DNA from: Propionibacteriales bacterium | GTDB taxonomy: Bacteria > Actinomycetota > Actinomycetes > Propionibacteriales > Nocardioidaceae | Assembly (NCBI GenBank): GCA_026392455.1 | Contig: JAPLCB010000008.1 | Span: forward strand, 248,001-312,000 | Direction: 5' to 3' | Length of the DNA: 64,000 bases | In this document: positions 1 through 64,000 of the stretch, piece after piece | Layout: every line of letters starts with the position of its first letter | Numbering within the stretch: the stretch's first letter is position 1 | The notes under the pieces: model-generated | Databases searched by the model: none | Seen by the model: the letters and a program-made list of their open reading frames with translations, nothing else | Told to the model about the DNA's origin: nothing | Program-made: the position numbers and the translations under genes

Positions 1-306
1 ACGCTCCTCAAGGCCCACCGCCAGACGTGCGTGCCGCGACGTGACAGCAGGGTCAGCATGCGTCGCCGCCGCTGCCCACTGGCCGACGTTTGCCTTACCT
101 GAAGCGACTGCCGCTCGGGAGCGCTCCGCCTCGGCCAGAATTCTGAGCTTGAAGGCGGCCAGCATCGCCTCCATCCGCGCGAGCCGTCGAACCATGGCCT
201 CCAACCCGCCTGCGGCGATCCCGGCGAGATCAACCTGGCTGAGATCTCCGAGGCAGACCTCGGCAGCATCCACCGGGGTGGTCACCAGCTCGGAGGTCAA
301 CGTCAT
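1..306 (-). CDS. DUF222/HNH endonuclease family protein (13E12 type), N-terminal part only
   Basis: The gene reads leftwards from an ATG at 306 and stays open to the window edge, giving 102 N-terminal residues; the rest lies outside. AAGGA sits about 7 bases upstream of the ATG. The visible part has the short acidic leader, then a helix-rich segment (GGLEAMVRRLARMEAM, then FKLRILAEAERSRAA) and a small-residue stretch (VGQWAAAATHADP). This is how DUF222-containing proteins with a C-terminal HNH nuclease begin in Nocardioides and mycobacteria; the HNH part cannot be seen here. These genes are multicopy, mobile-looking and of unknown role. A perfect SOS box lies 15 bases upstream of the start, so LexA control is likely. 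Family assignment is from the N-terminus alone and is therefore moderate. Confidence 0.7.
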   Translation of the reverse strand, partial: MTLTSELVTTPVDAAEVCLGDLSQVDLAGIAAGGLEAMVRRLARMEAMLAAFKLRILAEAERSRAAVASGKANVGQWAAAATHADPAVTSRHARLAVGLEER

Positions 307-320
307 GAGTCCATCCTTGA

Positions 321-336
321 TCGAACATATGTTCGA
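321..336. promoter_or_regulatory. LexA (SOS) box
   Basis: The site reads TCGAACATATGTTCGA, a perfect 16-base palindrome that matches the actinobacterial SOS consensus TCGAAC-N4-GTTCGA in all fixed positions. It sits 15 bases upstream of the DUF222/HNH start codon. Established knowledge: several M. tuberculosis 13E12-repeat (DUF222/HNH) genes carry LexA boxes and are DNA-damage inducible. Confidence 0.85.
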
Positions 337-457
337 GTCAAACGTTAATCCACAGGCTCTGCGCCGCCTTCGTAGCCCAGCTCTGCAGGCTGCGCTCCCT
401 CACCGGGCCGTCCCGATTCGGCGCCCCGTTTCGATGCCGGTATGCTTCTGCGCTGTT

Positions 458-534
458 GGCCAGGTAGCTCAGTTGGTACGAGCGTCCGACTGAAAATCGG
501 AAGGTCGGCGGTTCGACCCCGCCCCTGGCCACCA
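458..534 (+). tRNA. tRNA-Phe (anticodon GAA)
   Basis: A complete cloverleaf can be folded. The acceptor stem is GGCCAGG (458-464) with CCTGGCC (524-530). The anticodon stem is TCCGA/TCGGA around the loop CTGAAAA, giving anticodon GAA. The T arm is GGCGG-TTCGACC-CCGCC. The discriminator is A531 and CCA is encoded at 532-534. An intrinsic terminator follows directly. The 3' end is the left boundary repeat of the accessory island. Confidence 0.96.
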
Positions 535-567
535 CCCCGCAGGTCGATGACCTGCAGCAAGACCCCC
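515..567. repeat. attL-like direct repeat (tRNA-Phe 3' end plus flank)
   Basis: From GACCCC in the T arm through the CCA end and on to GACCCCC in the terminator, these 53 bases match 9629-9681 at 48 positions, including an uninterrupted 18-base core (CTGGCCACCACCCCGCAG). A tRNA 3' end repeated downstream in direct orientation is the usual trace of site-specific integration of an island. This copy retains the functional tRNA. Confidence 0.7.
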
Positions 568-590
568 GTCGGAGTCCGGCGGGGGTCTTT
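561..590 (+). terminator. Intrinsic terminator of tRNA-Phe
   Basis: GACCCCCG (561-568) pairs with CGGGGGTC (580-587). The inner T-G and CGG/CCG pairs extend the stem to about 12 bp around an AGT loop. TTT follows immediately. The left arm overlaps the end of the attL repeat. Confidence 0.85.
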
Positions 591-849
591 GCGTTTCGGG
601 CCTAGCTGCAATTTTGGTTGCAGTTTGATCTGGCGAGGTCCTTCTGCATGGTCGACCCGACAGGCCCCGTAGGTAGCTCAACCCGCCCAGATTGACGCGC
701 TCTTTCTCGGAGGCTGAATGCTCAAGACCTGCATGGGATCGCGCGTCTCATTCGCGGCTAGATCTCGCGTCTAGTTGGCCGCGTAGGGCTGGTGCCCTAC
801 GCTCCGGACCTGACACATCCACACGGGGCTCAGAGCAAGGCAGGCAGCG
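591..849. other. Intergenic region between tRNA-Phe terminator and hamA
   Basis: No convincing gene is present. It contains two similar short stretches (GATCGCGCGTCT near 738 and GATCTCGCGTCT near 762) and the perfect hairpin at 781-802. The hamA promoter must lie here; no clear -10/-35 pair stands out. Confidence 0.5.
781..802. promoter_or_regulatory. Perfect hairpin upstream of hamA
   Basis: GCGTAGGGC (781-789), loop TGGT, GCCCTACGC (794-802): nine perfect base pairs, 47 bases before the hamA start. There is no T-tract, so it is not a typical terminator. It could be an operator (inverted repeat) or a 5' leader stem. Function is inferred only from position. Confidence 0.45.
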
Positions 850-1701
850 ATGAAGTCACTGGGTCTTGACCTTGGTGAGCTCGCCAAGAGGTTCTCCGAG
901 CAAGCGGTCGGAACCAAGCCTCACGGGTACGTTCTCGTCGAAGCCAACCCCGACAGTGCGCAAAAGTGGGCCGAACTTCTAGGCGTGCCCGTGCGCCGCT
1001 GCCACTTCAGCGACTCAGACCTGGAAGCACGCGCAGCCGCTGGCATCTCGGCCAACGACTTCGCCGAGGCTTTCCTGCCGCCGCCAGGGCCTACCCGGTC
1101 AGGGAACTTCGGCGAAATGCTCGCCGCTCTCTATCTCGCCGCGAAGAAGCATCCGACCGAGGTCCTCGACCCGCTCAAGTGGCGCTTCATCAACGACAAG
1201 CTCAAACCGGCGCCGAAGTCCGACGTCGTGCAGCTGGAACTCCCGGAGTGGCCGGATCCAAGTCCCGAGGACCTGGTTACCTGCGCCGAGGTAAAGGCGA
1301 GGGCCACCAAAGGGCCCAAGGGCAAGCCGACATCGGTCGAAAATGCGCTCGCGGGTTCGATCGATGACCGCGACGGGCGTCTTGATAAGACCTTGAACTG
1401 GCTCAAAGACATGGCGATCCGAGCAGGAGTGGAGGGGATCACCATTGAGCAGCTCGACCGGTTCATCTCCCCTACGGACTTCGGCGCCTACCGGAAGGAC
1501 TACAAGGCGATCGCGGTGATCGAGGCCAAGCTCGTCGCGGACGAGACTGCCAGCATTCCCGAGATCCACGACGGGTGCACCCTGATCGTCGTGTCGTTCA
1601 CCGGCCTCAAGGATGCTTACACCGCAACGTACGCCGAAATGATCGCTAGCGCGCAGGTTCACATCGACGCAAAGGGCGACGCGAACGAGGAAGCCTCATG
1701 A
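850..1701 (+). CDS. hamA: Hachiman anti-phage protein HamA (DUF1837 nuclease)
   Basis: This 283-residue protein has the arrangement of DUF1837/HamA, the effector nuclease of the Hachiman defence system. A PD-(D/E)XK-like active site can be read: GNFGE (Glu89) on the first helix, Asp125 in KSDVV, and Glu147-Val-Lys149 in CAEVKAR. Established knowledge: HamA is held inactive by the helicase HamB and degrades DNA when HamB meets damaged or unusual DNA, causing abortive protection. AAGG nine bases upstream supports the ATG at 850. The stop overlaps the hamB start (ATGA), so the two are translationally coupled. The adjacency of a helicase of the correct size and order makes the identification firm, although individual residues of DUF1837 are poorly conserved. 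Confidence 0.88.
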   Translation: MKSLGLDLGELAKRFSEQAVGTKPHGYVLVEANPDSAQKWAELLGVPVRRCHFSDSDLEARAAAGISANDFAEAFLPPPGPTRSGNFGEMLAALYLAAKKHPTEVLDPLKWRFINDKLKPAPKSDVVQLELPEWPDPSPEDLVTCAEVKARATKGPKGKPTSVENALAGSIDDRDGRLDKTLNWLKDMAIRAGVEGITIEQLDRFISPTDFGAYRKDYKAIAVIEAKLVADETASIPEIHDGCTLIVVSFTGLKDAYTATYAEMIASAQVHIDAKGDANEEAS

Positions 1702-4679
1702 GGGACGTCCTGCGCGAGTGGATCGCGGACGCCGAAACCCGAGGCAATGTTGCCGCATTCGGTATCGCTGAACTTTTGCCCGACCTGGCTTACCAGGAAG
1801 GCAGGAACTCGGACCTCCGCTCGTCTCTGGTCGGGGAGCTGTTCGACCTGCTGCGAAATGGAACATCTGAACCACGCGACTGGGCCACGGTGGGCAGCGG
1901 CCTCGCCCGAGCCGCTCGCCCGCTGACCGAGGCCGCACGGTCCGAAACTTTGTTCTACGCCGCGGCTGCCTACTATCTCGGTGGGTACTCAGCTTCTGCC
2001 TACGTCACGATGCGCCCAGTGCGTGCTGAGCACCTAGGCGATGAGGTGTACGGGACCTGTTACGACCTTCTGGCTCGCTCGCGGAGCAATAACTCCGAAC
2101 AGGTCCGCGAACTTATGAACGGCCTTCGCGAGGGTGAGGGCCTCACGGCGACCAGGCTCCGCGACCAGGCTCGCGAAGCTGTCGACGACGCTCTAAGTAG
2201 CGGCCCGGACGAATGGGTCGGCGCGACCCTGCTCGCAGCACTTCTCGAGCGCTTCGCAGCCACCAACGTCCGCGCCGTCCTGCCCAACGGAGCTGATCCT
2301 CGGTGGAGCCCACTGGTCGGATCGTTTCTTGATCGCCGTCCGCCTGTGTGGGACTTCTTCCCGTCTCAGCGTGAAGCGATCGATGCCGGCCTGCTCACCA
2401 GCAATGAGACCTACTCGCTGCAGATGCCAACCGGGGCAGGCAAAACCGCGCTGACCGAGACCCTGATCTACAACCATCTGGTCGGCAACGACACCGACCT
2501 TGCCGTCCTTCTCGTCCCGTTCCGTTCTCTGGGTTCCGAACTGCGCGCTTCATTGGGGCAGAACCTGACAGACCTCGGGTACCCGACCAAGACCGTCTAC
2601 GGCGGGATCGTCCCCTCTTCGGAGGAAACCTCCGATATCGAATCGGCCCGCGTGATCATCGCAACTCCGGAGTCGCTCACCGGACTGCTCGACAGCGTGC
2701 CCGAGCTCTTGGATCGGTTGACCTTGCTCGTGTGCGACGAGGGGCACCTAGTCGAGTCCGAGGGCCGGGGAGTCGGACTTGAACTGCTCCTGGCACGCTT
2801 CCTCGCCCGTGACACCCCGCCCCGAGTCGTGTTCATCTCCGCGATCGTCCCGAACATTGAGGACCTCAACTCTTGGCTCGGCGGAACGGACGAGACTGTC
2901 GTCCGAAGCGACTTCCGGCCAGCCGACATCGAGTACAGCGTCCTACGGCCCAGCGAGAAGGCCGGCCGCAAACTCAGAGTCGCATTGGAGATGAAGCCTC
3001 CGGCCGACACGACGCTGCCCATCCGGATCCTTCCGGGGTTTCTGACCGCCGACGACTTCGACTTCACCAACTCTGACACCGGCAAGCAGAAGATCTGGGC
3101 GAACGGCTCGGTGAAGGCACAAGCGGTCGCCGCCGCTCGCAAAGCACTCCCGCTCGGCGTCGCCGCTGTATTCTCCACCGCGAAGTCCGGGAACCAGGGC
3201 GTCCTTGCTCTCGCTGAGGAGCTCTCCAAGCAGCGCACGGTTGGTCTACCCCTTCCAGACCCAGCGCAGTTCGTCCCCCAGGAGTCCCTCCAACGCGTCG
3301 CGCATGTTCTCGACTACCTGACGACTGAATACGGCGCAGAGTGGGCAGGTACGACCGCTCTGAGCGACGGAGCGATCGTTCACCACGGTGACGTCCCGCA
3401 GGAGACTCGCGAGGTCCTCGAAGACCTCCTACGAGGTGGGCACATCAAGTTGGTGTTCTGCACCGGCACTCTGGCCGAAGGAGTGAACCTCCCGATCAAG
3501 ACCCTCGTGCTGTACTCGACGAGCCGCATGAAGGACGGAACACGAGTGCAGCTCCTCATCCGCGAGATCAAGAACCTAGTCGGACGGGCGGGACGCGCCG
3601 GAAGCGAAACCAAGGGGCTGGTCATCTGCGCGAACCCGGCCAGCTGGGCCAGAGTGTCGCAGGTCGCCGACGGCGCCACCGGGGAGAACGTCAGGGGCGC
3701 ACTGCTCACCCTTTTGCAGCAAGCCAACCTGAGGACGTCCGGCCCGCTGACCAACGACCTCCTCGAAGGTGACTCAGATTGGCTTGCACTCGCTGACGGA
3801 ATCGACGCGACGTTGCTCGAACTGCTACACGACGACCTCGGAGCCGAGGAGTTCGAAGCGTTCGCGCTCCGTCTCGCCGACAGCACCTATGCATTTCGCC
3901 AGGCCAACGACGATGCCAAGCGTGACCTGGAACGTGTCTTCTCGCTTCGGGCTAGGCGGCTCCTCTCGCTTCGTGCCAACGGCCGACTCGGCCTGTCGAC
4001 CGGAACCGGGGCACGCGTCAGGCTTGTCGACAGTGTCCTAGACGGACTCCTCCCATCCTTTGGCCGTTGGACCGCCGACGACACCACCCTCGATGACGAG
4101 TTGCTGGCTTCGTTTGTGGGTTGGGCATGGACCCGGCCCGAGATGCGTTCGGCGCTGATGTGGAACTACTACCGCAAGGCCTACGAGCACGAAGCTGAAT
4201 TGCCTCCGGCCGACGACCTGCTGCGCCACCTTCGTCTGTGGCTCTCGGGTCGGACGTTCCATTCGATCTCCGAACAACATCCCAGGGACATCGACGATGT
4301 CCTCAGAATCCACGCCGGGGTCGTGGCCTTCACCTTCGCCACTCTGGTGGAACAGGCTGTAGCGGTTCTCGGCAAGTACTTCGAAGGACGCGGAGAGGAG
4401 CTCTCGCTCGGGCTATCGGTCGTGCCCGCCTACCTGCGGCACGGAACGAGGGACCCGGATGCGTTGGAGCTCCTGACAAACGGGGTTCGGCATCGGCGGG
4501 CAGCGATCCTCTTGGCCGGCAACTTCGACGACCTGAACCCCGACACTTTCTTCCTCGACGCGAGAGAGAAGGCCGCCCTGATCCTTGAGACCGACCCCGG
4601 TCGCTGGGTGAACGAACTCGGACGGTTCGTGTTCGACCGTACGGTCCGTGACGTGGGAGCAGACATTCCGCTGTCATAG
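1698..4679 (+). CDS. hamB: Hachiman anti-phage helicase HamB
   Basis: This 993-residue superfamily 2 helicase is the sensor partner of HamA. Motifs in order: Walker A PTGAGKT (244-250), TPESL (323-327), Walker B DEGH (347-350), motif III SAIVPN (381-386), and motif VI GRAGRAG near 629-635. The ~220 residues before the first motif are mostly helical and typical of HamB; the ~350 residues after motif VI show no domain I recognise. Established knowledge: HamB surveys DNA and releases HamA nuclease on activation. The ATG overlaps the hamA stop by four bases. About 100 bases separate its end from the convergent FRG gene. Confidence 0.9.
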   Translation: MRDVLREWIADAETRGNVAAFGIAELLPDLAYQEGRNSDLRSSLVGELFDLLRNGTSEPRDWATVGSGLARAARPLTEAARSETLFYAAAAYYLGGYSASAYVTMRPVRAEHLGDEVYGTCYDLLARSRSNNSEQVRELMNGLREGEGLTATRLRDQAREAVDDALSSGPDEWVGATLLAALLERFAATNVRAVLPNGADPRWSPLVGSFLDRRPPVWDFFPSQREAIDAGLLTSNETYSLQMPTGAGKTALTETLIYNHLVGNDTDLAVLLVPFRSLGSELRASLGQNLTDLGYPTKTVYGGIVPSSEETSDIESARVIIATPESLTGLLDSVPELLDRLTLLVCDEGHLVESEGRGVGLELLLARFLARDTPPRVVFISAIVPNIEDLNSWLGGTDETVVRSDFRPADIEYSVLRPSEKAGRKLRVALEMKPPADTTLPIRILPGFLTADDFDFTNSDTGKQKIWANGSVKAQAVAAARKALPLGVAAVFSTAKSGNQGVLALAEELSKQRTVGLPLPDPAQFVPQESLQRVAHVLDYLTTEYGAEWAGTTALSDGAIVHHGDVPQETREVLEDLLRGGHIKLVFCTGTLAEGVNLPIKTLVLYSTSRMKDGTRVQLLIREIKNLVGRAGRAGSETKGLVICANPASWARVSQVADGATGENVRGALLTLLQQANLRTSGPLTNDLLEGDSDWLALADGIDATLLELLHDDLGAEEFEAFALRLADSTYAFRQANDDAKRDLERVFSLRARRLLSLRANGRLGLSTGTGARVRLVDSVLDGLLPSFGRWTADDTTLDDELLASFVGWAWTRPEMRSALMWNYYRKAYEHEAELPPADDLLRHLRLWLSGRTFHSISEQHPRDIDDVLRIHAGVVAFTFATLVEQAVAVLGKYFEGRGEELSLGLSVVPAYLRHGTRDPDALELLTNGVRHRRAAILLAGNFDDLNPDTFFLDAREKAALILETDPGRWVNELGRFVFDRTVRDVGADIPLS

Positions 4680-4782
4680 CTTGGTTTCGACTTGGCAAAG
4701 CCTGCGGTCCGTTCGAACACGCCTGCGACCCCGAAGAAATAGGCGATCTGACAGGGCGGACGACTAGCCGCCATTCCAGTCT

Positions 4783-6762
4783 TTATACCGAGATGACCGT
4801 AGCGTCAGGACCCGCGCCGACATGCCCTCGCTGTTCTGGGAGATGATCTGGACCGCTGCCCTGTGGGCTCAACCAATCCGACTTGTCTCGGAGGAGGGTG
4901 CTCATGCCCTGGATGTCGGGGTAGACGAGGGAGGTCGAGTACCCGTAGCTGGACGTGAGCATTTCGCGGATCTCTTTCTTTGCTTCTGCGCCGATTCGGA
5001 ATGAGAAGAGAGGTGCTACTCGAGCTTTGCTTGGCCGGGCGCGCCGTCTTGGGTGCGCTGGCCTGGCGTAGATCGACATCGACGCAGCGATGTCGGCGAC
5101 GTTCCACTGTCCGCTCTTGCCGTCCGTGAACAGCCTGATGTTGGTCTGGGTGAGCATCGGGACGCCTTCAAGGAGGAATGCCGCGTTTTGGGCTGCGATG
5201 CGTGGGTCGTATGCCGGCGGAACCCAGAGGCGGCGCAATGTACCTGTTCCCCAGTCTGCTCGTGCTCGTAGTTCTAGTGAGTTGTAGTCGTTCCAGAACG
5301 GATAGCGCTTGGCGCCGAGGACCTCTTTGAGGAGTGGGTCTTCGGCCTGTTCTTCGCCTTCTTCGAGGGGTGGGGATGTGGCGAGCGCGAACAGTCGGGC
5401 GTCGTTGCCGTCTTCCTTGCCGGGTTCGACTGCGAACCATGCTGCGATTAGTGGGTTGCGTGTCACGTCAAGGAGTCTTGTTGGTCCCCCGTGGTGTTGG
5501 AGTCGTGCGAACAGTTCGAGGGCTGGGACTTCTGACATACGCCAGTCGGCGGCCTCGAGGATGAGGGCGACTTCAGCTTCGAGCATCTGTGTTTCGTCGG
5601 GAAATGGCTTGCCGGACTCTTTGACGGGCTTGGCGGGACTTGCCTGAATCCCGTTGTGGTCCATGAGTCGGCGGTAGAGGCTGCTGTGCAGGCCCCAGTT
5701 CGCGTTCTGTTGGCCGCGCCATACGAATTTGAGGTCGGGGTTCTTTACTGCGAGCGCTGCAATTTCTCGCGTGAGGGTGGCAAAGGAGTCGACCTCGACT
5801 TCGTGGGCGGCAAAGAAGTCTCCGGGGCCGGTGAACTCCGGCGAGAACTCCCCGTCGATCGGTACAAGTTGTTGTGGAATGGGTTTGCTTGACCCCTGGG
5901 GGTCGTCCGCGAACCCTCTCGGAGCATGCTTGGCGATCTCAAGAGCGACAGCCGGGTCGTTGACGAACGTGCCGCCATTCGCCTGGTTTCGCAGTGCGTG
6001 GCGGATCGCAGTTTGGACCTCTGGAGATGACGCGGCGTCGCGTGCTTCGTCAGCGAGCGCCTTGGACACCGCTGCTTCAACAGGAGTTTGGCCGAATCCT
6101 GCGAAACGCGCCAAACTCGGAGACTCACGTCGAACTGCGCGCTCCACTTCACGGCGGACGTCCGGTCCCGACACTGCATCGCGCGCCAACTCGAGCAGCG
6201 CCTTATTGACCGCCGCTTCGGCCGGCGACTGTCCGAAGCCTGTTATCCGGGCCAGGCCGTATGACTCGCGCCGTACAGCCCTTTCGATGTCGCGGCGCGT
6301 CTCCGGTGTCGCAACGGCGTCTCTGGCCATTTCGAGCATGACCTTGTTGACCGCGGCTTCTGCCGGTGTCTGCCCGAACCCGACCATGCGCGCCAGCCCT
6401 GGCGATTCACGGCGGACAGCTCGTTCCAGTTCGCGTCGCACCTCGGGGGTTGACACAGCGTCTCGAGCTATGTCTGAAAGCGCGGAACTCACTGCCTGCT
6501 CGATCGCTGACTGGCCAAGACCGACCATTCCCGCTACTCCGTGCGCCCGACCATTGACTGCCCGCTCGATCGCTGCCCGCACCTCGGGAGTCGCAACGGC
6601 GCGCTGGGCAGCTTCCGCGAGGGCGTCGTCTGCCGCGCCCGCGACCGATCGTTCGGACGGTCCCACGGTGACGCCCGGCGCACTCGCTTCTGGTGCGACC
6701 GTTGAGTCGTCACCGTCGTTGTCGTCTGCCGACCCTGGGCTCACCCTAGACAAGTTAGCCAA
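4783..6762 (-). CDS. FRG-domain protein with four 47-residue N-terminal repeats
   Basis: About 659 residues. An acidic, low-complexity N-terminus (1-60) is followed by four tandem 47-residue repeats (61-248; consensus ERAVRRESPGLARMVGFGQ then TPAEAAVNKALLELARDAVS) and the start of a fifth. The FRG domain follows: FVWRGQ (346-351), LQHHGGPTRLLDVTRNPL (421-438), IAAWFA, and NAAFLLEG in the expected last motif. FRG domains occur in many bacterial accessory and defence loci; the biochemical activity is not established to my knowledge. The start shown is TTG; GTG at 6744, preceded by AGG, would remove six residues and may be the real start. It is convergent with hamB, so it has its own promoter. 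It could be a second, independent defence gene or an ancillary part of the island. Confidence 0.8.
   Translation of the reverse strand: MANLSRVSPGSADDNDGDDSTVAPEASAPGVTVGPSERSVAGAADDALAEAAQRAVATPEVRAAIERAVNGRAHGVAGMVGLGQSAIEQAVSSALSDIARDAVSTPEVRRELERAVRRESPGLARMVGFGQTPAEAAVNKVMLEMARDAVATPETRRDIERAVRRESYGLARITGFGQSPAEAAVNKALLELARDAVSGPDVRREVERAVRRESPSLARFAGFGQTPVEAAVSKALADEARDAASSPEVQTAIRHALRNQANGGTFVNDPAVALEIAKHAPRGFADDPQGSSKPIPQQLVPIDGEFSPEFTGPGDFFAAHEVEVDSFATLTREIAALAVKNPDLKFVWRGQQNANWGLHSSLYRRLMDHNGIQASPAKPVKESGKPFPDETQMLEAEVALILEAADWRMSEVPALELFARLQHHGGPTRLLDVTRNPLIAAWFAVEPGKEDGNDARLFALATSPPLEEGEEQAEDPLLKEVLGAKRYPFWNDYNSLELRARADWGTGTLRRLWVPPAYDPRIAAQNAAFLLEGVPMLTQTNIRLFTDGKSGQWNVADIAASMSIYARPAHPRRRARPSKARVAPLFSFRIGAEAKKEIREMLTSSYGYSTSLVYPDIQGMSTLLRDKSDWLSPQGSGPDHLPEQRGHVGAGPDATVISV
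6019..6582 (-). repeat. Four in-frame 141-bp tandem repeats inside the FRG gene
   Basis: These encode residues 61-248. Each unit is 47 residues with an alternating charged helix (VRRE.ERAVRRES), a glycine-rich turn (GFGQ) and an alanine-rich helix (EAAVNKALLE.ARDAVS.PE). Units 2-4 are more alike than unit 1, suggesting later duplications. Confidence 0.85.
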
Positions 6763-6953
6763 CCCGCTTCGGGTTGGTGCAAGTTCGGTTCATATGTCGC
6801 GTCCCGGTCTCGGCGCTGACAACCACTCACAGCGCGGATCTGGCAAGATCTGACGCCGCGATCGCAAGAGAGCCCGATGCTGCCGCTCTGAGTGCGTTAT
6901 TCCGTTGCGGCGCAGTAGCGTCCTAATCGCTCGAAGATGCCAGACTCGAACTC

Positions 6954-7517
6954 GTGAAGCCGGGCGCTAGGGACGCATCCGTACGCGATGACCTTGAGAC
7001 CTTGACTGAGGACTCCCCTGGATACGTAGTGATGCGCGAAGGTGTCGACAACGAACTGCCGTTCGAGGTGGGGGATCCCGTAACCACTTACCCGCTCGGA
7101 GACAAGTACCCGTACAAGCACCTGCCGCCGCACCGTGGGCGGCATGTCTCTGATCAGGCCTACTACGAAGCGGTCGCGATGTACGCGAACCTGGAGAAGC
7201 ACTGGCGAGTCCAGAAGCACCTGCGGTGTGACTGCAAGTCGTGGCGTTCCATCGCCCGTCTGATGGTTCACGTTCCATCCAAACGACTGTGGGTCTTTCA
7301 CAACCCCGAGGATGTCGCCAAGCCGTTCCGCACCCCGGTCCTGCAGGAACGCAACCTGGCCTTCCCTCTTCACGGAGCTCCGGGAGAGGCACCACACGTA
7401 CATGGCGTGTCGTCGTGCAACGGGTGCGACAAACGCTGGCTCGTAGTCTCGTTCCACGACCACGCCGAGATCATTCACGTCCAGAGCGCGACCCACGGCG
7501 CAAAGGTCGCGCCATAA
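6954..7517 (+). CDS. Cys/His-rich hypothetical protein
   Basis: This frame encodes 187 residues from GTG at 6954, or 161 from ATG at 7032; the start is unsure because neither has a strong ribosome site. The plus frame is preferred to the overlapping minus frame because its third positions are mostly G or C and its composition is protein-like. Clustered metal-ligand residues are visible: RCDCKS in the middle and CNGCDKRW, HVHG and FHDHAEIIHV near the C-terminus. I recognise no family; a zinc-binding fold is possible. It lies between the FRG gene and a small membrane protein in the island. Confidence 0.55.
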   Translation: MKPGARDASVRDDLETLTEDSPGYVVMREGVDNELPFEVGDPVTTYPLGDKYPYKHLPPHRGRHVSDQAYYEAVAMYANLEKHWRVQKHLRCDCKSWRSIARLMVHVPSKRLWVFHNPEDVAKPFRTPVLQERNLAFPLHGAPGEAPHVHGVSSCNGCDKRWLVVSFHDHAEIIHVQSATHGAKVAP

Positions 7518-7620
7518 CGTCGGACACCGACGTACGCTGGTGTCATCGCCTAGCGGATTGCGCTGCACCCCGGAGCACTGGGCCGCCCGGGAACAACCTC
7601 TTCTAGAGGAGTTCCTGGTT

Positions 7621-7860
7621 ATGCCCCAAGCACGTCACCGTCGCGACGTCCAAGCCACCCGGCGCGAGCGGCTCAGCCTCGTCGTCGCGGGCCTTTCGCT
7701 GCTATTCACCGTCCTCGCCTACCTCGACCAGTGCGCTCAGGGCACCGACCCGGCGCCAACCGAGACCAACATCTATCTGCCCCCGTCGTCCCCGTGCCAG
7801 CCGCCGCGCATCAACTCGGTCTTAGATCACCGAGACTCTGGGGCGGACCATGCCGATTGA
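7621..7860 (+). CDS. Small single-pass membrane protein
   Basis: Start ATG at 7621 follows a good AGAGGAG ribosome site. The 79 residues comprise a basic N-terminus (ARHRRDVQATRRER), one hydrophobic segment (LSLVVAGLSLLFTVLAYL) and a short polar, proline-rich tail, consistent with an N-in single-pass protein. Its 3' end overlaps the convergent nuclease gene by 34 bases. Family not recognised. An imperfect inverted repeat (GACACC at 7523, GGTGTC at 7539) lies upstream. Confidence 0.6.
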   Translation: MPQARHRRDVQATRRERLSLVVAGLSLLFTVLAYLDQCAQGTDPAPTETNIYLPPSSPCQPPRINSVLDHRDSGADHAD

Positions 7861-9395
7861 GTCGGCGCGGGCGACTCCTCGCTCAACGTTGATGCAGCTG
7901 AGACAGCACCCCAGGGTCCGGCATCGAAGGCTTTGTCATCCTGGTCGCCCTCGCCCTCGACCTCGGTAGAGGTGGGTTCACCCTGCAGATCTGCGTCCGT
8001 CGACCCTGCGTCTGGAGCCATGACCAGAGCGCGTTCATCGTCCCCCAAGGGGGACTCCGTAGTCGGATCATCCTGCGACGAAAGCGCTGTGGAAACCAGT
8101 GACGCAGGAACACCCGTCGGGAGCTCCGGTTCGTCGCGAAGCTTGGGCGGCGCCGCCGACCACGGCTTCAACTGCTGAAGAACCTGCTGATAGAAGTCGT
8201 CGACCGAGTCGATGACTGAGTCGATGAAGCCACCCCTACCTCGGCCGCGCTTGGAACCCATGTTCGACGCGCTCGCGACGCGGAACCCACGCACGTCCTT
8301 CGTCGGATCGATGATTAGAACGGATGGATCGTCGCGCACCACGCCAAGAAGTTCTGAAGCTCCTTGGCCGCGCTGGTTGGCAACGAAGGCCTCGACGCGG
8401 ACAGACCCCGGCGCTTCCTTTAGTTGCCTCGTCAGCCAGTTGACCCGGGTTGCGGGGCGGCCTGTCTTCGGAGACTCCAGGTCGACCTGACAGGTGACCT
8501 TGGACGACCGGAGGTCGGCAGTGATCTGAATGTCTCCAACGGTGCCGGGCACTCGGATGAACCCAGACAAGGTGCCTTGGCCAACGAGTTCCACCTTCAG
8601 GGCCGCGGCTCGCAGGGCCGGGTCTGCTGACTCCTTGCGGTTGAGCTGATGTGTTACCTCCGTGCCAAGTCTGCGGCCGAGGTGGAGGGCTGTGTATCGG
8701 AGCATCGCGTCGAATCGAGACGTGACTCCGGCGATCGTTGAATCCGTTGCGCGAAGAGTGCCGGCCGCGACTGCCTCGCGAAGCGTGACCCAGTCAGGGC
8801 CCATGTCGTCGAAGTCGAGCGCGCCCGACTTGGGGTGCTCGAGGTATCTGATGAGCTCGCCCAGAATCCACGCCTGATCCGGGTCGGCCACGCCGCGATG
8901 CTCTTTTTGCATCACCGCCTGGGAAAGCACGTGCGACCAAGACAAGTGGTGCAACTGGACGCGCTTGAGCTTGCGCTTATCAATCCCAACTGTTGGGTGC
9001 AGTACCGGGTTTGCGGGAATCTCGTTACTGATCGTAATGAGGGAGTCGAACCCCTCGCCACGGGCAATGTCGAGGTAAGCCTCCAACTGAGGAGCGAGAA
9101 GGTCGTTCTTTCCGGTCTTCACCTCGACGAGAGCCGTCCAAGTCTTTGCCCCGCGCTTGGCGCGAATGAGGCCATCGGGACGGTAGTCACGCTCTCCGAG
9201 TTTGAACGGCACCTCGATGAAGCATTCGATCGTGCCGGCCGGCGCGCCGAAAGGAGCGAGGAGTGTGCGGTTGAACTCCTTGACGGCCATCAACACGGCG
9301 AGCAAGGCGGACGTAGCCCGTCGCTCCTGCTCCTCAGCCCCGGAAATGCCGGAGGTCGGGATCAACCGGGCACTGTGCCACGACTCTTCAGACAT
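7827..9395 (-). CDS. PD-(D/E)XK nuclease-like hypothetical protein
   Basis: 522 residues, ATG start with GAGAGGTG just upstream. The N-terminal third has a restriction-endonuclease-like core: a possible Glu61, Asp74 in YRPDGLI, Glu91-Val-Lys93 in ALVEVKTGK, and Gln103 in PQLEAYLDIA, the pattern of a PD-(D/E)XK nuclease. The middle part (about 200-390) is a mixed alpha/beta region containing RVNWLTRQLKEAP. The last ~110 residues are acidic and low-complexity. I do not recognise a named system. Its place within the island and the nuclease core suggest a defence or DNA-processing role, but no partner gene is adjacent on the same strand. Confidence 0.65.
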   Translation of the reverse strand: MSEESWHSARLIPTSGISGAEEQERRATSALLAVLMAVKEFNRTLLAPFGAPAGTIECFIEVPFKLGERDYRPDGLIRAKRGAKTWTALVEVKTGKNDLLAPQLEAYLDIARGEGFDSLITISNEIPANPVLHPTVGIDKRKLKRVQLHHLSWSHVLSQAVMQKEHRGVADPDQAWILGELIRYLEHPKSGALDFDDMGPDWVTLREAVAAGTLRATDSTIAGVTSRFDAMLRYTALHLGRRLGTEVTHQLNRKESADPALRAAALKVELVGQGTLSGFIRVPGTVGDIQITADLRSSKVTCQVDLESPKTGRPATRVNWLTRQLKEAPGSVRVEAFVANQRGQGASELLGVVRDDPSVLIIDPTKDVRGFRVASASNMGSKRGRGRGGFIDSVIDSVDDFYQQVLQQLKPWSAAPPKLRDEPELPTGVPASLVSTALSSQDDPTTESPLGDDERALVMAPDAGSTDADLQGEPTSTEVEGEGDQDDKAFDAGPWGAVSAASTLSEESPAPTQSAWSAPESR

Positions 9396-9628
9396 CGTTC
9401 ACCTCTCGTCGACTACCCCCGACCAACGAACATAGACCTGGCTCCCGACGCGTGGCGGCGAAACGACTCTGGCGAGTCCCGCAAAGTCGGCTACCGGCCT
9501 AGAGCAGTGGCCGCGTCATTCCGCCGCTACTGACGCGCGAAGCCCGAGACTGTGGTTGCCGCCCTGGGGTTGCCTTGGCGATCCCTCGCCGAGCGTCATT
9601 GAGGTTCACCGCAGAACTCCTGAACGTT

Positions 9629-9681
9629 GACCCCGCCACTGGCCACCACCCCGCAGATCGCTGCCCTGAAGCAAGACCCCC
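9629..9681. repeat. attR-like direct repeat of tRNA-Phe 3' end
   Basis: Matches 515-567 at 48 of 53 bases with an 18-base perfect core that includes the acceptor 3' strand and CCA. The rest of the tRNA is absent, as expected for the distal att copy of an island inserted at a tRNA 3' end. Confidence 0.7.
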
Positions 9682-9700
9682 CTTTCGCGCCGCGAGAGGG
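9680..9700 (+). terminator. Hairpin next to attR, possible relic of the original tRNA terminator
   Basis: CCCTTTCGC (9680-9688) pairs with GCGAGAGGG (9692-9700) with one wobble and a three-base loop. There is no T-tract. Its position mirrors the tRNA-Phe terminator. Confidence 0.4.
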
Positions 9701-9870
9701 ATCGCTGCGTGGAAGGCGGTGCGTGCTGCCGCCGGCCGCTCACCGATCCGCGCCGCCGAAGAACCGCACCGAGGCACCCGACGCGTCCGGGTTTACCGGC
9801 CAACGACCCACCTGACCCGTACGATTCACCGCAGAACGACCAACACCAGCACCGGTCGTCAGCCACGGGG

Positions 9871-11220
9871 GTGAGCATGCAGAGCGTCGACTTCTTCGAC
9901 GACCGCGACGACGTCGCCCTGCTTGAAGGCGCCCGAGCCGGGGACAGCCGCTGCGCCGACGTCCTGTGGGTCCGGGTCAGACCGGCAGCACTGCTCGCGG
10001 CCCGTGGCATCGCCGCCAACCAGCACGACGCCGAGGACCTGGCCTCCGAGGCGATGACCAAGGTGTTCGCAGCGATCGCCCGGGGTCAGGGCCCTTCGGA
10101 GTCGGTGCTGCCCTACCTCTACACCACCATGCGTAACCTGCACATCAGCGCGCTGCGTCGCCAGGCGCGGGTGGGTACGCCGCTGGAGCTCGACGAGCAG
10201 CGGGTGCTGAACCTGGTCGTCGAGGAACCGGACGCGATCGAGTCCGAGCTGGTCACCCGGGCCTTCAAGAACTTGCCGGCCCGCTGGCGCTACGTGCTCT
10301 GGGCCGGACTGGTCGAGGGACGCAGCGGGGGCGAGGTCGCCGACGTGCTCGGCATCAAGCCCGCGGCCGTGCACGCTCTCAAGGCCCGCGCCCTCGAGGG
10401 CCTGCGACAGCAGTACCTGACTGAGCACGCCCAGCTCAGCGAGGAGCAGGAGTGCGCCGCGGTGCACCGGGTCCTGGCCTCGCTCGCGCGCGGTCGCACC
10501 CGCAGGTCGACCGACCTGACCCAGGTCTGGCGACACCTGCGCGCCTGCGAGCACTGCGCCGAGGGCTACCGCGAGATCACCGCGATCAACAACCGGATCG
10601 GCGTCCTGCTCGGCCCGGCAGCGGCCACCCTGGTCGGCTTCGCACCGCACCAGCCCGGCGCCGCCCTGCTGAGTGCCCTCCGGCTGCCGGTAGAGGCCAG
10701 CAAGGTCGTCGCCGCGGCCGGGTTCGCCGGAGCGGTCGCGGTCGCCGGGACAGTCCTGACCCTCCAGGACCAGCCTGCACCGGCAGCAGCCTCCACCGCA
10801 CCGGCGTCCGCAGCGACCGGCACGAGCACGCCCTCGGGGACCTCGGGCGCCGGAACCCCGGTCCGACGTCCGACGCCGGCACGACAGCCCTCCCCGGGCT
10901 CCGCGGGCACAGCAGCCCCGGCCTGCCGACCGGTCGACCTCGCAACCAGGACGACCGTCTTCCCGCGTCTGAGCGTGGAAGCCCTGCACCCCCGGACCAC
11001 CGGCGAGATCGCCGAGAAGGTTGCCGACAGCGCTCGCACCGCGCACCCGTGCACCGTGGGAGTGCCCAGCAGCTCGGAGCACGCCGACAGGATCACGGAC
11101 CTGGTGGCGCCCCCGAGCGTCGAGGACCGGGTCTCGCTGCGAGGCTCGTTCAAGCCACCCGTTCCGGAGCCCGCACTCCCGACGCTCGTCGCGCCGGACC
11201 CGGTCCTGCTCCAGCCGTAG
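9871..11220 (+). CDS. Sigma-70 family factor fused to zinc-finger motif and membrane anchor
   Basis: 449 residues from GTG 9871 (GGGG directly upstream); ATG at 9877 is an alternative. Region 2 spans about 30-95 (HDAEDLASEAMTKVF, LYTTMRNLHI) and region 4 about 130-185 (LPARWRYVLW, GGEVADVLGIKPAAVHALK), as in ECF sigma factors. It is followed by HLRACEHC (His222, Cys226, Cys229), the HxxxCxxC zinc motif of anti-sigma factors, a hydrophobic segment (279-298) and a long Pro/Ala/Thr-rich tail ending in a small Cys-containing domain. This looks like a sigma factor carrying its own anti-sigma and sensor part in one chain, tethered to the membrane. No separate anti-sigma gene is adjacent. Targets are unknown. 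Confidence 0.8.
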   Translation: MSMQSVDFFDDRDDVALLEGARAGDSRCADVLWVRVRPAALLAARGIAANQHDAEDLASEAMTKVFAAIARGQGPSESVLPYLYTTMRNLHISALRRQARVGTPLELDEQRVLNLVVEEPDAIESELVTRAFKNLPARWRYVLWAGLVEGRSGGEVADVLGIKPAAVHALKARALEGLRQQYLTEHAQLSEEQECAAVHRVLASLARGRTRRSTDLTQVWRHLRACEHCAEGYREITAINNRIGVLLGPAAATLVGFAPHQPGAALLSALRLPVEASKVVAAAGFAGAVAVAGTVLTLQDQPAPAAASTAPASAATGTSTPSGTSGAGTPVRRPTPARQPSPGSAGTAAPACRPVDLATRTTVFPRLSVEALHPRTTGEIAEKVADSARTAHPCTVGVPSSSEHADRITDLVAPPSVEDRVSLRGSFKPPVPEPALPTLVAPDPVLLQP

Positions 11221-11295
11221 AACGCGGGCTAGACCTTTTCCTCAGGTCGGCGTGAGGAAGGCCGATCTGAGGCGTCTCTCTAGCGGGAGAAAACC

Positions 11296-11346
11296 GTCCT
11301 GCTACCCGACCAGCGCATGAACCCCTGGTTGGTCGGGTAGCAGGAC
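11296..11346. terminator. Strong inverted repeat after the sigma factor gene
   Basis: Seventeen perfect base pairs (11296-11312 with 11330-11346; arm GTCCTGCTACCCGACCA) around a 17-base loop. It lies 76 bases after the sigma stop. There is no T-tract. Terminator is the simplest reading; a mobile-element end is less likely because nothing adjacent resembles a transposase. Confidence 0.6.
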
Positions 11347-11382
11347 TCCGGAACACCACGTTGAACCCCTCGGGAGGGCCAG

Positions 11383-11583
11383 ATGGTCGCGCAGTTCACC
11401 AAGGCGCTCAGACGCCGTAGCGCAGCACGACGACGCGCGCACGACACCTTGTCGACCCCGGACGGGAACGCGATCCCGATCTGGCAGTCCGAGGCGACCG
11501 ATCCGGTGGCCCACCTGGCTGTCGTCTTCGACCAGCTCCCCGGCCGCCGGCGCTCGTTGAAGGGCAAGCACCGCGTCTCCTGA
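11383..11583 (+). CDS. Small basic hypothetical protein
   Basis: 66 residues beginning at an ATG four bases after GGGAGGG, a strong ribosome site. The N-terminus is highly basic (LRRRSAARRRA) and the C-terminus ends in RRRSLKGKHRVS. No family recognised. It lies alone between the hairpin and the monooxygenase gene, 57 bases upstream of the latter. Confidence 0.5.
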   Translation: MVAQFTKALRRRSAARRRAHDTLSTPDGNAIPIWQSEATDPVAHLAVVFDQLPGRRRSLKGKHRVS

Positions 11584-11640
11584 GGCTCGCCAGCGACACA
11601 ACCGTTCCCTGCGCGCCGCCACGGCACTACGGTGGCACCC

Positions 11641-13134
11641 ATGACGCCCCAGACCCAGGTCCCGAACGTCGAGGTCATCGTGATCGGAGGCGGTTTCTCC
11701 GGGATCGGAGCCGCCATCCTCCTCGACAAGGCCGGCTTCCCCGACTACCTCGTCCTCGAGGAGGGCGACGGCGTCGGCGGGGCGTGGCACTGGAACACGT
11801 ATCCCGGCGTCGCGGTCGACATTCCTTCGTTCAGCTACCAGTTCTCCTTCGAGAAGCTCAGTACCTGGAGCCGGGTGTACGCGCCCGGCACCGAGCTGAA
11901 GGGGTACGCCGAGCACTGCGTCGCGAAGTACGGGCTCGCCGACCGGATCCGGCTCAACAGCGCGGTGGTCAGCACCGCGTACGACGACGACACCGCGCTG
12001 TGGACGGTCACCACCGCCCAGGGCGACGAGATCACCACCCGGTTCGTCGTCAACGCCACCGGCGTCCTGACCAAGCCCAAGCCGCCGACCATCCCGGGCC
12101 TGGACAGCTTCGCCGGCGAGACCGTGCACACAGCGCGCTGGGACCACGATCTCGACCTGCGCGGCAAACGGGTCGGGGTGATCGGCACCGGCGCCTCAGC
12201 GGTCCAGCTGATCCCCGCGATCGTCGACGAGACTGCCCATGTCACCGTCTTCCAGCGCACCGCCATCTGGTGCCTGCCGAAGCCCGACGCCCCGATCGCC
12301 GGACTCGGGCGCGCCGTCCTCGGCTGGGTCCCCGGCGCCAAGGCGCTGACCCGCCTCGCCAGCCAGACGTACGTCGAGCTCACGTTCCCGTTGGCCGCGC
12401 ACTTCCACAACCCGCTGCACCTGGCGACCTCGGGAGAGAAGCTCGCCCGCAAGGCGCTGCGCGACCAGGTCACCGACCCGGTCGTGCGCGAGAAGCTCAC
12501 CCCGAAGTACGCCGTCGGCTGCAAGCGGCCCAGCTTCCACAACTCGTACCTCGCGACGTTCAACCGCGACGACGTCTACCTCGAGACCGACTCCATCGAG
12601 GAGATCACGGCGACCGGGGTCCGGACGGCGACCGGCACCGAGCACCCCCTCGACGTCCTGGTCCTCGCGACCGGCTTCAAGGTGTTCGAGCGCGACAACA
12701 TGCCCGGTTTCCCGTGCACCAGCCGCGGGGTCGACCTCGGCGACTGGTGGGTCAAGAACCGCGCCCAGGCCTACGAGGGAGTCAGCGTCCCCGGGTTCCC
12801 CAACCTGTTCTCGATCCTCGGCCCGTACGGCTACAACGGCTCGTCGTACTTCAACCTGATCGAGACCCAGATGGCGCACATCACCCGCTGCCTGACCGAG
12901 GCCCGGCGCCGCGGGGCCGCGGTGGTCGAGGTGAAGCAGGAGGCCAACGACCAGTACTTCGCCAAGATGCTCGCTCGCCGACCGCGGCAGGTCTTCACCG
13001 AGGAGTCGTGCAGCGTCTCGAACAGCTACTACTTCGACGAGAACGGCGACACCCCGTTCCGTCCGAGCACCACCCTGGAGACGATGTGGCGGGCCGGGCA
13101 CTTCCCGCTCGCCGACTACGAGTTCGTGTCCTGA
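11641..13134 (+). CDS. Flavin-containing monooxygenase, Baeyer-Villiger type
   Basis: 497 residues from ATG 11641. The FAD-binding GGGFSG lies at 16-21, followed by GAWHWNTYPGVAVD. The Baeyer-Villiger fingerprint FxGxxxHxxxW(P/D) is present as FAGETVHTARWD near 157-168, and the NADPH-binding GVIGTGASAVQ follows. Such enzymes insert oxygen next to ketones using FAD and NADPH, converting ketones to esters or lactones in catabolism. Substrate cannot be told from sequence. It is transcribed alone, tail-to-tail with the metalloprotease gene seven bases away. Confidence 0.88.
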   Translation: MTPQTQVPNVEVIVIGGGFSGIGAAILLDKAGFPDYLVLEEGDGVGGAWHWNTYPGVAVDIPSFSYQFSFEKLSTWSRVYAPGTELKGYAEHCVAKYGLADRIRLNSAVVSTAYDDDTALWTVTTAQGDEITTRFVVNATGVLTKPKPPTIPGLDSFAGETVHTARWDHDLDLRGKRVGVIGTGASAVQLIPAIVDETAHVTVFQRTAIWCLPKPDAPIAGLGRAVLGWVPGAKALTRLASQTYVELTFPLAAHFHNPLHLATSGEKLARKALRDQVTDPVVREKLTPKYAVGCKRPSFHNSYLATFNRDDVYLETDSIEEITATGVRTATGTEHPLDVLVLATGFKVFERDNMPGFPCTSRGVDLGDWWVKNRAQAYEGVSVPGFPNLFSILGPYGYNGSSYFNLIETQMAHITRCLTEARRRGAAVVEVKQEANDQYFAKMLARRPRQVFTEESCSVSNSYYFDENGDTPFRPSTTLETMWRAGHFPLADYEFVS

Positions 13135-13140
13135 GCCGCG

Positions 13141-13899
13141 TCACCCGCAGTCGATCGAGCCGACCGCCGCGAGTCCGCGCAGGTCGCCCGGCCCGTAGCT
13201 GGTCCGACCCGCGCTGACGGCGTTCATCAGCTCACCCCGGTCGTCGACGTGGTCCAGGCCCACCAGGTGGCCGAACTCGTGCAACAGGATCGCCAGCTGA
13301 TCGGCCCGACCGTCGTCGGTGGCATCGATCTCGGCGAAGGCCTCGGAGTCGAGGGTGATCCCGCCGGTGACGTAGCGCTCGATGCCGCCGCCGTCCGGGA
13401 CCGCGACGCTGCCGCCGACCCCGGCAACCCGGCCGGCGAGAGCGTCGACCTCGTCCGCCGTCGCCCAGCTGACCAGGACGGGCGACGCCTTGGGTTGACC
13501 CAGGATCACCGGGACGGTCTCGCCCTCCCAGCGGGGCCGGGCACCGGTCTGGCCGCGGTAGTCGAACCGCAGTCCGGTAGCGCCCTCGACGATCGCGATC
13601 GCCCGCATCACCAGCTCGAGGCTGCCGGGCGGCGCACCGGCCAGGTTGACCCGCAGGGGGATCCGCTGGCACGGGTCGTAGCCGACGGGAACGTCCGGGT
13701 CGCCGGCCTGGGTGGCCAGGAACGCGTACGGGCCGGTACCCGAGGGGTCGGGCGCGTCGGCGAACCGTTCCGGGCCGAGGCCGACCACGTCACGCAGCCC
13801 GGACGGGAGCAACGACGGGACCGCTACCACCATCCCGACGGCAGCAGCCAGGGCCACGACGCCGGCGATCAGACCTGTCCTGTCCACCTGGCCGCTCAT
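13141..13899 (-). CDS. Membrane-anchored or secreted matrixin-like metalloprotease
   Basis: 252 residues. The N-terminus has one hydrophobic segment (LIAGVVALAAAVGMVVAVPSL) acting as signal or anchor. The zinc motif HEFGHLVGLDH begins at 207 and a Met-turn-like ELMNA follows at about 224, the metzincin/matrixin pattern with catalytic Glu208. The protease domain would face outside the membrane. The ATG at 13899 is chosen because it directly precedes the hydrophobic segment. The upstream small membrane protein gene on the same strand ends 43 bases before, so the two may be co-transcribed. Confidence 0.78.
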   Translation of the reverse strand: MSGQVDRTGLIAGVVALAAAVGMVVAVPSLLPSGLRDVVGLGPERFADAPDPSGTGPYAFLATQAGDPDVPVGYDPCQRIPLRVNLAGAPPGSLELVMRAIAIVEGATGLRFDYRGQTGARPRWEGETVPVILGQPKASPVLVSWATADEVDALAGRVAGVGGSVAVPDGGGIERYVTGGITLDSEAFAEIDATDDGRADQLAILLHEFGHLVGLDHVDDRGELMNAVSAGRTSYGPGDLRGLAAVGSIDCG

Positions 13900-13942
13900 G
13901 GGTGCCAGGATAGGTGGCACGTCGACACCGACGGGCCGGCGT

Positions 13943-14164
13943 TCAGTCCAGGACGGTGACCGAGCCGACCCGGTAGAGCCGCAGGGCCAGCGCAATTGCT
14001 GCCGGCGTCAGGATCATCGGGACCAGGAGCAGCAACCGGCCGGCGTCGTGCACAGCAGCGACACTGCCGTGCAGCCAGGCCGACCACACCTCGTCGTGAT
14101 AGGTCGTCAGGGTCTCGTCGCCGTCCCAGGACGCGACGTCGACCGCCTCGGGGCTCTCGTTCAT
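13943..14164 (-). CDS. Small membrane protein
   Basis: 73 residues from an ATG preceded by GGGAGGG. A polar, acidic N-terminus (about 35 residues) is followed by one hydrophobic segment (LLLLVPMILTPAAIALAL) and a short tail. Family not recognised. It is divergent from the patatin gene across a region with an inverted repeat and lies just upstream of the metalloprotease gene. Confidence 0.65.
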   Translation of the reverse strand: MNESPEAVDVASWDGDETLTTYHDEVWSAWLHGSVAAVHDAGRLLLLVPMILTPAAIALALRLYRVGSVTVLD

Positions 14165-14217
14165 GGTGGCCCTCCCTCTGGTCTCGTTGGGCTTGTACCA
14201 GACCCATCGACCAATCT

Positions 14218-14262
14218 ATGTCCGATATGTGCCCTTGGTCGGCAAATACTCAAATCGGACAT
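14218..14262. promoter_or_regulatory. Inverted repeat in divergent promoter region
   Basis: ATGTCCGAT (14218-14226) is repeated inverted as ATCGGACAT (14254-14262), nine perfect pairs separated by 27 bases, between divergent genes at 14164 and 14323. It may be two half-sites for a regulator. The protein is not known. Confidence 0.45.
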
Positions 14263-14322
14263 CTTCTGGCCGATGACTCTGGTGTGACCAAGGAAGGTTT
14301 CTCACCGGCGCAGGGAGGTGCC

Positions 14323-15222
14323 ATGAACCAGAACATGACCCCGAGAGACGTGTTCGTCCTCTCCGGTGGAGCAGCCCGCGGAGCAGTTCAGGTCGGCATG
14401 ATGCAGACCCTGCTCGAAGCCGGGATCACGCCCTCAGGCCTGGTCGGAACCTCGGTCGGCGCGCTGAACGCCGCCTTCATGGGATGGCGGCCCGACCGCG
14501 ACCGCGTCGACGAGCTGGCCGAACGCTGGCAACGACTGACCACCAAGGACATCTTCCCCGGTGGGAACTGGGCCCGGCTGGCCCACCTGGCCCAGCGGCA
14601 CTCGTACCTCTTCTCCTCGGACGCCCTGCAGTCGCTGATCCAGGCCTGGATCCCGGTGAGCCGGCTGGAGGACCTCCCGACCCCGGTCCGGGTGACCACC
14701 ACGCCGCTGGCCAGTGCAGCGGTCGCCTACCACGACAGTGGCCCGATCGAGCGGCTGCTGCTCGCCTCCGCCGCCGTGCCCGGGGTGTTCGCTCCGGTCG
14801 TGCTGGCCGACGCCGAAGGGCACACCGCGACCCACGTCGACGGCGGGGTCGCCGACCTGATCCCGGTTGCCGGAGCGTCGCACCTGAACCCGACCCGGGT
14901 CTTCGTGCTGGACGCCACCGTCCCGGCCCGGCTGCCGCACGCCCGCACGCCGATCGAGATCATCGTCGCCAGCCTCAGCGTGGCGATGCGCGCCCGAGCG
15001 ATCCCGGACCTCGGGGCAGGGGTGGAGATCCACCACTTGGTCGGACCCGATCTCGGCACCAGCATGACCGACTTCAGCCGCACGGCCGAGCACATCGCCC
15101 TGGGCCGCACGATCGCCGCCGAGCTGGTCGACCGGCTTGCCCGGGAGAGTGCCGACGGCCAGCGCGGCCAGCAGGACCACCGCCGCACCCACCGGTTCTG
15201 GGACCGCTTCCACGCAGCCTGA
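14323..15222 (+). CDS. Patatin-like phospholipase
   Basis: 299 residues, start ATG 14323 after GGGAGG. It has the oxyanion motif GGAARG (15-20), the nucleophile elbow GTSVG with Ser44, and DGG with Asp173, the Ser-Asp dyad of patatin-like acyl hydrolases. Such proteins cleave acyl chains from lipids. No signal peptide is visible, so it acts in the cytoplasm or at the membrane face. The C-terminal 30 residues are rich in Arg, Gln and His. It is monocistronic, followed 36 bases later by the enoyl-CoA hydratase gene. Confidence 0.88.
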   Translation: MNQNMTPRDVFVLSGGAARGAVQVGMMQTLLEAGITPSGLVGTSVGALNAAFMGWRPDRDRVDELAERWQRLTTKDIFPGGNWARLAHLAQRHSYLFSSDALQSLIQAWIPVSRLEDLPTPVRVTTTPLASAAVAYHDSGPIERLLLASAAVPGVFAPVVLADAEGHTATHVDGGVADLIPVAGASHLNPTRVFVLDATVPARLPHARTPIEIIVASLSVAMRARAIPDLGAGVEIHHLVGPDLGTSMTDFSRTAEHIALGRTIAAELVDRLARESADGQRGQQDHRRTHRFWDRFHAA

Positions 15223-15258
15223 TCGTCAGGTCCGGGGTTCGAGCGGTTGAATGACCCC

Positions 15259-16023
15259 ATGACGGTTCACTACGAGACCGAGGGCGACATCGCCGTCGTC
15301 ACGATCGACCGGCCCGAGGCGCGCAACGCCGTCGACGGTCCGACAGCCACGGCCCTCGCACAGGCGTTCCGCGCCTTCGACGCCGACGACACCCTCTCGG
15401 TCGCCATCCTGACCGGAGCACACGGGACGTTCTGCGCCGGCGCAGACCTCAAGGCCATCGGTACGCCGAACGGCAACCAGCTGGACCCGGTCGGGGACGG
15501 CCCGATGGGCCCGAGCCGGATGGACCTGAGCAAGCCGGTCATCGCCGCCATCGAGGGGCACGCGGTAGCCGGCGGGATCGAGCTCGCTCTGTGGTGCGAC
15601 CTCCGGGTCGCCGCCGCCGACGCGGTCCTGGGGGTCTTCTGCCGACGCTGGGGCGTCCCGCTGATCGACGGTGGAACGGTTCGGCTCCCCCGACTGATCG
15701 GTGAGTCACGGGCGATGGACCTGATCTTGACCGGGCGCGCCGTCGAGGCCGACGAGGCCCTCGCGATCGGCCTGGTCAACCGCGTCGTCGAACCCGGAGC
15801 AGCCCTGGACGCCGCTCGGACGCTGGCGACGCAGATCGCCGGATTCCCGCAGCTCTGCGTCCGCAGCGACCGGGCCAGCGCTCGCGGCCAGTGGGCCATG
15901 ACCGAAGCCGAGGCGATCACGGCCGAGTACGAGCACGGTCTCCCCACGGTCCTCGCCGAGGCGATCGACGGCGCAGCCCGGTTCGCCGGCGGCGCCGGGC
16001 GGCACGGGGCCTTCGAGAGCTGA
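15259..16023 (+). CDS. Enoyl-CoA hydratase/isomerase family protein
   Basis: 254 residues with the crotonase fold. The CoA oxyanion-hole segment is GTFCAGADLKAIG and the second signature is AAIEGHAVAGGIELALWCDL. The usual hydratase glutamates are not both evident (the second motif reads RRWGVPLIDGGTVRLPRLIG), so the reaction could be hydration, isomerisation or another crotonase chemistry. The ATG at 15259 fits the family's length. A strong terminator follows. Confidence 0.85.
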   Translation: MTVHYETEGDIAVVTIDRPEARNAVDGPTATALAQAFRAFDADDTLSVAILTGAHGTFCAGADLKAIGTPNGNQLDPVGDGPMGPSRMDLSKPVIAAIEGHAVAGGIELALWCDLRVAAADAVLGVFCRRWGVPLIDGGTVRLPRLIGESRAMDLILTGRAVEADEALAIGLVNRVVEPGAALDAARTLATQIAGFPQLCVRSDRASARGQWAMTEAEAITAEYEHGLPTVLAEAIDGAARFAGGAGRHGAFES

Positions 16024-16038
16024 CGCCCGGAACGCGTC

Positions 16039-16074
16039 GAGCCCGGCACTCCGTCAGGAGTGCCGGGCTCGTTC
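16039..16074. terminator. Bidirectional terminator
   Basis: GAGCCCGGCACTCC (16039-16052), loop GTCA, then the perfect complement (16057-16070): 14 bp. It lies between the convergent enoyl-CoA hydratase and bldC genes. Confidence 0.85.
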
Positions 16075-16103
16075 ACGCGGGTGTCGTGCTGAACGCCGTT
16101 CGG

Positions 16104-16316
16104 TCAGTCGGCTGCGCCGCGCTGGGCCGGGATGATCCCGCCCAGCAGTTCCTTGACCTCGGCCTCGCGGTAACGACGGTGGCCGCCGAGCGTCCGGATG
16201 GCGCTCAACTTGCCAGCCTTGGCCCAGCGGGTGACGGTCTTCGGGTCGACGCGGAACATCGCGGCCACCTCGGCGGGCGTCAACAGGGTCTCGGTCTCGG
16301 AGTTGTGCTGCTGCAT
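16104..16316 (-). CDS. bldC: Developmental regulator BldC (MerR-like DNA-binding protein)
   Basis: 70 residues that consist almost entirely of one winged helix-turn-helix. The core (LLTPAEVAAMFRVDPKTVTR, then WAKAGKLSAIRTLGGHRRYR) is the highly conserved BldC sequence. In Streptomyces BldC binds DNA cooperatively as head-to-tail oligomers and delays entry into development; its role in a non-sporulating relative is less clear. The gene follows DUF3073 and purM on the same strand, an order conserved in actinobacteria. Confidence 0.95.
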   Translation of the reverse strand: MQQHNSETETLLTPAEVAAMFRVDPKTVTRWAKAGKLSAIRTLGGHRRYREAEVKELLGGIIPAQRGAAD

Positions 16317-16490
16317 CGTGGGCCCCTCAGTTGGGTGTTTCTACTTCTTTACGACTCGACGAGCATGACACTCGCGGGAACTCGTGTAAAGCCGACCAAA
16401 CGGACATTGCATTGACGGTCTAGACCGGGTGACAAATCGGGCACATTGCCCGTAACCGGATGCCGTTTGGATCGTGGGGGTGCGACCTGG

Positions 16491-16685
16491 TCAGTCGCGG
16501 GAGGAGGACGGCGTGTAGTCGGCCCAGCCGTCGTACTCGTCGGATTCCGGGGCAACGGAATCCGTGCTCGGGGAGGGCGAACCGTGCAACTCGTTCGCCA
16601 GTGCTCCGAAGTCCGTCTCGTGTGTCTGGTACTTCAGATCACGGGCAACTTTGGTCTGTTTCGCCTTAGCTCGGCCGCGTCCCAT
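16491..16685 (-). CDS. DUF3073 small protein
   Basis: 64 residues. The start MGRGRAKAKQTKVARDLKYQ is the basic N-terminal signature of DUF3073; the rest is acidic and Ser-rich (PESDEYDGWADYTPSSSRD). Function unknown. The ATG at 16685 is chosen over an in-frame start six codons upstream because it begins at the conserved MGRGR. It lies between purM and bldC as in other actinobacteria. Confidence 0.9.
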   Translation of the reverse strand: MGRGRAKAKQTKVARDLKYQTHETDFGALANELHGSPSPSTDSVAPESDEYDGWADYTPSSSRD

Positions 16686-16825
16686 TGGGTGGCCCCCTCG
16701 CACACTTGGCCGGCGCTCAAAGGCTGCCGGACGGAATCATCGTCTCGTGGGCCCAACGGTACCTGGCCGGAGCACATTCCCGCACCTGGGATCACCAAGT
16801 GGTCAGGCGAGGATTGACGACGGTG

Positions 16826-16846
16826 CGCCCAGGAGGCTCCTGGGCG
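16826..16846 (-). terminator. Hairpin downstream of purM
   Basis: CGCCCAGGA (16826-16834), three-base loop, TCCTGGGCG (16838-16846): nine perfect GC-rich pairs between purM and DUF3073. No T-tract. A likely terminator or processing site for the purM transcript. Confidence 0.55.
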
Positions 16847-17000
16847 TGATCGTCGCTGCGCTCCTCAACGCTCGTTCGTTCGCGGCAAACACGAGCGAGC
16901 TCGGTTCGCGCTCACTCACTACGCGTGACCGTCGCTGCGCTCCTCAACGCCGTCGTCGCTCACCACGAGCACGAGCAAGCTCGGCTCGGGCTCGCTCCTA
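16844..17000. repeat. Tandem ~79-bp repeat at the 3' end of purM
   Basis: Two imperfect copies start at 16844 and 16923. Both begin GCGTGA(T/C)CGTCGCTGCG, continue CTCCTCAACGC, and later contain similar GAGC(G/A)AGCTCGG segments. A third partial start (GCGTAGTCG) coincides with the last codons of purM, so the repeat phase is aligned with the purM stop. No gene is seen in this 312-base gap. Confidence 0.65.
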
Positions 17001-18053
17001 GGCGTAGTCGTTGACCAGGCGTACTACGCCGTGATCGGCCTCGTCCCCGGCGGCGGTGACCGTGCCGGCGACCCAGGCGTGGATGTCGTGCTCGGCCAGG
17101 ATCGCGATCGCTGCGTCCACGTCCTCGGCCGGCGTCAACGACACCATGCCGACTCCGCAGTTCAAGGTCTTCTCCAGGTCCGGCAGGGCCACGTCACCGG
17201 TCTTCGCGACGAGCTGGAAGATGGCCGGCAGCTCCCAGGTGCTGCGGTCGAGCGTCACGGTGACCTCACGCGGGAGGACCCGCTCCAAGTTCGCCGCCAG
17301 GCCGCCCCCGGTGATGTGGGACATCGCATGGGTTCCGGTACGCCGCGCCAGGTCGAGGCAGGCCTTCGCGTAGATCCGGGTCGGCTCGAGGAGCTCCTCG
17401 CCGAGCGTCCGGCCAAGATCGTCGACGTGCTCGGTGAGGCTCCGGCCGGCACCGTTGAGCAGCACGTGGCGCACCAGCGAGTACCCGTTGGAGTGCAGGC
17501 CGCTGGACGCCATGGCGATCGCGACGTCCCCGGGACGGACCAGGTTCGCGCCCAGGAGGTTCGCTGCGTCGACCACACCGGTCGCGGCGCCTGCGACGTC
17601 GTACTCGTCAGGCCCGAGGAGACCCGGGTGCTCGGCCGTCTCGCCGCCGGACAGCGCGCACCCGGCCAGCACGCAGGCCTCGGCGATGCCCTGGACGATC
17701 GCCGCGATCCGCTCGGGGACGACCTTCCCGGTGGCGATGTAGTCCGTCATGAAGAGCGGCTCCGCACCGCAGACGACCAGGTCGTCGACGACCATGCCGA
17801 CCAGGTCGTGGCCGATCGTGTCGTGCTTGTCGAGAGCCTGGGCGATCGCCACCTTCGTGCCGACCCCGTCGGTCGAGGTGGCCAGGATCGGGCGGTCGTA
17901 GGCCTTCAGCGCCGAGGCATCGAAAAGTCCGGCGAAGCCACCGATACCGCCCAGCATCTCCGGCCGCCGGGCCTTCTCGATCCAGACCTTCATCAGCTCG
18001 ACGGCCCGGTCGCCGGCCTCGATCGAGACGCCGGCGGCTTCGTAAGTACTCAC
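16998..18053 (-). CDS. purM: Phosphoribosylformylglycinamidine cyclo-ligase (AIR synthetase)
   Basis: 351 residues from a GTG at 18053 with AAGGAA seven bases upstream; longer in-frame extension is rejected because MSTYEAAGVSIEAGDRAVEL is the normal N-terminus. Conserved segments include GGFAGLFD, STDGVGTKV, DLVVCGAEPLFMTDYIATGK, GGETAEHPG and HITGGGLAANLERVLP. The enzyme closes the imidazole ring, turning FGAM to AIR with ATP in step five of purine synthesis. It lies 17 bases downstream of purF and is probably co-transcribed with it. Confidence 0.97.
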   Translation of the reverse strand: MSTYEAAGVSIEAGDRAVELMKVWIEKARRPEMLGGIGGFAGLFDASALKAYDRPILATSTDGVGTKVAIAQALDKHDTIGHDLVGMVVDDLVVCGAEPLFMTDYIATGKVVPERIAAIVQGIAEACVLAGCALSGGETAEHPGLLGPDEYDVAGAATGVVDAANLLGANLVRPGDVAIAMASSGLHSNGYSLVRHVLLNGAGRSLTEHVDDLGRTLGEELLEPTRIYAKACLDLARRTGTHAMSHITGGGLAANLERVLPREVTVTLDRSTWELPAIFQLVAKTGDVALPDLEKTLNCGVGMVSLTPAEDVDAAIAILAEHDIHAWVAGTVTAAGDEADHGVVRLVNDYA

Positions 18054-18070
18054 GTGGTGGTTCCTTGCTG

Positions 18071-19657
18071 TCAGGGTCGGTCGAGAGCGTCGGTCGCGCC
18101 GCCGCCGGCGAGCGAAGCAGCCAGCCCGTCGACGTCGAGGGCCCGCTCCGGGACGAGGGCTTCGGCTTCGAGGAGGTGCTTGCCGAGCAGCTCGGGCTCG
18201 GGCAGCTGGATCGGGTAGACGCCGTCGAAGCAGGCCCGGCAGAGCTTGTCGGTCGGGACCGTGGTCGCGTCGACCAGGCTCTCCAACGAGATGTAGGCCA
18301 ACGAGTCGGCACCGATCGAGGCGCAGATGTCGTCGGTCGAGAGGCCGTTCGCGATCAGCTCGGCCCGGGTGGCGAAGTCGATGCCGTAGAAGCAGGGCCA
18401 CTTGACCGGCGGCGACGAGATCCGCACGTGCACCTCACGAGCACCGGCCTCGCGGAGCATCCGGACCAGGGCCCGCTGGGTGTTGCCACGGACGATCGAG
18501 TCGTCCACGACGACCAGCCGCTTGCCCTCGATCACGTCGCGCAGCGGGTTCAGCTTGAGCCGGATCCCGAGCTGGCGGATGGTCTGGCTCGGCTGGATGA
18601 AGGTCCGGCCGACGTAGGAGTTCTTGACCAGGCCGACGCCGTAGGGGATGCCGCTCTCCTCGGCGTACCCGATCGCGGCCGGGGTACCCGACTCGGGGAC
18701 CGGGATCACCAGGTCGGCCTCGGCCGGGAAGTCCTGGGCGAGCCGGCGGCCGATCTCGACCCGGACGCTGTGCACCCGCTGGTTCGAGATCAGGGTGTCG
18801 GGGCGGGCCAGGTAGACGAACTCGAAGAGGCAGCCCTTGGGGGCCGCCTCGGCGAAGCGCCGGGTGCGCAGACCGTCCTCGTCGACCGCGATCATCTCGC
18901 CGGGCTCGACCTCGCGGATGTAGGAGGCGCCCACGATGTCGAGGGCCGCCGTCTCCGAGGCAACGACCCAGCCGCGCTCGAGGCGGCCGAGCACGAGCGG
19001 CCGAACGCCCTGGGGGTCGCGGGCGGCGTACAGGGTGCCCTCGTCCATCCAGACGAACGAGAAGGCGCCGCGGACCTGCGGAAGCAGCTCGGCGGCGCGG
19101 TCCTCCAGCGACTGGTCCGGGTGGTAGGCGAGCAGCGCGGTCACCAGCGAGGTGTCGTTGGTGCTGGTCTCCAGGTTGCGCGCGTGGATGTCGAGCTCGC
19201 CGGTATCGCTGGGGAGCTCGGCCACCATCCGGGCCAGGTCGGAGGTGTTGGTCAGGTTGCCGTTGTGGCCCAGCGCGATCGACCCGTGCGCGGTCGGCCG
19301 GAAGGTCGGCTGCGCGTTGTGCCAGGTGCTCGCACCGGTGGTCGAGTAGCGCGCGTGGCTGATCGCGAGGTGGCCCTTGAGCGAGCTCAGCGTCGACTCG
19401 TCGAAGACCTGCGAGACCAGACCCATGTCCTTGTAGACCAGGATCTGGCGCCCGTTGCTGACCGCGATGCCGGCCGACTCCTGGCCGCGGTGCTGCAGGG
19501 CGTAGATGCCGTAGTAGGCGAGCTTGGCGACGTCTTCGCCGGGGGCCCAGACGCCGAAGACGCCACAGGCGTCCTGGGGTCCGCGGTCTTGGGGGTCGAG
19601 TTCGTGCGTCAGAAGTCCGTCTCCGCGACGGCCTGCCTTTTGAGCATCGATGGCCAC
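18071..19657 (-). CDS. purF: Amidophosphoribosyltransferase
   Basis: 528 residues. The Ntn-type glutaminase nucleophile is Cys31 in DACGVFGVW, so a ~30-residue propeptide is expected to be removed. ALQHRGQESAGIAV, HARYSTTG and GHNGNLTN complete the glutaminase site; the PRPP-binding motif VVVDDSIVRGNTQ lies in the second half. A C-terminal KLCRACFDG pair of cysteines fits the iron-sulfur ligands of Bacillus-type PurF. It makes phosphoribosylamine from PRPP and glutamine, the committed step of purine synthesis. Upstream, the M20 peptidase gene ends nine bases before it. Confidence 0.97.
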   Translation of the reverse strand: MAIDAQKAGRRGDGLLTHELDPQDRGPQDACGVFGVWAPGEDVAKLAYYGIYALQHRGQESAGIAVSNGRQILVYKDMGLVSQVFDESTLSSLKGHLAISHARYSTTGASTWHNAQPTFRPTAHGSIALGHNGNLTNTSDLARMVAELPSDTGELDIHARNLETSTNDTSLVTALLAYHPDQSLEDRAAELLPQVRGAFSFVWMDEGTLYAARDPQGVRPLVLGRLERGWVVASETAALDIVGASYIREVEPGEMIAVDEDGLRTRRFAEAAPKGCLFEFVYLARPDTLISNQRVHSVRVEIGRRLAQDFPAEADLVIPVPESGTPAAIGYAEESGIPYGVGLVKNSYVGRTFIQPSQTIRQLGIRLKLNPLRDVIEGKRLVVVDDSIVRGNTQRALVRMLREAGAREVHVRISSPPVKWPCFYGIDFATRAELIANGLSTDDICASIGADSLAYISLESLVDATTVPTDKLCRACFDGVYPIQLPEPELLGKHLLEAEALVPERALDVDGLAASLAGGGATDALDRP

Positions 19658-19666
19658 GCCGAGATT

Positions 19667-21013
19667 CTACGGTGCGATCGAGACCAGGTTCGCCAGCAGC
19701 AGCGTTTCGGCGAGACAGACCCGGGCGAACTCGGCCAGGTGCAGGCCCTCGTTGGCGCCGTGGGCGCGGGTGTCCGGGTCCTCGACGCCCGTCACCAGCA
19801 CGCTCGCGGCCGGGAACGCCTCCAGGAACTCGGCGATGAACGGGATCGAGCCCCCGACCCCGATGTCGACCGGCGGCACCCCGTCCCAGGCCTGGGTGAA
19901 AGCGTCCCGCGCCAGGTCGTACGCCGGCCCGGTCGCCTGGATCGCGGTCGCCGCACCCGCGTCGACGACGGTGACGGTCAGCTCAGCACCCCACGGCACG
20001 TGGGCGTCCAGGTGCTCGCGCAGCCGGGTCAGCGCGTTGACGGTGGTGTCCCCCGGGGCGATCCGCAGCGAGATCTTGGCCCGCGCTGCCGGCACCAGGG
20101 TGTTGCTGGCCCCGTCGACCTGCGGCGCGTCCAGGCCGGTGATGCTCAGCGCCGGCTTGGTCCACAGACGCTCGACGGCCGGCCCGGAGCCGATCCAGCG
20201 CAGGCCGGGGACCGCACCGGACTCGGCACGCAGACGCTCCTCGGGGTAGTCGATGTCGTCGGCCGGGCCAGCGTGCAGGCCGGCGATCGCGACGTTGCCG
20301 TCGTCGTCGTGCAGGGACGCGATCAACCGGGACAGGGCGATCAGGGCATCCGGCACCAGGCCACCCCACATCCCGGAGTGCACCGCGTGGGTGAGCGTCC
20401 GCACCTCGACGTCGACCCGGACCAGTCCCCGCAGGCTGGTGGTCAGCGCCGGTACGCCGATGTCCCAGTTGGTGCTGTCGGCGATCACGATCACGTCCGA
20501 GGCCAGCTCGTCCTTCTCCTGAGCGAGCAGGGCCGGAAGCGACCCCGATCCGACCTCCTCCTCACCCTCGACGAAGACGGTCACCCCGACGGCGAGGTCC
20601 TCACCGAGCGCGCGGACGGCGGCCAGGTGGGCGGCGATCCCGGCCTTGTCGTCGGCGGCACCGCGCCCGTAGAGGCGACCGTCGCGCTCGGTCGGCTCGA
20701 ACGGCAGGCTGTCCCAGTCGGCGTGGTCGTTCTCGGGCTGCACGTCGTGGTGGGCGTAGAGCAGGATCGTCGGCGCGCCGGTCGGCGCCGGCTTGCGCGC
20801 GATCACGGCGGGAGCGCCGCCGTCCGCGGAGGTGATCCGGACGTCGAAGCCCTCGGCGCTGAAGAGCGCCGCGACCGCTTCAGCGCTGCGCTGCACCTCC
20901 CCCGCGCGGGCTGGATCGGCGCTCACGGACTGGATCCGGACGAGGTCCTCGAGGTCGCGCCGTACGCCGGGAAGGACGTCGCCGACACGCCGGCGGAGAT
21001 CGTCGAGACTCAT
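19667..21013 (-). CDS. M20-family dipeptidase/metallopeptidase
   Basis: 448 residues. Metal-binding motifs are visible: YAHHDV (His88, Asp90), GRGAADDKAG (Asp121/122) and VEGEEEVGS (Glu151/152), with the dimerisation domain in the middle (HAVHSGMWGG) and a C-terminal HGANEGLHL. Cytosolic dipeptidase or acyl-amino-acid hydrolase activity is expected; the substrate is not determinable. It starts nine bases upstream of purF on the same strand and may be co-transcribed with purF-purM without being part of the pathway. Confidence 0.9.
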   Translation of the reverse strand: MSLDDLRRRVGDVLPGVRRDLEDLVRIQSVSADPARAGEVQRSAEAVAALFSAEGFDVRITSADGGAPAVIARKPAPTGAPTILLYAHHDVQPENDHADWDSLPFEPTERDGRLYGRGAADDKAGIAAHLAAVRALGEDLAVGVTVFVEGEEEVGSGSLPALLAQEKDELASDVIVIADSTNWDIGVPALTTSLRGLVRVDVEVRTLTHAVHSGMWGGLVPDALIALSRLIASLHDDDGNVAIAGLHAGPADDIDYPEERLRAESGAVPGLRWIGSGPAVERLWTKPALSITGLDAPQVDGASNTLVPAARAKISLRIAPGDTTVNALTRLREHLDAHVPWGAELTVTVVDAGAATAIQATGPAYDLARDAFTQAWDGVPPVDIGVGGSIPFIAEFLEAFPAASVLVTGVEDPDTRAHGANEGLHLAEFARVCLAETLLLANLVSIAP

Positions 21014-21114
21014 CCCGCAACTCTAGGGTGTCCACCAACCGCGACGATTTTCGGTTCTCGGACGGCGATCGTCGTACCCTTTCGCGAGCGATCCCGAGCA
21101 GCAAGGAACACGAC

Positions 21115-22320
21115 GTGCCGGACGGCCCCGACGAGCAGGACGCCCCCGAGGCGTCCCGCGAGGACGACGTCGCCCCAGCTCCCGCAGCCAAGCCGCTGCC
21201 GGTCTTCCGAGCCCTCGACGACCTGCCCGCTGCACCACCCCAGGTCGAGCTCATCAACGACCGGGACCTCTCCTGGGTGGACAAGCCGGAGATCTCCGAC
21301 GAGGAGCGCGAGCGGCGCCGGGCCCGCCGGGACGAACGCCGCAAGAAGGTGCACCGGCGTCGCCGCCTGCGCCGGGCCGCGAAGGTCGGCGGCGTGCTGT
21401 TCGCGACGTTCACGATCTTGTTCGGCTTCTGGGCCTACTGGACGCTCAGCGGCCTGCAGCGGATGCCGGCGATCGAGGACCGCGGCGGACTGAACACCCC
21501 GGGGCAGAACATCCTCCTGGTCGGACGGAACCCGGCCGAGCCCGAGGAAGCCACCATCGGCCGTGGAGGCTGGCGGAACGCCTTCAAGTCCAGCGACCTG
21601 GTCATGGTGCTCCACCTGACCCGCGACAACCGGGCGATGTTCGTGATCTCGATCCCGGGCGACAGCCTGCTCCCGATCCCGGCGGACGGAACCTCGCCCG
21701 CCCGCCAAGGCCTGCTCAGCGACGCCTTCGCCACCGGCGGCCAGAACCTGTACGTCCGCACCGTCGAGGAGTTCACCGGCGCTCGGATGGACCGGGTCGC
21801 CGTGCTCGACATGAACGGGCTGGCCGAGATCGCCAACCACCTCGGCGGAGTCATCGTCGAGATCCCGACGCAGGACTGCGGCCTGCAAGCCGGTCCCCGC
21901 AAGCTGGACGGCGCCTCGGCGCTGGAGTACGTCGCCCTGAACCCGTGCCTGCCGCGTCACGACCTGGACCGGGTCGACCGCCAGCAGAGCCTGCTGCGCG
22001 GTCTGATGCGCACCGCGGTGGACGGCAACCGGATCGCGAACCCGTTCACCCTCAGCCGGTTGCTCAAGTCGACCGCGAGCCACCTCACGCTGGAGGAGGA
22101 CTTCGGCTACCCGAGCATGTTCGGGACGATGTTCTCGATGCGTGGCCTGCGCTCGGCGACGACGACGTTCCTGACCGTCCCGACCGCTGGCGACCCGTTT
22201 GCCGGCGGCAACGGAGCGGTCCTGCTCGACCGGGCCCGGGGCGAGGAGCTGTTCACGGCCCTGCGCTCCGACAAGCTCGCCGAGTACCTGGCGCTGAACA
22301 AGGACATCACCACCCGGTGA
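21115..22320 (+). CDS. LytR-CpsA-Psr (LCP) family protein with altered active-site motif
   Basis: 401 residues from GTG 21115, chosen for AAGGAA six bases upstream. A ~90-residue cytoplasmic Arg/Glu-rich part precedes one membrane segment (92-111) and an outward LCP domain. LCP enzymes transfer teichoic-acid or glycan chains from polyprenyl pyrophosphate to the wall. Here DRVDRQQSLLRGLM is normal, but the usual SIPRDT reads SIPGDS (Gly182 for Arg) and the RSD element reads KSSD (158-161). Two pyrophosphate-contacting arginines thus appear to be lost, so it may be inactive or bind another ligand. It is divergent from the M20 peptidase. Confidence 0.82.
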   Translation: MPDGPDEQDAPEASREDDVAPAPAAKPLPVFRALDDLPAAPPQVELINDRDLSWVDKPEISDEERERRRARRDERRKKVHRRRRLRRAAKVGGVLFATFTILFGFWAYWTLSGLQRMPAIEDRGGLNTPGQNILLVGRNPAEPEEATIGRGGWRNAFKSSDLVMVLHLTRDNRAMFVISIPGDSLLPIPADGTSPARQGLLSDAFATGGQNLYVRTVEEFTGARMDRVAVLDMNGLAEIANHLGGVIVEIPTQDCGLQAGPRKLDGASALEYVALNPCLPRHDLDRVDRQQSLLRGLMRTAVDGNRIANPFTLSRLLKSTASHLTLEEDFGYPSMFGTMFSMRGLRSATTTFLTVPTAGDPFAGGNGAVLLDRARGEELFTALRSDKLAEYLALNKDITTR

Positions 22321-22329
22321 GTCGAGGGC

Positions 22330-22629
22330 TCAGGTGAGCGGCAGGTAGGCCGAGAGATCGGTACGTTCGCCGGAGGCCCGGACCCTCCCCGAGTCGACAG
22401 CCTCGGTCCAGCTCAACCGACCGGTGGCGACCGCGAGCCAGGTGTCGGGATCGGTCTCGACCACCGCCCGCGGAGTCCCCCGGGTGTGCCGACCCCCCTC
22501 GACCGCCTGGACGGCCCCGTACGGCGGGACCCGCACCTCGACCGAGTAGCCGGGCGCCTTCTCAGCGAGCCTGGCCAGGTACAGCTTGGTCAGCTGTTTC
22601 GGGGTGAGGTCGTCGGATTCGAGGCTCAC
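22330..22629 (-). CDS. Sterol carrier family (SCP2-like) protein
   Basis: 99 residues. The pattern VEVRVPPYGAVQAVEGGRHT, TPRAVVETDPDTWLAVATGR and WTEAVDSGRVRASGERTDLS is that of the short actinobacterial SCP2-like proteins found next to purL or purF. Lipid binding is assumed from the fold; the true role is unknown. It lies 12 bases downstream of purL on the same strand, suggesting one transcript. Confidence 0.85.
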   Translation of the reverse strand: MSLESDDLTPKQLTKLYLARLAEKAPGYSVEVRVPPYGAVQAVEGGRHTRGTPRAVVETDPDTWLAVATGRLSWTEAVDSGRVRASGERTDLSAYLPLT

Positions 22630-22641
22630 GTCGTCCGTACC

Positions 22642-24894
22642 TCAACCGCCAAGGATGCTCGGCAGGGTGGCCGCCCATGCTGCCCGCGCCTCGGTGATCG
22701 GCAGCGCGAACTGACCGTCGACGTCGATGGCGTCGCTGCCGGTGACGCCCAGGGCGGCGGCCGGCACGCCGTGCTTGGCGGCGAGCTCCTGCAGCCTCTC
22801 GGCGTCACTGTGGTCGACGGTGACGACCACCCGGCCCGCGGACTCGGAGAAGAGGGCGACGAACGGGTCACCGGACACGGTGACGATGACCCCGATGTCG
22901 CGCGCCAGGGCGGACTCCACCAGCGTCTGCGCCAACCCGCCGTCCGAGACGTCGTGGGCCGAGGTGAGCAGGCCGACACCCTCGACGAGGAGCTCGGCCA
23001 GAGCCTTCTCCGCGCCCAGATCGACGACCGGGGGCTTCCCGCCGAGGTGGCCGTGGACCACGTTCGCCCACTCCGACCCCGACAGCTCCTCACGGGTCTC
23101 GCCGAGCAGGAAGACGACCTCGCCGGCCGACTGGAACCCGGTCGGGGTCCGCTTGGTGACGTCCTCGATCACCCCGAGGACGGCGACCACGGGCGTCGGC
23201 AGGATCGCGGTCTCACCGGTCTGGTTGTAGAGGCTCACGTTGCCGCCGGTGACCGGGATGCCGAGCTCCAGGCAGGCGTCCTTGAGACCGCGGCAGGCCT
23301 CCGCGAACTGCCACATCACGTCGGGGTCCTCCGGCGAGCCGAAGTTCAGGCAGTCGCTGATCGCCAGCGGACGCGCACCACCGGTGGCGACGTTGCGGTA
23401 CGACTCGGCCAGGGCCAGCTGCGCTCCGGAGTACGGGTCGAGCTTGGCGAACCGGCCGTTGCAGTCCGTCGAGACGGACACGCCGAGGTTGGTCTCCTCG
23501 TCGATCCGGATCATGCCGGAGTCCGCGGGCTGCGCCAGCACGGTGTTGCCCTGGACGTAGCGGTCGTACTGGTCGGTGATCCAGGACTTGTCGCAGAGGT
23601 TCGGGCTGGCGACCAGCTTCAGCACGGTCTCGCGCAGCTCCGCCCCCGTGGCCGGTCGGGGCAGCGCCTCGGCGCCGTCGGCCTGGAGCGCGTCCTGCCA
23701 GGACGGCCGCGCGTACGGACGGTGGTAGGTCGGCCCGTCGTGAGCCACCGAGCGCGGCGGTACGTCGACCACGCGCTCGCCGTGCCAGTCGATCAGCAGC
23801 CGATCACCGTCGGTGACCTCACCGACGACGACGGCCTCGACGTCCCACTTCGCGCAGATCGCCATGAACGCGTCGACGTCAGCGGGTTCGACGACCGCCA
23901 TCATCCGCTCCTGCGACTCGCTCATCAGGATCTCTTCGGGGGCGAGCGTCGAGTCGCGCAGCGGGACCCGGTCGAGCTCGACGTGCATCCCGCCGTCACC
24001 GGCGCTGGCCAGCTCGGAGGTGGCGCAGGAAAGACCGGCTCCGCCGAGGTCCTGGATACCCGCGACCAGTCCCGCCGCGAAGATCTCCAGGGTGCACTCG
24101 ATCAGCAGCTTCTCCATGAACGGGTCACCGACCTGGACGCTGGGCCGCTTGGCGGGACCGTCCGCGTCGAACGTCTCGGACGCCAGGACGCTGACGCCAC
24201 CGATGCCGTCACCGCCGGTACGGGCGCCGTACAGGATCACCAGGTTGCCGACGCCCGACGCCTTGGCCAGGTGCAGGTCCTCGTGCCGCAGCACGCCGAT
24301 GCAGAGTGCGTTGACCAAGGGGTTGCCGAGGTAGGTCGCGTCGAAGACGGCCTCGCCGCCGATGTTCGGCAGGCCCAGGCAGTTGCCGTAGCCACCGACT
24401 CCGGCGACGATCCCCGGCAGCACGCGAGCGGTGTCTGGCGCGTCCAGCGGGCCGAAGCGGAGCGGGTCCATCACGGCGACCGGCCGGGCGCCCATCGCGA
24501 GGATGTCGCGGACGATGCCGCCGACGCCGGTGGCCGCACCCTGGTAGGGCTCGACGAAGGACGGGTGGTTGTGCGACTCCACCTTGAAGGTGACGGCATA
24601 GCCCTGACCGACGTCGAGCACGCCGGCGTTCTCGCCGATACCCGCCAGCATCTTGCCGACCGGGGTCTCCTGGGGGATCTCGGAGAACTGCTTGAGGTGC
24701 ACCTTGGTGGACTTGTACGAGCAGTGCTCGCTCCACATCACCGAGTACATCGCCAGCTCCGAGCTGGTGGGCCGACGGCCGAGGATCTCGCGGATCTGGG
24801 CGTACTCGTCGGCCTTCAGACCGAGGTCGGCCCAGGGCTGCTCCCGGTCCGGGTCGGTCATGGCTGCGGCGACGGTATCCAGAGAGCTGCTCAC
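22642..24894 (-). CDS. purL: Phosphoribosylformylglycinamidine synthase subunit PurL
   Basis: About 750 residues, the short (Bacillus-type) PurL that works with PurS and PurQ. Conserved parts: [57 protein letters not shown] and the glycine-rich [13 protein letters not shown]. It converts FGAR to FGAM with ATP and ammonia from PurQ. GTG at 24894 is taken as start; ATG at 24861 is possible. The gene is separate from purQ-purS, which lie 1.7 kb upstream beyond the divergent DUF1906 gene. Confidence 0.97.
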
Positions 24895-25046
24895 GGGCGC
24901 AAATCTACTGGTTGACCGGCGCCGCACCGGGCGAGGCCCTGCGTCGTGGACCGGTCACGGGACTCAGGTCCCGATTCGACCCGATCTGCGGGGCTGGAGT
25001 GACTGATGAGGTTATCGTTGCTGGATCCCGACGAGGAGAGTTCTCG

Positions 25047-26441
25047 ATGCCTTCCCCCATCCAGACCGCCCGGCGACTGCGGAACACCGTCGTCATGCTG
25101 GCCTGCTCCGCCCTGGTCGCCACCGGCGCCGTCATCGCGGTGACCCGGTTCGTCGACCCCGCGTCCGAGGCAGCTGCAGCCCCGAACCCGATCACCCCGG
25201 GCAACTTCACCGGTTACGGCTTCGACCAGTGCGAGGCGCCGAGCCAGACCAAGATGACGGCCTGGCGGAGGAGCTCACCGTTCCGGGCAGCCGGGATCTA
25301 CATCTCCGGGTCGCTGCGGTACTGCCAGAAGCAGACCAACCTGACTCCGACCTGGGTGAACACCCAGCTCACCGCGGGCTGGCGCCTGCTGCCGATCCAC
25401 CTCGGCGCCCAGGCTTCCTGCACCACCCGCGACCGGTACCAGTCGAACAAGATCAGCGCAGACCCGGCAGACACCTACGGCAAGGCCCGGTCCCAGGGGC
25501 GCGCCGAAGCCCGGATCGCCGTGGCCGCTGCCCAGCGCCTCGGCATCGTGAGCCGGAGCACGCTGTACTACGACCTGGAGGCGTTCAACGCCAAGATCGA
25601 GAGCTGCCGGCTCTCCTCGCTGTGGTTCCTCGCCGCCTGGAGCAACACGATCCGTAGCTCCGGCTACGTCTCCGGCGTCTACTCCAGCGCCGCCTCGGGT
25701 ATCAAGATCCTCGACGACGCCCGGGTCACCCCCGGCAACCGGTTCGCCCTGCCCGACCAGATCTGGATCGCCGACTGGAACGGCGTCGCGGACACCAACT
25801 CCACCTACATCCGCAAGGACGGGTGGCCCGGAGCCCGCATCCACCAGTACCAGGGCGGCCACAACGAGACCTGGGGCGGCGAGACGATCAACATCGACCG
25901 CAACTACCTCGACCTCCGCGGGCAGGCCAGCACGCCACCGCCGGTCACGACGCCGGAGGGCTCGAAGTCCTACGACCCCCGGTGCACCACGGCCTCGATC
26001 AACAAGACGGCATACCGGTTCACCTCGCCGGACGACCGGACCGACCTCACCGTCCCGCTGCAGTGCCTGCTCAAGCAGCAGGGCCTCTACACCACGGCCG
26101 TCACCGGCACCTGGAACACGATGACGACCAAGGCGGTCAACGCCTGGCAGAAGCGGACCGGGCACACCGTCTGGAAGGCCTTCACCCGGCGGGACTGGAC
26201 GTCGCTGCTGTCGGCAGGGACCACACGAACCACGTTGAAGCCGGGAGTACGAGGCGCAGACGTGATCCGGGCCCAGCGGGCGCTCAACGCCGCCACCCTG
26301 GCCAGGCTCAAGGTCACCGGCACGTACGACGCCGCCACCCAGAAGGCCGCCAAGGAGTACCAGGCCAAGCTGAAGATCACCCCCACCGAGGGGATCATCG
26401 CCAAGCTCACCTGGGCCGCGCTGCTCGCCGGCCGTTGGTGA
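25047..26441 (+). CDS. Secreted DUF1906 glycoside-hydrolase-like protein with peptidoglycan-binding region
   Basis: 464 residues from ATG 25047 with GAGGAGA upstream. A signal peptide covers about 1-45 (RRLRNTVVMLACSALVATGA, cleavage after an Ala-rich stretch). A DUF1906 (Rv2525c-like, TIM-barrel) domain follows: GYGFDQCEAPS, RYCQKQ, LLPIHLGAQASC, LYYDLEAFNA and IDRNYLDLRG. The C-terminal third has two peptidoglycan-binding-like repeats (VPLQCLLKQQGLY... and VIRAQRALNAATLARLKVTG). A cell-wall hydrolase or binding role is likely. The gene is followed by a tandem duplication that begins in its last codons. Confidence 0.85.
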   Translation: MPSPIQTARRLRNTVVMLACSALVATGAVIAVTRFVDPASEAAAAPNPITPGNFTGYGFDQCEAPSQTKMTAWRRSSPFRAAGIYISGSLRYCQKQTNLTPTWVNTQLTAGWRLLPIHLGAQASCTTRDRYQSNKISADPADTYGKARSQGRAEARIAVAAAQRLGIVSRSTLYYDLEAFNAKIESCRLSSLWFLAAWSNTIRSSGYVSGVYSSAASGIKILDDARVTPGNRFALPDQIWIADWNGVADTNSTYIRKDGWPGARIHQYQGGHNETWGGETINIDRNYLDLRGQASTPPPVTTPEGSKSYDPRCTTASINKTAYRFTSPDDRTDLTVPLQCLLKQQGLYTTAVTGTWNTMTTKAVNAWQKRTGHTVWKAFTRRDWTSLLSAGTTRTTLKPGVRGADVIRAQRALNAATLARLKVTGTYDAATQKAAKEYQAKLKITPTEGIIAKLTWAALLAGRW

Positions 26442-26442
26442 C

Positions 26443-26468
26443 GGTGTCACGCCAGCTGGCGTGACACC
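26443..26468. terminator. First hairpin of the duplicated unit
   Basis: GGTGTCACGCCA (26443-26454) and TGGCGTGACACC (26457-26468) form 12 perfect pairs, starting two bases after the DUF1906 stop codon. It probably ends both convergent transcripts. Confidence 0.75.
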
Positions 26469-26533
26469 GCACGACCAGCCTGGTGCAACGTGCTGATCTG
26501 CCAGAAACGTGCTGCTCGCCGGCCGTTGGTGAC

Positions 26534-26559
26534 GGTTTCACGCCAACTGGTGTGAAACC
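26534..26559. terminator. Second hairpin of the duplicated unit, with a compensatory change
   Basis: GGTTTCACGCCA (26534-26545) pairs with TGGTGTGAAACC (26548-26559). Compared with the first copy one G-C pair has become T-A through changes in both arms, and another pair became a G-T wobble, so pairing is conserved. Confidence 0.75.
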
Positions 26560-26618
26560 GCACGACCAGCCTGGTGCAACGTGCTGGTCTGCCAGAAACG
26601 TGCTGCTCGCGAGGAGAC

Positions 26619-27281
26619 TCAGACGGCCAGCGACCCCAACGAGGTGAAGAAGCCGAGGCCGTCGGTGCCCGGACCGCAGAGGTCCTCGATCGCGTGCTCG
26701 GGGTGCGGCATCAGGCCGACGACGTTGCCTGCTTCGTTGCTGATGCCGGCGATCCCGCGCTGGGAGCCGTTCGGGTTGCCGACGTAACGGGCGACGACCC
26801 GACCCTCGGCCTCGAGCAGGTCGAGGGTCTTCTCGTCAGCCACGAACGAGCCCTCACCGTTCTTCAGGACGATCGTCACCTCCTGACCGACCTCGTACGA
26901 CGACGTCCACGCGGTGCGGTTGTTCTCGATCACCAGGGTCTGGTCGAGGCAACCGAACTTCCGGTGGTCGTTGCGGATCAGCGCACCGGGAAGCAGGTGC
27001 GACTCACAGAGGATCTGGAAGCCGTTGCAGATCCCGAGCACCGGCATTCCGCCCCTGGCGGCGTCGATGACCTCGGTCATCACCGGGGCGAACCGAGCGA
27101 TGGCACCGCAGCGCAGGTAGTCCCCGTAGGAAAAGCCGCCGGGCAGCAGCACCGCGTCGACACCCTTGAGGTCGTGGTCGCCGTGCCAGAGTGCGACGGC
27201 CTCGTTACCGCCCAGACGGACGGCCCGCCGGGCGTCGGCGTCATCGAGGGAACCGGGGAAGGTGACGACCCCGACCTTCAT
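26619..27281 (-). CDS. purQ: Phosphoribosylformylglycinamidine synthase glutaminase subunit
   Basis: 220 residues from ATG 27281, overlapping the purS stop (ATGA). Class I glutamine amidotransferase: Cys85 in GICNGFQIL, and His/Glu in MPHPEHA near 193-195; [15 protein letters not shown] is the oxyanion segment. It supplies ammonia to PurL. With purS it forms a two-gene operon. Confidence 0.97.
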
Positions 27282-27523
27282 GCGACGACCGTGACTGCGT
27301 AGTCCTCGATCACCGGGTTGGACAGCAGCTTCTCGGCCATCTCGTTGACCTCGGCCAGGCGCGCCTCGGTGAGCTCGCCGTCGATCTCGAGCTCGAAGCG
27401 CTTGCCCTGCCGGACCTCGGTCACACCGTCGAAACCGAGGCGGGGCAGCGCGCCGAGAACGGCTTTGCCTTGCGGGTCGAGGATCTCGGGCTTGGGCATG
27501 ACGTCGACGACGACACGGGCCAC
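27278..27523 (-). CDS. purS: Phosphoribosylformylglycinamidine synthase subunit PurS
   Basis: 81 residues, GTG start with AGGAG seven bases upstream. The sequence ([40 protein letters not shown]) is typical. PurS is a small dimeric bridge that holds PurL and PurQ together. Its stop overlaps purQ by four bases. Confidence 0.96.
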
Positions 27524-27580
27524 GGGGCGCTCCTGAGGTGAAGAGTGGGGACGACCGGGCCAGTCTATTCTTCGCCGGGC

Positions 27581-27690
27581 CGGGCCGCGTACGGCGGCAC
27601 CGCGTTGAGACGGGCCGCGTACGCGGCACTCAGCCGAGCCGGGCCGCGTACCGCGGCACTCAGCCGAGACGGGCCGCGTACCGCGGCCAC
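27581..27690. repeat. 30-bp tandem repeats at the 3' end of the SRPBCC gene
   Basis: Four units start at 27581, 27611, 27640 and 27670 (lengths 30, 29, 30, partial), each opening CGGGCCGCGTAC. On the minus strand the unit encodes PRYAARLG and the stop, that is, the C-terminus of the SRPBCC gene, so the extra units lie after its stop codon. Confidence 0.9.
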
Positions 27691-28130
27691 ATGGCAGCGG
27701 CGTACCGGCGCCAGAAGAACCCGATCACCGGGAGCAGTCCGCGGGCGACCGGGTTCGTCGGGTGGATCTTCCAGCTCCAGGTGACCCTGGTGCCCGCGCC
27801 CTCGGGGACGAACGAGAACTGGCCCTCCACCCGGGCGACCAGGGCCTTCATCGGACCAGTGAAGTCGCTGAGCTGGTAGCGGTAGCTCCCCGGCCTGGTG
27901 TACTCGACGAGCGTCTCCAGGTTGGTGCTGCCATCGGCGAGCACGACGGTCCGGCTCTTGCCGACCGCGTCCCAGCCGCCGTCCTGCCCGGTGCATTCCT
28001 TGATCGGCGGGATCGGCCCGGCGCGCTCGGTGAACAACTCCTCCAACGGGGCGTCCAGGACGCCGGCGAAGGCGACGTCGGGAGCGACCGCCACGACGGT
28101 GGAGGACGCGAGCAGGTAGGGAGAGGTCAT
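27660..28130 (-). CDS. SRPBCC (START-like) family protein
   Basis: 156 residues. The pattern SSTVVAVAPDVAFAGVLDAP, YTRPGSYRYQLSDFTGPMKA and GTRVTWSWKIHPTNPVARG fits the polyketide cyclase/START-like helix-grip fold that binds hydrophobic ligands. A C-terminal amphipathic part (LLPVIGFFWRRYAAAMWPR) follows. Substrate unknown. The last eight codons are tandemly duplicated downstream. Confidence 0.75.
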   Translation of the reverse strand: MTSPYLLASSTVVAVAPDVAFAGVLDAPLEELFTERAGPIPPIKECTGQDGGWDAVGKSRTVVLADGSTNLETLVEYTRPGSYRYQLSDFTGPMKALVARVEGQFSFVPEGAGTRVTWSWKIHPTNPVARGLLPVIGFFWRRYAAAMWPRYAARLG

Positions 28131-28175
28131 CAGGTGCTCCTCGATCAGGTCCTGGCGCAGAAGGACCGGGGCAGC

Positions 28176-29576
28176 CTAACCCGCGGCACTCACGTCAGGC
28201 TGGTACGCGCAGTCGTCCTGGGTGTTGGAGGCCTTCTTCGGACCCTTGGCCGTCACGGTGGTCGGTGCCTTCTTCGGGTAGAGCGCCTTCTGGACCGTCG
28301 CGTGGACGTAGTCGTAGTCCGGCTCGTTGGGGTCGAAATCAGCGGTTCTCTCGAAGCCGACGGACCTGATCTGCTTGCCCTTCATCTGGACCGCCAGCTC
28401 GGCGAAGGCCGGCAACAACTTGGTCGGGATGTCGGTGCGATAGATCCGCTTGATCGTCTTGGCGATCTCGCTGAAGTTCTGCAACAGGTTCAGCGGCCTG
28501 GCCTCCGCGACGATCGCGTCGATCGCGCAGCGCTGCCGCTCCATCCGCTTGTAGTCGGTCGATCCGTAACGCCCCCGGGTGAACCACAGAGCGTTGAACC
28601 CGTCCAGGCGCTGGTCGGGCCCGGGCTGCAGGTAGCCGTCAGGCGGGATCCGCGCATCCGTGTTCCCACCGATCGGGATCGGCTCGTTGATGTTGACGGT
28701 GATCCCGCCCATCGCGTCGACGAGCTTCGAGAACCCGGCCAGGTTGATCAGCACGTAGTAGTCGACGGGGATCCCCAGGGCTCCGGACACCGCCAGCTTG
28801 AGGGCGTCGGCGCCCAGGTTGTCGGTCTTGCCGAGGAAGTCGGCCGGGTACTTGGCCGGGATGTTGCGGTAGACGGCGTTGAGGAAGTACTCGGCGTTGT
28901 TCGTCGTCCCGTCCGTGAACCCGGCGGGGTACTCGGCAGCCAGCTTGGAGCCCTCGGCGAACGGCACGTTCTGGAGGTTCCGGGGCAGGCTGAACAGGAT
29001 CGTCTTCCCGGTCCTGACCTCGATGCTGGCCAGCATCACCGAGTCGGTCCGGACCCCCGGACGCCGCACGGCGCCGTCACCGCCGAGCAGCAGCACGTTG
29101 ACCCGGTCGCGACCGCCCCACGGGTTCTTGACCGAGACCTTGGGCGTGGTGGCGCTGCGCTCACCGGTGGCGCTGAAGATTCCGCGGCCGTCGACGACGT
29201 ACTTCCCGCTCAACGCCAGCGGCGTCGCGACCGCGGCGCACATCACCAGCACGCCGAGCGCCCCGACGAACCGGAACTCCGCGGACGCTGTCGGGGACCG
29301 GTGCCGCACGTAGGTCAGACAGATCAGTCCGACCCACGCGAGTCCGACGACCCCGATGACGGCTGCGGCGATCGTGTAGAAGTCCGGCGTCGTGGCCAGC
29401 TTGGCCTTGTAGCTGGTCGAGGTCCCGCCGGCGAAGATCAGCAGCGCGAGCGCCAGGACCAGCCCGGGAACCAAGGTCGCTACGAAGGCACGCCGCAGCG
29501 CCCGCCCGACTTGGTCAGGGCGGACCGCCTTGTGCCGCCCCCGGTGCTTGGGGACGCGCTCGGAGTCCCAGGACAC
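28176..29576 (-). CDS. LytR-CpsA-Psr (LCP) family protein
   Basis: 466 residues. About 35 basic cytoplasmic residues precede three hydrophobic segments (near 30-50, 68-88 and 103-123), then the LCP domain. Canonical motifs are intact: VRTDSVMLASI, FSLPRNLQNVP and DYKRMERQRC. The enzyme is expected to ligate glycopolymers from lipid carriers to peptidoglycan at the outer membrane face. Multiple membrane spans before the domain are typical of one actinobacterial LCP subgroup. It has no wall-polymer genes next to it here. Confidence 0.88.
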   Translation of the reverse strand: MSWDSERVPKHRGRHKAVRPDQVGRALRRAFVATLVPGLVLALALLIFAGGTSTSYKAKLATTPDFYTIAAAVIGVVGLAWVGLICLTYVRHRSPTASAEFRFVGALGVLVMCAAVATPLALSGKYVVDGRGIFSATGERSATTPKVSVKNPWGGRDRVNVLLLGGDGAVRRPGVRTDSVMLASIEVRTGKTILFSLPRNLQNVPFAEGSKLAAEYPAGFTDGTTNNAEYFLNAVYRNIPAKYPADFLGKTDNLGADALKLAVSGALGIPVDYYVLINLAGFSKLVDAMGGITVNINEPIPIGGNTDARIPPDGYLQPGPDQRLDGFNALWFTRGRYGSTDYKRMERQRCAIDAIVAEARPLNLLQNFSEIAKTIKRIYRTDIPTKLLPAFAELAVQMKGKQIRSVGFERTADFDPNEPDYDYVHATVQKALYPKKAPTTVTAKGPKKASNTQDDCAYQPDVSAAG

Positions 29577-29647
29577 CCACGCAGCCTAGGTGGAATCCCC
29601 CAAGCCTCAAACCGGGAGCGGCAGATCTCCGCGAGGACTGTGACGAA

Positions 29648-31237
29648 CTAGTCGACCAGCTCGCGCTTGAGGATCTTCCCGGTCGCCGTCATCGGGAGCG
29701 AGTCGACGAACGCCATCAGACGCGGGTACTTGTAGCCGGCCATCTGCTCCTTGCCCCAGGCGAGCAGCTCGTCCTCGGTGATGGTGGCCCCGGCGTTCAG
29801 GATCACGAACGCCTTCACCTCCTCGCCGTGCGAGTCGTGCGGTACGCCGACCACAGCGGCCAGCGAGACGGCCTCGTGGGTCATCAGGACCTCTTCGATC
29901 TCGCGCGGGTAGACGTTGAAGCCACCGCGGATGATCATGTCCTTCGAGCGGTCGACGATGTAGTAGAACCCGTCCGCGTCGCGCCGGGCGAGGTCGCCGG
30001 AGCGGAACCAGCCGTTGCGGATCGCCTCGGCCGTGGCCTCGGGCTTGCCGTAGTAGCCCTTCATGATGTTGTGGCCCTTGATCGCGATCTCCCCGATCGC
30101 GTCGGGCTCGGCGACCGTGTCGATCTCGTTCCAGTCGTCGTCGATCAGCTTCACCTCGACGCCCCAGATCGGCACCCCGATCGAGCCCGGACGCGGTTCC
30201 TGGGCCGGGTCGCTGAAGGTTGCCACCGGGGAGGTCTCCGAGAGGCCGTACCCCTCCAGGATGGTGACGCCGAGCTTCTCCTTGACCTGGGTGATGATCT
30301 CGACCGGCAAGCTCGCGCCGCCGGACGCGCCGATCCGCAGGTTCCGGGCGATCCGCTCGACGTCGACGCTTCCGCCAGCGGCATCGAGGGCCGCGAGCAA
30401 GCCCCACCACATGGTCGGCACACCGGCGAAGAAGGTGACCTCCTCCTTCTGCATCAGGCCGATCACGGCCTCGGCATCGAACCGTGGGACCAGCAGCAAC
30501 GTCGCCGCGGTCGCGAAGCCGGCGTGCATCTGCACCGTCGCACCGAAGGTGTGGAACAGCGGCAGGGTCAGCACGTGGGTATCGGACGCCGGCTGGTTGC
30601 CGAACAGCCGGTTCATCGTGACCACGTTCATCATCGTGTTCGAGTGGCTGAGCTCGGCGCCCTTGGCCTGACCGGTGGTCCCCGAGGTAAACAGGATGAT
30701 CGCGGTGTCGCCAGGCTCGGTGACGACGGCGTCGAAGACCGGGGACTTGCCGGCCAGGGCCTGACCCAGGGTCTCGGTGCCCTCGATCGACGACGGCGCG
30801 GACGGGTCGGCCATGATCATGAAGAAGTGCTGGGGTCCAGCGCCGTCGGGCTGTTCTTCTCGAGCCTGCTGGAACCCGGCGTACCCCTCGGCGCCGATGG
30901 CGAGGTCGGGGGTGCCCTGGAAGCAGAAGTAGGCCTTCACGTCGGCAGCACCCAGGTGGTACGCGACCTCACGCCCCTTGAGCAGGACGTTGAGGGGCAC
31001 CACGACCGCACCAGCCTTGAGGGCGCCGTAGTAGACGATCGGGAAGTACGGCAGGTTCGGGCAGCTCAGCGCCACCTTGTCACCGGGCTCGATGCCGCGC
31101 TCCACCAGGAGGTTCGCGACCTGGTTGGCGGCTGCGTTCACCTGGGCGTAGGTCAGCCGGGTGTCTCCGAGGACCAGGGCGTCGCGGTCGGGGTAGTTGC
31201 GCGCGGAGTCCTCGAGGAGGACAGACAGATTCAGCAT
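29648..31237 (-). CDS. Long-chain fatty acid-CoA ligase (AMP-binding)
   Basis: 529 residues of the ANL superfamily. The P-loop-like motif is IILFTSGTTGQAKGAELSHS, followed by GYGLSETSPVATF, the YYGKPEAT and FRSGDLARRDADGFYYIVDR segments, and the catalytic lysine in TATGKILKREL near the C-terminus. It activates a fatty acid to acyl-AMP and then acyl-CoA. It is followed on the same strand by the LCP gene 71 bases later and preceded by the SRPBCC gene nine bases away, so the latter is probably in the same transcript. Confidence 0.92.
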   Translation of the reverse strand: MLNLSVLLEDSARNYPDRDALVLGDTRLTYAQVNAAANQVANLLVERGIEPGDKVALSCPNLPYFPIVYYGALKAGAVVVPLNVLLKGREVAYHLGAADVKAYFCFQGTPDLAIGAEGYAGFQQAREEQPDGAGPQHFFMIMADPSAPSSIEGTETLGQALAGKSPVFDAVVTEPGDTAIILFTSGTTGQAKGAELSHSNTMMNVVTMNRLFGNQPASDTHVLTLPLFHTFGATVQMHAGFATAATLLLVPRFDAEAVIGLMQKEEVTFFAGVPTMWWGLLAALDAAGGSVDVERIARNLRIGASGGASLPVEIITQVKEKLGVTILEGYGLSETSPVATFSDPAQEPRPGSIGVPIWGVEVKLIDDDWNEIDTVAEPDAIGEIAIKGHNIMKGYYGKPEATAEAIRNGWFRSGDLARRDADGFYYIVDRSKDMIIRGGFNVYPREIEEVLMTHEAVSLAAVVGVPHDSHGEEVKAFVILNAGATITEDELLAWGKEQMAGYKYPRLMAFVDSLPMTATGKILKRELVD

Positions 31238-31246
31238 GCCGACAAC

Positions 31247-31678
31247 CTACTGTCCCGACGCACGCGCCGACAGGCTCCGCGCAGCCTTCTTCAAATCCGT
31301 GGGCACCGCGGCCGCAGCAGCCGCGGTGATCACCGGACCGGCCGGCCGCAGCAGCCCGCTCCCGGTGACCCGGACCTCGGCCGTCACCGTGCAGCCGAGC
31401 GGGACGTCGACGAAGCGCAGGGTCAGCTCCGCGGCGATCCCGCGCCAGGTGCCACGCTCGGTCCAGACCCGGGGCGGGTCCAGGACGGTGGTCACCATCG
31501 CGGCGCGCAGACCGGGCGAGGTCACGTCCGTCCAGCTCTGGCCGACCTGGGGTGTCTCGCTGCTGAGGTCCTCGATGCGGCGCAACGACGACTGCCAGGC
31601 AGGGCGGTTGCGGGGGTCGACCAGGTAGTCGAACGCAGTACGGGCAGGGACGTCGAAGTGGACCGAAGAGGTCAGCAC
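31247..31678 (-). CDS. SRPBCC family protein
   Basis: 143 residues: SSVHFDVPARTAFDYLVDPR, NRPAWQSSLRRIED and the following beta-rich region match the polyketide-cyclase/dehydrase SRPBCC family. The C-terminus is an Ala-rich helix (ITAAAAAAVPTDLKKAARSL) as in this fold. Hydrophobic ligand binding is presumed. It lies nine bases upstream of the acyl-CoA ligase and six bases downstream of the coiled-coil gene. Confidence 0.8.
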   Translation of the reverse strand: MLTSSVHFDVPARTAFDYLVDPRNRPAWQSSLRRIEDLSSETPQVGQSWTDVTSPGLRAAMVTTVLDPPRVWTERGTWRGIAAELTLRFVDVPLGCTVTAEVRVTGSGLLRPAGPVITAAAAAAVPTDLKKAARSLSARASGQ

Positions 31679-31684
31679 AGGGGC

Positions 31685-32041
31685 TCAGGCTCCATCGAGG
31701 AATCGTCGGGTCAGGGTGGTCACATCACGGTCGAGGCCGTCGACGCGGGCCTCCAGCCGGTCGAACCGTGTCTCCAGCCGGTCGAACCGGGCGTCCACGG
31801 CCTCGAACCGGGCGTCCACGGCGTCGAACCGGGCGTTCACAGCGTCGAAACCGAAACGCATCGAGCTCTCCAGGGCACGGAACGAGGTGTCCATCGAGCT
31901 CTGCAGGGAAGCCACCGAGCTGGTCAGCGACCGCTCGACGGCATCGACCGAGCGGTCGAAGAGCCGGACGACCAGACCGATGAAGGCGAGGAGCACGGCG
32001 AGGAGACCACCGATCGCGGTCCAGGCCTGGGCGTCGTTCAT
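31685..32041 (-). CDS. Membrane-anchored heptad-repeat coiled-coil protein
   Basis: 118 residues from ATG 32041. An N-terminal membrane segment (AIGGLLAVLLAFIGLVVRLF) is followed by a long helix and then exact seven-residue repeats: FDAVNAR, FDAVDAR, FEAVDAR, FDRLETR, FDRLEAR, VDGLDRD. This is a continuous coiled coil, visible in the DNA as 21-base repeats at about 31740-31850. Such proteins are common and functionally uncharacterised. Co-directional with the SRPBCC/acyl-CoA ligase genes. Confidence 0.8.
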   Translation of the reverse strand: MNDAQAWTAIGGLLAVLLAFIGLVVRLFDRSVDAVERSLTSSVASLQSSMDTSFRALESSMRFGFDAVNARFDAVDARFEAVDARFDRLETRFDRLEARVDGLDRDVTTLTRRFLDGA

Positions 32042-32105
32042 GGCCCCAGCGTAGGCGGCGACCCACAACCCGACGATCCGCGCGCCGGGCGCCTGTGGAG
32101 AACCC

Positions 32106-33023
32106 TCAGAACTTCTCGCCGGTGAGGATCTCGTACGCCTCGACGTACCGTGCGCGGGTGTGGTCGATGACGTTCTGCGGCAGGGCAGGCGGACGGGCAC
32201 CTGATGCCTTGTCCCAGCCGCTGTCCGTCGAGGTCAGCCAGTTCCGGACGATCTGCTTGTCGTACGACGGCTGGGCCTGCCCCGGACGCCACTGGTCCGC
32301 CGGCCAGTACCGGCTCGAGTCCGGGGTGAGCACCTCGTCGCCCAGGACCAGCTCCGACACCGCACCGTCGGCACCGCCGGTCCTTCGACCGAACTCGAAC
32401 TTGGTGTCGGCCAGGATGATCCCGCGCTCGCGGGCGATCTGGTCGGCTCGGCTGTAGATCGCCAGGGTCAGCTCCCGAAGGGCGCCGGCCGTCTCGGCTC
32501 CGACCTCGGCAACGACGGCGTCGTAGGAGACGTTCTCGTCGTGGTCACCGACCTCGGCCTTGCTGGCCGGGGTGAAGATCGGCGCCGGGAGCCGGCTGCC
32601 GTCCTGGAGCCCGGCCGGAAGCGCGATCCCGCAGACCTCGCCGGTCGCGGCGTAGTCGAGCAGTCCCGAGCCGGTGAGGTATCCGCGGGCGACGCACTCG
32701 ACCGGGTACATCGCGAGCTCCTCGCAGTAGACGGCGCGACCTGCCACCGCCGCCGGCACATCGGTGGAGACGATGTGGTGGGGCACCAGGTCGGCGAGCT
32801 GGTCGAACCACCACAGCGACATCCGGGTCAGGATCGCGCCCTTGTCCGGGATGGTGCTGTCCAGCACGAAGTCGTACGCCGAGATGCGGTCGCTGGCGAC
32901 CATCAGGAGCCGACCGGCGTACGGGCCCTCGGTCATCCGGTACAGGTCACGCACCTTGCCCGAGTGCAGGTGCACCGCGCCCTCGATCGCCGGGGCAGCA
33001 GGAATGTTCAGATCTCCGCTCAC
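32106..33023 (-). CDS. purC: Phosphoribosylaminoimidazole-succinocarboxamide synthase (SAICAR synthetase)
   Basis: 305 residues. Conserved segments: HSGKVRDLYRM, LMVASDRISAYDFVL, ECVARGYLTGSG, LADTKFEFG and the SYDKQIVRNWL region. It joins aspartate to CAIR with ATP in purine synthesis. The length (about 300) is that of the longer PurC class. It stands apart from other purine genes. Confidence 0.96.
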   Translation of the reverse strand: MSGDLNIPAAPAIEGAVHLHSGKVRDLYRMTEGPYAGRLLMVASDRISAYDFVLDSTIPDKGAILTRMSLWWFDQLADLVPHHIVSTDVPAAVAGRAVYCEELAMYPVECVARGYLTGSGLLDYAATGEVCGIALPAGLQDGSRLPAPIFTPASKAEVGDHDENVSYDAVVAEVGAETAGALRELTLAIYSRADQIARERGIILADTKFEFGRRTGGADGAVSELVLGDEVLTPDSSRYWPADQWRPGQAQPSYDKQIVRNWLTSTDSGWDKASGARPPALPQNVIDHTRARYVEAYEILTGEKF

Positions 33024-33046
33024 AAGGGGTGAGCCTATGCGGCTGC

Positions 33047-33562
33047 CTAGGGGGCGATCTGACCGATCTCATAGCCGAGGGTGCAACCGCCCGAGCCGTC
33101 GTCGCGGGCCGAGACGATCACGGCATACCCCGGGCTCGTGTACTGGGCCTCGACGTTCCCCGCCGACCGGTCCGGGCCGGCCGCCAGGACGAAGCCCTTC
33201 GCGACCAGGGCTGCGGCGGCGTCGGCGAAGCAGTCCTCCGGGGCCTTCGCGGCGGCCACCTCCAGGATCCAGCCCTTGCGACCCTCCTCCCCCGAGGAGC
33301 CCGCGCCGAGTGGTTGCGAGACAGCCCCCGGCACCAACGGGACCGCCGTGATCGGGAAGTCGCTGGGGACGCCGGCATCCGGCACCAGCGGCCCTCCCGG
33401 GTTCGACGAGGGCGAGAGCGACGGGGGCAGCGACGCGCTCGGGGTCGGCGACGCGCTCGGACCGACGGCCACCGGGCCGTCGTCGTCGCCGCCGCAGCCG
33501 GCCAGCCCGAGCGCCAGGACGGCGACGAGCACGCCGAGGGTGGACCGAAGGGTTCCAGACAT
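33047..33562 (-). CDS. Lipoprotein of unknown function
   Basis: 171 residues from ATG 33562. The signal peptide ends in the lipobox LAGC, so Cys (about residue 23) should be lipidated and the protein anchored outside. A Ser/Pro-rich linker (PSASPTPSASLPPSLSPSSN) precedes a compact C-terminal domain with two cysteines (CFADAA and GGCTLGY). No family recognised. It is 10 bases downstream of the MFS gene. Confidence 0.75.
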   Translation of the reverse strand: MSGTLRSTLGVLVAVLALGLAGCGGDDDGPVAVGPSASPTPSASLPPSLSPSSNPGGPLVPDAGVPSDFPITAVPLVPGAVSQPLGAGSSGEEGRKGWILEVAAAKAPEDCFADAAAALVAKGFVLAAGPDRSAGNVEAQYTSPGYAVIVSARDDGSGGCTLGYEIGQIAP

Positions 33563-33572
33563 GACGGCCACC

Positions 33573-34874
33573 CTACTGAGCGGCGCGCGACTGCTCGGCC
33601 CACGCGTCAGGATCGTCGGCCTTCAGCCGGGCCCGGGCCTTGCCGCGGTAGCGCCAGATCTGCACGATCCCGATCGCCCAGAGCACGTACTGGAAGCTCA
33701 TCGCCCAGCGGAAGGCTTCCGGGGTGTAGTCGACCGAGTCGCCCGGGGTGCGCCAGTCCAGGATGAGACCGATCGCGATCACCAACGTCAGGCTGGCCAG
33801 GAACCCGGCCTGGTTGATGATCCCGGTCGCGCTGGCCAGGCGGTGCGGCGGGTTGGAGGTGCGGCCGAGGTCGAACCCGATCACCGACGCGGGTCCGCCG
33901 ATGCCGGTGACGATCACCAGCAGGGTCAGCAGCCACAGGGGTGCCGGCCCCTGCCAGGAAAGGACGACGGTCCAGGTCACCACGATCGCCCCGACGATCC
34001 CGAGCACCAAGGTGGAGCGGTGCCACGGGCGGACGGTGATCCTCCAACCGAGCAACGGCCCGGTTGCCATGATCGCGACCACCATCACCGTGAGCAGCAC
34101 ACCGGCCGTGTGCTCGCTGAGACCTTCGCCCTTGACCAGGAACGGGAACCCCCAGAGCAGCCCGAGAACGGTGGCGCTGAACTGGGTGCAGAAGTGCATC
34201 CAGAACCCCAACCTGGTGCCGGGATGCGACCAGGAGTCGCGCAGGCTCTCCCGGACCGCGGCCGCACTCAGGGCCGGACCGCGCAGGTTCCGGGCCTGGG
34301 GTGCGTCGTGGACCACGACCAGCAGGGCCACGACCAGCACGATGCCCAGCGACGCCGCGATCAGGTAGGACCGGGTCCAGCCGAGGTGTCCGAACGCCCA
34401 GGTCATCGGCACCGCCGCGATGATCGCGCCGAGCTGACCGAGCACTCCGGTGACCTGGATCATCACCGGGACCTTGCGCGGCGCGAACCAGGTGTTCACC
34501 AGCCGGAGCACGCAGATGAAGGTCATCGCGTCGCCGACACCGACGACGACCCGGGCCAGCAGAGCCCATGAGTAGGACTCGGCGAAGGCGAAGCCGGTCT
34601 GCGCGAGCGTCAGCACGACGGCGCCGGTCGCGAGCACGGTCCGGGAGCCGTACCGGTCCACGAGGATGCCCACCGGGATCTGCATCGCGGCGTACACCAG
34701 CAGCTGCAGCATCGTGAAGGTCGCCAGCTGCGAGGCCGAGATGTCGAAGCGCTCGGTGGCAGCCAGCCCGGCCACCGCGAGCGAGGAACGGTGGAACACC
34801 GCGAGCATGTAGACCAGTAGCGCCACCACCCAGACCAGGGTCGCGCCCCTGGATCGTGCACCGCCCGACGTCAC
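33573..34874 (-). CDS. Major facilitator superfamily transporter
   Basis: 433 residues with about 12 hydrophobic segments. The MFS signature after the second segment is GILVDRYGSRTVLATGA. The remainder (LGWRITVRPWHRSTLVLGIV and similar) matches small-molecule or nitrate/sugar-type MFS carriers; substrate cannot be assigned. It shares a strand with the downstream lipoprotein gene (10-base gap), so they may be coupled. Confidence 0.88.
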   Translation of the reverse strand: MTSGGARSRGATLVWVVALLVYMLAVFHRSSLAVAGLAATERFDISASQLATFTMLQLLVYAAMQIPVGILVDRYGSRTVLATGAVVLTLAQTGFAFAESYSWALLARVVVGVGDAMTFICVLRLVNTWFAPRKVPVMIQVTGVLGQLGAIIAAVPMTWAFGHLGWTRSYLIAASLGIVLVVALLVVVHDAPQARNLRGPALSAAAVRESLRDSWSHPGTRLGFWMHFCTQFSATVLGLLWGFPFLVKGEGLSEHTAGVLLTVMVVAIMATGPLLGWRITVRPWHRSTLVLGIVGAIVVTWTVVLSWQGPAPLWLLTLLVIVTGIGGPASVIGFDLGRTSNPPHRLASATGIINQAGFLASLTLVIAIGLILDWRTPGDSVDYTPEAFRWAMSFQYVLWAIGIVQIWRYRGKARARLKADDPDAWAEQSRAAQ

Positions 34875-34892
34875 GCTCCATGGTCCCAGACG

Positions 34893-37190
34893 TCACCCGG
34901 TCAGACGTACCACCCAGGCTGCGATCTGGGCCCGGGAGCCGAAGTCGAGCTTGCGCAACGAGCTCTGGACGTGGCCCTGGACGGTCCGCTCCGAGATGAA
35001 CAGCCGGGTGGCGATGTCGCGGTTGCTCGCGCCCTCGGCGACCAGCCGAGCCACCTCGCTCTCCCGTCGGCTCAACGGCGGCAGGGCCCGCTCGTCGACC
35101 TCGGTGGCACTGGTCGCGGCCTGGACGGGCTCGTGACGGAACCGGGCGAAGGCCAGCGACACCGCTTCCTCCTCGGAGAGCGCGAGCCCACGGGCGAACT
35201 CGGCGGGCTGCCGGGGCGGGACGGTGGCGCGGTACTCGAAGCGACCGACCCGGGCGCCGACCATCACCTGGTCGATCTCCAGGTCCATCCGGCGCCACTG
35301 ACCGGCAGCAGCACCGAGCATCAGGGCGCACTCGGCCTCGGAGCCACGCCGGTGGGCCCGGTGGGCTGCCCCCTCCAGGTGCATCGCGATCCCGATCCGG
35401 TCGCGCAGGGCCCAGAGCAGCTCGAGGGCACCATCGAGCAGGCCGTCGGCCTGACGCGCATCGCCGACTGCTCCGGTTGCGGGGGTGGCGTGCAGCGCGA
35501 GCCAGACCTGGGCGTATCCCCGGGAGGTCCCCTCGCCGGTGCGGAGGCCCTCGGTCACGGCCTCGGCGAGCAGTGCCTTGCCCTCGGCGTCCCGGCCGAG
35601 CTGGGTGAAGATGATGCCGACCAGTACCAGTGCGGCGGTGTACTCGTAGCTCAGCGGAAAGGCCCGGAGCAGCCGGACCGCGTCGTCCAGACGTCGTACG
35701 GCGGCGTCGAGGTCGAGCTCGCGAACCAGCACCGGGCCCTCAGCCAGGCACAGCGCGCCCTCCACGAAGTCGTCCTCGAGACCGTGCGCCTCGACCCGGG
35801 CGTGATCGACCATCGCCCGGGCCCGGGCGGTGTCCCCCAGCCTCGTGCAGAACGACGCACTCATCGCGAGCAGCAGCGCGCGCTCCCGCGGCGTACCGAG
35901 GCCTGGTGCCAGCGCCCGGTCCATCCAGTACCGGCCCTCACCCGACTTGCCCTGGGTGGCCCAGTACGCCTTCAGGTCGAAGCACATCTGGATCGCCTGC
36001 GGCACCTGCGCAGGGTCGGCGAGCGCCCGCTCCAGGGCTGCTCGCACGTTCGCCCCCTCGCGGTCGAGTCGTTGCAACCAGGCGACCTGGGCGGGGCCGA
36101 CCCAGGTGCGGCGCAGGTCCTGCGCGACCGCCGCGAACCAGTCCCGGTGACGATCGCGCCAGCGCTCCTCGGCCCCCGAGCCGCGCAGCCGCGCAGCGCC
36201 GAACTCCCGCAGCGTCTCCAGCAGCCGGTAGCGGTCCCGGCCGTCGTCGCTCCGGGTGACCACGGACTTCTCGACGAGCCCCACCAAGGCGGGCAGGACC
36301 TGCTCGACCGGAAGGGTCCGGTCCGAGCAGACCTGCTCGGCGCCTTCCAGGTCGAACCCGCCGACGAAGACCGACAACCGGGCCCACAGCTCCCGCTCGG
36401 CGTCGGTGCACAGGTCCTCGGTCCACGCCATCGACGCAGCCAGGCCCTGGTGCCTGGCCGGAGCGTCCCGGAACCCGGTGCCGAGCGCGTCGAAGGTGTC
36501 GTCGAGCCGATCCAGCAGGGCCTCGGGAGAGAGCACCCTCATCCGGGCCGCAGCAAGCTCGATGGCCAAGGGCAACCCGCCCAGCCGGCGCACCATCGCG
36601 TGGGTCGCGGCACGGTTCGCCGGCGTGAGCTCGAACGAGGGCGAGGCCGACCGGGCCCGGTCGACGAACATCTCGAGCGCCGCCGGCAGGCTGCTGCCCT
36701 CGGGCAGCACCACGTCGTCCTGCGGTACCGCGAGCGGTGCCAACACGTGGACGACCTCGGCCGCGATCCCGAGCGGCACCTGGCTGGTCGTGAGAACCGT
36801 GACCCCCGGGCAGTGCTGCAGCACCGCGACCACGAACGCCGCCACGGACGCGACGAGGTGCTCGCAGTTGTCCAGGACCAGCATCAGCTCCTGGTCCCGC
36901 AGGTGCTCGGCAAGGACCGAAACGTCGCCGGGGTCGATCGTGGAACGCAAGCCGGTCGCGGCCGCCACCGAGTGACCCACGAACGCCGGATCGGTGACTG
37001 CGGCGAGCTCCACCACCACGACTTCCCGCCCGGGGTCAGAGGCGACCACGAGCTCGTCGACCAGCCGGGTCTTCCCCACCCCACCAGGGCCGCACACGGT
37101 GACCACCCGGTGGCTCCCGAGCAGTCGTGCCACCTCAGCCAGGTCGTCGGCACGCCCCACGAGGTGCGCGAACCTGCTCGTTGCCCCCAC
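34893..37190 (-). CDS. STAND-type LuxR-family transcriptional regulator
   Basis: 765 residues. N-terminal NB-ARC-like ATPase: VGRADDLAEVARLL, Walker A GPGGVGKT (34-41), a Walker B-like LMLVLDNCEH, then helical repeats (TPR-like) in the middle. The C-terminus is a LuxR helix-turn-helix (LSRRESEVARLVAEGASNRD, then IATRLFISERTVQGHVQ). These proteins act as ATP-dependent switches that turn on transcription after an unknown signal. It is divergent from the sigma gene at 37312, which may be a target. Confidence 0.9.
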   Translation of the reverse strand: MGATSRFAHLVGRADDLAEVARLLGSHRVVTVCGPGGVGKTRLVDELVVASDPGREVVVVELAAVTDPAFVGHSVAAATGLRSTIDPGDVSVLAEHLRDQELMLVLDNCEHLVASVAAFVVAVLQHCPGVTVLTTSQVPLGIAAEVVHVLAPLAVPQDDVVLPEGSSLPAALEMFVDRARSASPSFELTPANRAATHAMVRRLGGLPLAIELAAARMRVLSPEALLDRLDDTFDALGTGFRDAPARHQGLAASMAWTEDLCTDAERELWARLSVFVGGFDLEGAEQVCSDRTLPVEQVLPALVGLVEKSVVTRSDDGRDRYRLLETLREFGAARLRGSGAEERWRDRHRDWFAAVAQDLRRTWVGPAQVAWLQRLDREGANVRAALERALADPAQVPQAIQMCFDLKAYWATQGKSGEGRYWMDRALAPGLGTPRERALLLAMSASFCTRLGDTARARAMVDHARVEAHGLEDDFVEGALCLAEGPVLVRELDLDAAVRRLDDAVRLLRAFPLSYEYTAALVLVGIIFTQLGRDAEGKALLAEAVTEGLRTGEGTSRGYAQVWLALHATPATGAVGDARQADGLLDGALELLWALRDRIGIAMHLEGAAHRAHRRGSEAECALMLGAAAGQWRRMDLEIDQVMVGARVGRFEYRATVPPRQPAEFARGLALSEEEAVSLAFARFRHEPVQAATSATEVDERALPPLSRRESEVARLVAEGASNRDIATRLFISERTVQGHVQSSLRKLDFGSRAQIAAWVVRLTG

Positions 37191-37311
37191 CGGCCCAGTC
37201 TAGGGACGGTTCGCGCAGTCCAGGGGGAGAAAACAGGCAATCCGGCGCATGTGCGGCGGCTCGGCAGTCGCCACTCTGGAGTGCACCCCTCCTCCCGGAA
37301 GCCGAGCCCTC

Positions 37312-38052
37312 GTGAACCCGTCCCCCACCACCCCCGCCGAGCCGACCGAACCGGACCTCCTCGCCGCCGTACGAGCCGGCGATCTCGCGGCGTACGCCGT
37401 GCTCTACGAGCGGCACCGACCCGCGGCCCTACGACTGGCGATCTCGATCGCGGGACCCACCCGCGCCGAGGACCTGGTCGGCGACGCATTCACGAACACG
37501 CTGCGGCAGCTGCTGGCCGGGCGAGGGCCCGAGCACGCCGTCGGCCCCTACCTCCAGATGGCGGTCCGCAACGCGTACCGGACCAGCTACCGACGGGAGA
37601 AGCGGGTGGTGCTGATCGACGATTTCACCGATCTCGAGCCGGCCGCCGCGGTCGACGACCCCTGGCACGCCCAGGTCGAGAACCGGCTCGCGACCCGGGC
37701 GCTCGCCAGTCTGCCGGCACGGTGGCAGCAGGTCCTGCGGCTCAGCACCCTGGAGCGCCGGCCCCTCGACGAGGTCGCCGCGATCATGGGGACGAGTACC
37801 GGTGCGGCGGCCCAGCTGGCCCACCGCGCCCGAGAAGCCCTGCGACTGGCGTACCTGGCCGAGCACGTCCGCCCGCCGGAGACCGAGGAGTGCCGCTCGA
37901 TGATCCCCGCCCTGGCACGTCAGGCCCGCGGCAACGGAACGTCCCGCAGGGCCCGGGTCGAGGCACACCTCGGCGGCTGTCCGCCCTGCAGGTCGGCCGG
38001 CACCGAGATCAGTTCGGTGGCCCGCACCCTGCACCCGGCCGGCCGGGTGTGA
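37312..38052 (+). CDS. ECF-like sigma factor with C-terminal zinc-finger motif
   Basis: 246 residues. Region 2 covers about 25-95 (RAEDLVGDAFTNTLRQL, LQMAVRNAYR) and region 4 about 130-185 (LPARWQQVLRLSTLERRPLD, AAIMGTSTGAAAQLAHR). The tail has HLGGCPPC (His219, Cys223, Cys226), the HxxxCxxC zinc motif of anti-sigma factors, within one chain. It resembles the sigma factor at 9871 but lacks that protein's membrane segment. GTG 37312 is favoured; ATG 37249 would add 21 residues. It is divergent from the STAND-LuxR gene. Confidence 0.82.
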   Translation: MNPSPTTPAEPTEPDLLAAVRAGDLAAYAVLYERHRPAALRLAISIAGPTRAEDLVGDAFTNTLRQLLAGRGPEHAVGPYLQMAVRNAYRTSYRREKRVVLIDDFTDLEPAAAVDDPWHAQVENRLATRALASLPARWQQVLRLSTLERRPLDEVAAIMGTSTGAAAQLAHRAREALRLAYLAEHVRPPETEECRSMIPALARQARGNGTSRRARVEAHLGGCPPCRSAGTEISSVARTLHPAGRV

Positions 38053-38055
38053 ACG

Positions 38056-38099
38056 CCGGTGCCCGGAACCGTGCGCTGGAGCGCGGTCCCGGGCACCGG
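38056..38099. terminator. Bidirectional terminator between convergent genes
   Basis: CCGGTGCCCGG (38056-38066) pairs with CCGGGCACCGG (38089-38099), with further inner pairing (GCGC/GCGC). It begins four bases after the sigma stop and ends ten bases before the end of the convergent secreted-protein gene. Confidence 0.8.
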
Positions 38100-38108
38100 A
38101 TCACGCGG

Positions 38109-39350
38109 TCAGGGGCAGAGCAGCGGGATCGGGATGAGCCCGCAGACCACCGGAAGCAGGCCGCCACCACCGAGCACCGAGGTGATCAGGTCGGTCACCG
38201 TGGAGATCAGCGCGGCCAGCGACCCGGCGTCGAGGTCACCGGGAAGCTCGAGTCCACCGCCACCGGCGGTTCCCAGCTGCGCCATCACCTGGGCGACGAC
38301 CGCGCCGAGCAGCTCATCTCCGGCCGTACCGGAGAGGATCTGCTGCAGCTGGGTCGGGGTGAACTGGCCGCCGAGCAGGTCGGCCAGGACGTCGGCTCCC
38401 GGACCGGTGCCGTTGAGACCGGCCAGCATCGCGGTCAGCTGGTCGGGATCGAACTGGTCGCTGATCCCGGGGACCAACGAGTCGATGAGGTCGGTCAGCT
38501 GACCCAGGTCGAGATCGGCACCGCCACCACCGAGCGCTCCGGTCACCAGCGCGAGCAGCGAGCCGAGCTGGTCGGCACCGAGCGTCCCGAAGATCCCGGC
38601 GAAGGTGTCCCAGAGACCAGCAGGGTCGAACTCGGACGGAACCGGGAGCCCGCCGAGACCGCCGAGCTGGCCGATGATGTCGTCCAGGAGAGCCGTGACG
38701 GCCTCGGGGTCGGCCTGGCCGCCCAGCAGGGCGGTCACCGCTGCGGGGTCGAGCACCCCGGTCAGCAGCGCGAGAGCGTCCGCCGGGTCCAACGCGTCTC
38801 CCGTGTTGAAGCCGGACAGCAGCGACGCCAGCTCGGCCGGGTTCAGCTGCCCCGCGACGCCGGGGAGCAGCTCGTCCAGCAGGGCGACCAGCTGGGTGGC
38901 GTCGATGTCACCGACCGGCAGGCCGTTGCCCAGGGCGAGCAGGCTGAGCTTCTTGCCAGTACTGGCGGCCTGCGGGTTCGGCGCCGGGTTGGCGCACGCG
39001 CTGCGGGCCTCGGCCTGACGGATCTTCACGGCCTTGCTCGCCGAGGCGTAACCGTGGTTGGCCCGGGTGAGGACCTTCTTGGCCTTCTTCACCTTGGCGG
39101 CCTTCTTGACCTCGGCCTTCTTGGCCCGCGCGAGGGCCTTCTTCGCTGCCACGACCTTCCGCTGGGCAGCAGCCCGGTCCTGCTGGGCGTGGGCCACGGC
39201 AGCCTGGGCCGAGGCGCACGGGGAGGTGGCCGCGGTTCCGGCCTCCGCGATCGTGACCATGGCGGGCGCCGTGGTCAGACCGACGGTGATGGCGAGGACG
39301 CAGACTGCTCCTTGAGCCCGCGTCAGCACCGACCTGGGAGTGAGATGCAT
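38109..39350 (-). CDS. Secreted repeat protein with coiled-coil segment
   Basis: 413 residues, ATG 39350 preceded by AAGGAAGGG. A signal peptide spans about 1-36 (VLAITVGLTTAPAMVTIAEA). Residues ~45-110 form a Lys/Ala-rich helix (AAQRKVVAAKKALARAKKAE, VKKAAKVKKAKKVLTRA). The rest is a series of short Leu/Ala/Gly repeats of the form (L,F)(D,N,T)P..L..LL.G, for example QLNPAELASLLSGF, VLDPAAVTALLGG, QFDPDQLTAMLAGL, QFTPTQLQQILSG. A C-terminal Cys pair (VVCGLIPIPLLCP) ends the chain. I know no family; a wall-associated structural or binding protein is a guess. Confidence 0.7.
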   Translation of the reverse strand: MHLTPRSVLTRAQGAVCVLAITVGLTTAPAMVTIAEAGTAATSPCASAQAAVAHAQQDRAAAQRKVVAAKKALARAKKAEVKKAAKVKKAKKVLTRANHGYASASKAVKIRQAEARSACANPAPNPQAASTGKKLSLLALGNGLPVGDIDATQLVALLDELLPGVAGQLNPAELASLLSGFNTGDALDPADALALLTGVLDPAAVTALLGGQADPEAVTALLDDIIGQLGGLGGLPVPSEFDPAGLWDTFAGIFGTLGADQLGSLLALVTGALGGGGADLDLGQLTDLIDSLVPGISDQFDPDQLTAMLAGLNGTGPGADVLADLLGGQFTPTQLQQILSGTAGDELLGAVVAQVMAQLGTAGGGGLELPGDLDAGSLAALISTVTDLITSVLGGGGLLPVVCGLIPIPLLCP

Positions 39351-39367
39351 AGGGATTCCCTTCCTTG

Positions 39368-39405
39368 CGGACCAGAGGTCCGGTGGCGCCCCGTCCTTGG
39401 GGTGC
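39368..39405 (-). promoter_or_regulatory. Two hairpins in the leader of the secreted protein gene
   Basis: On the transcript the first stem pairs 39399-39405 with 39386-39392 (seven pairs, one wobble, loop of six) and the second pairs CGGACC with GGTCCG (39368-39382). The second ends 17 bases before the start codon, near the ribosome site. A translational control element is possible. Confidence 0.4.
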
Positions 39406-39457
39406 ACGTAGTACCCGCCTCCATCGGCAGGCGCTCGTCCTGCCTGAGCGTTTTCGG

Positions 39458-40579
39458 CTACTGGCTGCGGTCGTTGCTCCAGTCGACGAAGCCGCTCGGG
39501 TCGTGACGTCCGAAGGTCCCGTGCTCGAAGAGGCCGTGACCGGTCTCGCCGTTGCAGGTCGCCCGGGCGCAGTGGTCGATCACACCGAACGGGATCATCC
39601 CGGCCAGCGCCGGGTCGTTGAGGTCGTAGGACACCCGTTCGGCGAAGTTCTCACCCTTCCACTGGCCGTGGATCCACTGCGGGTCGCCCCCGTAGCCACC
39701 GCCGAGGTGCAGCACCACGTGGGTGCGCGGTTCGATGTCCACGACCACCGGGCTGCCGTCCTGCGCGGCGCAGGTGAGGACCGCGTGCACCGGTGTCCGC
39801 GTACCCGGCGCGTAGTCGATGTCGACCTTGGGCCAGCCCAGCTGCTCGACGCGGCCGTCCTTCCAGACCCGGGTGACGTCGTTCAGCGTCCGGAAGCCGT
39901 TCGCCTGCTCCTGGATGATGATCACGATCGAGAACGTCTCGAAGCGCATCGGGACGTAGAGCCACCAGAAACCCTCCATCGGCGGGTCCTGGGGCCTTCC
40001 CGCCGGCTCGGCCTCGCCGACCGGACGGATCCCCCAGGAGCGGTCGCGGCTGCCCATCCAGTGCTCCGGGTCGACGGTCGTCTCGACGCCGTCGACGACC
40101 AGGGTGCCGGTCCACGAGCCGAGCTGGGCGAACCGCTGGGCGTCCAGCGTCGGACGGACGTCGCTGCCGAGCATCAGGTGCGGCATCTCCTGGACGACGT
40201 CGTACGAGCCGTCCCAGGTCAGGTCCATCGCCATGCCCTCGGTCTCCTCGAGGACCAGGCGAATCTTCTGGAGCGGCTCGATCACCTCCAGCGCGTACTT
40301 CCCGACCCGCTGGTCGAGCCGGTTCTGGTCGATCGCGTCGGAGAGGTGCACCGCCGTCTGGGTGGCGCCCGAACGCAGCAGGACGTAGGCGTCCTTGACG
40401 CCGAGGTTCGGGTAGTAGCCCAGACCGGTGACCAACATCTTCCGGTCGGGTCCGGCGTCGTCGCTGGTGTCCATCGCGTTGAAGTAGCAGCGGTCGTAGA
40501 AGTTCCGGTCGCTGCTGGTGACCCGGGTGATCGGCAGCGGCGCCTGGTGGATCGGGTACTCGTCGAGCGGGCCGATCAT
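39458..40579 (-). CDS. Conserved protein, lipocalin/CrtC-like (DUF7064/7065 type)
   Basis: 373 residues, beta-rich. The motif HWMGSRDRSWGIRP is characteristic of the two-domain lipocalin-like family that includes AttH/CrtC relatives; other conserved segments include GFWWLYVPMRFETFSIVIII. No catalytic role is established. Its ATG overlaps the stop of the phosphotransferase gene (ATGA), so the pair is coupled. Such pairs occur in actinobacterial steroid and lipid catabolic regions. The family name is my inference from the motif. Confidence 0.65.
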   Translation of the reverse strand: MIGPLDEYPIHQAPLPITRVTSSDRNFYDRCYFNAMDTSDDAGPDRKMLVTGLGYYPNLGVKDAYVLLRSGATQTAVHLSDAIDQNRLDQRVGKYALEVIEPLQKIRLVLEETEGMAMDLTWDGSYDVVQEMPHLMLGSDVRPTLDAQRFAQLGSWTGTLVVDGVETTVDPEHWMGSRDRSWGIRPVGEAEPAGRPQDPPMEGFWWLYVPMRFETFSIVIIIQEQANGFRTLNDVTRVWKDGRVEQLGWPKVDIDYAPGTRTPVHAVLTCAAQDGSPVVVDIEPRTHVVLHLGGGYGGDPQWIHGQWKGENFAERVSYDLNDPALAGMIPFGVIDHCARATCNGETGHGLFEHGTFGRHDPSGFVDWSNDRSQ

Positions 40580-41730
40580 GCCGACACCTCCGCGAGGAGC
40601 TTCCGCATCAGCGGGGCGTGGTGGAACAGGCTGTCCACGTCCTCGGGGAGACCGTCGAGCTCACCGAAGTGCACCTGGCGGGCACCGGTGCGCATGAAGA
40701 CGACCCCCCAGATCACGGCCGAGTAGATCTCGAACCAGCGCAGGTCGTGCACCTCGACACCGGTCGCCGCGGTGTAGGTGGCACTGACGTCCTCGGCACG
40801 CAGGACGTCAGGCAGGCCCGGCATCTCGAAGACGTCGGTGATCGACTGGAACACCTTGTGGGCAAAGACGATCCAGCCCAGGTCCAGCTCGCGAGGCCCG
40901 ATCCCGGCCATCTCCCAGTCCAGGATCGCGACCGGCTCGAAGTCGACGTACAGGGCGTTGCCGATCCGGGCGTCGCCCCAGGAGAGGACGTTGTCAGCAG
41001 TGCTCCCGGGCCCGTCGAACTCAGGCCAGTTCGCCTCCAGCCAGGCCAGCGCCTCGTCGATCAGCGGCGACGGCGCGAGCTCGGCGGCTGCCCAGCGGTA
41101 CCAGGTCGCGAGCTTGTCGAAGAGCCGGCGCAACGGGGTGTCGCCGGCGTACGTGTCGATGTCGAGGAAGCCGAAGACCTCCGCCGCTCGGGGGATCGAG
41201 TGCAGCGCAGCGATCTGTCGGACGGTGCTGTCCTGGAGCCGACGCTTGTCAGCGTCGGAGGCGTCGAAGAACCAGTTGTCGCCGAAGGTGTACGGCATCA
41301 CGTCGGGCGGCACCAGGCCGTCGATCCGCTCCATGAAGAAGAAGGGCTGCCCCAGGACGTCACCGGTCGGCTCCAACCACCGCGGCGTCGGGACCGGGAC
41401 GTCGGAGAGCTCGCCGACCAGCCTGATCGCCTCGTACTGGTGGTCGAGGCGGTAGGTCTGGAAGACCGGGACGTCCTTCGCGGCAGGCGCCATCCGGATC
41501 ACGTAGCCGCGCGTGCTGCGCTCGCCGTCCTCGGTCCAGGTGACGTCGGCCAGGATCGTCTCGCTGGACATGCCGTTCGCGTCAGAGGCCCCCGAGAGCG
41601 CGACCTCGACGTCCGCGCCAGAGGGGAGCCGCTCGGCCAGCCACGGCGCGAGGGTCGCGGCCATCGCGTCGGTGTCGCGACTGCTGCGGGTGAGGTGCAT
41701 GTCCTGCGGGGGCTGCTGCTCAGTGGTCAT
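40576..41730 (-). CDS. Phosphotransferase family protein (APH/ACAD10-like)
   Basis: 384 residues with the aminoglycoside phosphotransferase/choline kinase fold. The catalytic loop is LSWGDARIGNALY and the metal-binding loop is AILDWEMAGIGPRELDLGW. The nearest relatives are ACAD10-type kinases involved in 4-hydroxy acid or lipid breakdown rather than antibiotic resistance. It is the first gene of a two-gene operon and is divergent from a TetR gene across an operator-like palindrome. Confidence 0.85.
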   Translation of the reverse strand: MTTEQQPPQDMHLTRSSRDTDAMAATLAPWLAERLPSGADVEVALSGASDANGMSSETILADVTWTEDGERSTRGYVIRMAPAAKDVPVFQTYRLDHQYEAIRLVGELSDVPVPTPRWLEPTGDVLGQPFFFMERIDGLVPPDVMPYTFGDNWFFDASDADKRRLQDSTVRQIAALHSIPRAAEVFGFLDIDTYAGDTPLRRLFDKLATWYRWAAAELAPSPLIDEALAWLEANWPEFDGPGSTADNVLSWGDARIGNALYVDFEPVAILDWEMAGIGPRELDLGWIVFAHKVFQSITDVFEMPGLPDVLRAEDVSATYTAATGVEVHDLRWFEIYSAVIWGVVFMRTGARQVHFGELDGLPEDVDSLFHHAPLMRKLLAEVSA

Positions 41731-41744
41731 CCGGCTACAGAACT

Positions 41745-41756
41745 AGAACGCGTTCT
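41745..41756. promoter_or_regulatory. Palindromic operator between phosphotransferase and TetR genes
   Basis: AGAACGCGTTCT is a perfect 12-base palindrome 15 bases before the phosphotransferase start codon, in the 89-base divergent gap. It resembles the AAC-NN-GTT core of KstR-type operators. The adjacent TetR protein is the natural candidate to bind it. Confidence 0.6.
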
Positions 41757-41819
41757 TGCCTGTCAAGGGCTTGAGCCGCTATTTTCTGACGGCATTCACT
41801 ATTTCAGGACGGAGGTCCC

Positions 41820-42464
41820 GTGAGCGGTCAGACCAAGCGCGGGCGCGGCCGCCCCCAGCAGATCTCCCGCGACCAGATCGTCGAGGCCGCCGTGCGGCTG
41901 GGGACCGAGGACCTGCGGATGGCCGACGTCGCCCGGGCGCTCGACGTCGGCGCGGCCGCGCTCTACAACCACGTCCGCGACCGTGACGAGCTGCTGGCCC
42001 TGGTGGCGGCCAGGATCCTCGACGCGACCGAGTACGACGACTTCGAGCCCCCGGCCGGAGCGACGTGGCAGGAGTGGATCAGCGCGTTCGCGCACGCGAC
42101 CCGGGCTGCGGTGGTCGCGAACCCGCACCTGCTCCAGTACGTCCGCCTGACCAGCGCACCGACCGGACTGCGTCTCGACCGGATCGAGCACCTGGCCACC
42201 GTCATGGACGAGGCCGGGTTCAGCACGATGGACGTCCAGCACTGCGTCCAGCACGTGTACACCCTCGCGCTCGGCGAGGCCTGGCAGCAGGCGCTCGCGG
42301 CCGACGGCGAGGACCCGCAGTTCGCCGAGTTCGGCCGGGGCGTCGGCGAACGCTCCGGGGACCTCCCGCACCTGGCCGACATGGTGGCCGCCCGGCCCGA
42401 GGCGGATCCCCAGTTCGCCTTCGCCCTGGACTGCTTGCTCAGCGGACTCGCCCGGAGGATCTGA
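41820..42464 (+). CDS. TetR-family transcriptional regulator
   Basis: 214 residues from GTG with GGAGG nine bases upstream. The helix-turn-helix is near residues 15-60 (ISRDQIVEAAVRLG, MADVARALDVGAAALYNHVR, DRDELLALVAARIL). The rest is an all-helical ligand and dimer domain. It probably represses the divergent phosphotransferase operon by binding the palindrome at 41745; the ligand may be an acyl-CoA or a related intermediate, which is only inference. Confidence 0.85.
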   Translation: MSGQTKRGRGRPQQISRDQIVEAAVRLGTEDLRMADVARALDVGAAALYNHVRDRDELLALVAARILDATEYDDFEPPAGATWQEWISAFAHATRAAVVANPHLLQYVRLTSAPTGLRLDRIEHLATVMDEAGFSTMDVQHCVQHVYTLALGEAWQQALAADGEDPQFAEFGRGVGERSGDLPHLADMVAARPEADPQFAFALDCLLSGLARRI

Positions 42465-42561
42465 GGCCGCATCGCCAGCCCGGCCCGACGTCCTGGTCAT
42501 CGGCGACCCGACGACCGGGACCACGGCGCTGCCCGCAGCCGTGGCACGGCCTCCCGACGGG

Positions 42562-43989
42562 CTAGAGAATCGCGCCCGGCGAGTACGACGCGGCGTCGGG
42601 GTCGCCCTTCGCGACCTCCTCGATCCGTCGTACGACGGCCTGCACCTGGTCCACCGCAGCACCGGTGAACTCGATCGGGTCGGCGACCAGGGCGGCGATC
42701 TGGTCGCGGGTCAGCCCCAGCCGGGCGTCCGCCGCCAGCCGGTCGAAGAGGTCGTTCACGGCCAGCCCCTGGCGCATCTCGAGCGCAACGCCGACAGCAT
42801 GCTCCTTGATGGCCTCGTGGGCCTCCTCGCGACCGACCCCGTTGCGGACCGCGGTCATCAGCACCTTGGTGCTGGTCAGGAACGGCAGGTAGCGGTCGAG
42901 CTCGCGCTGGATCACGGCCGGGAACGCCCCGAACTCGTCGAGCACGGTGAGGAACGTCTGGAAGAGCCCGTCGGTGGCGAAGAACGCGTCCGGCAGCGCG
43001 ACCCGGCGTACGACGGAGCAGGAGACGTCGCCCTCGTTCCACTGGTCGCCGGCGAGCTCGCCGACCATCGAGAGCTGCCCGCGCAGGATGACGGCGAGGC
43101 CGTTGACCCGCTCGCAGGACCGGGTGTTCATCTTGTGCGGCATCGCCGACGAGCCGACCTGGCCCTCCTTGAAGCCTTCGGTGACCAGCTCGATACCGGC
43201 CATCAACCGGATCGTGGTGGCCAGGTTCGAGGGACCGGCGACGACCTGCACCAGGGCGGAGACGACGTCGAAGTCGAGCGAACGCGGGTAGACCTGGCCG
43301 ACGCTGGTGAAGACCTGCTCGAAGCCGAGGTGACCCGCGACCCGCTGCTCGAGGTCGGCCAGCTTGGCGCCGTCCCCGTCCAGCAGGTCGAGCATGTCCT
43401 GCGCGGTCCCCATCGGACCCTTGATGCCGCGCAACGGGTAACGACCGAGCAGGTCGTCGAGCCGGGCGAGACCGACCAGCATCTCGTCGGCCACGGTGGC
43501 GAAGCGCTTGCCCAGGGTGGTCGCCTGGGCGGCGACGTTGTGCGAGCGGCCGGCCATCACCAGGGACTCGTGCTCGCTGGCCAGGCGGCCGAGGCGGGCC
43601 AGGGTCGCGACGATCCGCTGCCGGACCAGCTTCAGCGAGGAGAGGATCTGGAGCTGCTCGACGTTCTCGGTCAGGTCGCGCGAGGTCATCCCCTTGTGGA
43701 TGTGCTCGTGACCCGCGAGGGCGCAGAACTCCTCGATCCGAGCCTTCACGTCGTGCCGGGTGATCCGCTCCCGGGCCGCGATCGAATCCAGGTCGACCTG
43801 GTCGACGACGGCCTCGTAAGCCTCGACCACGCCGTCGGGCACGTCGATCCCGAGGTCCTTTTGGGCCTTGAGCACGGCGATCCAGAGCTGGCGCTCAAGC
43901 ACGATCTTGTGCTCGGGCGACCAGATCGCCGCCAGGTCGGCGCCGGCGTACCGGGTCGCGAGCACGTTGGGAACACTGTGGACGGCCAT
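42562..43989 (-). CDS. purB: Adenylosuccinate lyase
   Basis: 475 residues of the fumarase/aspartase superfamily. The signature GSSAMPHKMNTRSCERVNGL is followed by GDQWNEGDVS; HIHKGMTSRDLTEN and AGRSHNVAAQATTLGKR are also present. It splits SAICAR to AICAR and adenylosuccinate to AMP, releasing fumarate. Its ATG shares one base with the purD stop (TGATG), so the two are translationally coupled. Confidence 0.97.
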   Translation of the reverse strand: MAVHSVPNVLATRYAGADLAAIWSPEHKIVLERQLWIAVLKAQKDLGIDVPDGVVEAYEAVVDQVDLDSIAARERITRHDVKARIEEFCALAGHEHIHKGMTSRDLTENVEQLQILSSLKLVRQRIVATLARLGRLASEHESLVMAGRSHNVAAQATTLGKRFATVADEMLVGLARLDDLLGRYPLRGIKGPMGTAQDMLDLLDGDGAKLADLEQRVAGHLGFEQVFTSVGQVYPRSLDFDVVSALVQVVAGPSNLATTIRLMAGIELVTEGFKEGQVGSSAMPHKMNTRSCERVNGLAVILRGQLSMVGELAGDQWNEGDVSCSVVRRVALPDAFFATDGLFQTFLTVLDEFGAFPAVIQRELDRYLPFLTSTKVLMTAVRNGVGREEAHEAIKEHAVGVALEMRQGLAVNDLFDRLAADARLGLTRDQIAALVADPIEFTGAAVDQVQAVVRRIEEVAKGDPDAASYSPGAIL

Positions 43990-45245
43990 CAGACTCTGAT
44001 CTCCCCTGCCGCGGCCTTCGCCGCAATGTCGGTGCGGTACTGGGCTCCGTCGAAGCTGATCGCCGCGACGCCGCGGTAGGCCTTGGCCCGGGCGTCGTCG
44101 AGGTCTTCTCCGACGGCGGTGACCGCCAGGACCCGACCACCGGCGGTGACGAGGTTGCCGTCGGCCAGCGCGGTGCCCGCGTGGATGACGTCACACTGGG
44201 CGTCATCCTGGGCTGCCTCGGTCCCGGTGATCACGTCACCGGACCGCGACGACTCCGGATACCCGGCACTGGCCATCACGACGGCCAGGGCGGTCCCCGG
44301 CTTCCACCGCGGCGGGGCGGTCTCGTGGAGCTTCCCGTCGGCGGCGGCCTTGAGCAGCACCCCGAGCGGCGAGTCGAGCAGGGCCATCAGCGGCTGGGTC
44401 TCCGGGTCGCCGAAGCGGGCGTTGAACTCGATGACCTTGGTGCCGCGCTTGGTCAGCGCGAGGCCGGCGTACAGCAGGCCGGAGAAGGTGGTGCCCCGAC
44501 GGGCGAGCTCGTCGACGGTCGGCTGCAGGACACGTTCGAGCACGTCCTCGACGAGACCCTCGGGCGCCCACGGCAGGGGGGTGTACGCGCCCATGCCGCC
44601 GGTGTTCGGGCCCTCGTCGCCGTCGAAGATCCGCTTGAAGTCCTGGGCCGGCTGGAGCGGGAACACGGTGGTGCCGTCGGTGATCGCGAACAGGGAGACC
44701 TCGGGGCCGTCGAGGAACTCCTCGATCACGACCCGGTCGCAGGCCAGTGCGTGCTCGAGCGCGGCAGCGCGGTCGTCGGTCACCACGACTCCCTTGCCGG
44801 CAGCGAGCCCGTCGTCCTTGACGACGTACGGCGGACCGAAGGCGTCCAGCGCAGCCACGATCTCGGCCTCGGTCTCGCAGACGTGGGCCAGCGCGGTGGG
44901 CACCTCGGCCGCAGCCATCACGTCCTTGGCGAACGCCTTGGAGCCTTCGAGCTGGGCGGCCTCGGCGGACGGCCCGAAGCAGGAGATCCCGCGCTCCCGG
45001 ACGGCGTCGGCAACTCCGGCGACCAGGGGAGCCTCCGGACCGACGACGACCAGGTCGACCCCCAACCGCTCAGCAAGGTCAGCGACCGCGGTCGGGTTCA
45101 TCGGGTCGACGTCGTGCAGCTCCGCCACCGCGGCGATGCCCGGGTTCCCGGGCGCCGCGTGCACCTCGGTGACCGACGGATCCCGGGAGAGCGCCAGGGC
45201 GAGCGCGTGCTCGCGGCCACCGGTACCGATCACGAGTGTCTTCAC
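43989..45245 (-). CDS. purD: Phosphoribosylamine-glycine ligase
   Basis: 418 residues from GTG 45245; longer extension is rejected because MKTLVIGTGGREHALALALS is the normal N-terminus. ATP-grasp segments: PYVVKDDGLAAGKGVVVTDD, GPEVSLFAITDG and VIEFNARFGDPETQPLMALL. It makes GAR from phosphoribosylamine and glycine, step two of the pathway. It is coupled to purB. Confidence 0.97.
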   Translation of the reverse strand: MKTLVIGTGGREHALALALSRDPSVTEVHAAPGNPGIAAVAELHDVDPMNPTAVADLAERLGVDLVVVGPEAPLVAGVADAVRERGISCFGPSAEAAQLEGSKAFAKDVMAAAEVPTALAHVCETEAEIVAALDAFGPPYVVKDDGLAAGKGVVVTDDRAAALEHALACDRVVIEEFLDGPEVSLFAITDGTTVFPLQPAQDFKRIFDGDEGPNTGGMGAYTPLPWAPEGLVEDVLERVLQPTVDELARRGTTFSGLLYAGLALTKRGTKVIEFNARFGDPETQPLMALLDSPLGVLLKAAADGKLHETAPPRWKPGTALAVVMASAGYPESSRSGDVITGTEAAQDDAQCDVIHAGTALADGNLVTAGGRVLAVTAVGEDLDDARAKAYRGVAAISFDGAQYRTDIAAKAAAGEIRV

Positions 45246-45287
45246 GCGAGGTAACTCTAGTGGGCCGCCGCTCCCTCCTCGAATCCG

Positions 45288-45395
45288 GCGACCGGGCACA
45301 GATGTCCCAGCCCAGCGCACCGACCGGGCGCAGATGTCCCGCCGCGGTGGGACATCTGCGCCCGGTCGGTGGGCATGAGCGGGACATCTGCGCCC
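45288..45395. repeat. Cluster of four copies of a ~17-20-bp motif forming a 23-bp perfect inverted repeat
   Basis: The motif GACCGGGCGCAGATGTCCC occurs direct at 45290 (one mismatch) and 45322, and inverted at 45349 and 45381 (partial). The central two form 23 perfect pairs (45318-45340 with 45349-45371) around an eight-base loop. It lies upstream of purD and downstream of the SDR gene. It looks like a REP-type palindromic element or terminator. Confidence 0.85.
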
Positions 45396-45404
45396 TCTCG
45401 ACGG

Positions 45405-46262
45405 TCAGGGGTTGCGGACCCGCTCCTCGTACGCCGCCCGCTTCGCCTCGTCCGCGTCGGCCAGCACGGTGTCGGCCTTCATCAGGTGGGCGATGGCTTC
45501 CTTGAGCCGACGCGGCATCAGATCAGCCGACTTGGCGACGCTCTGGCTCCAGCGCGGGACCCAGGTCTCGGCCTTCGGCTTGCGGATCGTCGCCTCGATC
45601 ACCTCGGCGACCTGGTCGGCGGTCACCGGCTTGACCCCACGAGCAGCCGGTACGCCGGCGGCCAGCTCGGTCAGCACGACGGTCGGGAGCACCATGCTGA
45701 CCTCGATCCCGTACGGCGCGAGCTCGGCCCGGGTGGCCTCGGAGAAGCCGACCACGGCGAACTTCGAGGCCGAGTAGGTGGCTCCGTTCGGCACGGCGAC
45801 CCGACCGACCGCCGAGGCCACGTTGATGATGTGCCCGTGACCGCGGTCGAGCATGCCGGGAGCGACGGCCTTGGTCCCGTTGATGACGCCGTGCAGGTTG
45901 ACGTCGACGATCGCCGCCGCGACCCCCGCGCTCTCCTTGAGCACCGAGCCGAGCGGCATGATCCCGGCGTTGTTGACCAGCACGTCGATCGGTCCGATCT
46001 CGGCGACGGCGCCGAGGAACGCGGTCCACGAGTCCGGGTCACCGACGTCGAGCGCGGCCGAGACGACCCGGGTCCCGGTCTGCCGGGAGATGTCTGCTGC
46101 CGCGGTGGCGGCCAGCTCGGCGTCGCGGTCTCCGATGGCGACGTTGGCGCCGGCGCGCGCGAGTCGTTCGACGGTGGCACGACCGATGCCTCGGGCGCCG
46201 CCGGTGACGACGATCGAGAGTCCGGCGATGCCGCGGTGCCAGTTCGGGGCGGGCTTGCTCAT
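45405..46262 (-). CDS. Short-chain dehydrogenase/reductase
   Basis: 285 residues from ATG 46262. Rossmann motif TGGARGIGRA near 20-30, NNAG, the catalytic Ser in NVASAVGRV, and YSASK with Tyr and Lys. It oxidises or reduces a hydroxyl/keto substrate with NAD(P). It overlaps the P450 stop by ATGA and is the second gene of a P450-SDR operon; the SDR may oxidise the alcohol made by the P450, which is inference. Confidence 0.9.
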   Translation of the reverse strand: MSKPAPNWHRGIAGLSIVVTGGARGIGRATVERLARAGANVAIGDRDAELAATAAADISRQTGTRVVSAALDVGDPDSWTAFLGAVAEIGPIDVLVNNAGIMPLGSVLKESAGVAAAIVDVNLHGVINGTKAVAPGMLDRGHGHIINVASAVGRVAVPNGATYSASKFAVVGFSEATRAELAPYGIEVSMVLPTVVLTELAAGVPAARGVKPVTADQVAEVIEATIRKPKAETWVPRWSQSVAKSADLMPRRLKEAIAHLMKADTVLADADEAKRAAYEERVRNP

Positions 46263-47596
46263 GCGTGGGTCCTCAGTGGTTGGAGGTCGACCGGCTGGCC
46301 GTCCTGGGGATACGGCAGGGAGTAGTAGTTCAGGGGCGCGACGTAGTCCGGAGCAACGGTCCAGGAGTACCGGCGCAGCAGCTGGTGCAGGATCAGCTTC
46401 ACCTCGGCACCCGCGAAGAACATGCCGAGACACTTGTGCACGCCGCCACCGAACGGTTCCCAGGCGTGCCGGTGCACCTTGTCCTCGCGCCGCTCGGCGG
46501 AGAAGCGACCCGGGTCGAAGGTCTCGGGGTCCTTCCAGAGCTCCGGCTGGTGGTGCTGCAAGTGGACCATCAACGCGGTCAACCGCCCGGCGGGGATCCG
46601 GGTACCGAGGATCTCGGTCTCCTTGACGGTCTTGCGCGCCAGCACCGGCACCGGCGGCAGCAGCCGCAGGCACTCCTTGATCACCAGGTCGAAGCCGTCC
46701 AGTCCGTCGAGCTCGTCCAGGGTCGGCTGGTCGCCCAGGTGGGCCGCCTCGGCTCGCAACCGGTCCTGCCACTCGGGGTGCTGGCCGAGGTACTGCATCG
46801 CGGTCGAGGTGGTGATCGTGGAGGTGTCGTGGGCGGCCATCAGCAGGAAGATCATGTGGTTGACGACATCGTCGTCGGTGAACTGGTCGCCGTCCTCGGA
46901 GAGGTGGCAGAGGACCGAGAACAGATCTTCGCCCGGGGTCGCGCGCTTCTGCGCCAGGTGCCGGCGGAGGAACTTCTCGAGCAGGCGGCGACCCGCCAGC
47001 CCGCGCCCCCAGCGGGTGAAGGGGATCGGCAGCCGGACCAGCGCGGTCGCAGCCTGGACGCAGTCGATGAACGCCTGGTTGACGCGGTCCAGCTCGCCGG
47101 GCTCCGACAGCTCGGCGCCTCCCATGAAGACCTGGGTCGCGAGGTCCAGGGTGAGGTCCTTCAGCGCCGGGTACGCCGCGAAGTCCGGGCCGGGCTGCCA
47201 GCGGTCCAGCCCGGCCGCGACCGCCGGCCCGAGGGCCGCGGTGTAGCCCGCCAGGCGGTCGCGGGTGAACGCCGCCTGCATCAACCGCCGGTGCCGGTGG
47301 TGCTCCTCGAAGTCCAGCAGCATCAGGCCGCCGTCGAAGAACGGTCCGACCAGGGCGCCCCAGCCGGCCTTGCTGGCGAACGCCTTGTCCGCGTTGCGGA
47401 GCGCCTCGCCACAGGCGTCGGGACCCAGCAGGATGGTCCACCGCTTGCCGATGAAGCCCATCTCGGACACCGGACCGAAGCGTGCGTACTGGTCGTTCAT
47501 GAAGACCAGCGGGTCCTTGACGTAGGCCAGCGTTCCACCGATCCCGGGGATTCCGCGCCGGATCGGTGCACGGGTCGGGGGTACCACCGAGGTCAT
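46259..47596 (-). CDS. Cytochrome P450
   Basis: 445 residues from ATG 47596 with GGAGGAG upstream. The I-helix oxygen-binding segment is LLMAAHDTSTITT, the ExxR motif is in KECLRLLP, and the heme-ligand loop is EPFGGGVHKCLGMFFAG with the thiolate Cys. It is soluble and needs ferredoxin partners, none of which are nearby. Substrate is unknown. It is coupled to the SDR gene and divergent from a TetR gene across an inverted repeat. Confidence 0.93.
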   Translation of the reverse strand: MTSVVPPTRAPIRRGIPGIGGTLAYVKDPLVFMNDQYARFGPVSEMGFIGKRWTILLGPDACGEALRNADKAFASKAGWGALVGPFFDGGLMLLDFEEHHRHRRLMQAAFTRDRLAGYTAALGPAVAAGLDRWQPGPDFAAYPALKDLTLDLATQVFMGGAELSEPGELDRVNQAFIDCVQAATALVRLPIPFTRWGRGLAGRRLLEKFLRRHLAQKRATPGEDLFSVLCHLSEDGDQFTDDDVVNHMIFLLMAAHDTSTITTSTAMQYLGQHPEWQDRLRAEAAHLGDQPTLDELDGLDGFDLVIKECLRLLPPVPVLARKTVKETEILGTRIPAGRLTALMVHLQHHQPELWKDPETFDPGRFSAERREDKVHRHAWEPFGGGVHKCLGMFFAGAEVKLILHQLLRRYSWTVAPDYVAPLNYYSLPYPQDGQPVDLQPLRTHA

Positions 47597-47608
47597 GACT
47601 CCTCCTAT

Positions 47609-47628
47609 CTGACAGGGACGTCTGTCAG
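47609..47628. promoter_or_regulatory. Operator-like inverted repeat between P450 and TetR genes
   Basis: CTGACAG (47609-47615), six bases, CTGTCAG (47622-47628): perfect seven-base arms 12 bases before the P450 start. The adjacent divergent TetR protein is the likely binder. Confidence 0.65.
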
Positions 47629-47695
47629 TTTGTGGCACGGTTGCGGCCCCGTCAAGTGTTTGTGGTCTCCGCGCCGATCCGCCATCGTGTCCTGC

Positions 47696-48316
47696 GTGGG
47701 TGGAACGGAGCGGAGCTACGGCGGCAAGACGGCGGTCGAGCGCGTCAACGAGCGTCGGGGGCGGCTGATCGCCGCGACGATCGACGTGCTCTCGGGCAGC
47801 GGTGAGGCGCACGCCACCATGACGGCGATCTGCTCCGCCGCAGGCCTGACCGAGCGCTACTTCTACGAGAGCTTCGCCAGCCTCGACGACGCGCTGCTGG
47901 CCGCCCTCGACACCGTCTGCGACGAGATCCTCGACCTGGCCACCAGCGCCATCGCGGCCACCCCCGGCTCTGCCGAAGTCCGGGTGCACGCCGTGATGGA
48001 GGCGTTCGTCGGCCTCGTGGTCGCCGAGCCGGAGAAGGCCCGGGTCGCGGTGATCCACGCCAGCGCCAACCCGCGGCTGCGTTCGCGGCGCAGCGAGCTG
48101 TTGGAGACCTTTGCTGACTTCGTCGCCCGCGAAGCCGTCGACCTGTACGGCGAGGAGGCGTGGCCGACCGCGCGCGCCCGGGTCCACGGCCTGGTCTACA
48201 TCGCCGGCTTCAGCGAGCTGGTGGCTTCCTGGCTCTCCGGTGACGTCGACCTCACCCCCGGCGAGCTGGTGGAGACCGCCGAGAGCCTGTTCGCCGCGAT
48301 GACCCGTCGCCGCTGA
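47696..48316 (+). CDS. TetR-family transcriptional regulator
   Basis: 206 residues from GTG 47696 (GTG at 47687 is possible; no strong ribosome site helps). Helix-turn-helix about 20-65: RRGRLIAATIDVLSGSGEAH, MTAICSAAGLTERYFYESFA. The rest is helical ligand domain. It is divergent from the P450-SDR operon and probably represses it. Confidence 0.85.
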   Translation: MGGTERSYGGKTAVERVNERRGRLIAATIDVLSGSGEAHATMTAICSAAGLTERYFYESFASLDDALLAALDTVCDEILDLATSAIAATPGSAEVRVHAVMEAFVGLVVAEPEKARVAVIHASANPRLRSRRSELLETFADFVAREAVDLYGEEAWPTARARVHGLVYIAGFSELVASWLSGDVDLTPGELVETAESLFAAMTRRR

Positions 48317-48353
48317 AACACCCGCGTCACGAACCGGTGCCAGAATCGGCGCC

Positions 48354-48848
48354 GTGACCTCAGACCGCGAGCACCTCAGCTGGGCCACCTTCGGCGACGT
48401 CGTGGTCCCCGCCCTCGCCCAGCAGGTCGTCGACAGCGGGTTCGAACCGGACCTGGTGCTGTCGGTCGCTCGCGGAGGACTGGCCCTCGGGATGGGCCTG
48501 GGCTACGCGCTGGACGTCAAGAACCTGTCCGCCGTCAACGTCGAGTTCTACACCGGTGTCGACACCCGCCTCCCGGTCCCGATCATGCTTCCGCCCACCC
48601 CGGACGTCGTCGACCTGCGCGGCCTGAAGGTGCTGATCGCCGACGACATCGCCGACACCGGCCTGACGCTGGTGCACGTCCAGGAGTTCCTCGCCGACCA
48701 CGTCGCCGAGGCGCGGACCGCGGTGGTCTTCGAGAAGGAGCGATCGGTCGTGAAGGCGGACTACGTGTGGAAGAGCACCGAGCTCTGGGTCGACTTCCCC
48801 TGGTCGGCCGTGCCGCCCCTGGTGACCCGGACCAGCACCGGCCGCTAG
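48354..48848 (+). CDS. Phosphoribosyltransferase family protein
   Basis: 164 residues from GTG 48354. The PRPP loop is VLIADDIADTGLTL and VLSVARGGLALGMGLG precedes it, the arrangement of hypoxanthine/xanthine phosphoribosyltransferases. Purine salvage would suit its place beside purA, but the base specificity cannot be read. It is convergent with purA. Confidence 0.85.
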   Translation: MTSDREHLSWATFGDVVVPALAQQVVDSGFEPDLVLSVARGGLALGMGLGYALDVKNLSAVNVEFYTGVDTRLPVPIMLPPTPDVVDLRGLKVLIADDIADTGLTLVHVQEFLADHVAEARTAVVFEKERSVVKADYVWKSTELWVDFPWSAVPPLVTRTSTGR

Positions 48849-48880
48849 CGCCGCTCCCGACCCGGAGCGGCCCGGATCGA

Positions 48881-50167
48881 TCAGCGCTCGTTGACGACGA
48901 CCGTCTGCTCGCGACCCGGACCGACCCCGACGGCCCAGAACGGTGCCCCGGACATCTCCTCGAGCGCCTTCACGTAGATCTGCGCGTTCTTCGGCAGGTC
49001 GTCGAAATTCCGGCAGCCCGAGATGTCGGTGCCCCAGCCGTCGAAGTACTCGTAGACCGGGGTGGCGTGGTGGAACTCGGTCTGGGTCATCGGCATCTCG
49101 TCGTGCCGGACCCCGTCGACGTCGTAGCCCACGCAGACCGGGATCCGCTCCCAGGTGTCGAGGACGTCGAGCTTGGTCAGGTAGAACTCGGTCAGGCCGT
49201 TGACCCGGGCGGAGTAGCGCGCAACCACCGCGTCGTACCAACCGCAGCGACGGGTACGCCCGGTGGACACACCGATCTCGCCACCGATCCGCTGCAGGTT
49301 GATGCCGTCCTCGTCGAAGAGCTCGGTCGGGAACGGCCCGGAGCCGACCCGGGTGCTGTACGCCTTGATCACGCCGATGACCCGGTCGATCCGGGTCGGA
49401 CCGATACCGGCCCCCGTGCAGACGCCACCAGCGATCGGGCTGCTGCTGGTCACGAAGGGGTAGGTGCCGTGGTCGACGTCGAGCATCGTGGCCTGGGCGC
49501 CCTCGAAGAGCACCGTCTTGCCCTCGTCGAGCGCCCTGTTCAGCAAGAGGCTGGTGTCGGCGACCATCGGCCGCAGCCGGTCGGTGTAGGCCAGGAGCTC
49601 CTCGACGACCGCGTCGACATCGATCGAACGCCGGTTGTAGACCTTCGCCAGCACCTGGTTGCGGACCTCGAGCGCGGCCTCGACCTTCTGCCGCAGGATC
49701 TTCTCGTCGAACAGGTCGGCGATCCGGATGCCGACGCGGTTGACCTTGTCACCGTACGCCGGTCCGATGCCGCGTCCGGTGGTGCCGATCTGGTTCTTGC
49801 CGAGAAACCGCTCGCTGACCTTGTCGACGGCCACGTGGTAGGACGCGATCACGTGTGCGTTGGAGCTGACCACGAGCTGGGCGACGTCGACACCGCGCTC
49901 GATCAGGCCGTCGAGCTCGCGGAACAGGGCCTCGGGCGAGACCACGACGCCGTTGGCGATCACCGAGGTGGCCCCCGGGGTCAGGATGCCGCTGGGCAGC
50001 AGGTGGGTCGCGTACTTCTCGCCGTTGACCACGATCGTGTGACCAGCGTTGTGACCGCCACTGGTGCGTACGACGTAGTCGATGGGTTGGCTGGTAGCGA
50101 GAAGGTCGGTGGCCTTCCCCTTGCCTTCATCGCCCCACTGGGCTCCGAGGACCACGATCGCGGGCAT
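48881..50167 (-). CDS. purA: Adenylosuccinate synthetase
   Basis: 428 residues from ATG 50167 with GGGAGG upstream. Signature segments: [47 protein letters not shown] and [11 protein letters not shown]. It condenses IMP and aspartate with GTP to adenylosuccinate, the first step towards AMP. A hairpin lies in its leader. Confidence 0.97.
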
Positions 50168-50233
50168 CTGCTCGCCTCCCACTGTGCTGGCGCAACTCTG
50201 CTGGTGTGAACGGGCACGTCTGCTGAAATGCAG

Positions 50234-50265
50234 AAGAGCCCGGCGTGCAACAGCACGGGGCTCTT
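50234..50265 (-). promoter_or_regulatory. Leader hairpin of purA
   Basis: AAGAGCCC (50234-50241) pairs with GGGCTCTT (50258-50265), and CGTGC with GCACG around an AACA loop, with a two-base bulge. On the purA transcript the stem ends in UCUUC about 67 bases before the start codon. It could be an attenuator, a terminator for the opposite strand, or mRNA structure. Confidence 0.45.
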
Positions 50266-50364
50266 GCGGCGTCACGTTACCAGAAAAGGCCCGCGGGACC
50301 GGGCCACGAGAGCCGCCGGGGGCCGCTCGGGTGCGGGCCGGCAACGAGAAGTTACGGTGTCGAG

Positions 50365-51276
50365 GTGGAACCCCTCCTGCTGATCACCCATGCCGACGCC
50401 GGCAACTCCGACAACCTCGGGATCGCGCTCGACGTGCTCCGCGGACAAACCTCGGTCGAGGTGTGCGAGACCAGCAATCCCGGCGAGCTGGACGGCGCCC
50501 TGCACCGGGCGGGCACCCGCCCGATCGTGGTCGCCGGCGGCGACGGCAGCCTGCACGCGGTCATTGCGACCCTGCACCGGCGCAACGACCTGGCCGACCG
50601 GACCCTCGGCCTGCTGCCGCTGGGCACCGGCAACGACTTCGCCCGAGCGGTCAACCTGCCCCTGGACCCCGTCGAAGCAGCCGAGGCGCTGCTGGCCGCC
50701 ACGCCGCAGCCGATGGACCTGATCGTGGACGAGCTGGGCGAGATCGTGGTGAACAACGTCCACGCCGGAGCCAGTGTCCTGGCCAGCAAGCGAGGTGCGA
50801 CCTGGAAGGAACGTCTGGGGAAGTACGGCCTCGGGCTGATCGGGTACCCGGTCGGGGCCGCCATCGCTGCCCTGAACCCGCCGTACGTCCGGCTGCGGAT
50901 CGAGGTCGACGGGGAGATCGTCGCCGACATGGACCGCCCCGTCCTGATGGTCTCCATCGGCAACGGCACCAGCGTCGGTGGCGGCACCGAGCTGACCCCC
51001 GAGGCCGATCCGACCAACGGCACCGTGGACGTGATGATCGCCTTCGCCGCCAGTCCGCTGGCACGGGCGGGCTACGCGCTCGACCTGGCACTGCGCCGGC
51101 ATCCTGAGCGGGACGACGTCACCTACCTCCGCGGCAGCCGGGTCTCCCTGTCCGGGGAGGACTTCTGGCTCAGCGCCGACGGCGAGATCAGCGGCCCCGA
51201 GCGACGACGCACCTGGCACGTCGAGCCGGCGGCGTACTCGTTGCTGGTCCCGCGCAGTCCCGCGGCCGACGCCTAG
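50365..51276 (+). CDS. Diacylglycerol kinase-family lipid kinase
   Basis: 303 residues from GTG 50365; ribosome site weak. The DAG-kinase catalytic domain is clear: [12 protein letters not shown] with GGDGS 58-62 and [11 protein letters not shown] with GTGNDFA 87-93. The C-terminal beta domain includes [20 protein letters not shown]. It phosphorylates diacylglycerol or a related lipid alcohol. It is divergent from purA across 197 bases that hold the purA leader hairpin. Confidence 0.9.
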
Positions 51277-51305
51277 CCAGCGCAGGGTTCGAGGATCCCC
51301 GGGCG

Positions 51306-51722
51306 TCAGCCGAGCAGGGCGTCGTACGCCGCCGGGCTGGAGTCGCGCAGGAAGTCACCGCAGCGCTGCTCCTCGGCCGTCTCCCCGATCACACCGGCTG
51401 CTCTGGTCAGGGCCGCCAGCGCCCGCAGGAAGCCTCGGTTCGGGACGTGGTCCCACGGAACCGGCCCGTGTCCCTTCCAACCGTTGCGTCGCAGCTGGTC
51501 CAGGCTGCGGTGGTACCCGACCCGGGCGAACGCGTAGGCGACCACGCCGTCACCGCCGTCGGCCAGGGCCAGCTCGGCCAGCACGGCCCAGGCCAGCGGG
51601 GACTCCGGGTGCGCCGTGACCACCGACCGCGGTTCGTCGCCCGCAGCCAGGGCGGCTGCAGCCGGGTCCTCGGGAAGTCGGGTCGGGGGCGGTCCAGCCA
51701 TCAGGTCATCGAGGGGGGTCAT
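51306..51722 (-). CDS. DUF3151 protein
   Basis: 138 residues. The sequence PLAWAVLAELALADGG, AYAFARVGYHRSLDQLRRNG and WKGHGPVPWDHVPNRGFLRA is the DUF3151 pattern seen in actinobacteria near purA and fba genes. Function unknown. It is helix-rich without membrane segments. It ends 29 bases from the convergent lipid kinase gene. Confidence 0.85.
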   Translation of the reverse strand: MTPLDDLMAGPPPTRLPEDPAAAALAAGDEPRSVVTAHPESPLAWAVLAELALADGGDGVVAYAFARVGYHRSLDQLRRNGWKGHGPVPWDHVPNRGFLRALAALTRAAGVIGETAEEQRCGDFLRDSSPAAYDALLG

Positions 51723-51758
51723 GGAGTAATTGTCCCCTACCGGGTGTTAGGTAGTTCC

Positions 51759-53267
51759 GTGACCCAGACCCAGCCTCCTGGAACCGCCCTCCAGACCGAG
51801 AAGGACCCCTGGCCCGCGCTGTGGGCCCTGGTCCTCGGGTTCTTCATGATCATGGTCGACTCGACGATCGTGACCGTCGCGACCCCGGCGATCATCGAGG
51901 ACCTGCACGCCGAGGTGAACTCGGTGGTCTGGGTGACCAGCGCCTACCTCCTGGCGTACGCCGTGCCGGTCCTGATCACCGGGCGGCTCGGCGACCGTTT
52001 CGGCCAGAAGCGGCTCTACCTCACCGGCCTGGTCGTCTTCACGCTCTCCTCGCTGTGGTGCGGCCTGACCGGAAGCGTGGAGGGCCTGATCATCGCGCGG
52101 ATCTTCCAGGGACTCGGCGCCTCGATGATGACGCCGCAGACGATGGCGATCATCACCCGGATCTTCCCGGCCGAGCGTCGCGGCCAGGCGATGGCGCTCT
52201 GGGGCGCCACTGCCGGCGTAGCGCTGCTGGTGGGCCCCTTGCTCGGCGGAGTTCTGGTGGACGGTCTCGGCTGGGAGTGGATCTTCTTCATCAACGTCCC
52301 GGTCGGACTGCTCGCGTTCGTGATGGCCTGGCAGCTGGTGCCGACCCTCAGCACGAACCCGCACCGCTTCGACTGGCTCGGCGTCGCGCTGAGCGGCACC
52401 GGTATGTTCCTGCTCGTCTTCGGGATCCAGGAGGGCCACCAGTACGACTGGGGCACCCTGACCGGCGAGATCACGGTCTGGCGGCTGATCATCGTCGGCC
52501 TGCTCGTCTTCGGGCTGTTCATCTACTGGCAGGCGCGGAACACCGCTGAGCCCCTGGTCCCGCTCGGTTTGTTCCGCGAGCGGAACTTCTCCCTGGCCAA
52601 TGCCGGGATCTCCACGATCAGCTTCGCCTTCACCGCGATGGCGTTCCCCCTGATGCTCTACGCCCAGCTCGTCCGGGGACTGTCCCCGACCAAGTCCGCC
52701 CTTCTGCTGGTCCCGATGGCGGTCTTCTCGATCGCGCTGGCACCGGTCGTCGGCCGGTTGACCGACCGGGTGCACCCGCGGCTCATCACCGCCACCGGCT
52801 TCACCGTCGCCTGCGGGTCCCTGGTCTGGCTCGCCCTCGAGCTCACCCCGGACAGCCCCACCTGGAGGATCATGATCCCGGTGGCGCTCCTCGGCGCCGG
52901 CAGCGCGGGCATCTGGGCACCGCTCTCGGCCACCGCGACACGCAACCTGCCGATGCACCTGGCCGGGGCCGGAGCAGGGGTCTACAACGCGACCCGCCAG
53001 GTCGGTGCGGTCCTCGGGTCGGCCGGGATCGCCCTGCTGATGGACTCCCGTCTCGCCGCTCAGGGACTCGCGTTCGACCCGTCGGGCGCCGACGCCGGGA
53101 ACGGCCTGCCCGACCCGGCGCTCGAGCCGTTCAGCAGAGCGATGTCCCAGGCGATGTTCCTGCCTGCCGGAGTGCTGGTCATCGGCATCGTCGCCGTGCT
53201 GTTCTTCACCGCTCCGAGCCACGTGACCGGCGCCGCCGCACCGGTCGACGGCGCTGCCGCGCACTGA
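51759..53267 (+). CDS. DHA2-type MFS efflux transporter
   Basis: 502 residues with about 14 hydrophobic segments, as in the DHA2 drug:H+ antiporters. N-terminal LGFFMIMVDSTIVTVATPAI and GRLGDRFGQKRLYLTG (motif A) and FFINVPVGLLAFVM are typical; GAGAGVYNATRQVGAVLGSA lies in the C-terminal half. GTG 51759 is taken since it precedes the first segment by 25 residues. Substrate unknown. Confidence 0.9.
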   Translation: MTQTQPPGTALQTEKDPWPALWALVLGFFMIMVDSTIVTVATPAIIEDLHAEVNSVVWVTSAYLLAYAVPVLITGRLGDRFGQKRLYLTGLVVFTLSSLWCGLTGSVEGLIIARIFQGLGASMMTPQTMAIITRIFPAERRGQAMALWGATAGVALLVGPLLGGVLVDGLGWEWIFFINVPVGLLAFVMAWQLVPTLSTNPHRFDWLGVALSGTGMFLLVFGIQEGHQYDWGTLTGEITVWRLIIVGLLVFGLFIYWQARNTAEPLVPLGLFRERNFSLANAGISTISFAFTAMAFPLMLYAQLVRGLSPTKSALLLVPMAVFSIALAPVVGRLTDRVHPRLITATGFTVACGSLVWLALELTPDSPTWRIMIPVALLGAGSAGIWAPLSATATRNLPMHLAGAGAGVYNATRQVGAVLGSAGIALLMDSRLAAQGLAFDPSGADAGNGLPDPALEPFSRAMSQAMFLPAGVLVIGIVAVLFFTAPSHVTGAAAPVDGAAAH

Positions 53268-53341
53268 CCACGCGACACCCGCTGACCCTCTTTTGGCGGA
53301 CATGCCCGCGAGCGGGCACCTGACGTGCCACGCTTCCGAGC

Positions 53342-54460
53342 GTGAGCAGCCTCGGGAAGACCTACCGACCGGAACTGGACGGCATCCGCGCGATGGCCGT
53401 GCTCCCGGTGATCGCCTTCCACTCCTACGTCCAGCCGGCCACCGGCGGCTGGTTGGGCGTCGACATCTTCTTCGTCCTCTCCGGCTACCTGATCACCGGC
53501 GTCCTGCTCACCGAGCACGCCCGGACCGGCACCGCAAGCCTGCGCGACTTCTGGGTCCGCCGGCTGCTGCGCCTCTACCCGGCGCTGCTGGCGATGCTGG
53601 TCCTCGGCGCCTTCTTCTTCCGCACGCTCGGCGACGGCGGCACCTTCCTGGGATACCTGCGCACCGCAGCGGCTTCAGGTTTCTACGTCGAGGACCTGAT
53701 CTGGGGCCTTGCCGGCAACGAGGTCGGGAACCTCGGCCACACCTGGAGCCTCGCGGTCGAGATGCAGTTCTACCTGGTCTGGCCGGTCGTCCTCCTGCTG
53801 CTGCTCCGGAAGCGGCAGCGCCTGGTGCCGTGGATCGTCGGCGGCATCGTGGTCAGCTACGCGTTGTTCGTGCTCCAGTCCAGCCCGAACGTCGTCCGTT
53901 TCCCGATCGCGTACTACGTTCCGTGGACCCGGGCCTTCGAGCTGCTGCTGGGCGCCCTGGTCGCAGTGGTGATCGCGAACCGGGCCGACGAACCGGAGCG
54001 GGCGTCCGCCGACGGCCCCCCGAAAGGCCGGTGGATCGGTTGGGCCATCGCGCTCGGCTTCGCCGTCCTGCTGCAGACTGCCTGGACGATCTCGATCTAC
54101 GCGGACCAGCGGGTGATCATCTGGCAGTCCCCGGCGGCAGCACTGCTGACCGTCGCCCTGCTGCTGCACCTGGAGCGGGTCCGCTCCGCCGGGGTCGGCT
54201 CGCTGCTCTCCTGGCGGCCGGTGGCCTGGGTGGGCAAGGTCTCCTACGCGGTCTACCTGTTCCACTACCCGGTGATCATGGTCCTGCGCAACGAGTTCGA
54301 CATGGGCACCGCAAAGCTGGTCTTCCTGCTCGCCACGGCGATCACCCTGACGCTGTCGGCGCTCTCCTGGCACTTCGTGGAGCAGCCCGCGCTGCGCTGG
54401 AAAGCGCGTCTGACCGGTCGGCCGTCAGCGACCGCCCCGGCACCTCAGCCGATCGACTGA
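53342..54460 (+). CDS. Acyltransferase 3 family membrane protein
   Basis: 372 residues with about ten hydrophobic segments. RPELDGIRAMAVLPVIAFHS with the catalytic His at its end region, GVDIFFVLSGYLITGVLL and WSLAVEMQFYLVWPVVLLLL are the OafA/YrhL hallmarks. It acylates exported sugars or wall glycans. Its 3' end overlaps the convergent fba gene by 16 bases. Whether it acts on the same polymers as the LCP proteins is unknown. Confidence 0.9.
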   Translation: MSSLGKTYRPELDGIRAMAVLPVIAFHSYVQPATGGWLGVDIFFVLSGYLITGVLLTEHARTGTASLRDFWVRRLLRLYPALLAMLVLGAFFFRTLGDGGTFLGYLRTAAASGFYVEDLIWGLAGNEVGNLGHTWSLAVEMQFYLVWPVVLLLLLRKRQRLVPWIVGGIVVSYALFVLQSSPNVVRFPIAYYVPWTRAFELLLGALVAVVIANRADEPERASADGPPKGRWIGWAIALGFAVLLQTAWTISIYADQRVIIWQSPAAALLTVALLLHLERVRSAGVGSLLSWRPVAWVGKVSYAVYLFHYPVIMVLRNEFDMGTAKLVFLLATAITLTLSALSWHFVEQPALRWKARLTGRPSATAPAPQPID

Positions 54461-55476
54461 CCGGTGCTCCGCAGGTTCTCGCACGCCTCGACGACGCGAG
54501 CCGCCATCCCGGCCTCGGCTGCCTTGCCCCAGGCACGAGGGTCGTACGCCTTCTTGTTGCCGACCTCGCCGTCGACCTTCAGGACGCCGTCGTAGTTGGT
54601 GAACATGTGCGCGGCAGCGGGGCGGGTGAAGGCGTACTGGGTGTCGGTGTCGACGTTCATCTTGATGACGCCGTAGTCGACAGCCGCAGCGATCTCGTCA
54701 GGTGTCGAGCCGGACCCTCCGTGGAAGACCAGGTCGAAGGGCTTGGACCCGGGCGCCAGCCCGAGCTTCGCGGCCACCGCCTCCTGGGCAGCCTTCAGGA
54801 TCTCCGGACGCAGGGTGACGCCGCCGGGCTTGTAGACCCCGTGCACGTTGCCGAAGGTCAGCGCCGTCATGTACCGGCCGTTCTCACCGATGCCGAGAGC
54901 CGCAGCCGTCGCCAGCGCGTCCTCCGGAGTGGTGTACAGCTTCTCGTCGATGGCACCGACGACGCCGTCCTCCTCGCCCCCGACGACACCGATCTCGACC
55001 TCGAGAATGATCTTCGCGGCTGCGCTCAGCGCGAGCAGCTCCTGCGCGATCTGCAGGTTCTCCTCCATCGGCACCGCGGACCCGTCCCACATGTGCGACT
55101 GGAACAGCGGAGCCTCGCCGCGGGCGACCCGCTCGGCCGAGATGGCGAGCAGCGGCCGGACGAACCCGTCGAGCTTGTCCTTGGGGCAGTGGTCGGTGTG
55201 CAGCGCGACGTTGATCGGGAAGTTCTTGGCGACCTCGGCCGCGTACGCCGCGAAGGCCACCGAGCCGGTGACCATGTTCTTGACCCCAGGGCCGGAGAGG
55301 TACTCGGCGCCGCCGGTGGAGACCTGGATGATGCCGTCGCTGCCCGCGTCCGCGAAGCCCTGCAGCGCTGCGTTCAGGGTCTGCGAGGAGGAGACGTTGA
55401 TCGCGGGGAACGCGAACGCCTTCGCCTTCGCAGCGTCCAGCATCTCGGCGTACTTCTCAGGGGTGGCGATGGGCAT
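54445..55476 (-). CDS. fba: Fructose-bisphosphate aldolase, class II
   Basis: 343 residues. Zinc and catalytic segments: VALHTDHCP, the EVEIGVVGGEEDGV loop, TFGNVHGVY, LVFHGGSGS and GVIKMNVDTDTQYAFT. It interconverts fructose-1,6-bisphosphate with DHAP and glyceraldehyde-3-phosphate in glycolysis and gluconeogenesis. It is about 54 bases downstream of the SpoU gene. Confidence 0.97.
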   Translation of the reverse strand: MPIATPEKYAEMLDAAKAKAFAFPAINVSSSQTLNAALQGFADAGSDGIIQVSTGGAEYLSGPGVKNMVTGSVAFAAYAAEVAKNFPINVALHTDHCPKDKLDGFVRPLLAISAERVARGEAPLFQSHMWDGSAVPMEENLQIAQELLALSAAAKIILEVEIGVVGGEEDGVVGAIDEKLYTTPEDALATAAALGIGENGRYMTALTFGNVHGVYKPGGVTLRPEILKAAQEAVAAKLGLAPGSKPFDLVFHGGSGSTPDEIAAAVDYGVIKMNVDTDTQYAFTRPAAAHMFTNYDGVLKVDGEVGNKKAYDPRAWGKAAEAGMAARVVEACENLRSTGQSIG

Positions 55477-55530
55477 GCGGGGTCTCCTCGGGCGGGTTCC
55501 AGATCACCTTCACCCTAGACGACCCCGTGC

Positions 55531-56235
55531 TCACCCCCGCCAGGCGGACTCGTCACCGAGATCGGCATGGGTCCGCACCCAGCTGTGCATCGCGATCGCA
55601 GCTGCCGCCGAGGCGTTGATCGACCGGGTCGAGCCGAACTGCGCGATCGAGAACGTCCCGTCGCAGGCCGCTCGAGCACCGTCCGAGAGACCGGGACCCT
55701 CCTGCCCGAACAGGAAGCAGACCCGGCGCGGCACGTCCATCGTCTCCAGGTGCGCCGAGCCGGGGAGGTTGTCGATCCCCAGGAGGCGGACCGGTCCCCC
55801 GGGAAGATCGCGCAGGTACGCCGCGAGCGCCTCGGCATCCGGGTGGTGGCGAACGTGCTGGTACCGGTCGGTGACCATCGCGCCCCGCCGGTTCCACCGC
55901 TTGTTGCCGACGATGTGCACCTCGGCGGCGAGGAAGGCGTTGGCCGACCGCACGATCGTCCCGATGTTGAAGTCGTGCTGCCAGTTCTCGATGGCGACGT
56001 GGAAGTCGTGGCGGCGGGTGTCGAGGTCCGCGACGATCGCGTCGACCGTCCAGTAGCGGTACCGGTCGACGACGTTGCGACGATCGCCGTCGGCCAGCAG
56101 CACCGGGTCGTACTGGGGGCCGGAGGGCCAGTCCCCCACCCACGGACCCAGCCCGACCTCAGCCGGTCCGTGCGGCATCGGGTCGTACGGCGCCCGACTC
56201 GTCACCGCGTCGCCGCCGTCGTCTTCGCTGGTCAT
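55531..56235 (-). CDS. SpoU/TrmH-family RNA methyltransferase
   Basis: 234 residues with the SPOUT knot: motif 1 NIGTIVRSANAF, motif 2 FLFGQEGPGLS and motif 3 GSTRSINASAAAAIAM. It transfers a methyl from SAM to a ribose 2'-OH in tRNA or rRNA. The exact site is not determinable. It has its own start just before the divergent DedA gene. Confidence 0.9.
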   Translation of the reverse strand: MTSEDDGGDAVTSRAPYDPMPHGPAEVGLGPWVGDWPSGPQYDPVLLADGDRRNVVDRYRYWTVDAIVADLDTRRHDFHVAIENWQHDFNIGTIVRSANAFLAAEVHIVGNKRWNRRGAMVTDRYQHVRHHPDAEALAAYLRDLPGGPVRLLGIDNLPGSAHLETMDVPRRVCFLFGQEGPGLSDGARAACDGTFSIAQFGSTRSINASAAAAIAMHSWVRTHADLGDESAWRG

Positions 56236-56303
56236 CGGGACAGCCTAGGGCCGGTGTGACGGTTGGCAGGTTGCTGTCAGGTCGCGCCCTATACGCTCAG
56301 CGC

Positions 56304-56981
56304 GTGATCCTCGACGTGATACAACTCGCCGGCATCAGCTGGATGGACCCCAACTGGTGGTTGGACCAGTTCGGTCAGGAATTCTTCTGGCTGAGCGTGG
56401 CCATCATCTTCGTCGAGTGCGGCCTGTTCTTCCCGTTCCTGCCGGGCGACACGTTGCTGTTCGCGATCGGCCTGTTCATCGCGACCGACCGGATGGAGGT
56501 CGTCCCGGGGAACAAGACCGTCGACATCATCGTGGCCATGCTGATCCTGAGCGTCGGCGCCTTCCTCGGCAACGTCGCGGGCTACGAGATAGGCCGGAAG
56601 ATCGGACCGCCGCTCGCCCAGCGCGACGGCCGGGTGCTGAAGAAGAAGTACTTCGACCAGACCCGCGACTTCTTCGAGAAGCACGGCAACAAGGCCCTGG
56701 TGATCGGTCGGTTCGTGCCGTTCGTGCGGACCTACGTCACGGTCGTCGCAGGCGTCGCGCAGATGGAGCGACGTCGCTTCATCACCTGGAGCGCCGTGGG
56801 TGCCGTCCTGTGGGTCGTGACCATCACCCTGCTCGGGTACGTCCTGGGCAAGCGCTTCCCCGGCCTCGGCGACAACATCGACATCGCGATCGGCGCCATC
56901 CTGGCGTTCTCCGCGATCCCGGTCGCCTACGAGTGGGTCAAGCACCGCCGGCAGACCGCCGCCGCCGCCAACCTCGAGTAG
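56304..56981 (+). CDS. DedA-family membrane protein
   Basis: 225 residues from GTG 56304. Hydrophobic segments and the motifs ECGLFFPFLPGDTLLF, NVAGYEIGRKIGPP and GRFVPFVRTYVTVVAGVAQM define DedA (SNARE-associated/VTT domain). DedA proteins are lipid scramblases or undecaprenyl/phosphatidylethanolamine flippase-related. It is convergent with pyrE, three bases away. Confidence 0.92.
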   Translation: MILDVIQLAGISWMDPNWWLDQFGQEFFWLSVAIIFVECGLFFPFLPGDTLLFAIGLFIATDRMEVVPGNKTVDIIVAMLILSVGAFLGNVAGYEIGRKIGPPLAQRDGRVLKKKYFDQTRDFFEKHGNKALVIGRFVPFVRTYVTVVAGVAQMERRRFITWSAVGAVLWVVTITLLGYVLGKRFPGLGDNIDIAIGAILAFSAIPVAYEWVKHRRQTAAAANLE

Positions 56982-56984
56982 GGC

Positions 56985-57524
56985 TCAGAGGTCGAGGTCG
57001 GAGATACCCACCGCGTAGCGGTACTCGAGACCCTCGGCCTCGACCGCTTCGCGCGCACCGGTGTCCCGGTCGACGACGACAGCGACCCCGACGACCGTGG
57101 CTCCGGCAGCACGTAGGGCGGCGACCGCCTCGAGCACGGAACCCCCGGTGGTCGAGGTGTCCTCGACCGCCAGCACCCGACGCCCCTCGACCGACGGGCC
57201 CTCGATCAGCTTCTGCAACCCGTGCACCTTCTGGGACTTCCGGATCACGAAGGCGTCCAGACGGCGACCGGCAGCGGCCGCCTGGTGCATCATCGCCACG
57301 GCGATCGGGTCCGCCCCCAGGGTCAGGCCACCGACGGCGTCGTACTCCCAGTCAGCGGTCAGCTCCAGCACGGCCCGACCGATGGCCGGCGCCGCCTCGG
57401 CGTCCAGGGTCACCCGCCGCATGTCCACGTAGTAGTCGGCCTCGCGACCCGACGCGAGCGTGACCTTGCCACGCACGATCGCCTTGGAATTGACCTGGTC
57501 CAGGAGTACGTCGCGATCAGCCAT
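56985..57524 (-). CDS. pyrE: Orotate phosphoribosyltransferase
   Basis: 179 residues. PRPP motif VLAVEDTSTTGGSVLEAV and GGLTLGADPIAVAM and RKSQKVHGL match OPRTase. It makes orotidine-5'-phosphate from orotate and PRPP in pyrimidine synthesis. The ATG at 57524 follows the sortase stop region by nine bases, so it is probably read from the sortase promoter region or its own. Confidence 0.95.
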   Translation of the reverse strand: MADRDVLLDQVNSKAIVRGKVTLASGREADYYVDMRRVTLDAEAAPAIGRAVLELTADWEYDAVGGLTLGADPIAVAMMHQAAAAGRRLDAFVIRKSQKVHGLQKLIEGPSVEGRRVLAVEDTSTTGGSVLEAVAALRAAGATVVGVAVVVDRDTGAREAVEAEGLEYRYAVGISDLDL

Positions 57525-57533
57525 GGCGGAAGG

Positions 57534-58361
57534 TTACCGCCGGGCCAGGCGCCGTTCGACCATGACCAGGTGCCCGAAGGCGATCATCCGGTTGTCGGTG
57601 TGGAACAGCTCCGAACAGGTCGTCAGGGTCAGCACGTGCTTGTACATGTCCTTGATGTCGCAGCTGATCGTCGTGCCCTGGCCGTCGCGGGCTGCCTTGG
57701 CGGCCTGGCAGACCGGGTCCGGGGCATCCGCACCGGCGACCGCACTGACCCCGCCGTTCGGGTTCTGCGGGAAGGCGTTGAGGACCCAGGTCTGGCTGAA
57801 GTCGACGATCAGCTTGTTCGGGTCGGTGTCGAGCTTGTAGGTGAAGACGTTCTCGCAGGTCTCGACGGTCACCAGGTCACCGGGCCGCAGGTCCGGCATC
57901 TTCCGCAACGGCTCGCCGTGCGTGATCCGGTGGCCCGCCAGGGCGTAGTTCCCGGTCCGGCCGTTGCTCAGCGGTCCCGGCTGAGCGGTCTCCTCGAAGT
58001 GCCCGAAGCCCTTGGCGAGGATGTCCTGCCCGACCCCCTCGAGGACCGGCACCTGGTACTTGGCGCCGAACTCGGGGATCTTGATGATCGCCGAGGCCTT
58101 GCCGGCCTCGGGTTCGCGGCAGTCCTTGGCGGCCCAGTCCTCCTGGAGCTGGGTGACCTGTTCCTTCTGGGCCCGCTTGGAGACCCAGTTGGTCCCCCAC
58201 AGCTGCCAGGCGACGTACCCGAGAAGGCCCAGGCCCGCCAGGATCAGACCGATGCCGATCCAGAACGTGATCTTCCGCCCGCCGCTGCGTGGCGGGGGCC
58301 CGGACGGCTCGGGGTCGTCGAGGATCAGCGGGGCCGCGGTCGGGTCTTCGTGCTCAGTCAC
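57534..58361 (-). CDS. Sortase (class E-like)
   Basis: 275 residues. A cytoplasmic acidic/Pro tail, one membrane segment (32-52) and an outward sortase domain. The catalytic triad is readable: His144 in LAGHRITHG, Cys249 in LTTCSEL, Arg258 in HTDNRM. Class E sortases in actinobacteria anchor proteins with LAxTG-like signals to peptidoglycan. The start GTG 58361 is uncertain (58367 possible). Confidence 0.88.
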   Translation of the reverse strand: MTEHEDPTAAPLILDDPEPSGPPPRSGGRKITFWIGIGLILAGLGLLGYVAWQLWGTNWVSKRAQKEQVTQLQEDWAAKDCREPEAGKASAIIKIPEFGAKYQVPVLEGVGQDILAKGFGHFEETAQPGPLSNGRTGNYALAGHRITHGEPLRKMPDLRPGDLVTVETCENVFTYKLDTDPNKLIVDFSQTWVLNAFPQNPNGGVSAVAGADAPDPVCQAAKAARDGQGTTISCDIKDMYKHVLTLTTCSELFHTDNRMIAFGHLVMVERRLARR

Positions 58362-58391
58362 CGCCACATTGTGAACTACTAAGGTCGGTGC

Positions 58392-59543
58392 ATGGGCCGA
58401 CATGCACACCGACTGGACGGAATTGGCAGCACCATCTTCGCCGAGATGTCGGCACTGGCGGTGCGTACGGGCGCGGTGAACCTCGGCCAAGGATTCCCCG
58501 ACGAAGACGGTCCGGCCGCCGTGATCGATGCTGCGGTCGCTGCCCTGCGCAGCGGCCGCAACCAGTACCCGCCCGGACACGGCACGCCCGAGCTGCTGGA
58601 CGCGGTCATCGCCCACCAGCAGCGCCACTACGGCCTCGACCTCGTCCGCGAGCAGGTCGTGGCGACCACCGGGGCCACCGAGGCGCTCGCCGGAGCCCTG
58701 CTCGGGCTGGTCGAGCCCGGCGACGAGGTCGTCGTCCTGGAGCCCTACTACGACTCGTACGTCGCGATGATCCAGATCGCCGGGGGGATCCGGAAGCCGG
58801 TGACGCTGCGGGCTCCGGACTTCCGGCTCGACCTGGAGGAGCTGGCGGCGGCGATCACCCCTCGCACCCGGCTGATCCTGCTGAACAGTCCGCACAACCC
58901 CACCGGCACCGTCCTGAACCGCAGCGAGCTCGAGGGCGTCGCCGCCCTGGCGATCGAGCACGACCTGCTGGTGGTCAGCGACGAGGTCTACGAGCACCTC
59001 ACCTTCGGCGTGGAGCACGTCCCGGTGGCCACCCTGCCCGGGATGTTCGAGCGGACCGTCACCATCTCCAGCGCCGGCAAGTCCTTCTCGGTCACCGGCT
59101 GGAAGATCGGCTGGGCCTCGGGACCGGCTGACCTGGTGGCCGCGGTCGAAGGAGCCAAGAACTGGCTCACCTACGTCTCCGGCGGTCCGCTGCAGCCGGC
59201 GGTCGCGGTCGCCCTGGACGAGCACGACGGCTTCCACCAGCAGCTCGCCCGCGACCTGGCCGTCAAGCGCGACCGGTTGTCCTCGGGGCTCGCCGCCGCC
59301 GGGTTGACCCCGTACCGGCCGGACGGCACCTACTTCGTCACCACCGACGTGTCGGCCACCGGGTACCCCGACGGTCGGGCCTTCTGCCTGGACCTGCCCG
59401 CACGCGTCGGCGTCGTGGCGATCCCTTCCCAGGTGTTCTACGACGACCAGGACGCCGGTCGGCACCTGGTCCGGTGGGCGTTCTGCAAGAGGACCGAGGT
59501 GATCGACGAGGCCGTCGACCGGCTCAGCGCCGCCGACTGGTGA
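58392..59543 (+). CDS. PLP-dependent aminotransferase, class I/II (DapC/KAT-like)
   Basis: 383 residues. SPHNPTG (166-172), DEVY (197-200) and the Schiff-base Lys230 in SSAGKSFSVTGWK are fold type I features. The order and length match the methionine/kynurenine-type subgroup that includes mycobacterial DapC candidate Rv0858c. Donor and acceptor cannot be assigned. It is divergent from sortase, and overlaps the convergent membrane gene by 20 bases. Confidence 0.9.
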   Translation: MGRHAHRLDGIGSTIFAEMSALAVRTGAVNLGQGFPDEDGPAAVIDAAVAALRSGRNQYPPGHGTPELLDAVIAHQQRHYGLDLVREQVVATTGATEALAGALLGLVEPGDEVVVLEPYYDSYVAMIQIAGGIRKPVTLRAPDFRLDLEELAAAITPRTRLILLNSPHNPTGTVLNRSELEGVAALAIEHDLLVVSDEVYEHLTFGVEHVPVATLPGMFERTVTISSAGKSFSVTGWKIGWASGPADLVAAVEGAKNWLTYVSGGPLQPAVAVALDEHDGFHQQLARDLAVKRDRLSSGLAAAGLTPYRPDGTYFVTTDVSATGYPDGRAFCLDLPARVGVVAIPSQVFYDDQDAGRHLVRWAFCKRTEVIDEAVDRLSAADW

Positions 59544-60585
59544 ACCAGGACCGCGCGGGAGCGCTGAGCAGCAGCCCGAGAACCGCGCCGACCGCGGCCA
59601 GGTGGGCCAGCGACCACGGGAGTGCCAGCAGGGCGAAGACCGCCGCCACCCCGGTGGAGATCAGGTGGACCACCCGGGCCCACGGGGCTCCGCGCCAGGT
59701 GAAGACCGCGACCACGGCTACCGCCGCGCACCAGAGCAGCATGAGGATGCTGCCGGCCACGGCCGCGCCGACGATGATCCCCTCGTCGTAGGACGGGTCC
59801 CAGGCGGGACTCTCCGTGACCATGTCGATCATGGCCTGGCTGTCGATCGAGACGGCCACCAGCACAGCCAGGTACCCGATCGCGGTCAGTCCGCTGAAGA
59901 CCCAGGTGATCAGGCAGGCGTTCCGCACCTGGCGGGGCCGCAGCTCCTGGTGGGAGAGCGGTACCGCAGAGCCGGTGGAGGCGTCGTACGCCGGGTAGGT
60001 CGTCGTGGTCGCGGGCGCTTCGCCCCAGCCGGCCGACGCTGCCGGCTCGGGTCCTCCCGGCGGGGTGACCGCGGTGGGCGGGACCCACGGCGCCGGGGCG
60101 GGCGGCGGGGACTGGTCACGCGGCGCGGCCGGGCGCGGCTCGCGCCGGGTCACCGGACGACCCGCGAACCAGTCCCGGGCAGGCAGGGTCCACAGCACCG
60201 CGGCACCCGCGCCGACCAGCATCGCCAGGAAGCTGCCGGTGATCGGGACGGTCAGCACGATCGGCACCGCCGCGACGGTGAGTCCGATCCGGGCCGTCTT
60301 GTCCCGCTGCAGCACGAAGATCCCCAGCACACCGGTCACCACCGCGGCCAGCGCCGAGACGTACAGCGCCCAGCGCTTGACGTCGAGTGCCTCGGCCACG
60401 GAGATGCCGAGGCCCTTGAGGTTGCCCTCGTCGATCGCCTGGATCAGCTGGTCCCGGGTCTCGACGCTGTTCAGGCTGTTGAGCGAGTCGAACGCCGAGA
60501 GCAGCAGGAACGCCGAGGCGACCGCCACCGACCAGCCGGCAACCGTGACCTGGGCGGGACGTGCCGACGGATCCGGTGAGCTCAT
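59524..60585 (-). CDS. Multi-pass membrane protein of unknown function
   Basis: 353 residues from ATG 60585. About three or four hydrophobic segments in the N-terminal half, a Pro/Ala-rich cytoplasmic or extracellular linker (about 155-200, e.g. PPAPAPWVPPTAVTPPGG), then three or four more segments. The two halves have similar hydrophobic patterns (each ends in ...PARDWFAGR and ...PARSWFTSRRR), suggesting an internal duplication. No family recognised. Confidence 0.7.
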   Translation of the reverse strand: MSSPDPSARPAQVTVAGWSVAVASAFLLLSAFDSLNSLNSVETRDQLIQAIDEGNLKGLGISVAEALDVKRWALYVSALAAVVTGVLGIFVLQRDKTARIGLTVAAVPIVLTVPITGSFLAMLVGAGAAVLWTLPARDWFAGRPVTRREPRPAAPRDQSPPPAPAPWVPPTAVTPPGGPEPAASAGWGEAPATTTTYPAYDASTGSAVPLSHQELRPRQVRNACLITWVFSGLTAIGYLAVLVAVSIDSQAMIDMVTESPAWDPSYDEGIIVGAAVAGSILMLLWCAAVAVVAVFTWRGAPWARVVHLISTGVAAVFALLALPWSLAHLAAVGAVLGLLLSAPARSWFTSRRR

Positions 60586-60649
60586 GGGGTCATTCAACCA
60601 ACCGGAGCCATATCCGCGACCACGGCCTGGCTGCTGCGATGATCCGACC

Positions 60650-61631
60650 ATGGCCTCCGCAGCGTTCCCCGACCCGGTCCTGGTCGCGAGCAACGGGATC
60701 AGGCTCGCGGTCCGCAGCCTCGGTTCGGGCCCGGCGGTCCTGCTCCTGCACGGTTTCCCCGGTACGTCGTACAGCTGGCGGCACCAGCTTCCCGCGCTCG
60801 CTGCTGCCGGGTTCCGCGCTGTCGCGGTCGACACCCGCGGCTACGGCGCCTCGGACCGCCCGGCCGGCCTCGCGCACAGCAGTGCCGTGGTCGAGGCCGA
60901 CCTGGTCGGCGTGCTGGACGCACTGGAGATCGAGCAGGCCGATGTCGTCGGTCAGGACTTCGGGTCGATGTACGCCTGGAACCTCGCCCAACGGCACCCG
61001 GCGCGGGTCCGCAGCGTCCTGGGGACGGTCCCGTTCGGCGGCGATCCGGGCCCGGTCGCTCCCAGCACCGCTTTCGCCGCTGTCGCGGACCGGCACTTCC
61101 TGCACCTGCACTACTTCCAGCAGCTCGGCGCGGCCGAGCGCGACCTCGGCGGCGACCACCTGGCCGAGTTCCTGCGGCGGCTGATGTGGGCGCTGAGCGC
61201 CGAGGGCAACCTGTTCTCGGCCTTCGACCACCCGAGCGCGGGGACGTCGTACCTCGACGCACTACCGCCGGCGCCCCCGCTGCCGTGGTCGTGGCTCTCC
61301 GAGGCCGAGTTCACCCACTACCTGGAGTCGTACGCCGCCGGCGGACCCGGCCGCGAGCTCGCCGGCGGCCTCCAGTCCTACCGTGCCGTCGACCTCGACT
61401 GGCGCCTCGCCCAGCAGTGGGCCGGCACGCCCGTCGCGCAACCGGCCCTCCTGGTGATGGGTGAGCACGACCCGGTCCGCACCTTCGCCCCGCCCGACCT
61501 GGCCACGCAGCGCACCTGGCTGACCGGCCTGAGCGACGTCGTCCTGGTCCCCCGGGCCGGTCACTTCGTCCAGCAGGAGCAACCGGCCGCGTTCAACCGG
61601 GTGCTCCTGGACTGGCTCGGACCCAACGGCT

Positions 61632-61642
<11 letters not shown>
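60650..61642 (+). CDS. Alpha/beta hydrolase, epoxide-hydrolase-like
   Basis: 330 residues from ATG 60650. HGFPG (34-38) forms the oxyanion part, and the nucleophile elbow reads GQDFGS with Asp103 rather than Ser, as in epoxide hydrolases and haloalkane dehalogenases. The catalytic His is likely H305 in AGHFVQQEQ; the acid is in GEHDPV. Substrate unknown. Its 3' end overlaps the convergent clpB gene by 11 bases. Confidence 0.85.

Positions 61643-64000
<2,358 letters not shown>

Follow-up and report, generated by a model that had tools for sequence, protein, structure and literature searches.

A probable Hachiman defence system carried by a 9.1-kb tRNA-Phe island in the genus of Nocardioides pocheonensis

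The 64,000-nt stretch of DNA analyzed here (the window) very probably contains a complete Hachiman anti-phage system, as cargo of a 9.1-kb island at a tRNA-Phe gene in the genus of Nocardioides pocheonensis. The pair consists of hamA (850–1701) and hamB (1698–4679), two open reading frames on the plus strand. As the first-pass annotation had described, the end of hamA and the start of hamB have ATGA at 1698–1701 in common. Based on this overlap, the two adjacent genes belong to one predicted operon. HamA (283 aa) is a predicted effector nuclease. HamB (993 aa) is an SF2 Ski2-like helicase, based on a PADLOC profile, a PDB match and its motifs. The PADLOC model PDLC00160 for HamA matches residues 1–268 of 283 (E 1e-62), and PDLC00161 also matches this protein (E 4.6e-17). 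The HamB model, PDLC00194, matches residues 1–987 of 993 (E 1.4e-281). These nearly full-length matches bear out the complete HamA-HamB pair proposed earlier at 850–4679. The Hachiman reading is also supported by two relatives, G046 and G008, in which hamA and hamB are likewise side by side. Taken together, the nearly full-length profiles, the gene order, the overlap, and the alignment of catalytic residues to a solved HamAB support the assignment of both proteins as Hachiman components.

The window HamA shows no match to Pfam PF08878 at E ≤ 0.1, and nothing was found in NCBIfam at E 0.1 or in PHROGs at E 0.01. These misses count against the Hachiman reading, as do the weak E-values of the PDB profile search and the alanine before E147, both described below. 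PF08878, which is now named HamA, does match the Arthrobacter HamA (30.3 bits) and the HamA of a Pseudomonas plasmid (35.6 bits), which are 40% and 34% identical to the window HamA, respectively. The cut-off of this model is 25 bits. The family search proposed for HamA, which is not by itself definitive of Hachiman, found no match for the protein itself and did match these two relatives, and the window HamA can be read as a probable divergent member beyond the reach of PF08878.

The catalytic residues that the first-pass annotation listed for HamA, Glu89, Asp125, Glu147 and Lys149, are all in place, the last two as E147-V-K149. D125, E147 and K149 are invariant across six aligned HamAs. The canonical HamA motif is given as D-GEXK (PMC12799240). 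The residue preceding E147 in the window HamA is A, which is also found in four of the five aligned relatives, while the Pseudomonas one has S. The SF2 helicase motifs of HamB are intact, also as described before: PTGAGKT starts at residue 244, DEGH at 347, SAI at 381, HHGDVPQETRE at 562, TGTLAEGVN at 589, and GRAGRAG at 629.

Among the PDB sequences, 61 match HamB at E ≤ 0.001, and the best is the HamB chain 8vx9_B (2.8e-38). D347 of the DEGH motif aligns with D431 of this chain, the position being counted from the printed alignment. The search of PDB with the single HamA sequence found nothing at E ≤ 10. The profile of six HamAs, searched against 177635 PDB sequences, found two matches at E ≤ 10, both of them HamA: 8vx9_A (E 0.028) and 8vxy_A (E 0.063). 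Each is weak taken alone; the point of this search is the absence of any non-HamA match. In the profile alignment, E147 and K149 lie over E138-A-K140 of 8vx9_A, again with counted positions. According to the E. coli HamAB study (PMC12278908), the defence is ablated by HamA E138A,K140A or by HamB D431A, and HamB retains the DEGH residues. Structure prediction, the other check proposed for the pair, was uninformative as to a restriction-nuclease-type fold of HamA and an N-terminal helical domain of HamB. The AlphaFold2 models of HamA (mean pLDDT 37.4, from a three-sequence alignment) and HamB (34.8, from two sequences) are unusable.

By homology to E. coli HamAB, HamA and HamB would form a complex with nuclease and helicase activities, in which HamB surveys DNA and keeps HamA inactive. 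A single-stranded DNA end arising from phage replication or damage would lead HamB to hydrolyze ATP, and the hydrolysis would activate or release the HamA nuclease. The nuclease would then destroy phage and host DNA, resulting in abortive infection. In the same E. coli study, entry of single-stranded DNA into HamB brings about ATP hydrolysis and HamA activation, and both phage and host DNA are lost (PMC12278908).

The integration site is tRNA-Phe(GAA) at 458–534 on the plus strand, the sole tRNA that ARAGORN finds in the window. A 53-nt direct repeat closes the 9.1-kb segment. Its left copy (515–567) consists of the 20 bases at the 3' end of the tRNA and bases downstream, and its right copy (9629–9681), 91% identical, spans the same 20 bases with one mismatch and 33 downstream bases. 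The far boundary of the island, which the first-pass annotation had left unplaced, is at 9629–9681. The ungapped score of the repeat is 43, and the maximum in 20 dinucleotide shuffles of window positions 701–64,000 is 17. When the final 25 bases of the tRNA were searched for with up to three mismatches allowed, the tRNA itself was the only match. The GC content in 1-kb windows is 0.61–0.65 inside the island, and to its right, from 9.5 to 25 kb, it is mostly 0.68–0.73 with a dip to 0.655–0.675 at 16–17.5 kb. The GC contrast of the island is defined here as inside versus right side. The ORF immediately left of the tRNA (1–306, minus strand; also L037:9056-10306) encodes 416 aa and resembles DUF222/HNH proteins by eye. 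In G019, no such ORF was seen next to the tRNA.

The pair was described earlier as probably mobile. Four loci of the window's own genome match PF00589, and none of them is on the contig of the window (C4). With no PF00589 integrase on the contig, the earlier statement holds for the arrival of the island, whereas its present mobility would be hypothetical. The island looks acquired, probably through integration by a recombinase that is no longer on the contig, and there is no sign so far of self-movement.

The island might be a remnant that has been decaying since the loss of its recombinase, and the Hachiman pair might no longer be defending. The contig without a PF00589 match and the imperfect right copy of the repeat are consistent with decay, and in a relative, Arthrobacter sp. 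260, hamB appears split over two frames. However, both window genes are open and near full length compared with the models, and their catalytic residues and motifs are retained. Decay of the window pair is unlikely.

A match to this tRNA is seen in 22 of the 24 genomes of the genus, and long stretches around it were examined in six congeners besides the window's own genome. Genes in these stretches were chosen by a rule based on ORFs and GC position, not by a gene caller. The island is absent at this tRNA in three of the six (G004, G016, and G019). In these three, relatives of the left-flank genes are on one side of the tRNA, such as a P450-like ORF (88% identical), and relatives of the right-flank genes are on the other. 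The distance from the tRNA to the first right-flank gene is about 0.7–1.1 kb. In G004 and G016, the right flank begins with genes for M10 peptidase and patatin; the genes for the sigma factor and the flavin monooxygenase, present there in the window, are lacking in these two genomes. In G019, the first one is the sigma factor gene. In G015, the tRNA is separated from the monooxygenase gene by other genes spanning about 11 kb. Of the window flank genes, G020 showed a match to one only, weak and of dehydrogenase type.

G018 keeps relatives of the flank genes on both sides, and the 3' end of its tRNA recurs as a 43-nt copy about 109 kb downstream. At the tRNA end of this stretch, a TrwC relaxase gene starts about 160 bases past the tRNA; at the far end, a tyrosine integrase gene stops roughly 60 bases short of the 43-nt copy. 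This 109-kb stretch, whose sequence was read at its two 19-kb ends, could be considered as one element. It corresponds to L100 and L101 (G018:C5, about 155.0–264.3 kb). By eye, the tyrosine integrase gene is near type I restriction-like genes.

As an alternative to an inserted island, the repeat at 9629–9681 might have arisen long ago by local duplication of the tRNA end. The repeat is partly the tRNA-proximal terminator arm, which is also present 3' of this tRNA in G004, G015, and G016, and the genes at the right boundary vary among congeners. On the other hand, the repeat score is far above those of the shuffles, the GC content is lower between the copies, and the same tRNA is without the segment in G004, G016, and G019 and carries another large segment in G018. 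A local duplication is very improbable. The direct repeat, the lower GC than on the right side, and the island-free congeners support the tRNA-bounded segment recognized earlier around the pair.

Besides hamA and hamB, the island contains three ORFs. The gene at 4783–6762 (minus strand) encodes an FRG-domain protein with N-terminal repeats, which are spaced at 141 nt (PF08867, 1.5e-16; PDC-S15, 3.9e-27). The repeat is about 47 aa and is present in several copies, and PDC-S15 is a candidate defence family. A limited literature search found no paper on the FRG domain with phage defense. The small ORF at 6954–7517 (plus strand) is uncertain, with GC3 of 0.74 and one weak PHROG match (E 0.0019). 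The gene at 7827–9395 (minus strand) encodes a 522-aa protein, PD-(D/E)XK-like by eye, for which searches of PADLOC, Pfam, NCBIfam and PHROGs gave no match within the limits used. Of 11 records of its plasmid relatives, 10 carry a TerD family annotation. Relatives are on Rhodococcus and Streptomyces plasmids, of which one region was viewed. None was found among viral contigs.

The other island genes might be linked to HamAB in function, but their relatives occur apart from hamAB. Relatives of the FRG protein are present in 3 of 58 genomes including the window's own; the other two, G028 and G002, have no hamA match. The 7827–9395 protein has a match in 9 of the 58, again including its own. In G046, HamAB is located at 7.02 Mb, whereas the relative of this protein is at 2.64 Mb, and in G015, an 88% identical relative is on a contig different from that of the tRNA-Phe. 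Because the relatives occur apart from hamAB, the FRG protein and the 7827–9395 protein are considered as independent cargo, which is the favoured reading from few cases. It can be speculated, at long odds, that large tRNA-Phe elements like that of G018 provide the tyrosine integrase which moves the 9.1-kb island, itself without an integrase, in trans as a defence satellite, and that the FRG-repeat and PD-(D/E)XK-like proteins work with HamAB as one defence unit.

Relatives of hamA are sparse. They are present in 3 of the 58 genomes: the window's own, with a single match, G046, and G008. With the PADLOC model, hamA is found in 2 of 24 genomes of the genus (the window's own and G008) and in 4 of 394 genomes of the class, two of which are partial (22 bits), leaving the window's own and G412. 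A three-row HamA profile finds the window's own genome only among 396 genomes of the phylum. In tblastn searches, HamA matches 1 plasmid record among 72,556 and none of 50,697 phage records. Comparison of the HamA alignment with viral contigs yielded 116 pattern-matching stretches and no relative. A scan of genome contigs yielded 2 loci from 91 pattern matches; it probably misses many, because the patterns lie within the first 46 residues of HamA. No paper on Nocardioides with Hachiman was found in a limited literature search. In Arthrobacter, hamAB adjoins type I restriction genes by eye. The apparent split of hamB in Arthrobacter sp. 260 (L046:10726-14455) consists of two overlapping frames and could be due to sequencing error or decay. 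Another HamB-like helicase, 992 aa long, is encoded in the window's own genome (L042:6269-9247, contig C3), and its best PADLOC model is PDC-M23B (4.5e-53).

A very improbable reading, that this is a HamA/HamB-like nuclease-helicase pair with a non-defence role such as DNA repair, could draw on the matches of HamB to Ski2/Hel308-type helicases in the NCBIfam and PDB searches and on the miss of HamA by Pfam, but PDLC00194 is far above all other PADLOC models for HamB (1.4e-281 vs 3.2e-69 for the next best), and the patchy presence in 3 of 58 relatives, the window's own genome included, fits accessory defence cargo over core repair.

The Hachiman system of the window seems ordinary and is apparently complete, with its mechanism proposed by homology, and it offers little surprise. 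The view of how Hachiman works is unchanged. What is added is a divergent actinobacterial HamA that the curated model of Pfam misses, which is useful for better detection. Besides, the tRNA-Phe in this genus is a site that took up a small defence island in one genome and a far larger element in another.

Among known systems, HamAB of E. coli ECOR31 (PDB 8VX9) shares with the window pair the two components, the DEGH helicase HamB, and the D...E-x-K of HamA (PMC12278908). The catalytic residues align, although the two systems are distant: HamB matches with 134 bits over two stretches, and HamA by profile only (E 0.028). The window HamB is 993 aa, whereas the 8VX9 chain is 1174 aa. Another HamA is encoded by the Pseudomonas aeruginosa plasmid CP137918.1, whose submitters gave it the annotation Hachiman HamA, a further point in favour of the Hachiman reading. 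It shows 33% identity over 95% of the window HamA and also matches PDLC00160, but unlike the window HamA, it passes PF08878. By description, an IS30-family transposase gene lies between its hamA and the annotated helicase. In the same genus, Nocardioides pocheonensis Gsoil 818 (G008; L047) has a HamA 38% and a HamB 51% identical to those of the window, in the same gene order and with an ATGA-type overlap. Its HamB differs in being extended at the C terminus by about 240 aa, and its hamAB, unlike that of the window, adjoins a TrwC relaxase gene, with a Vsr gene there as well.
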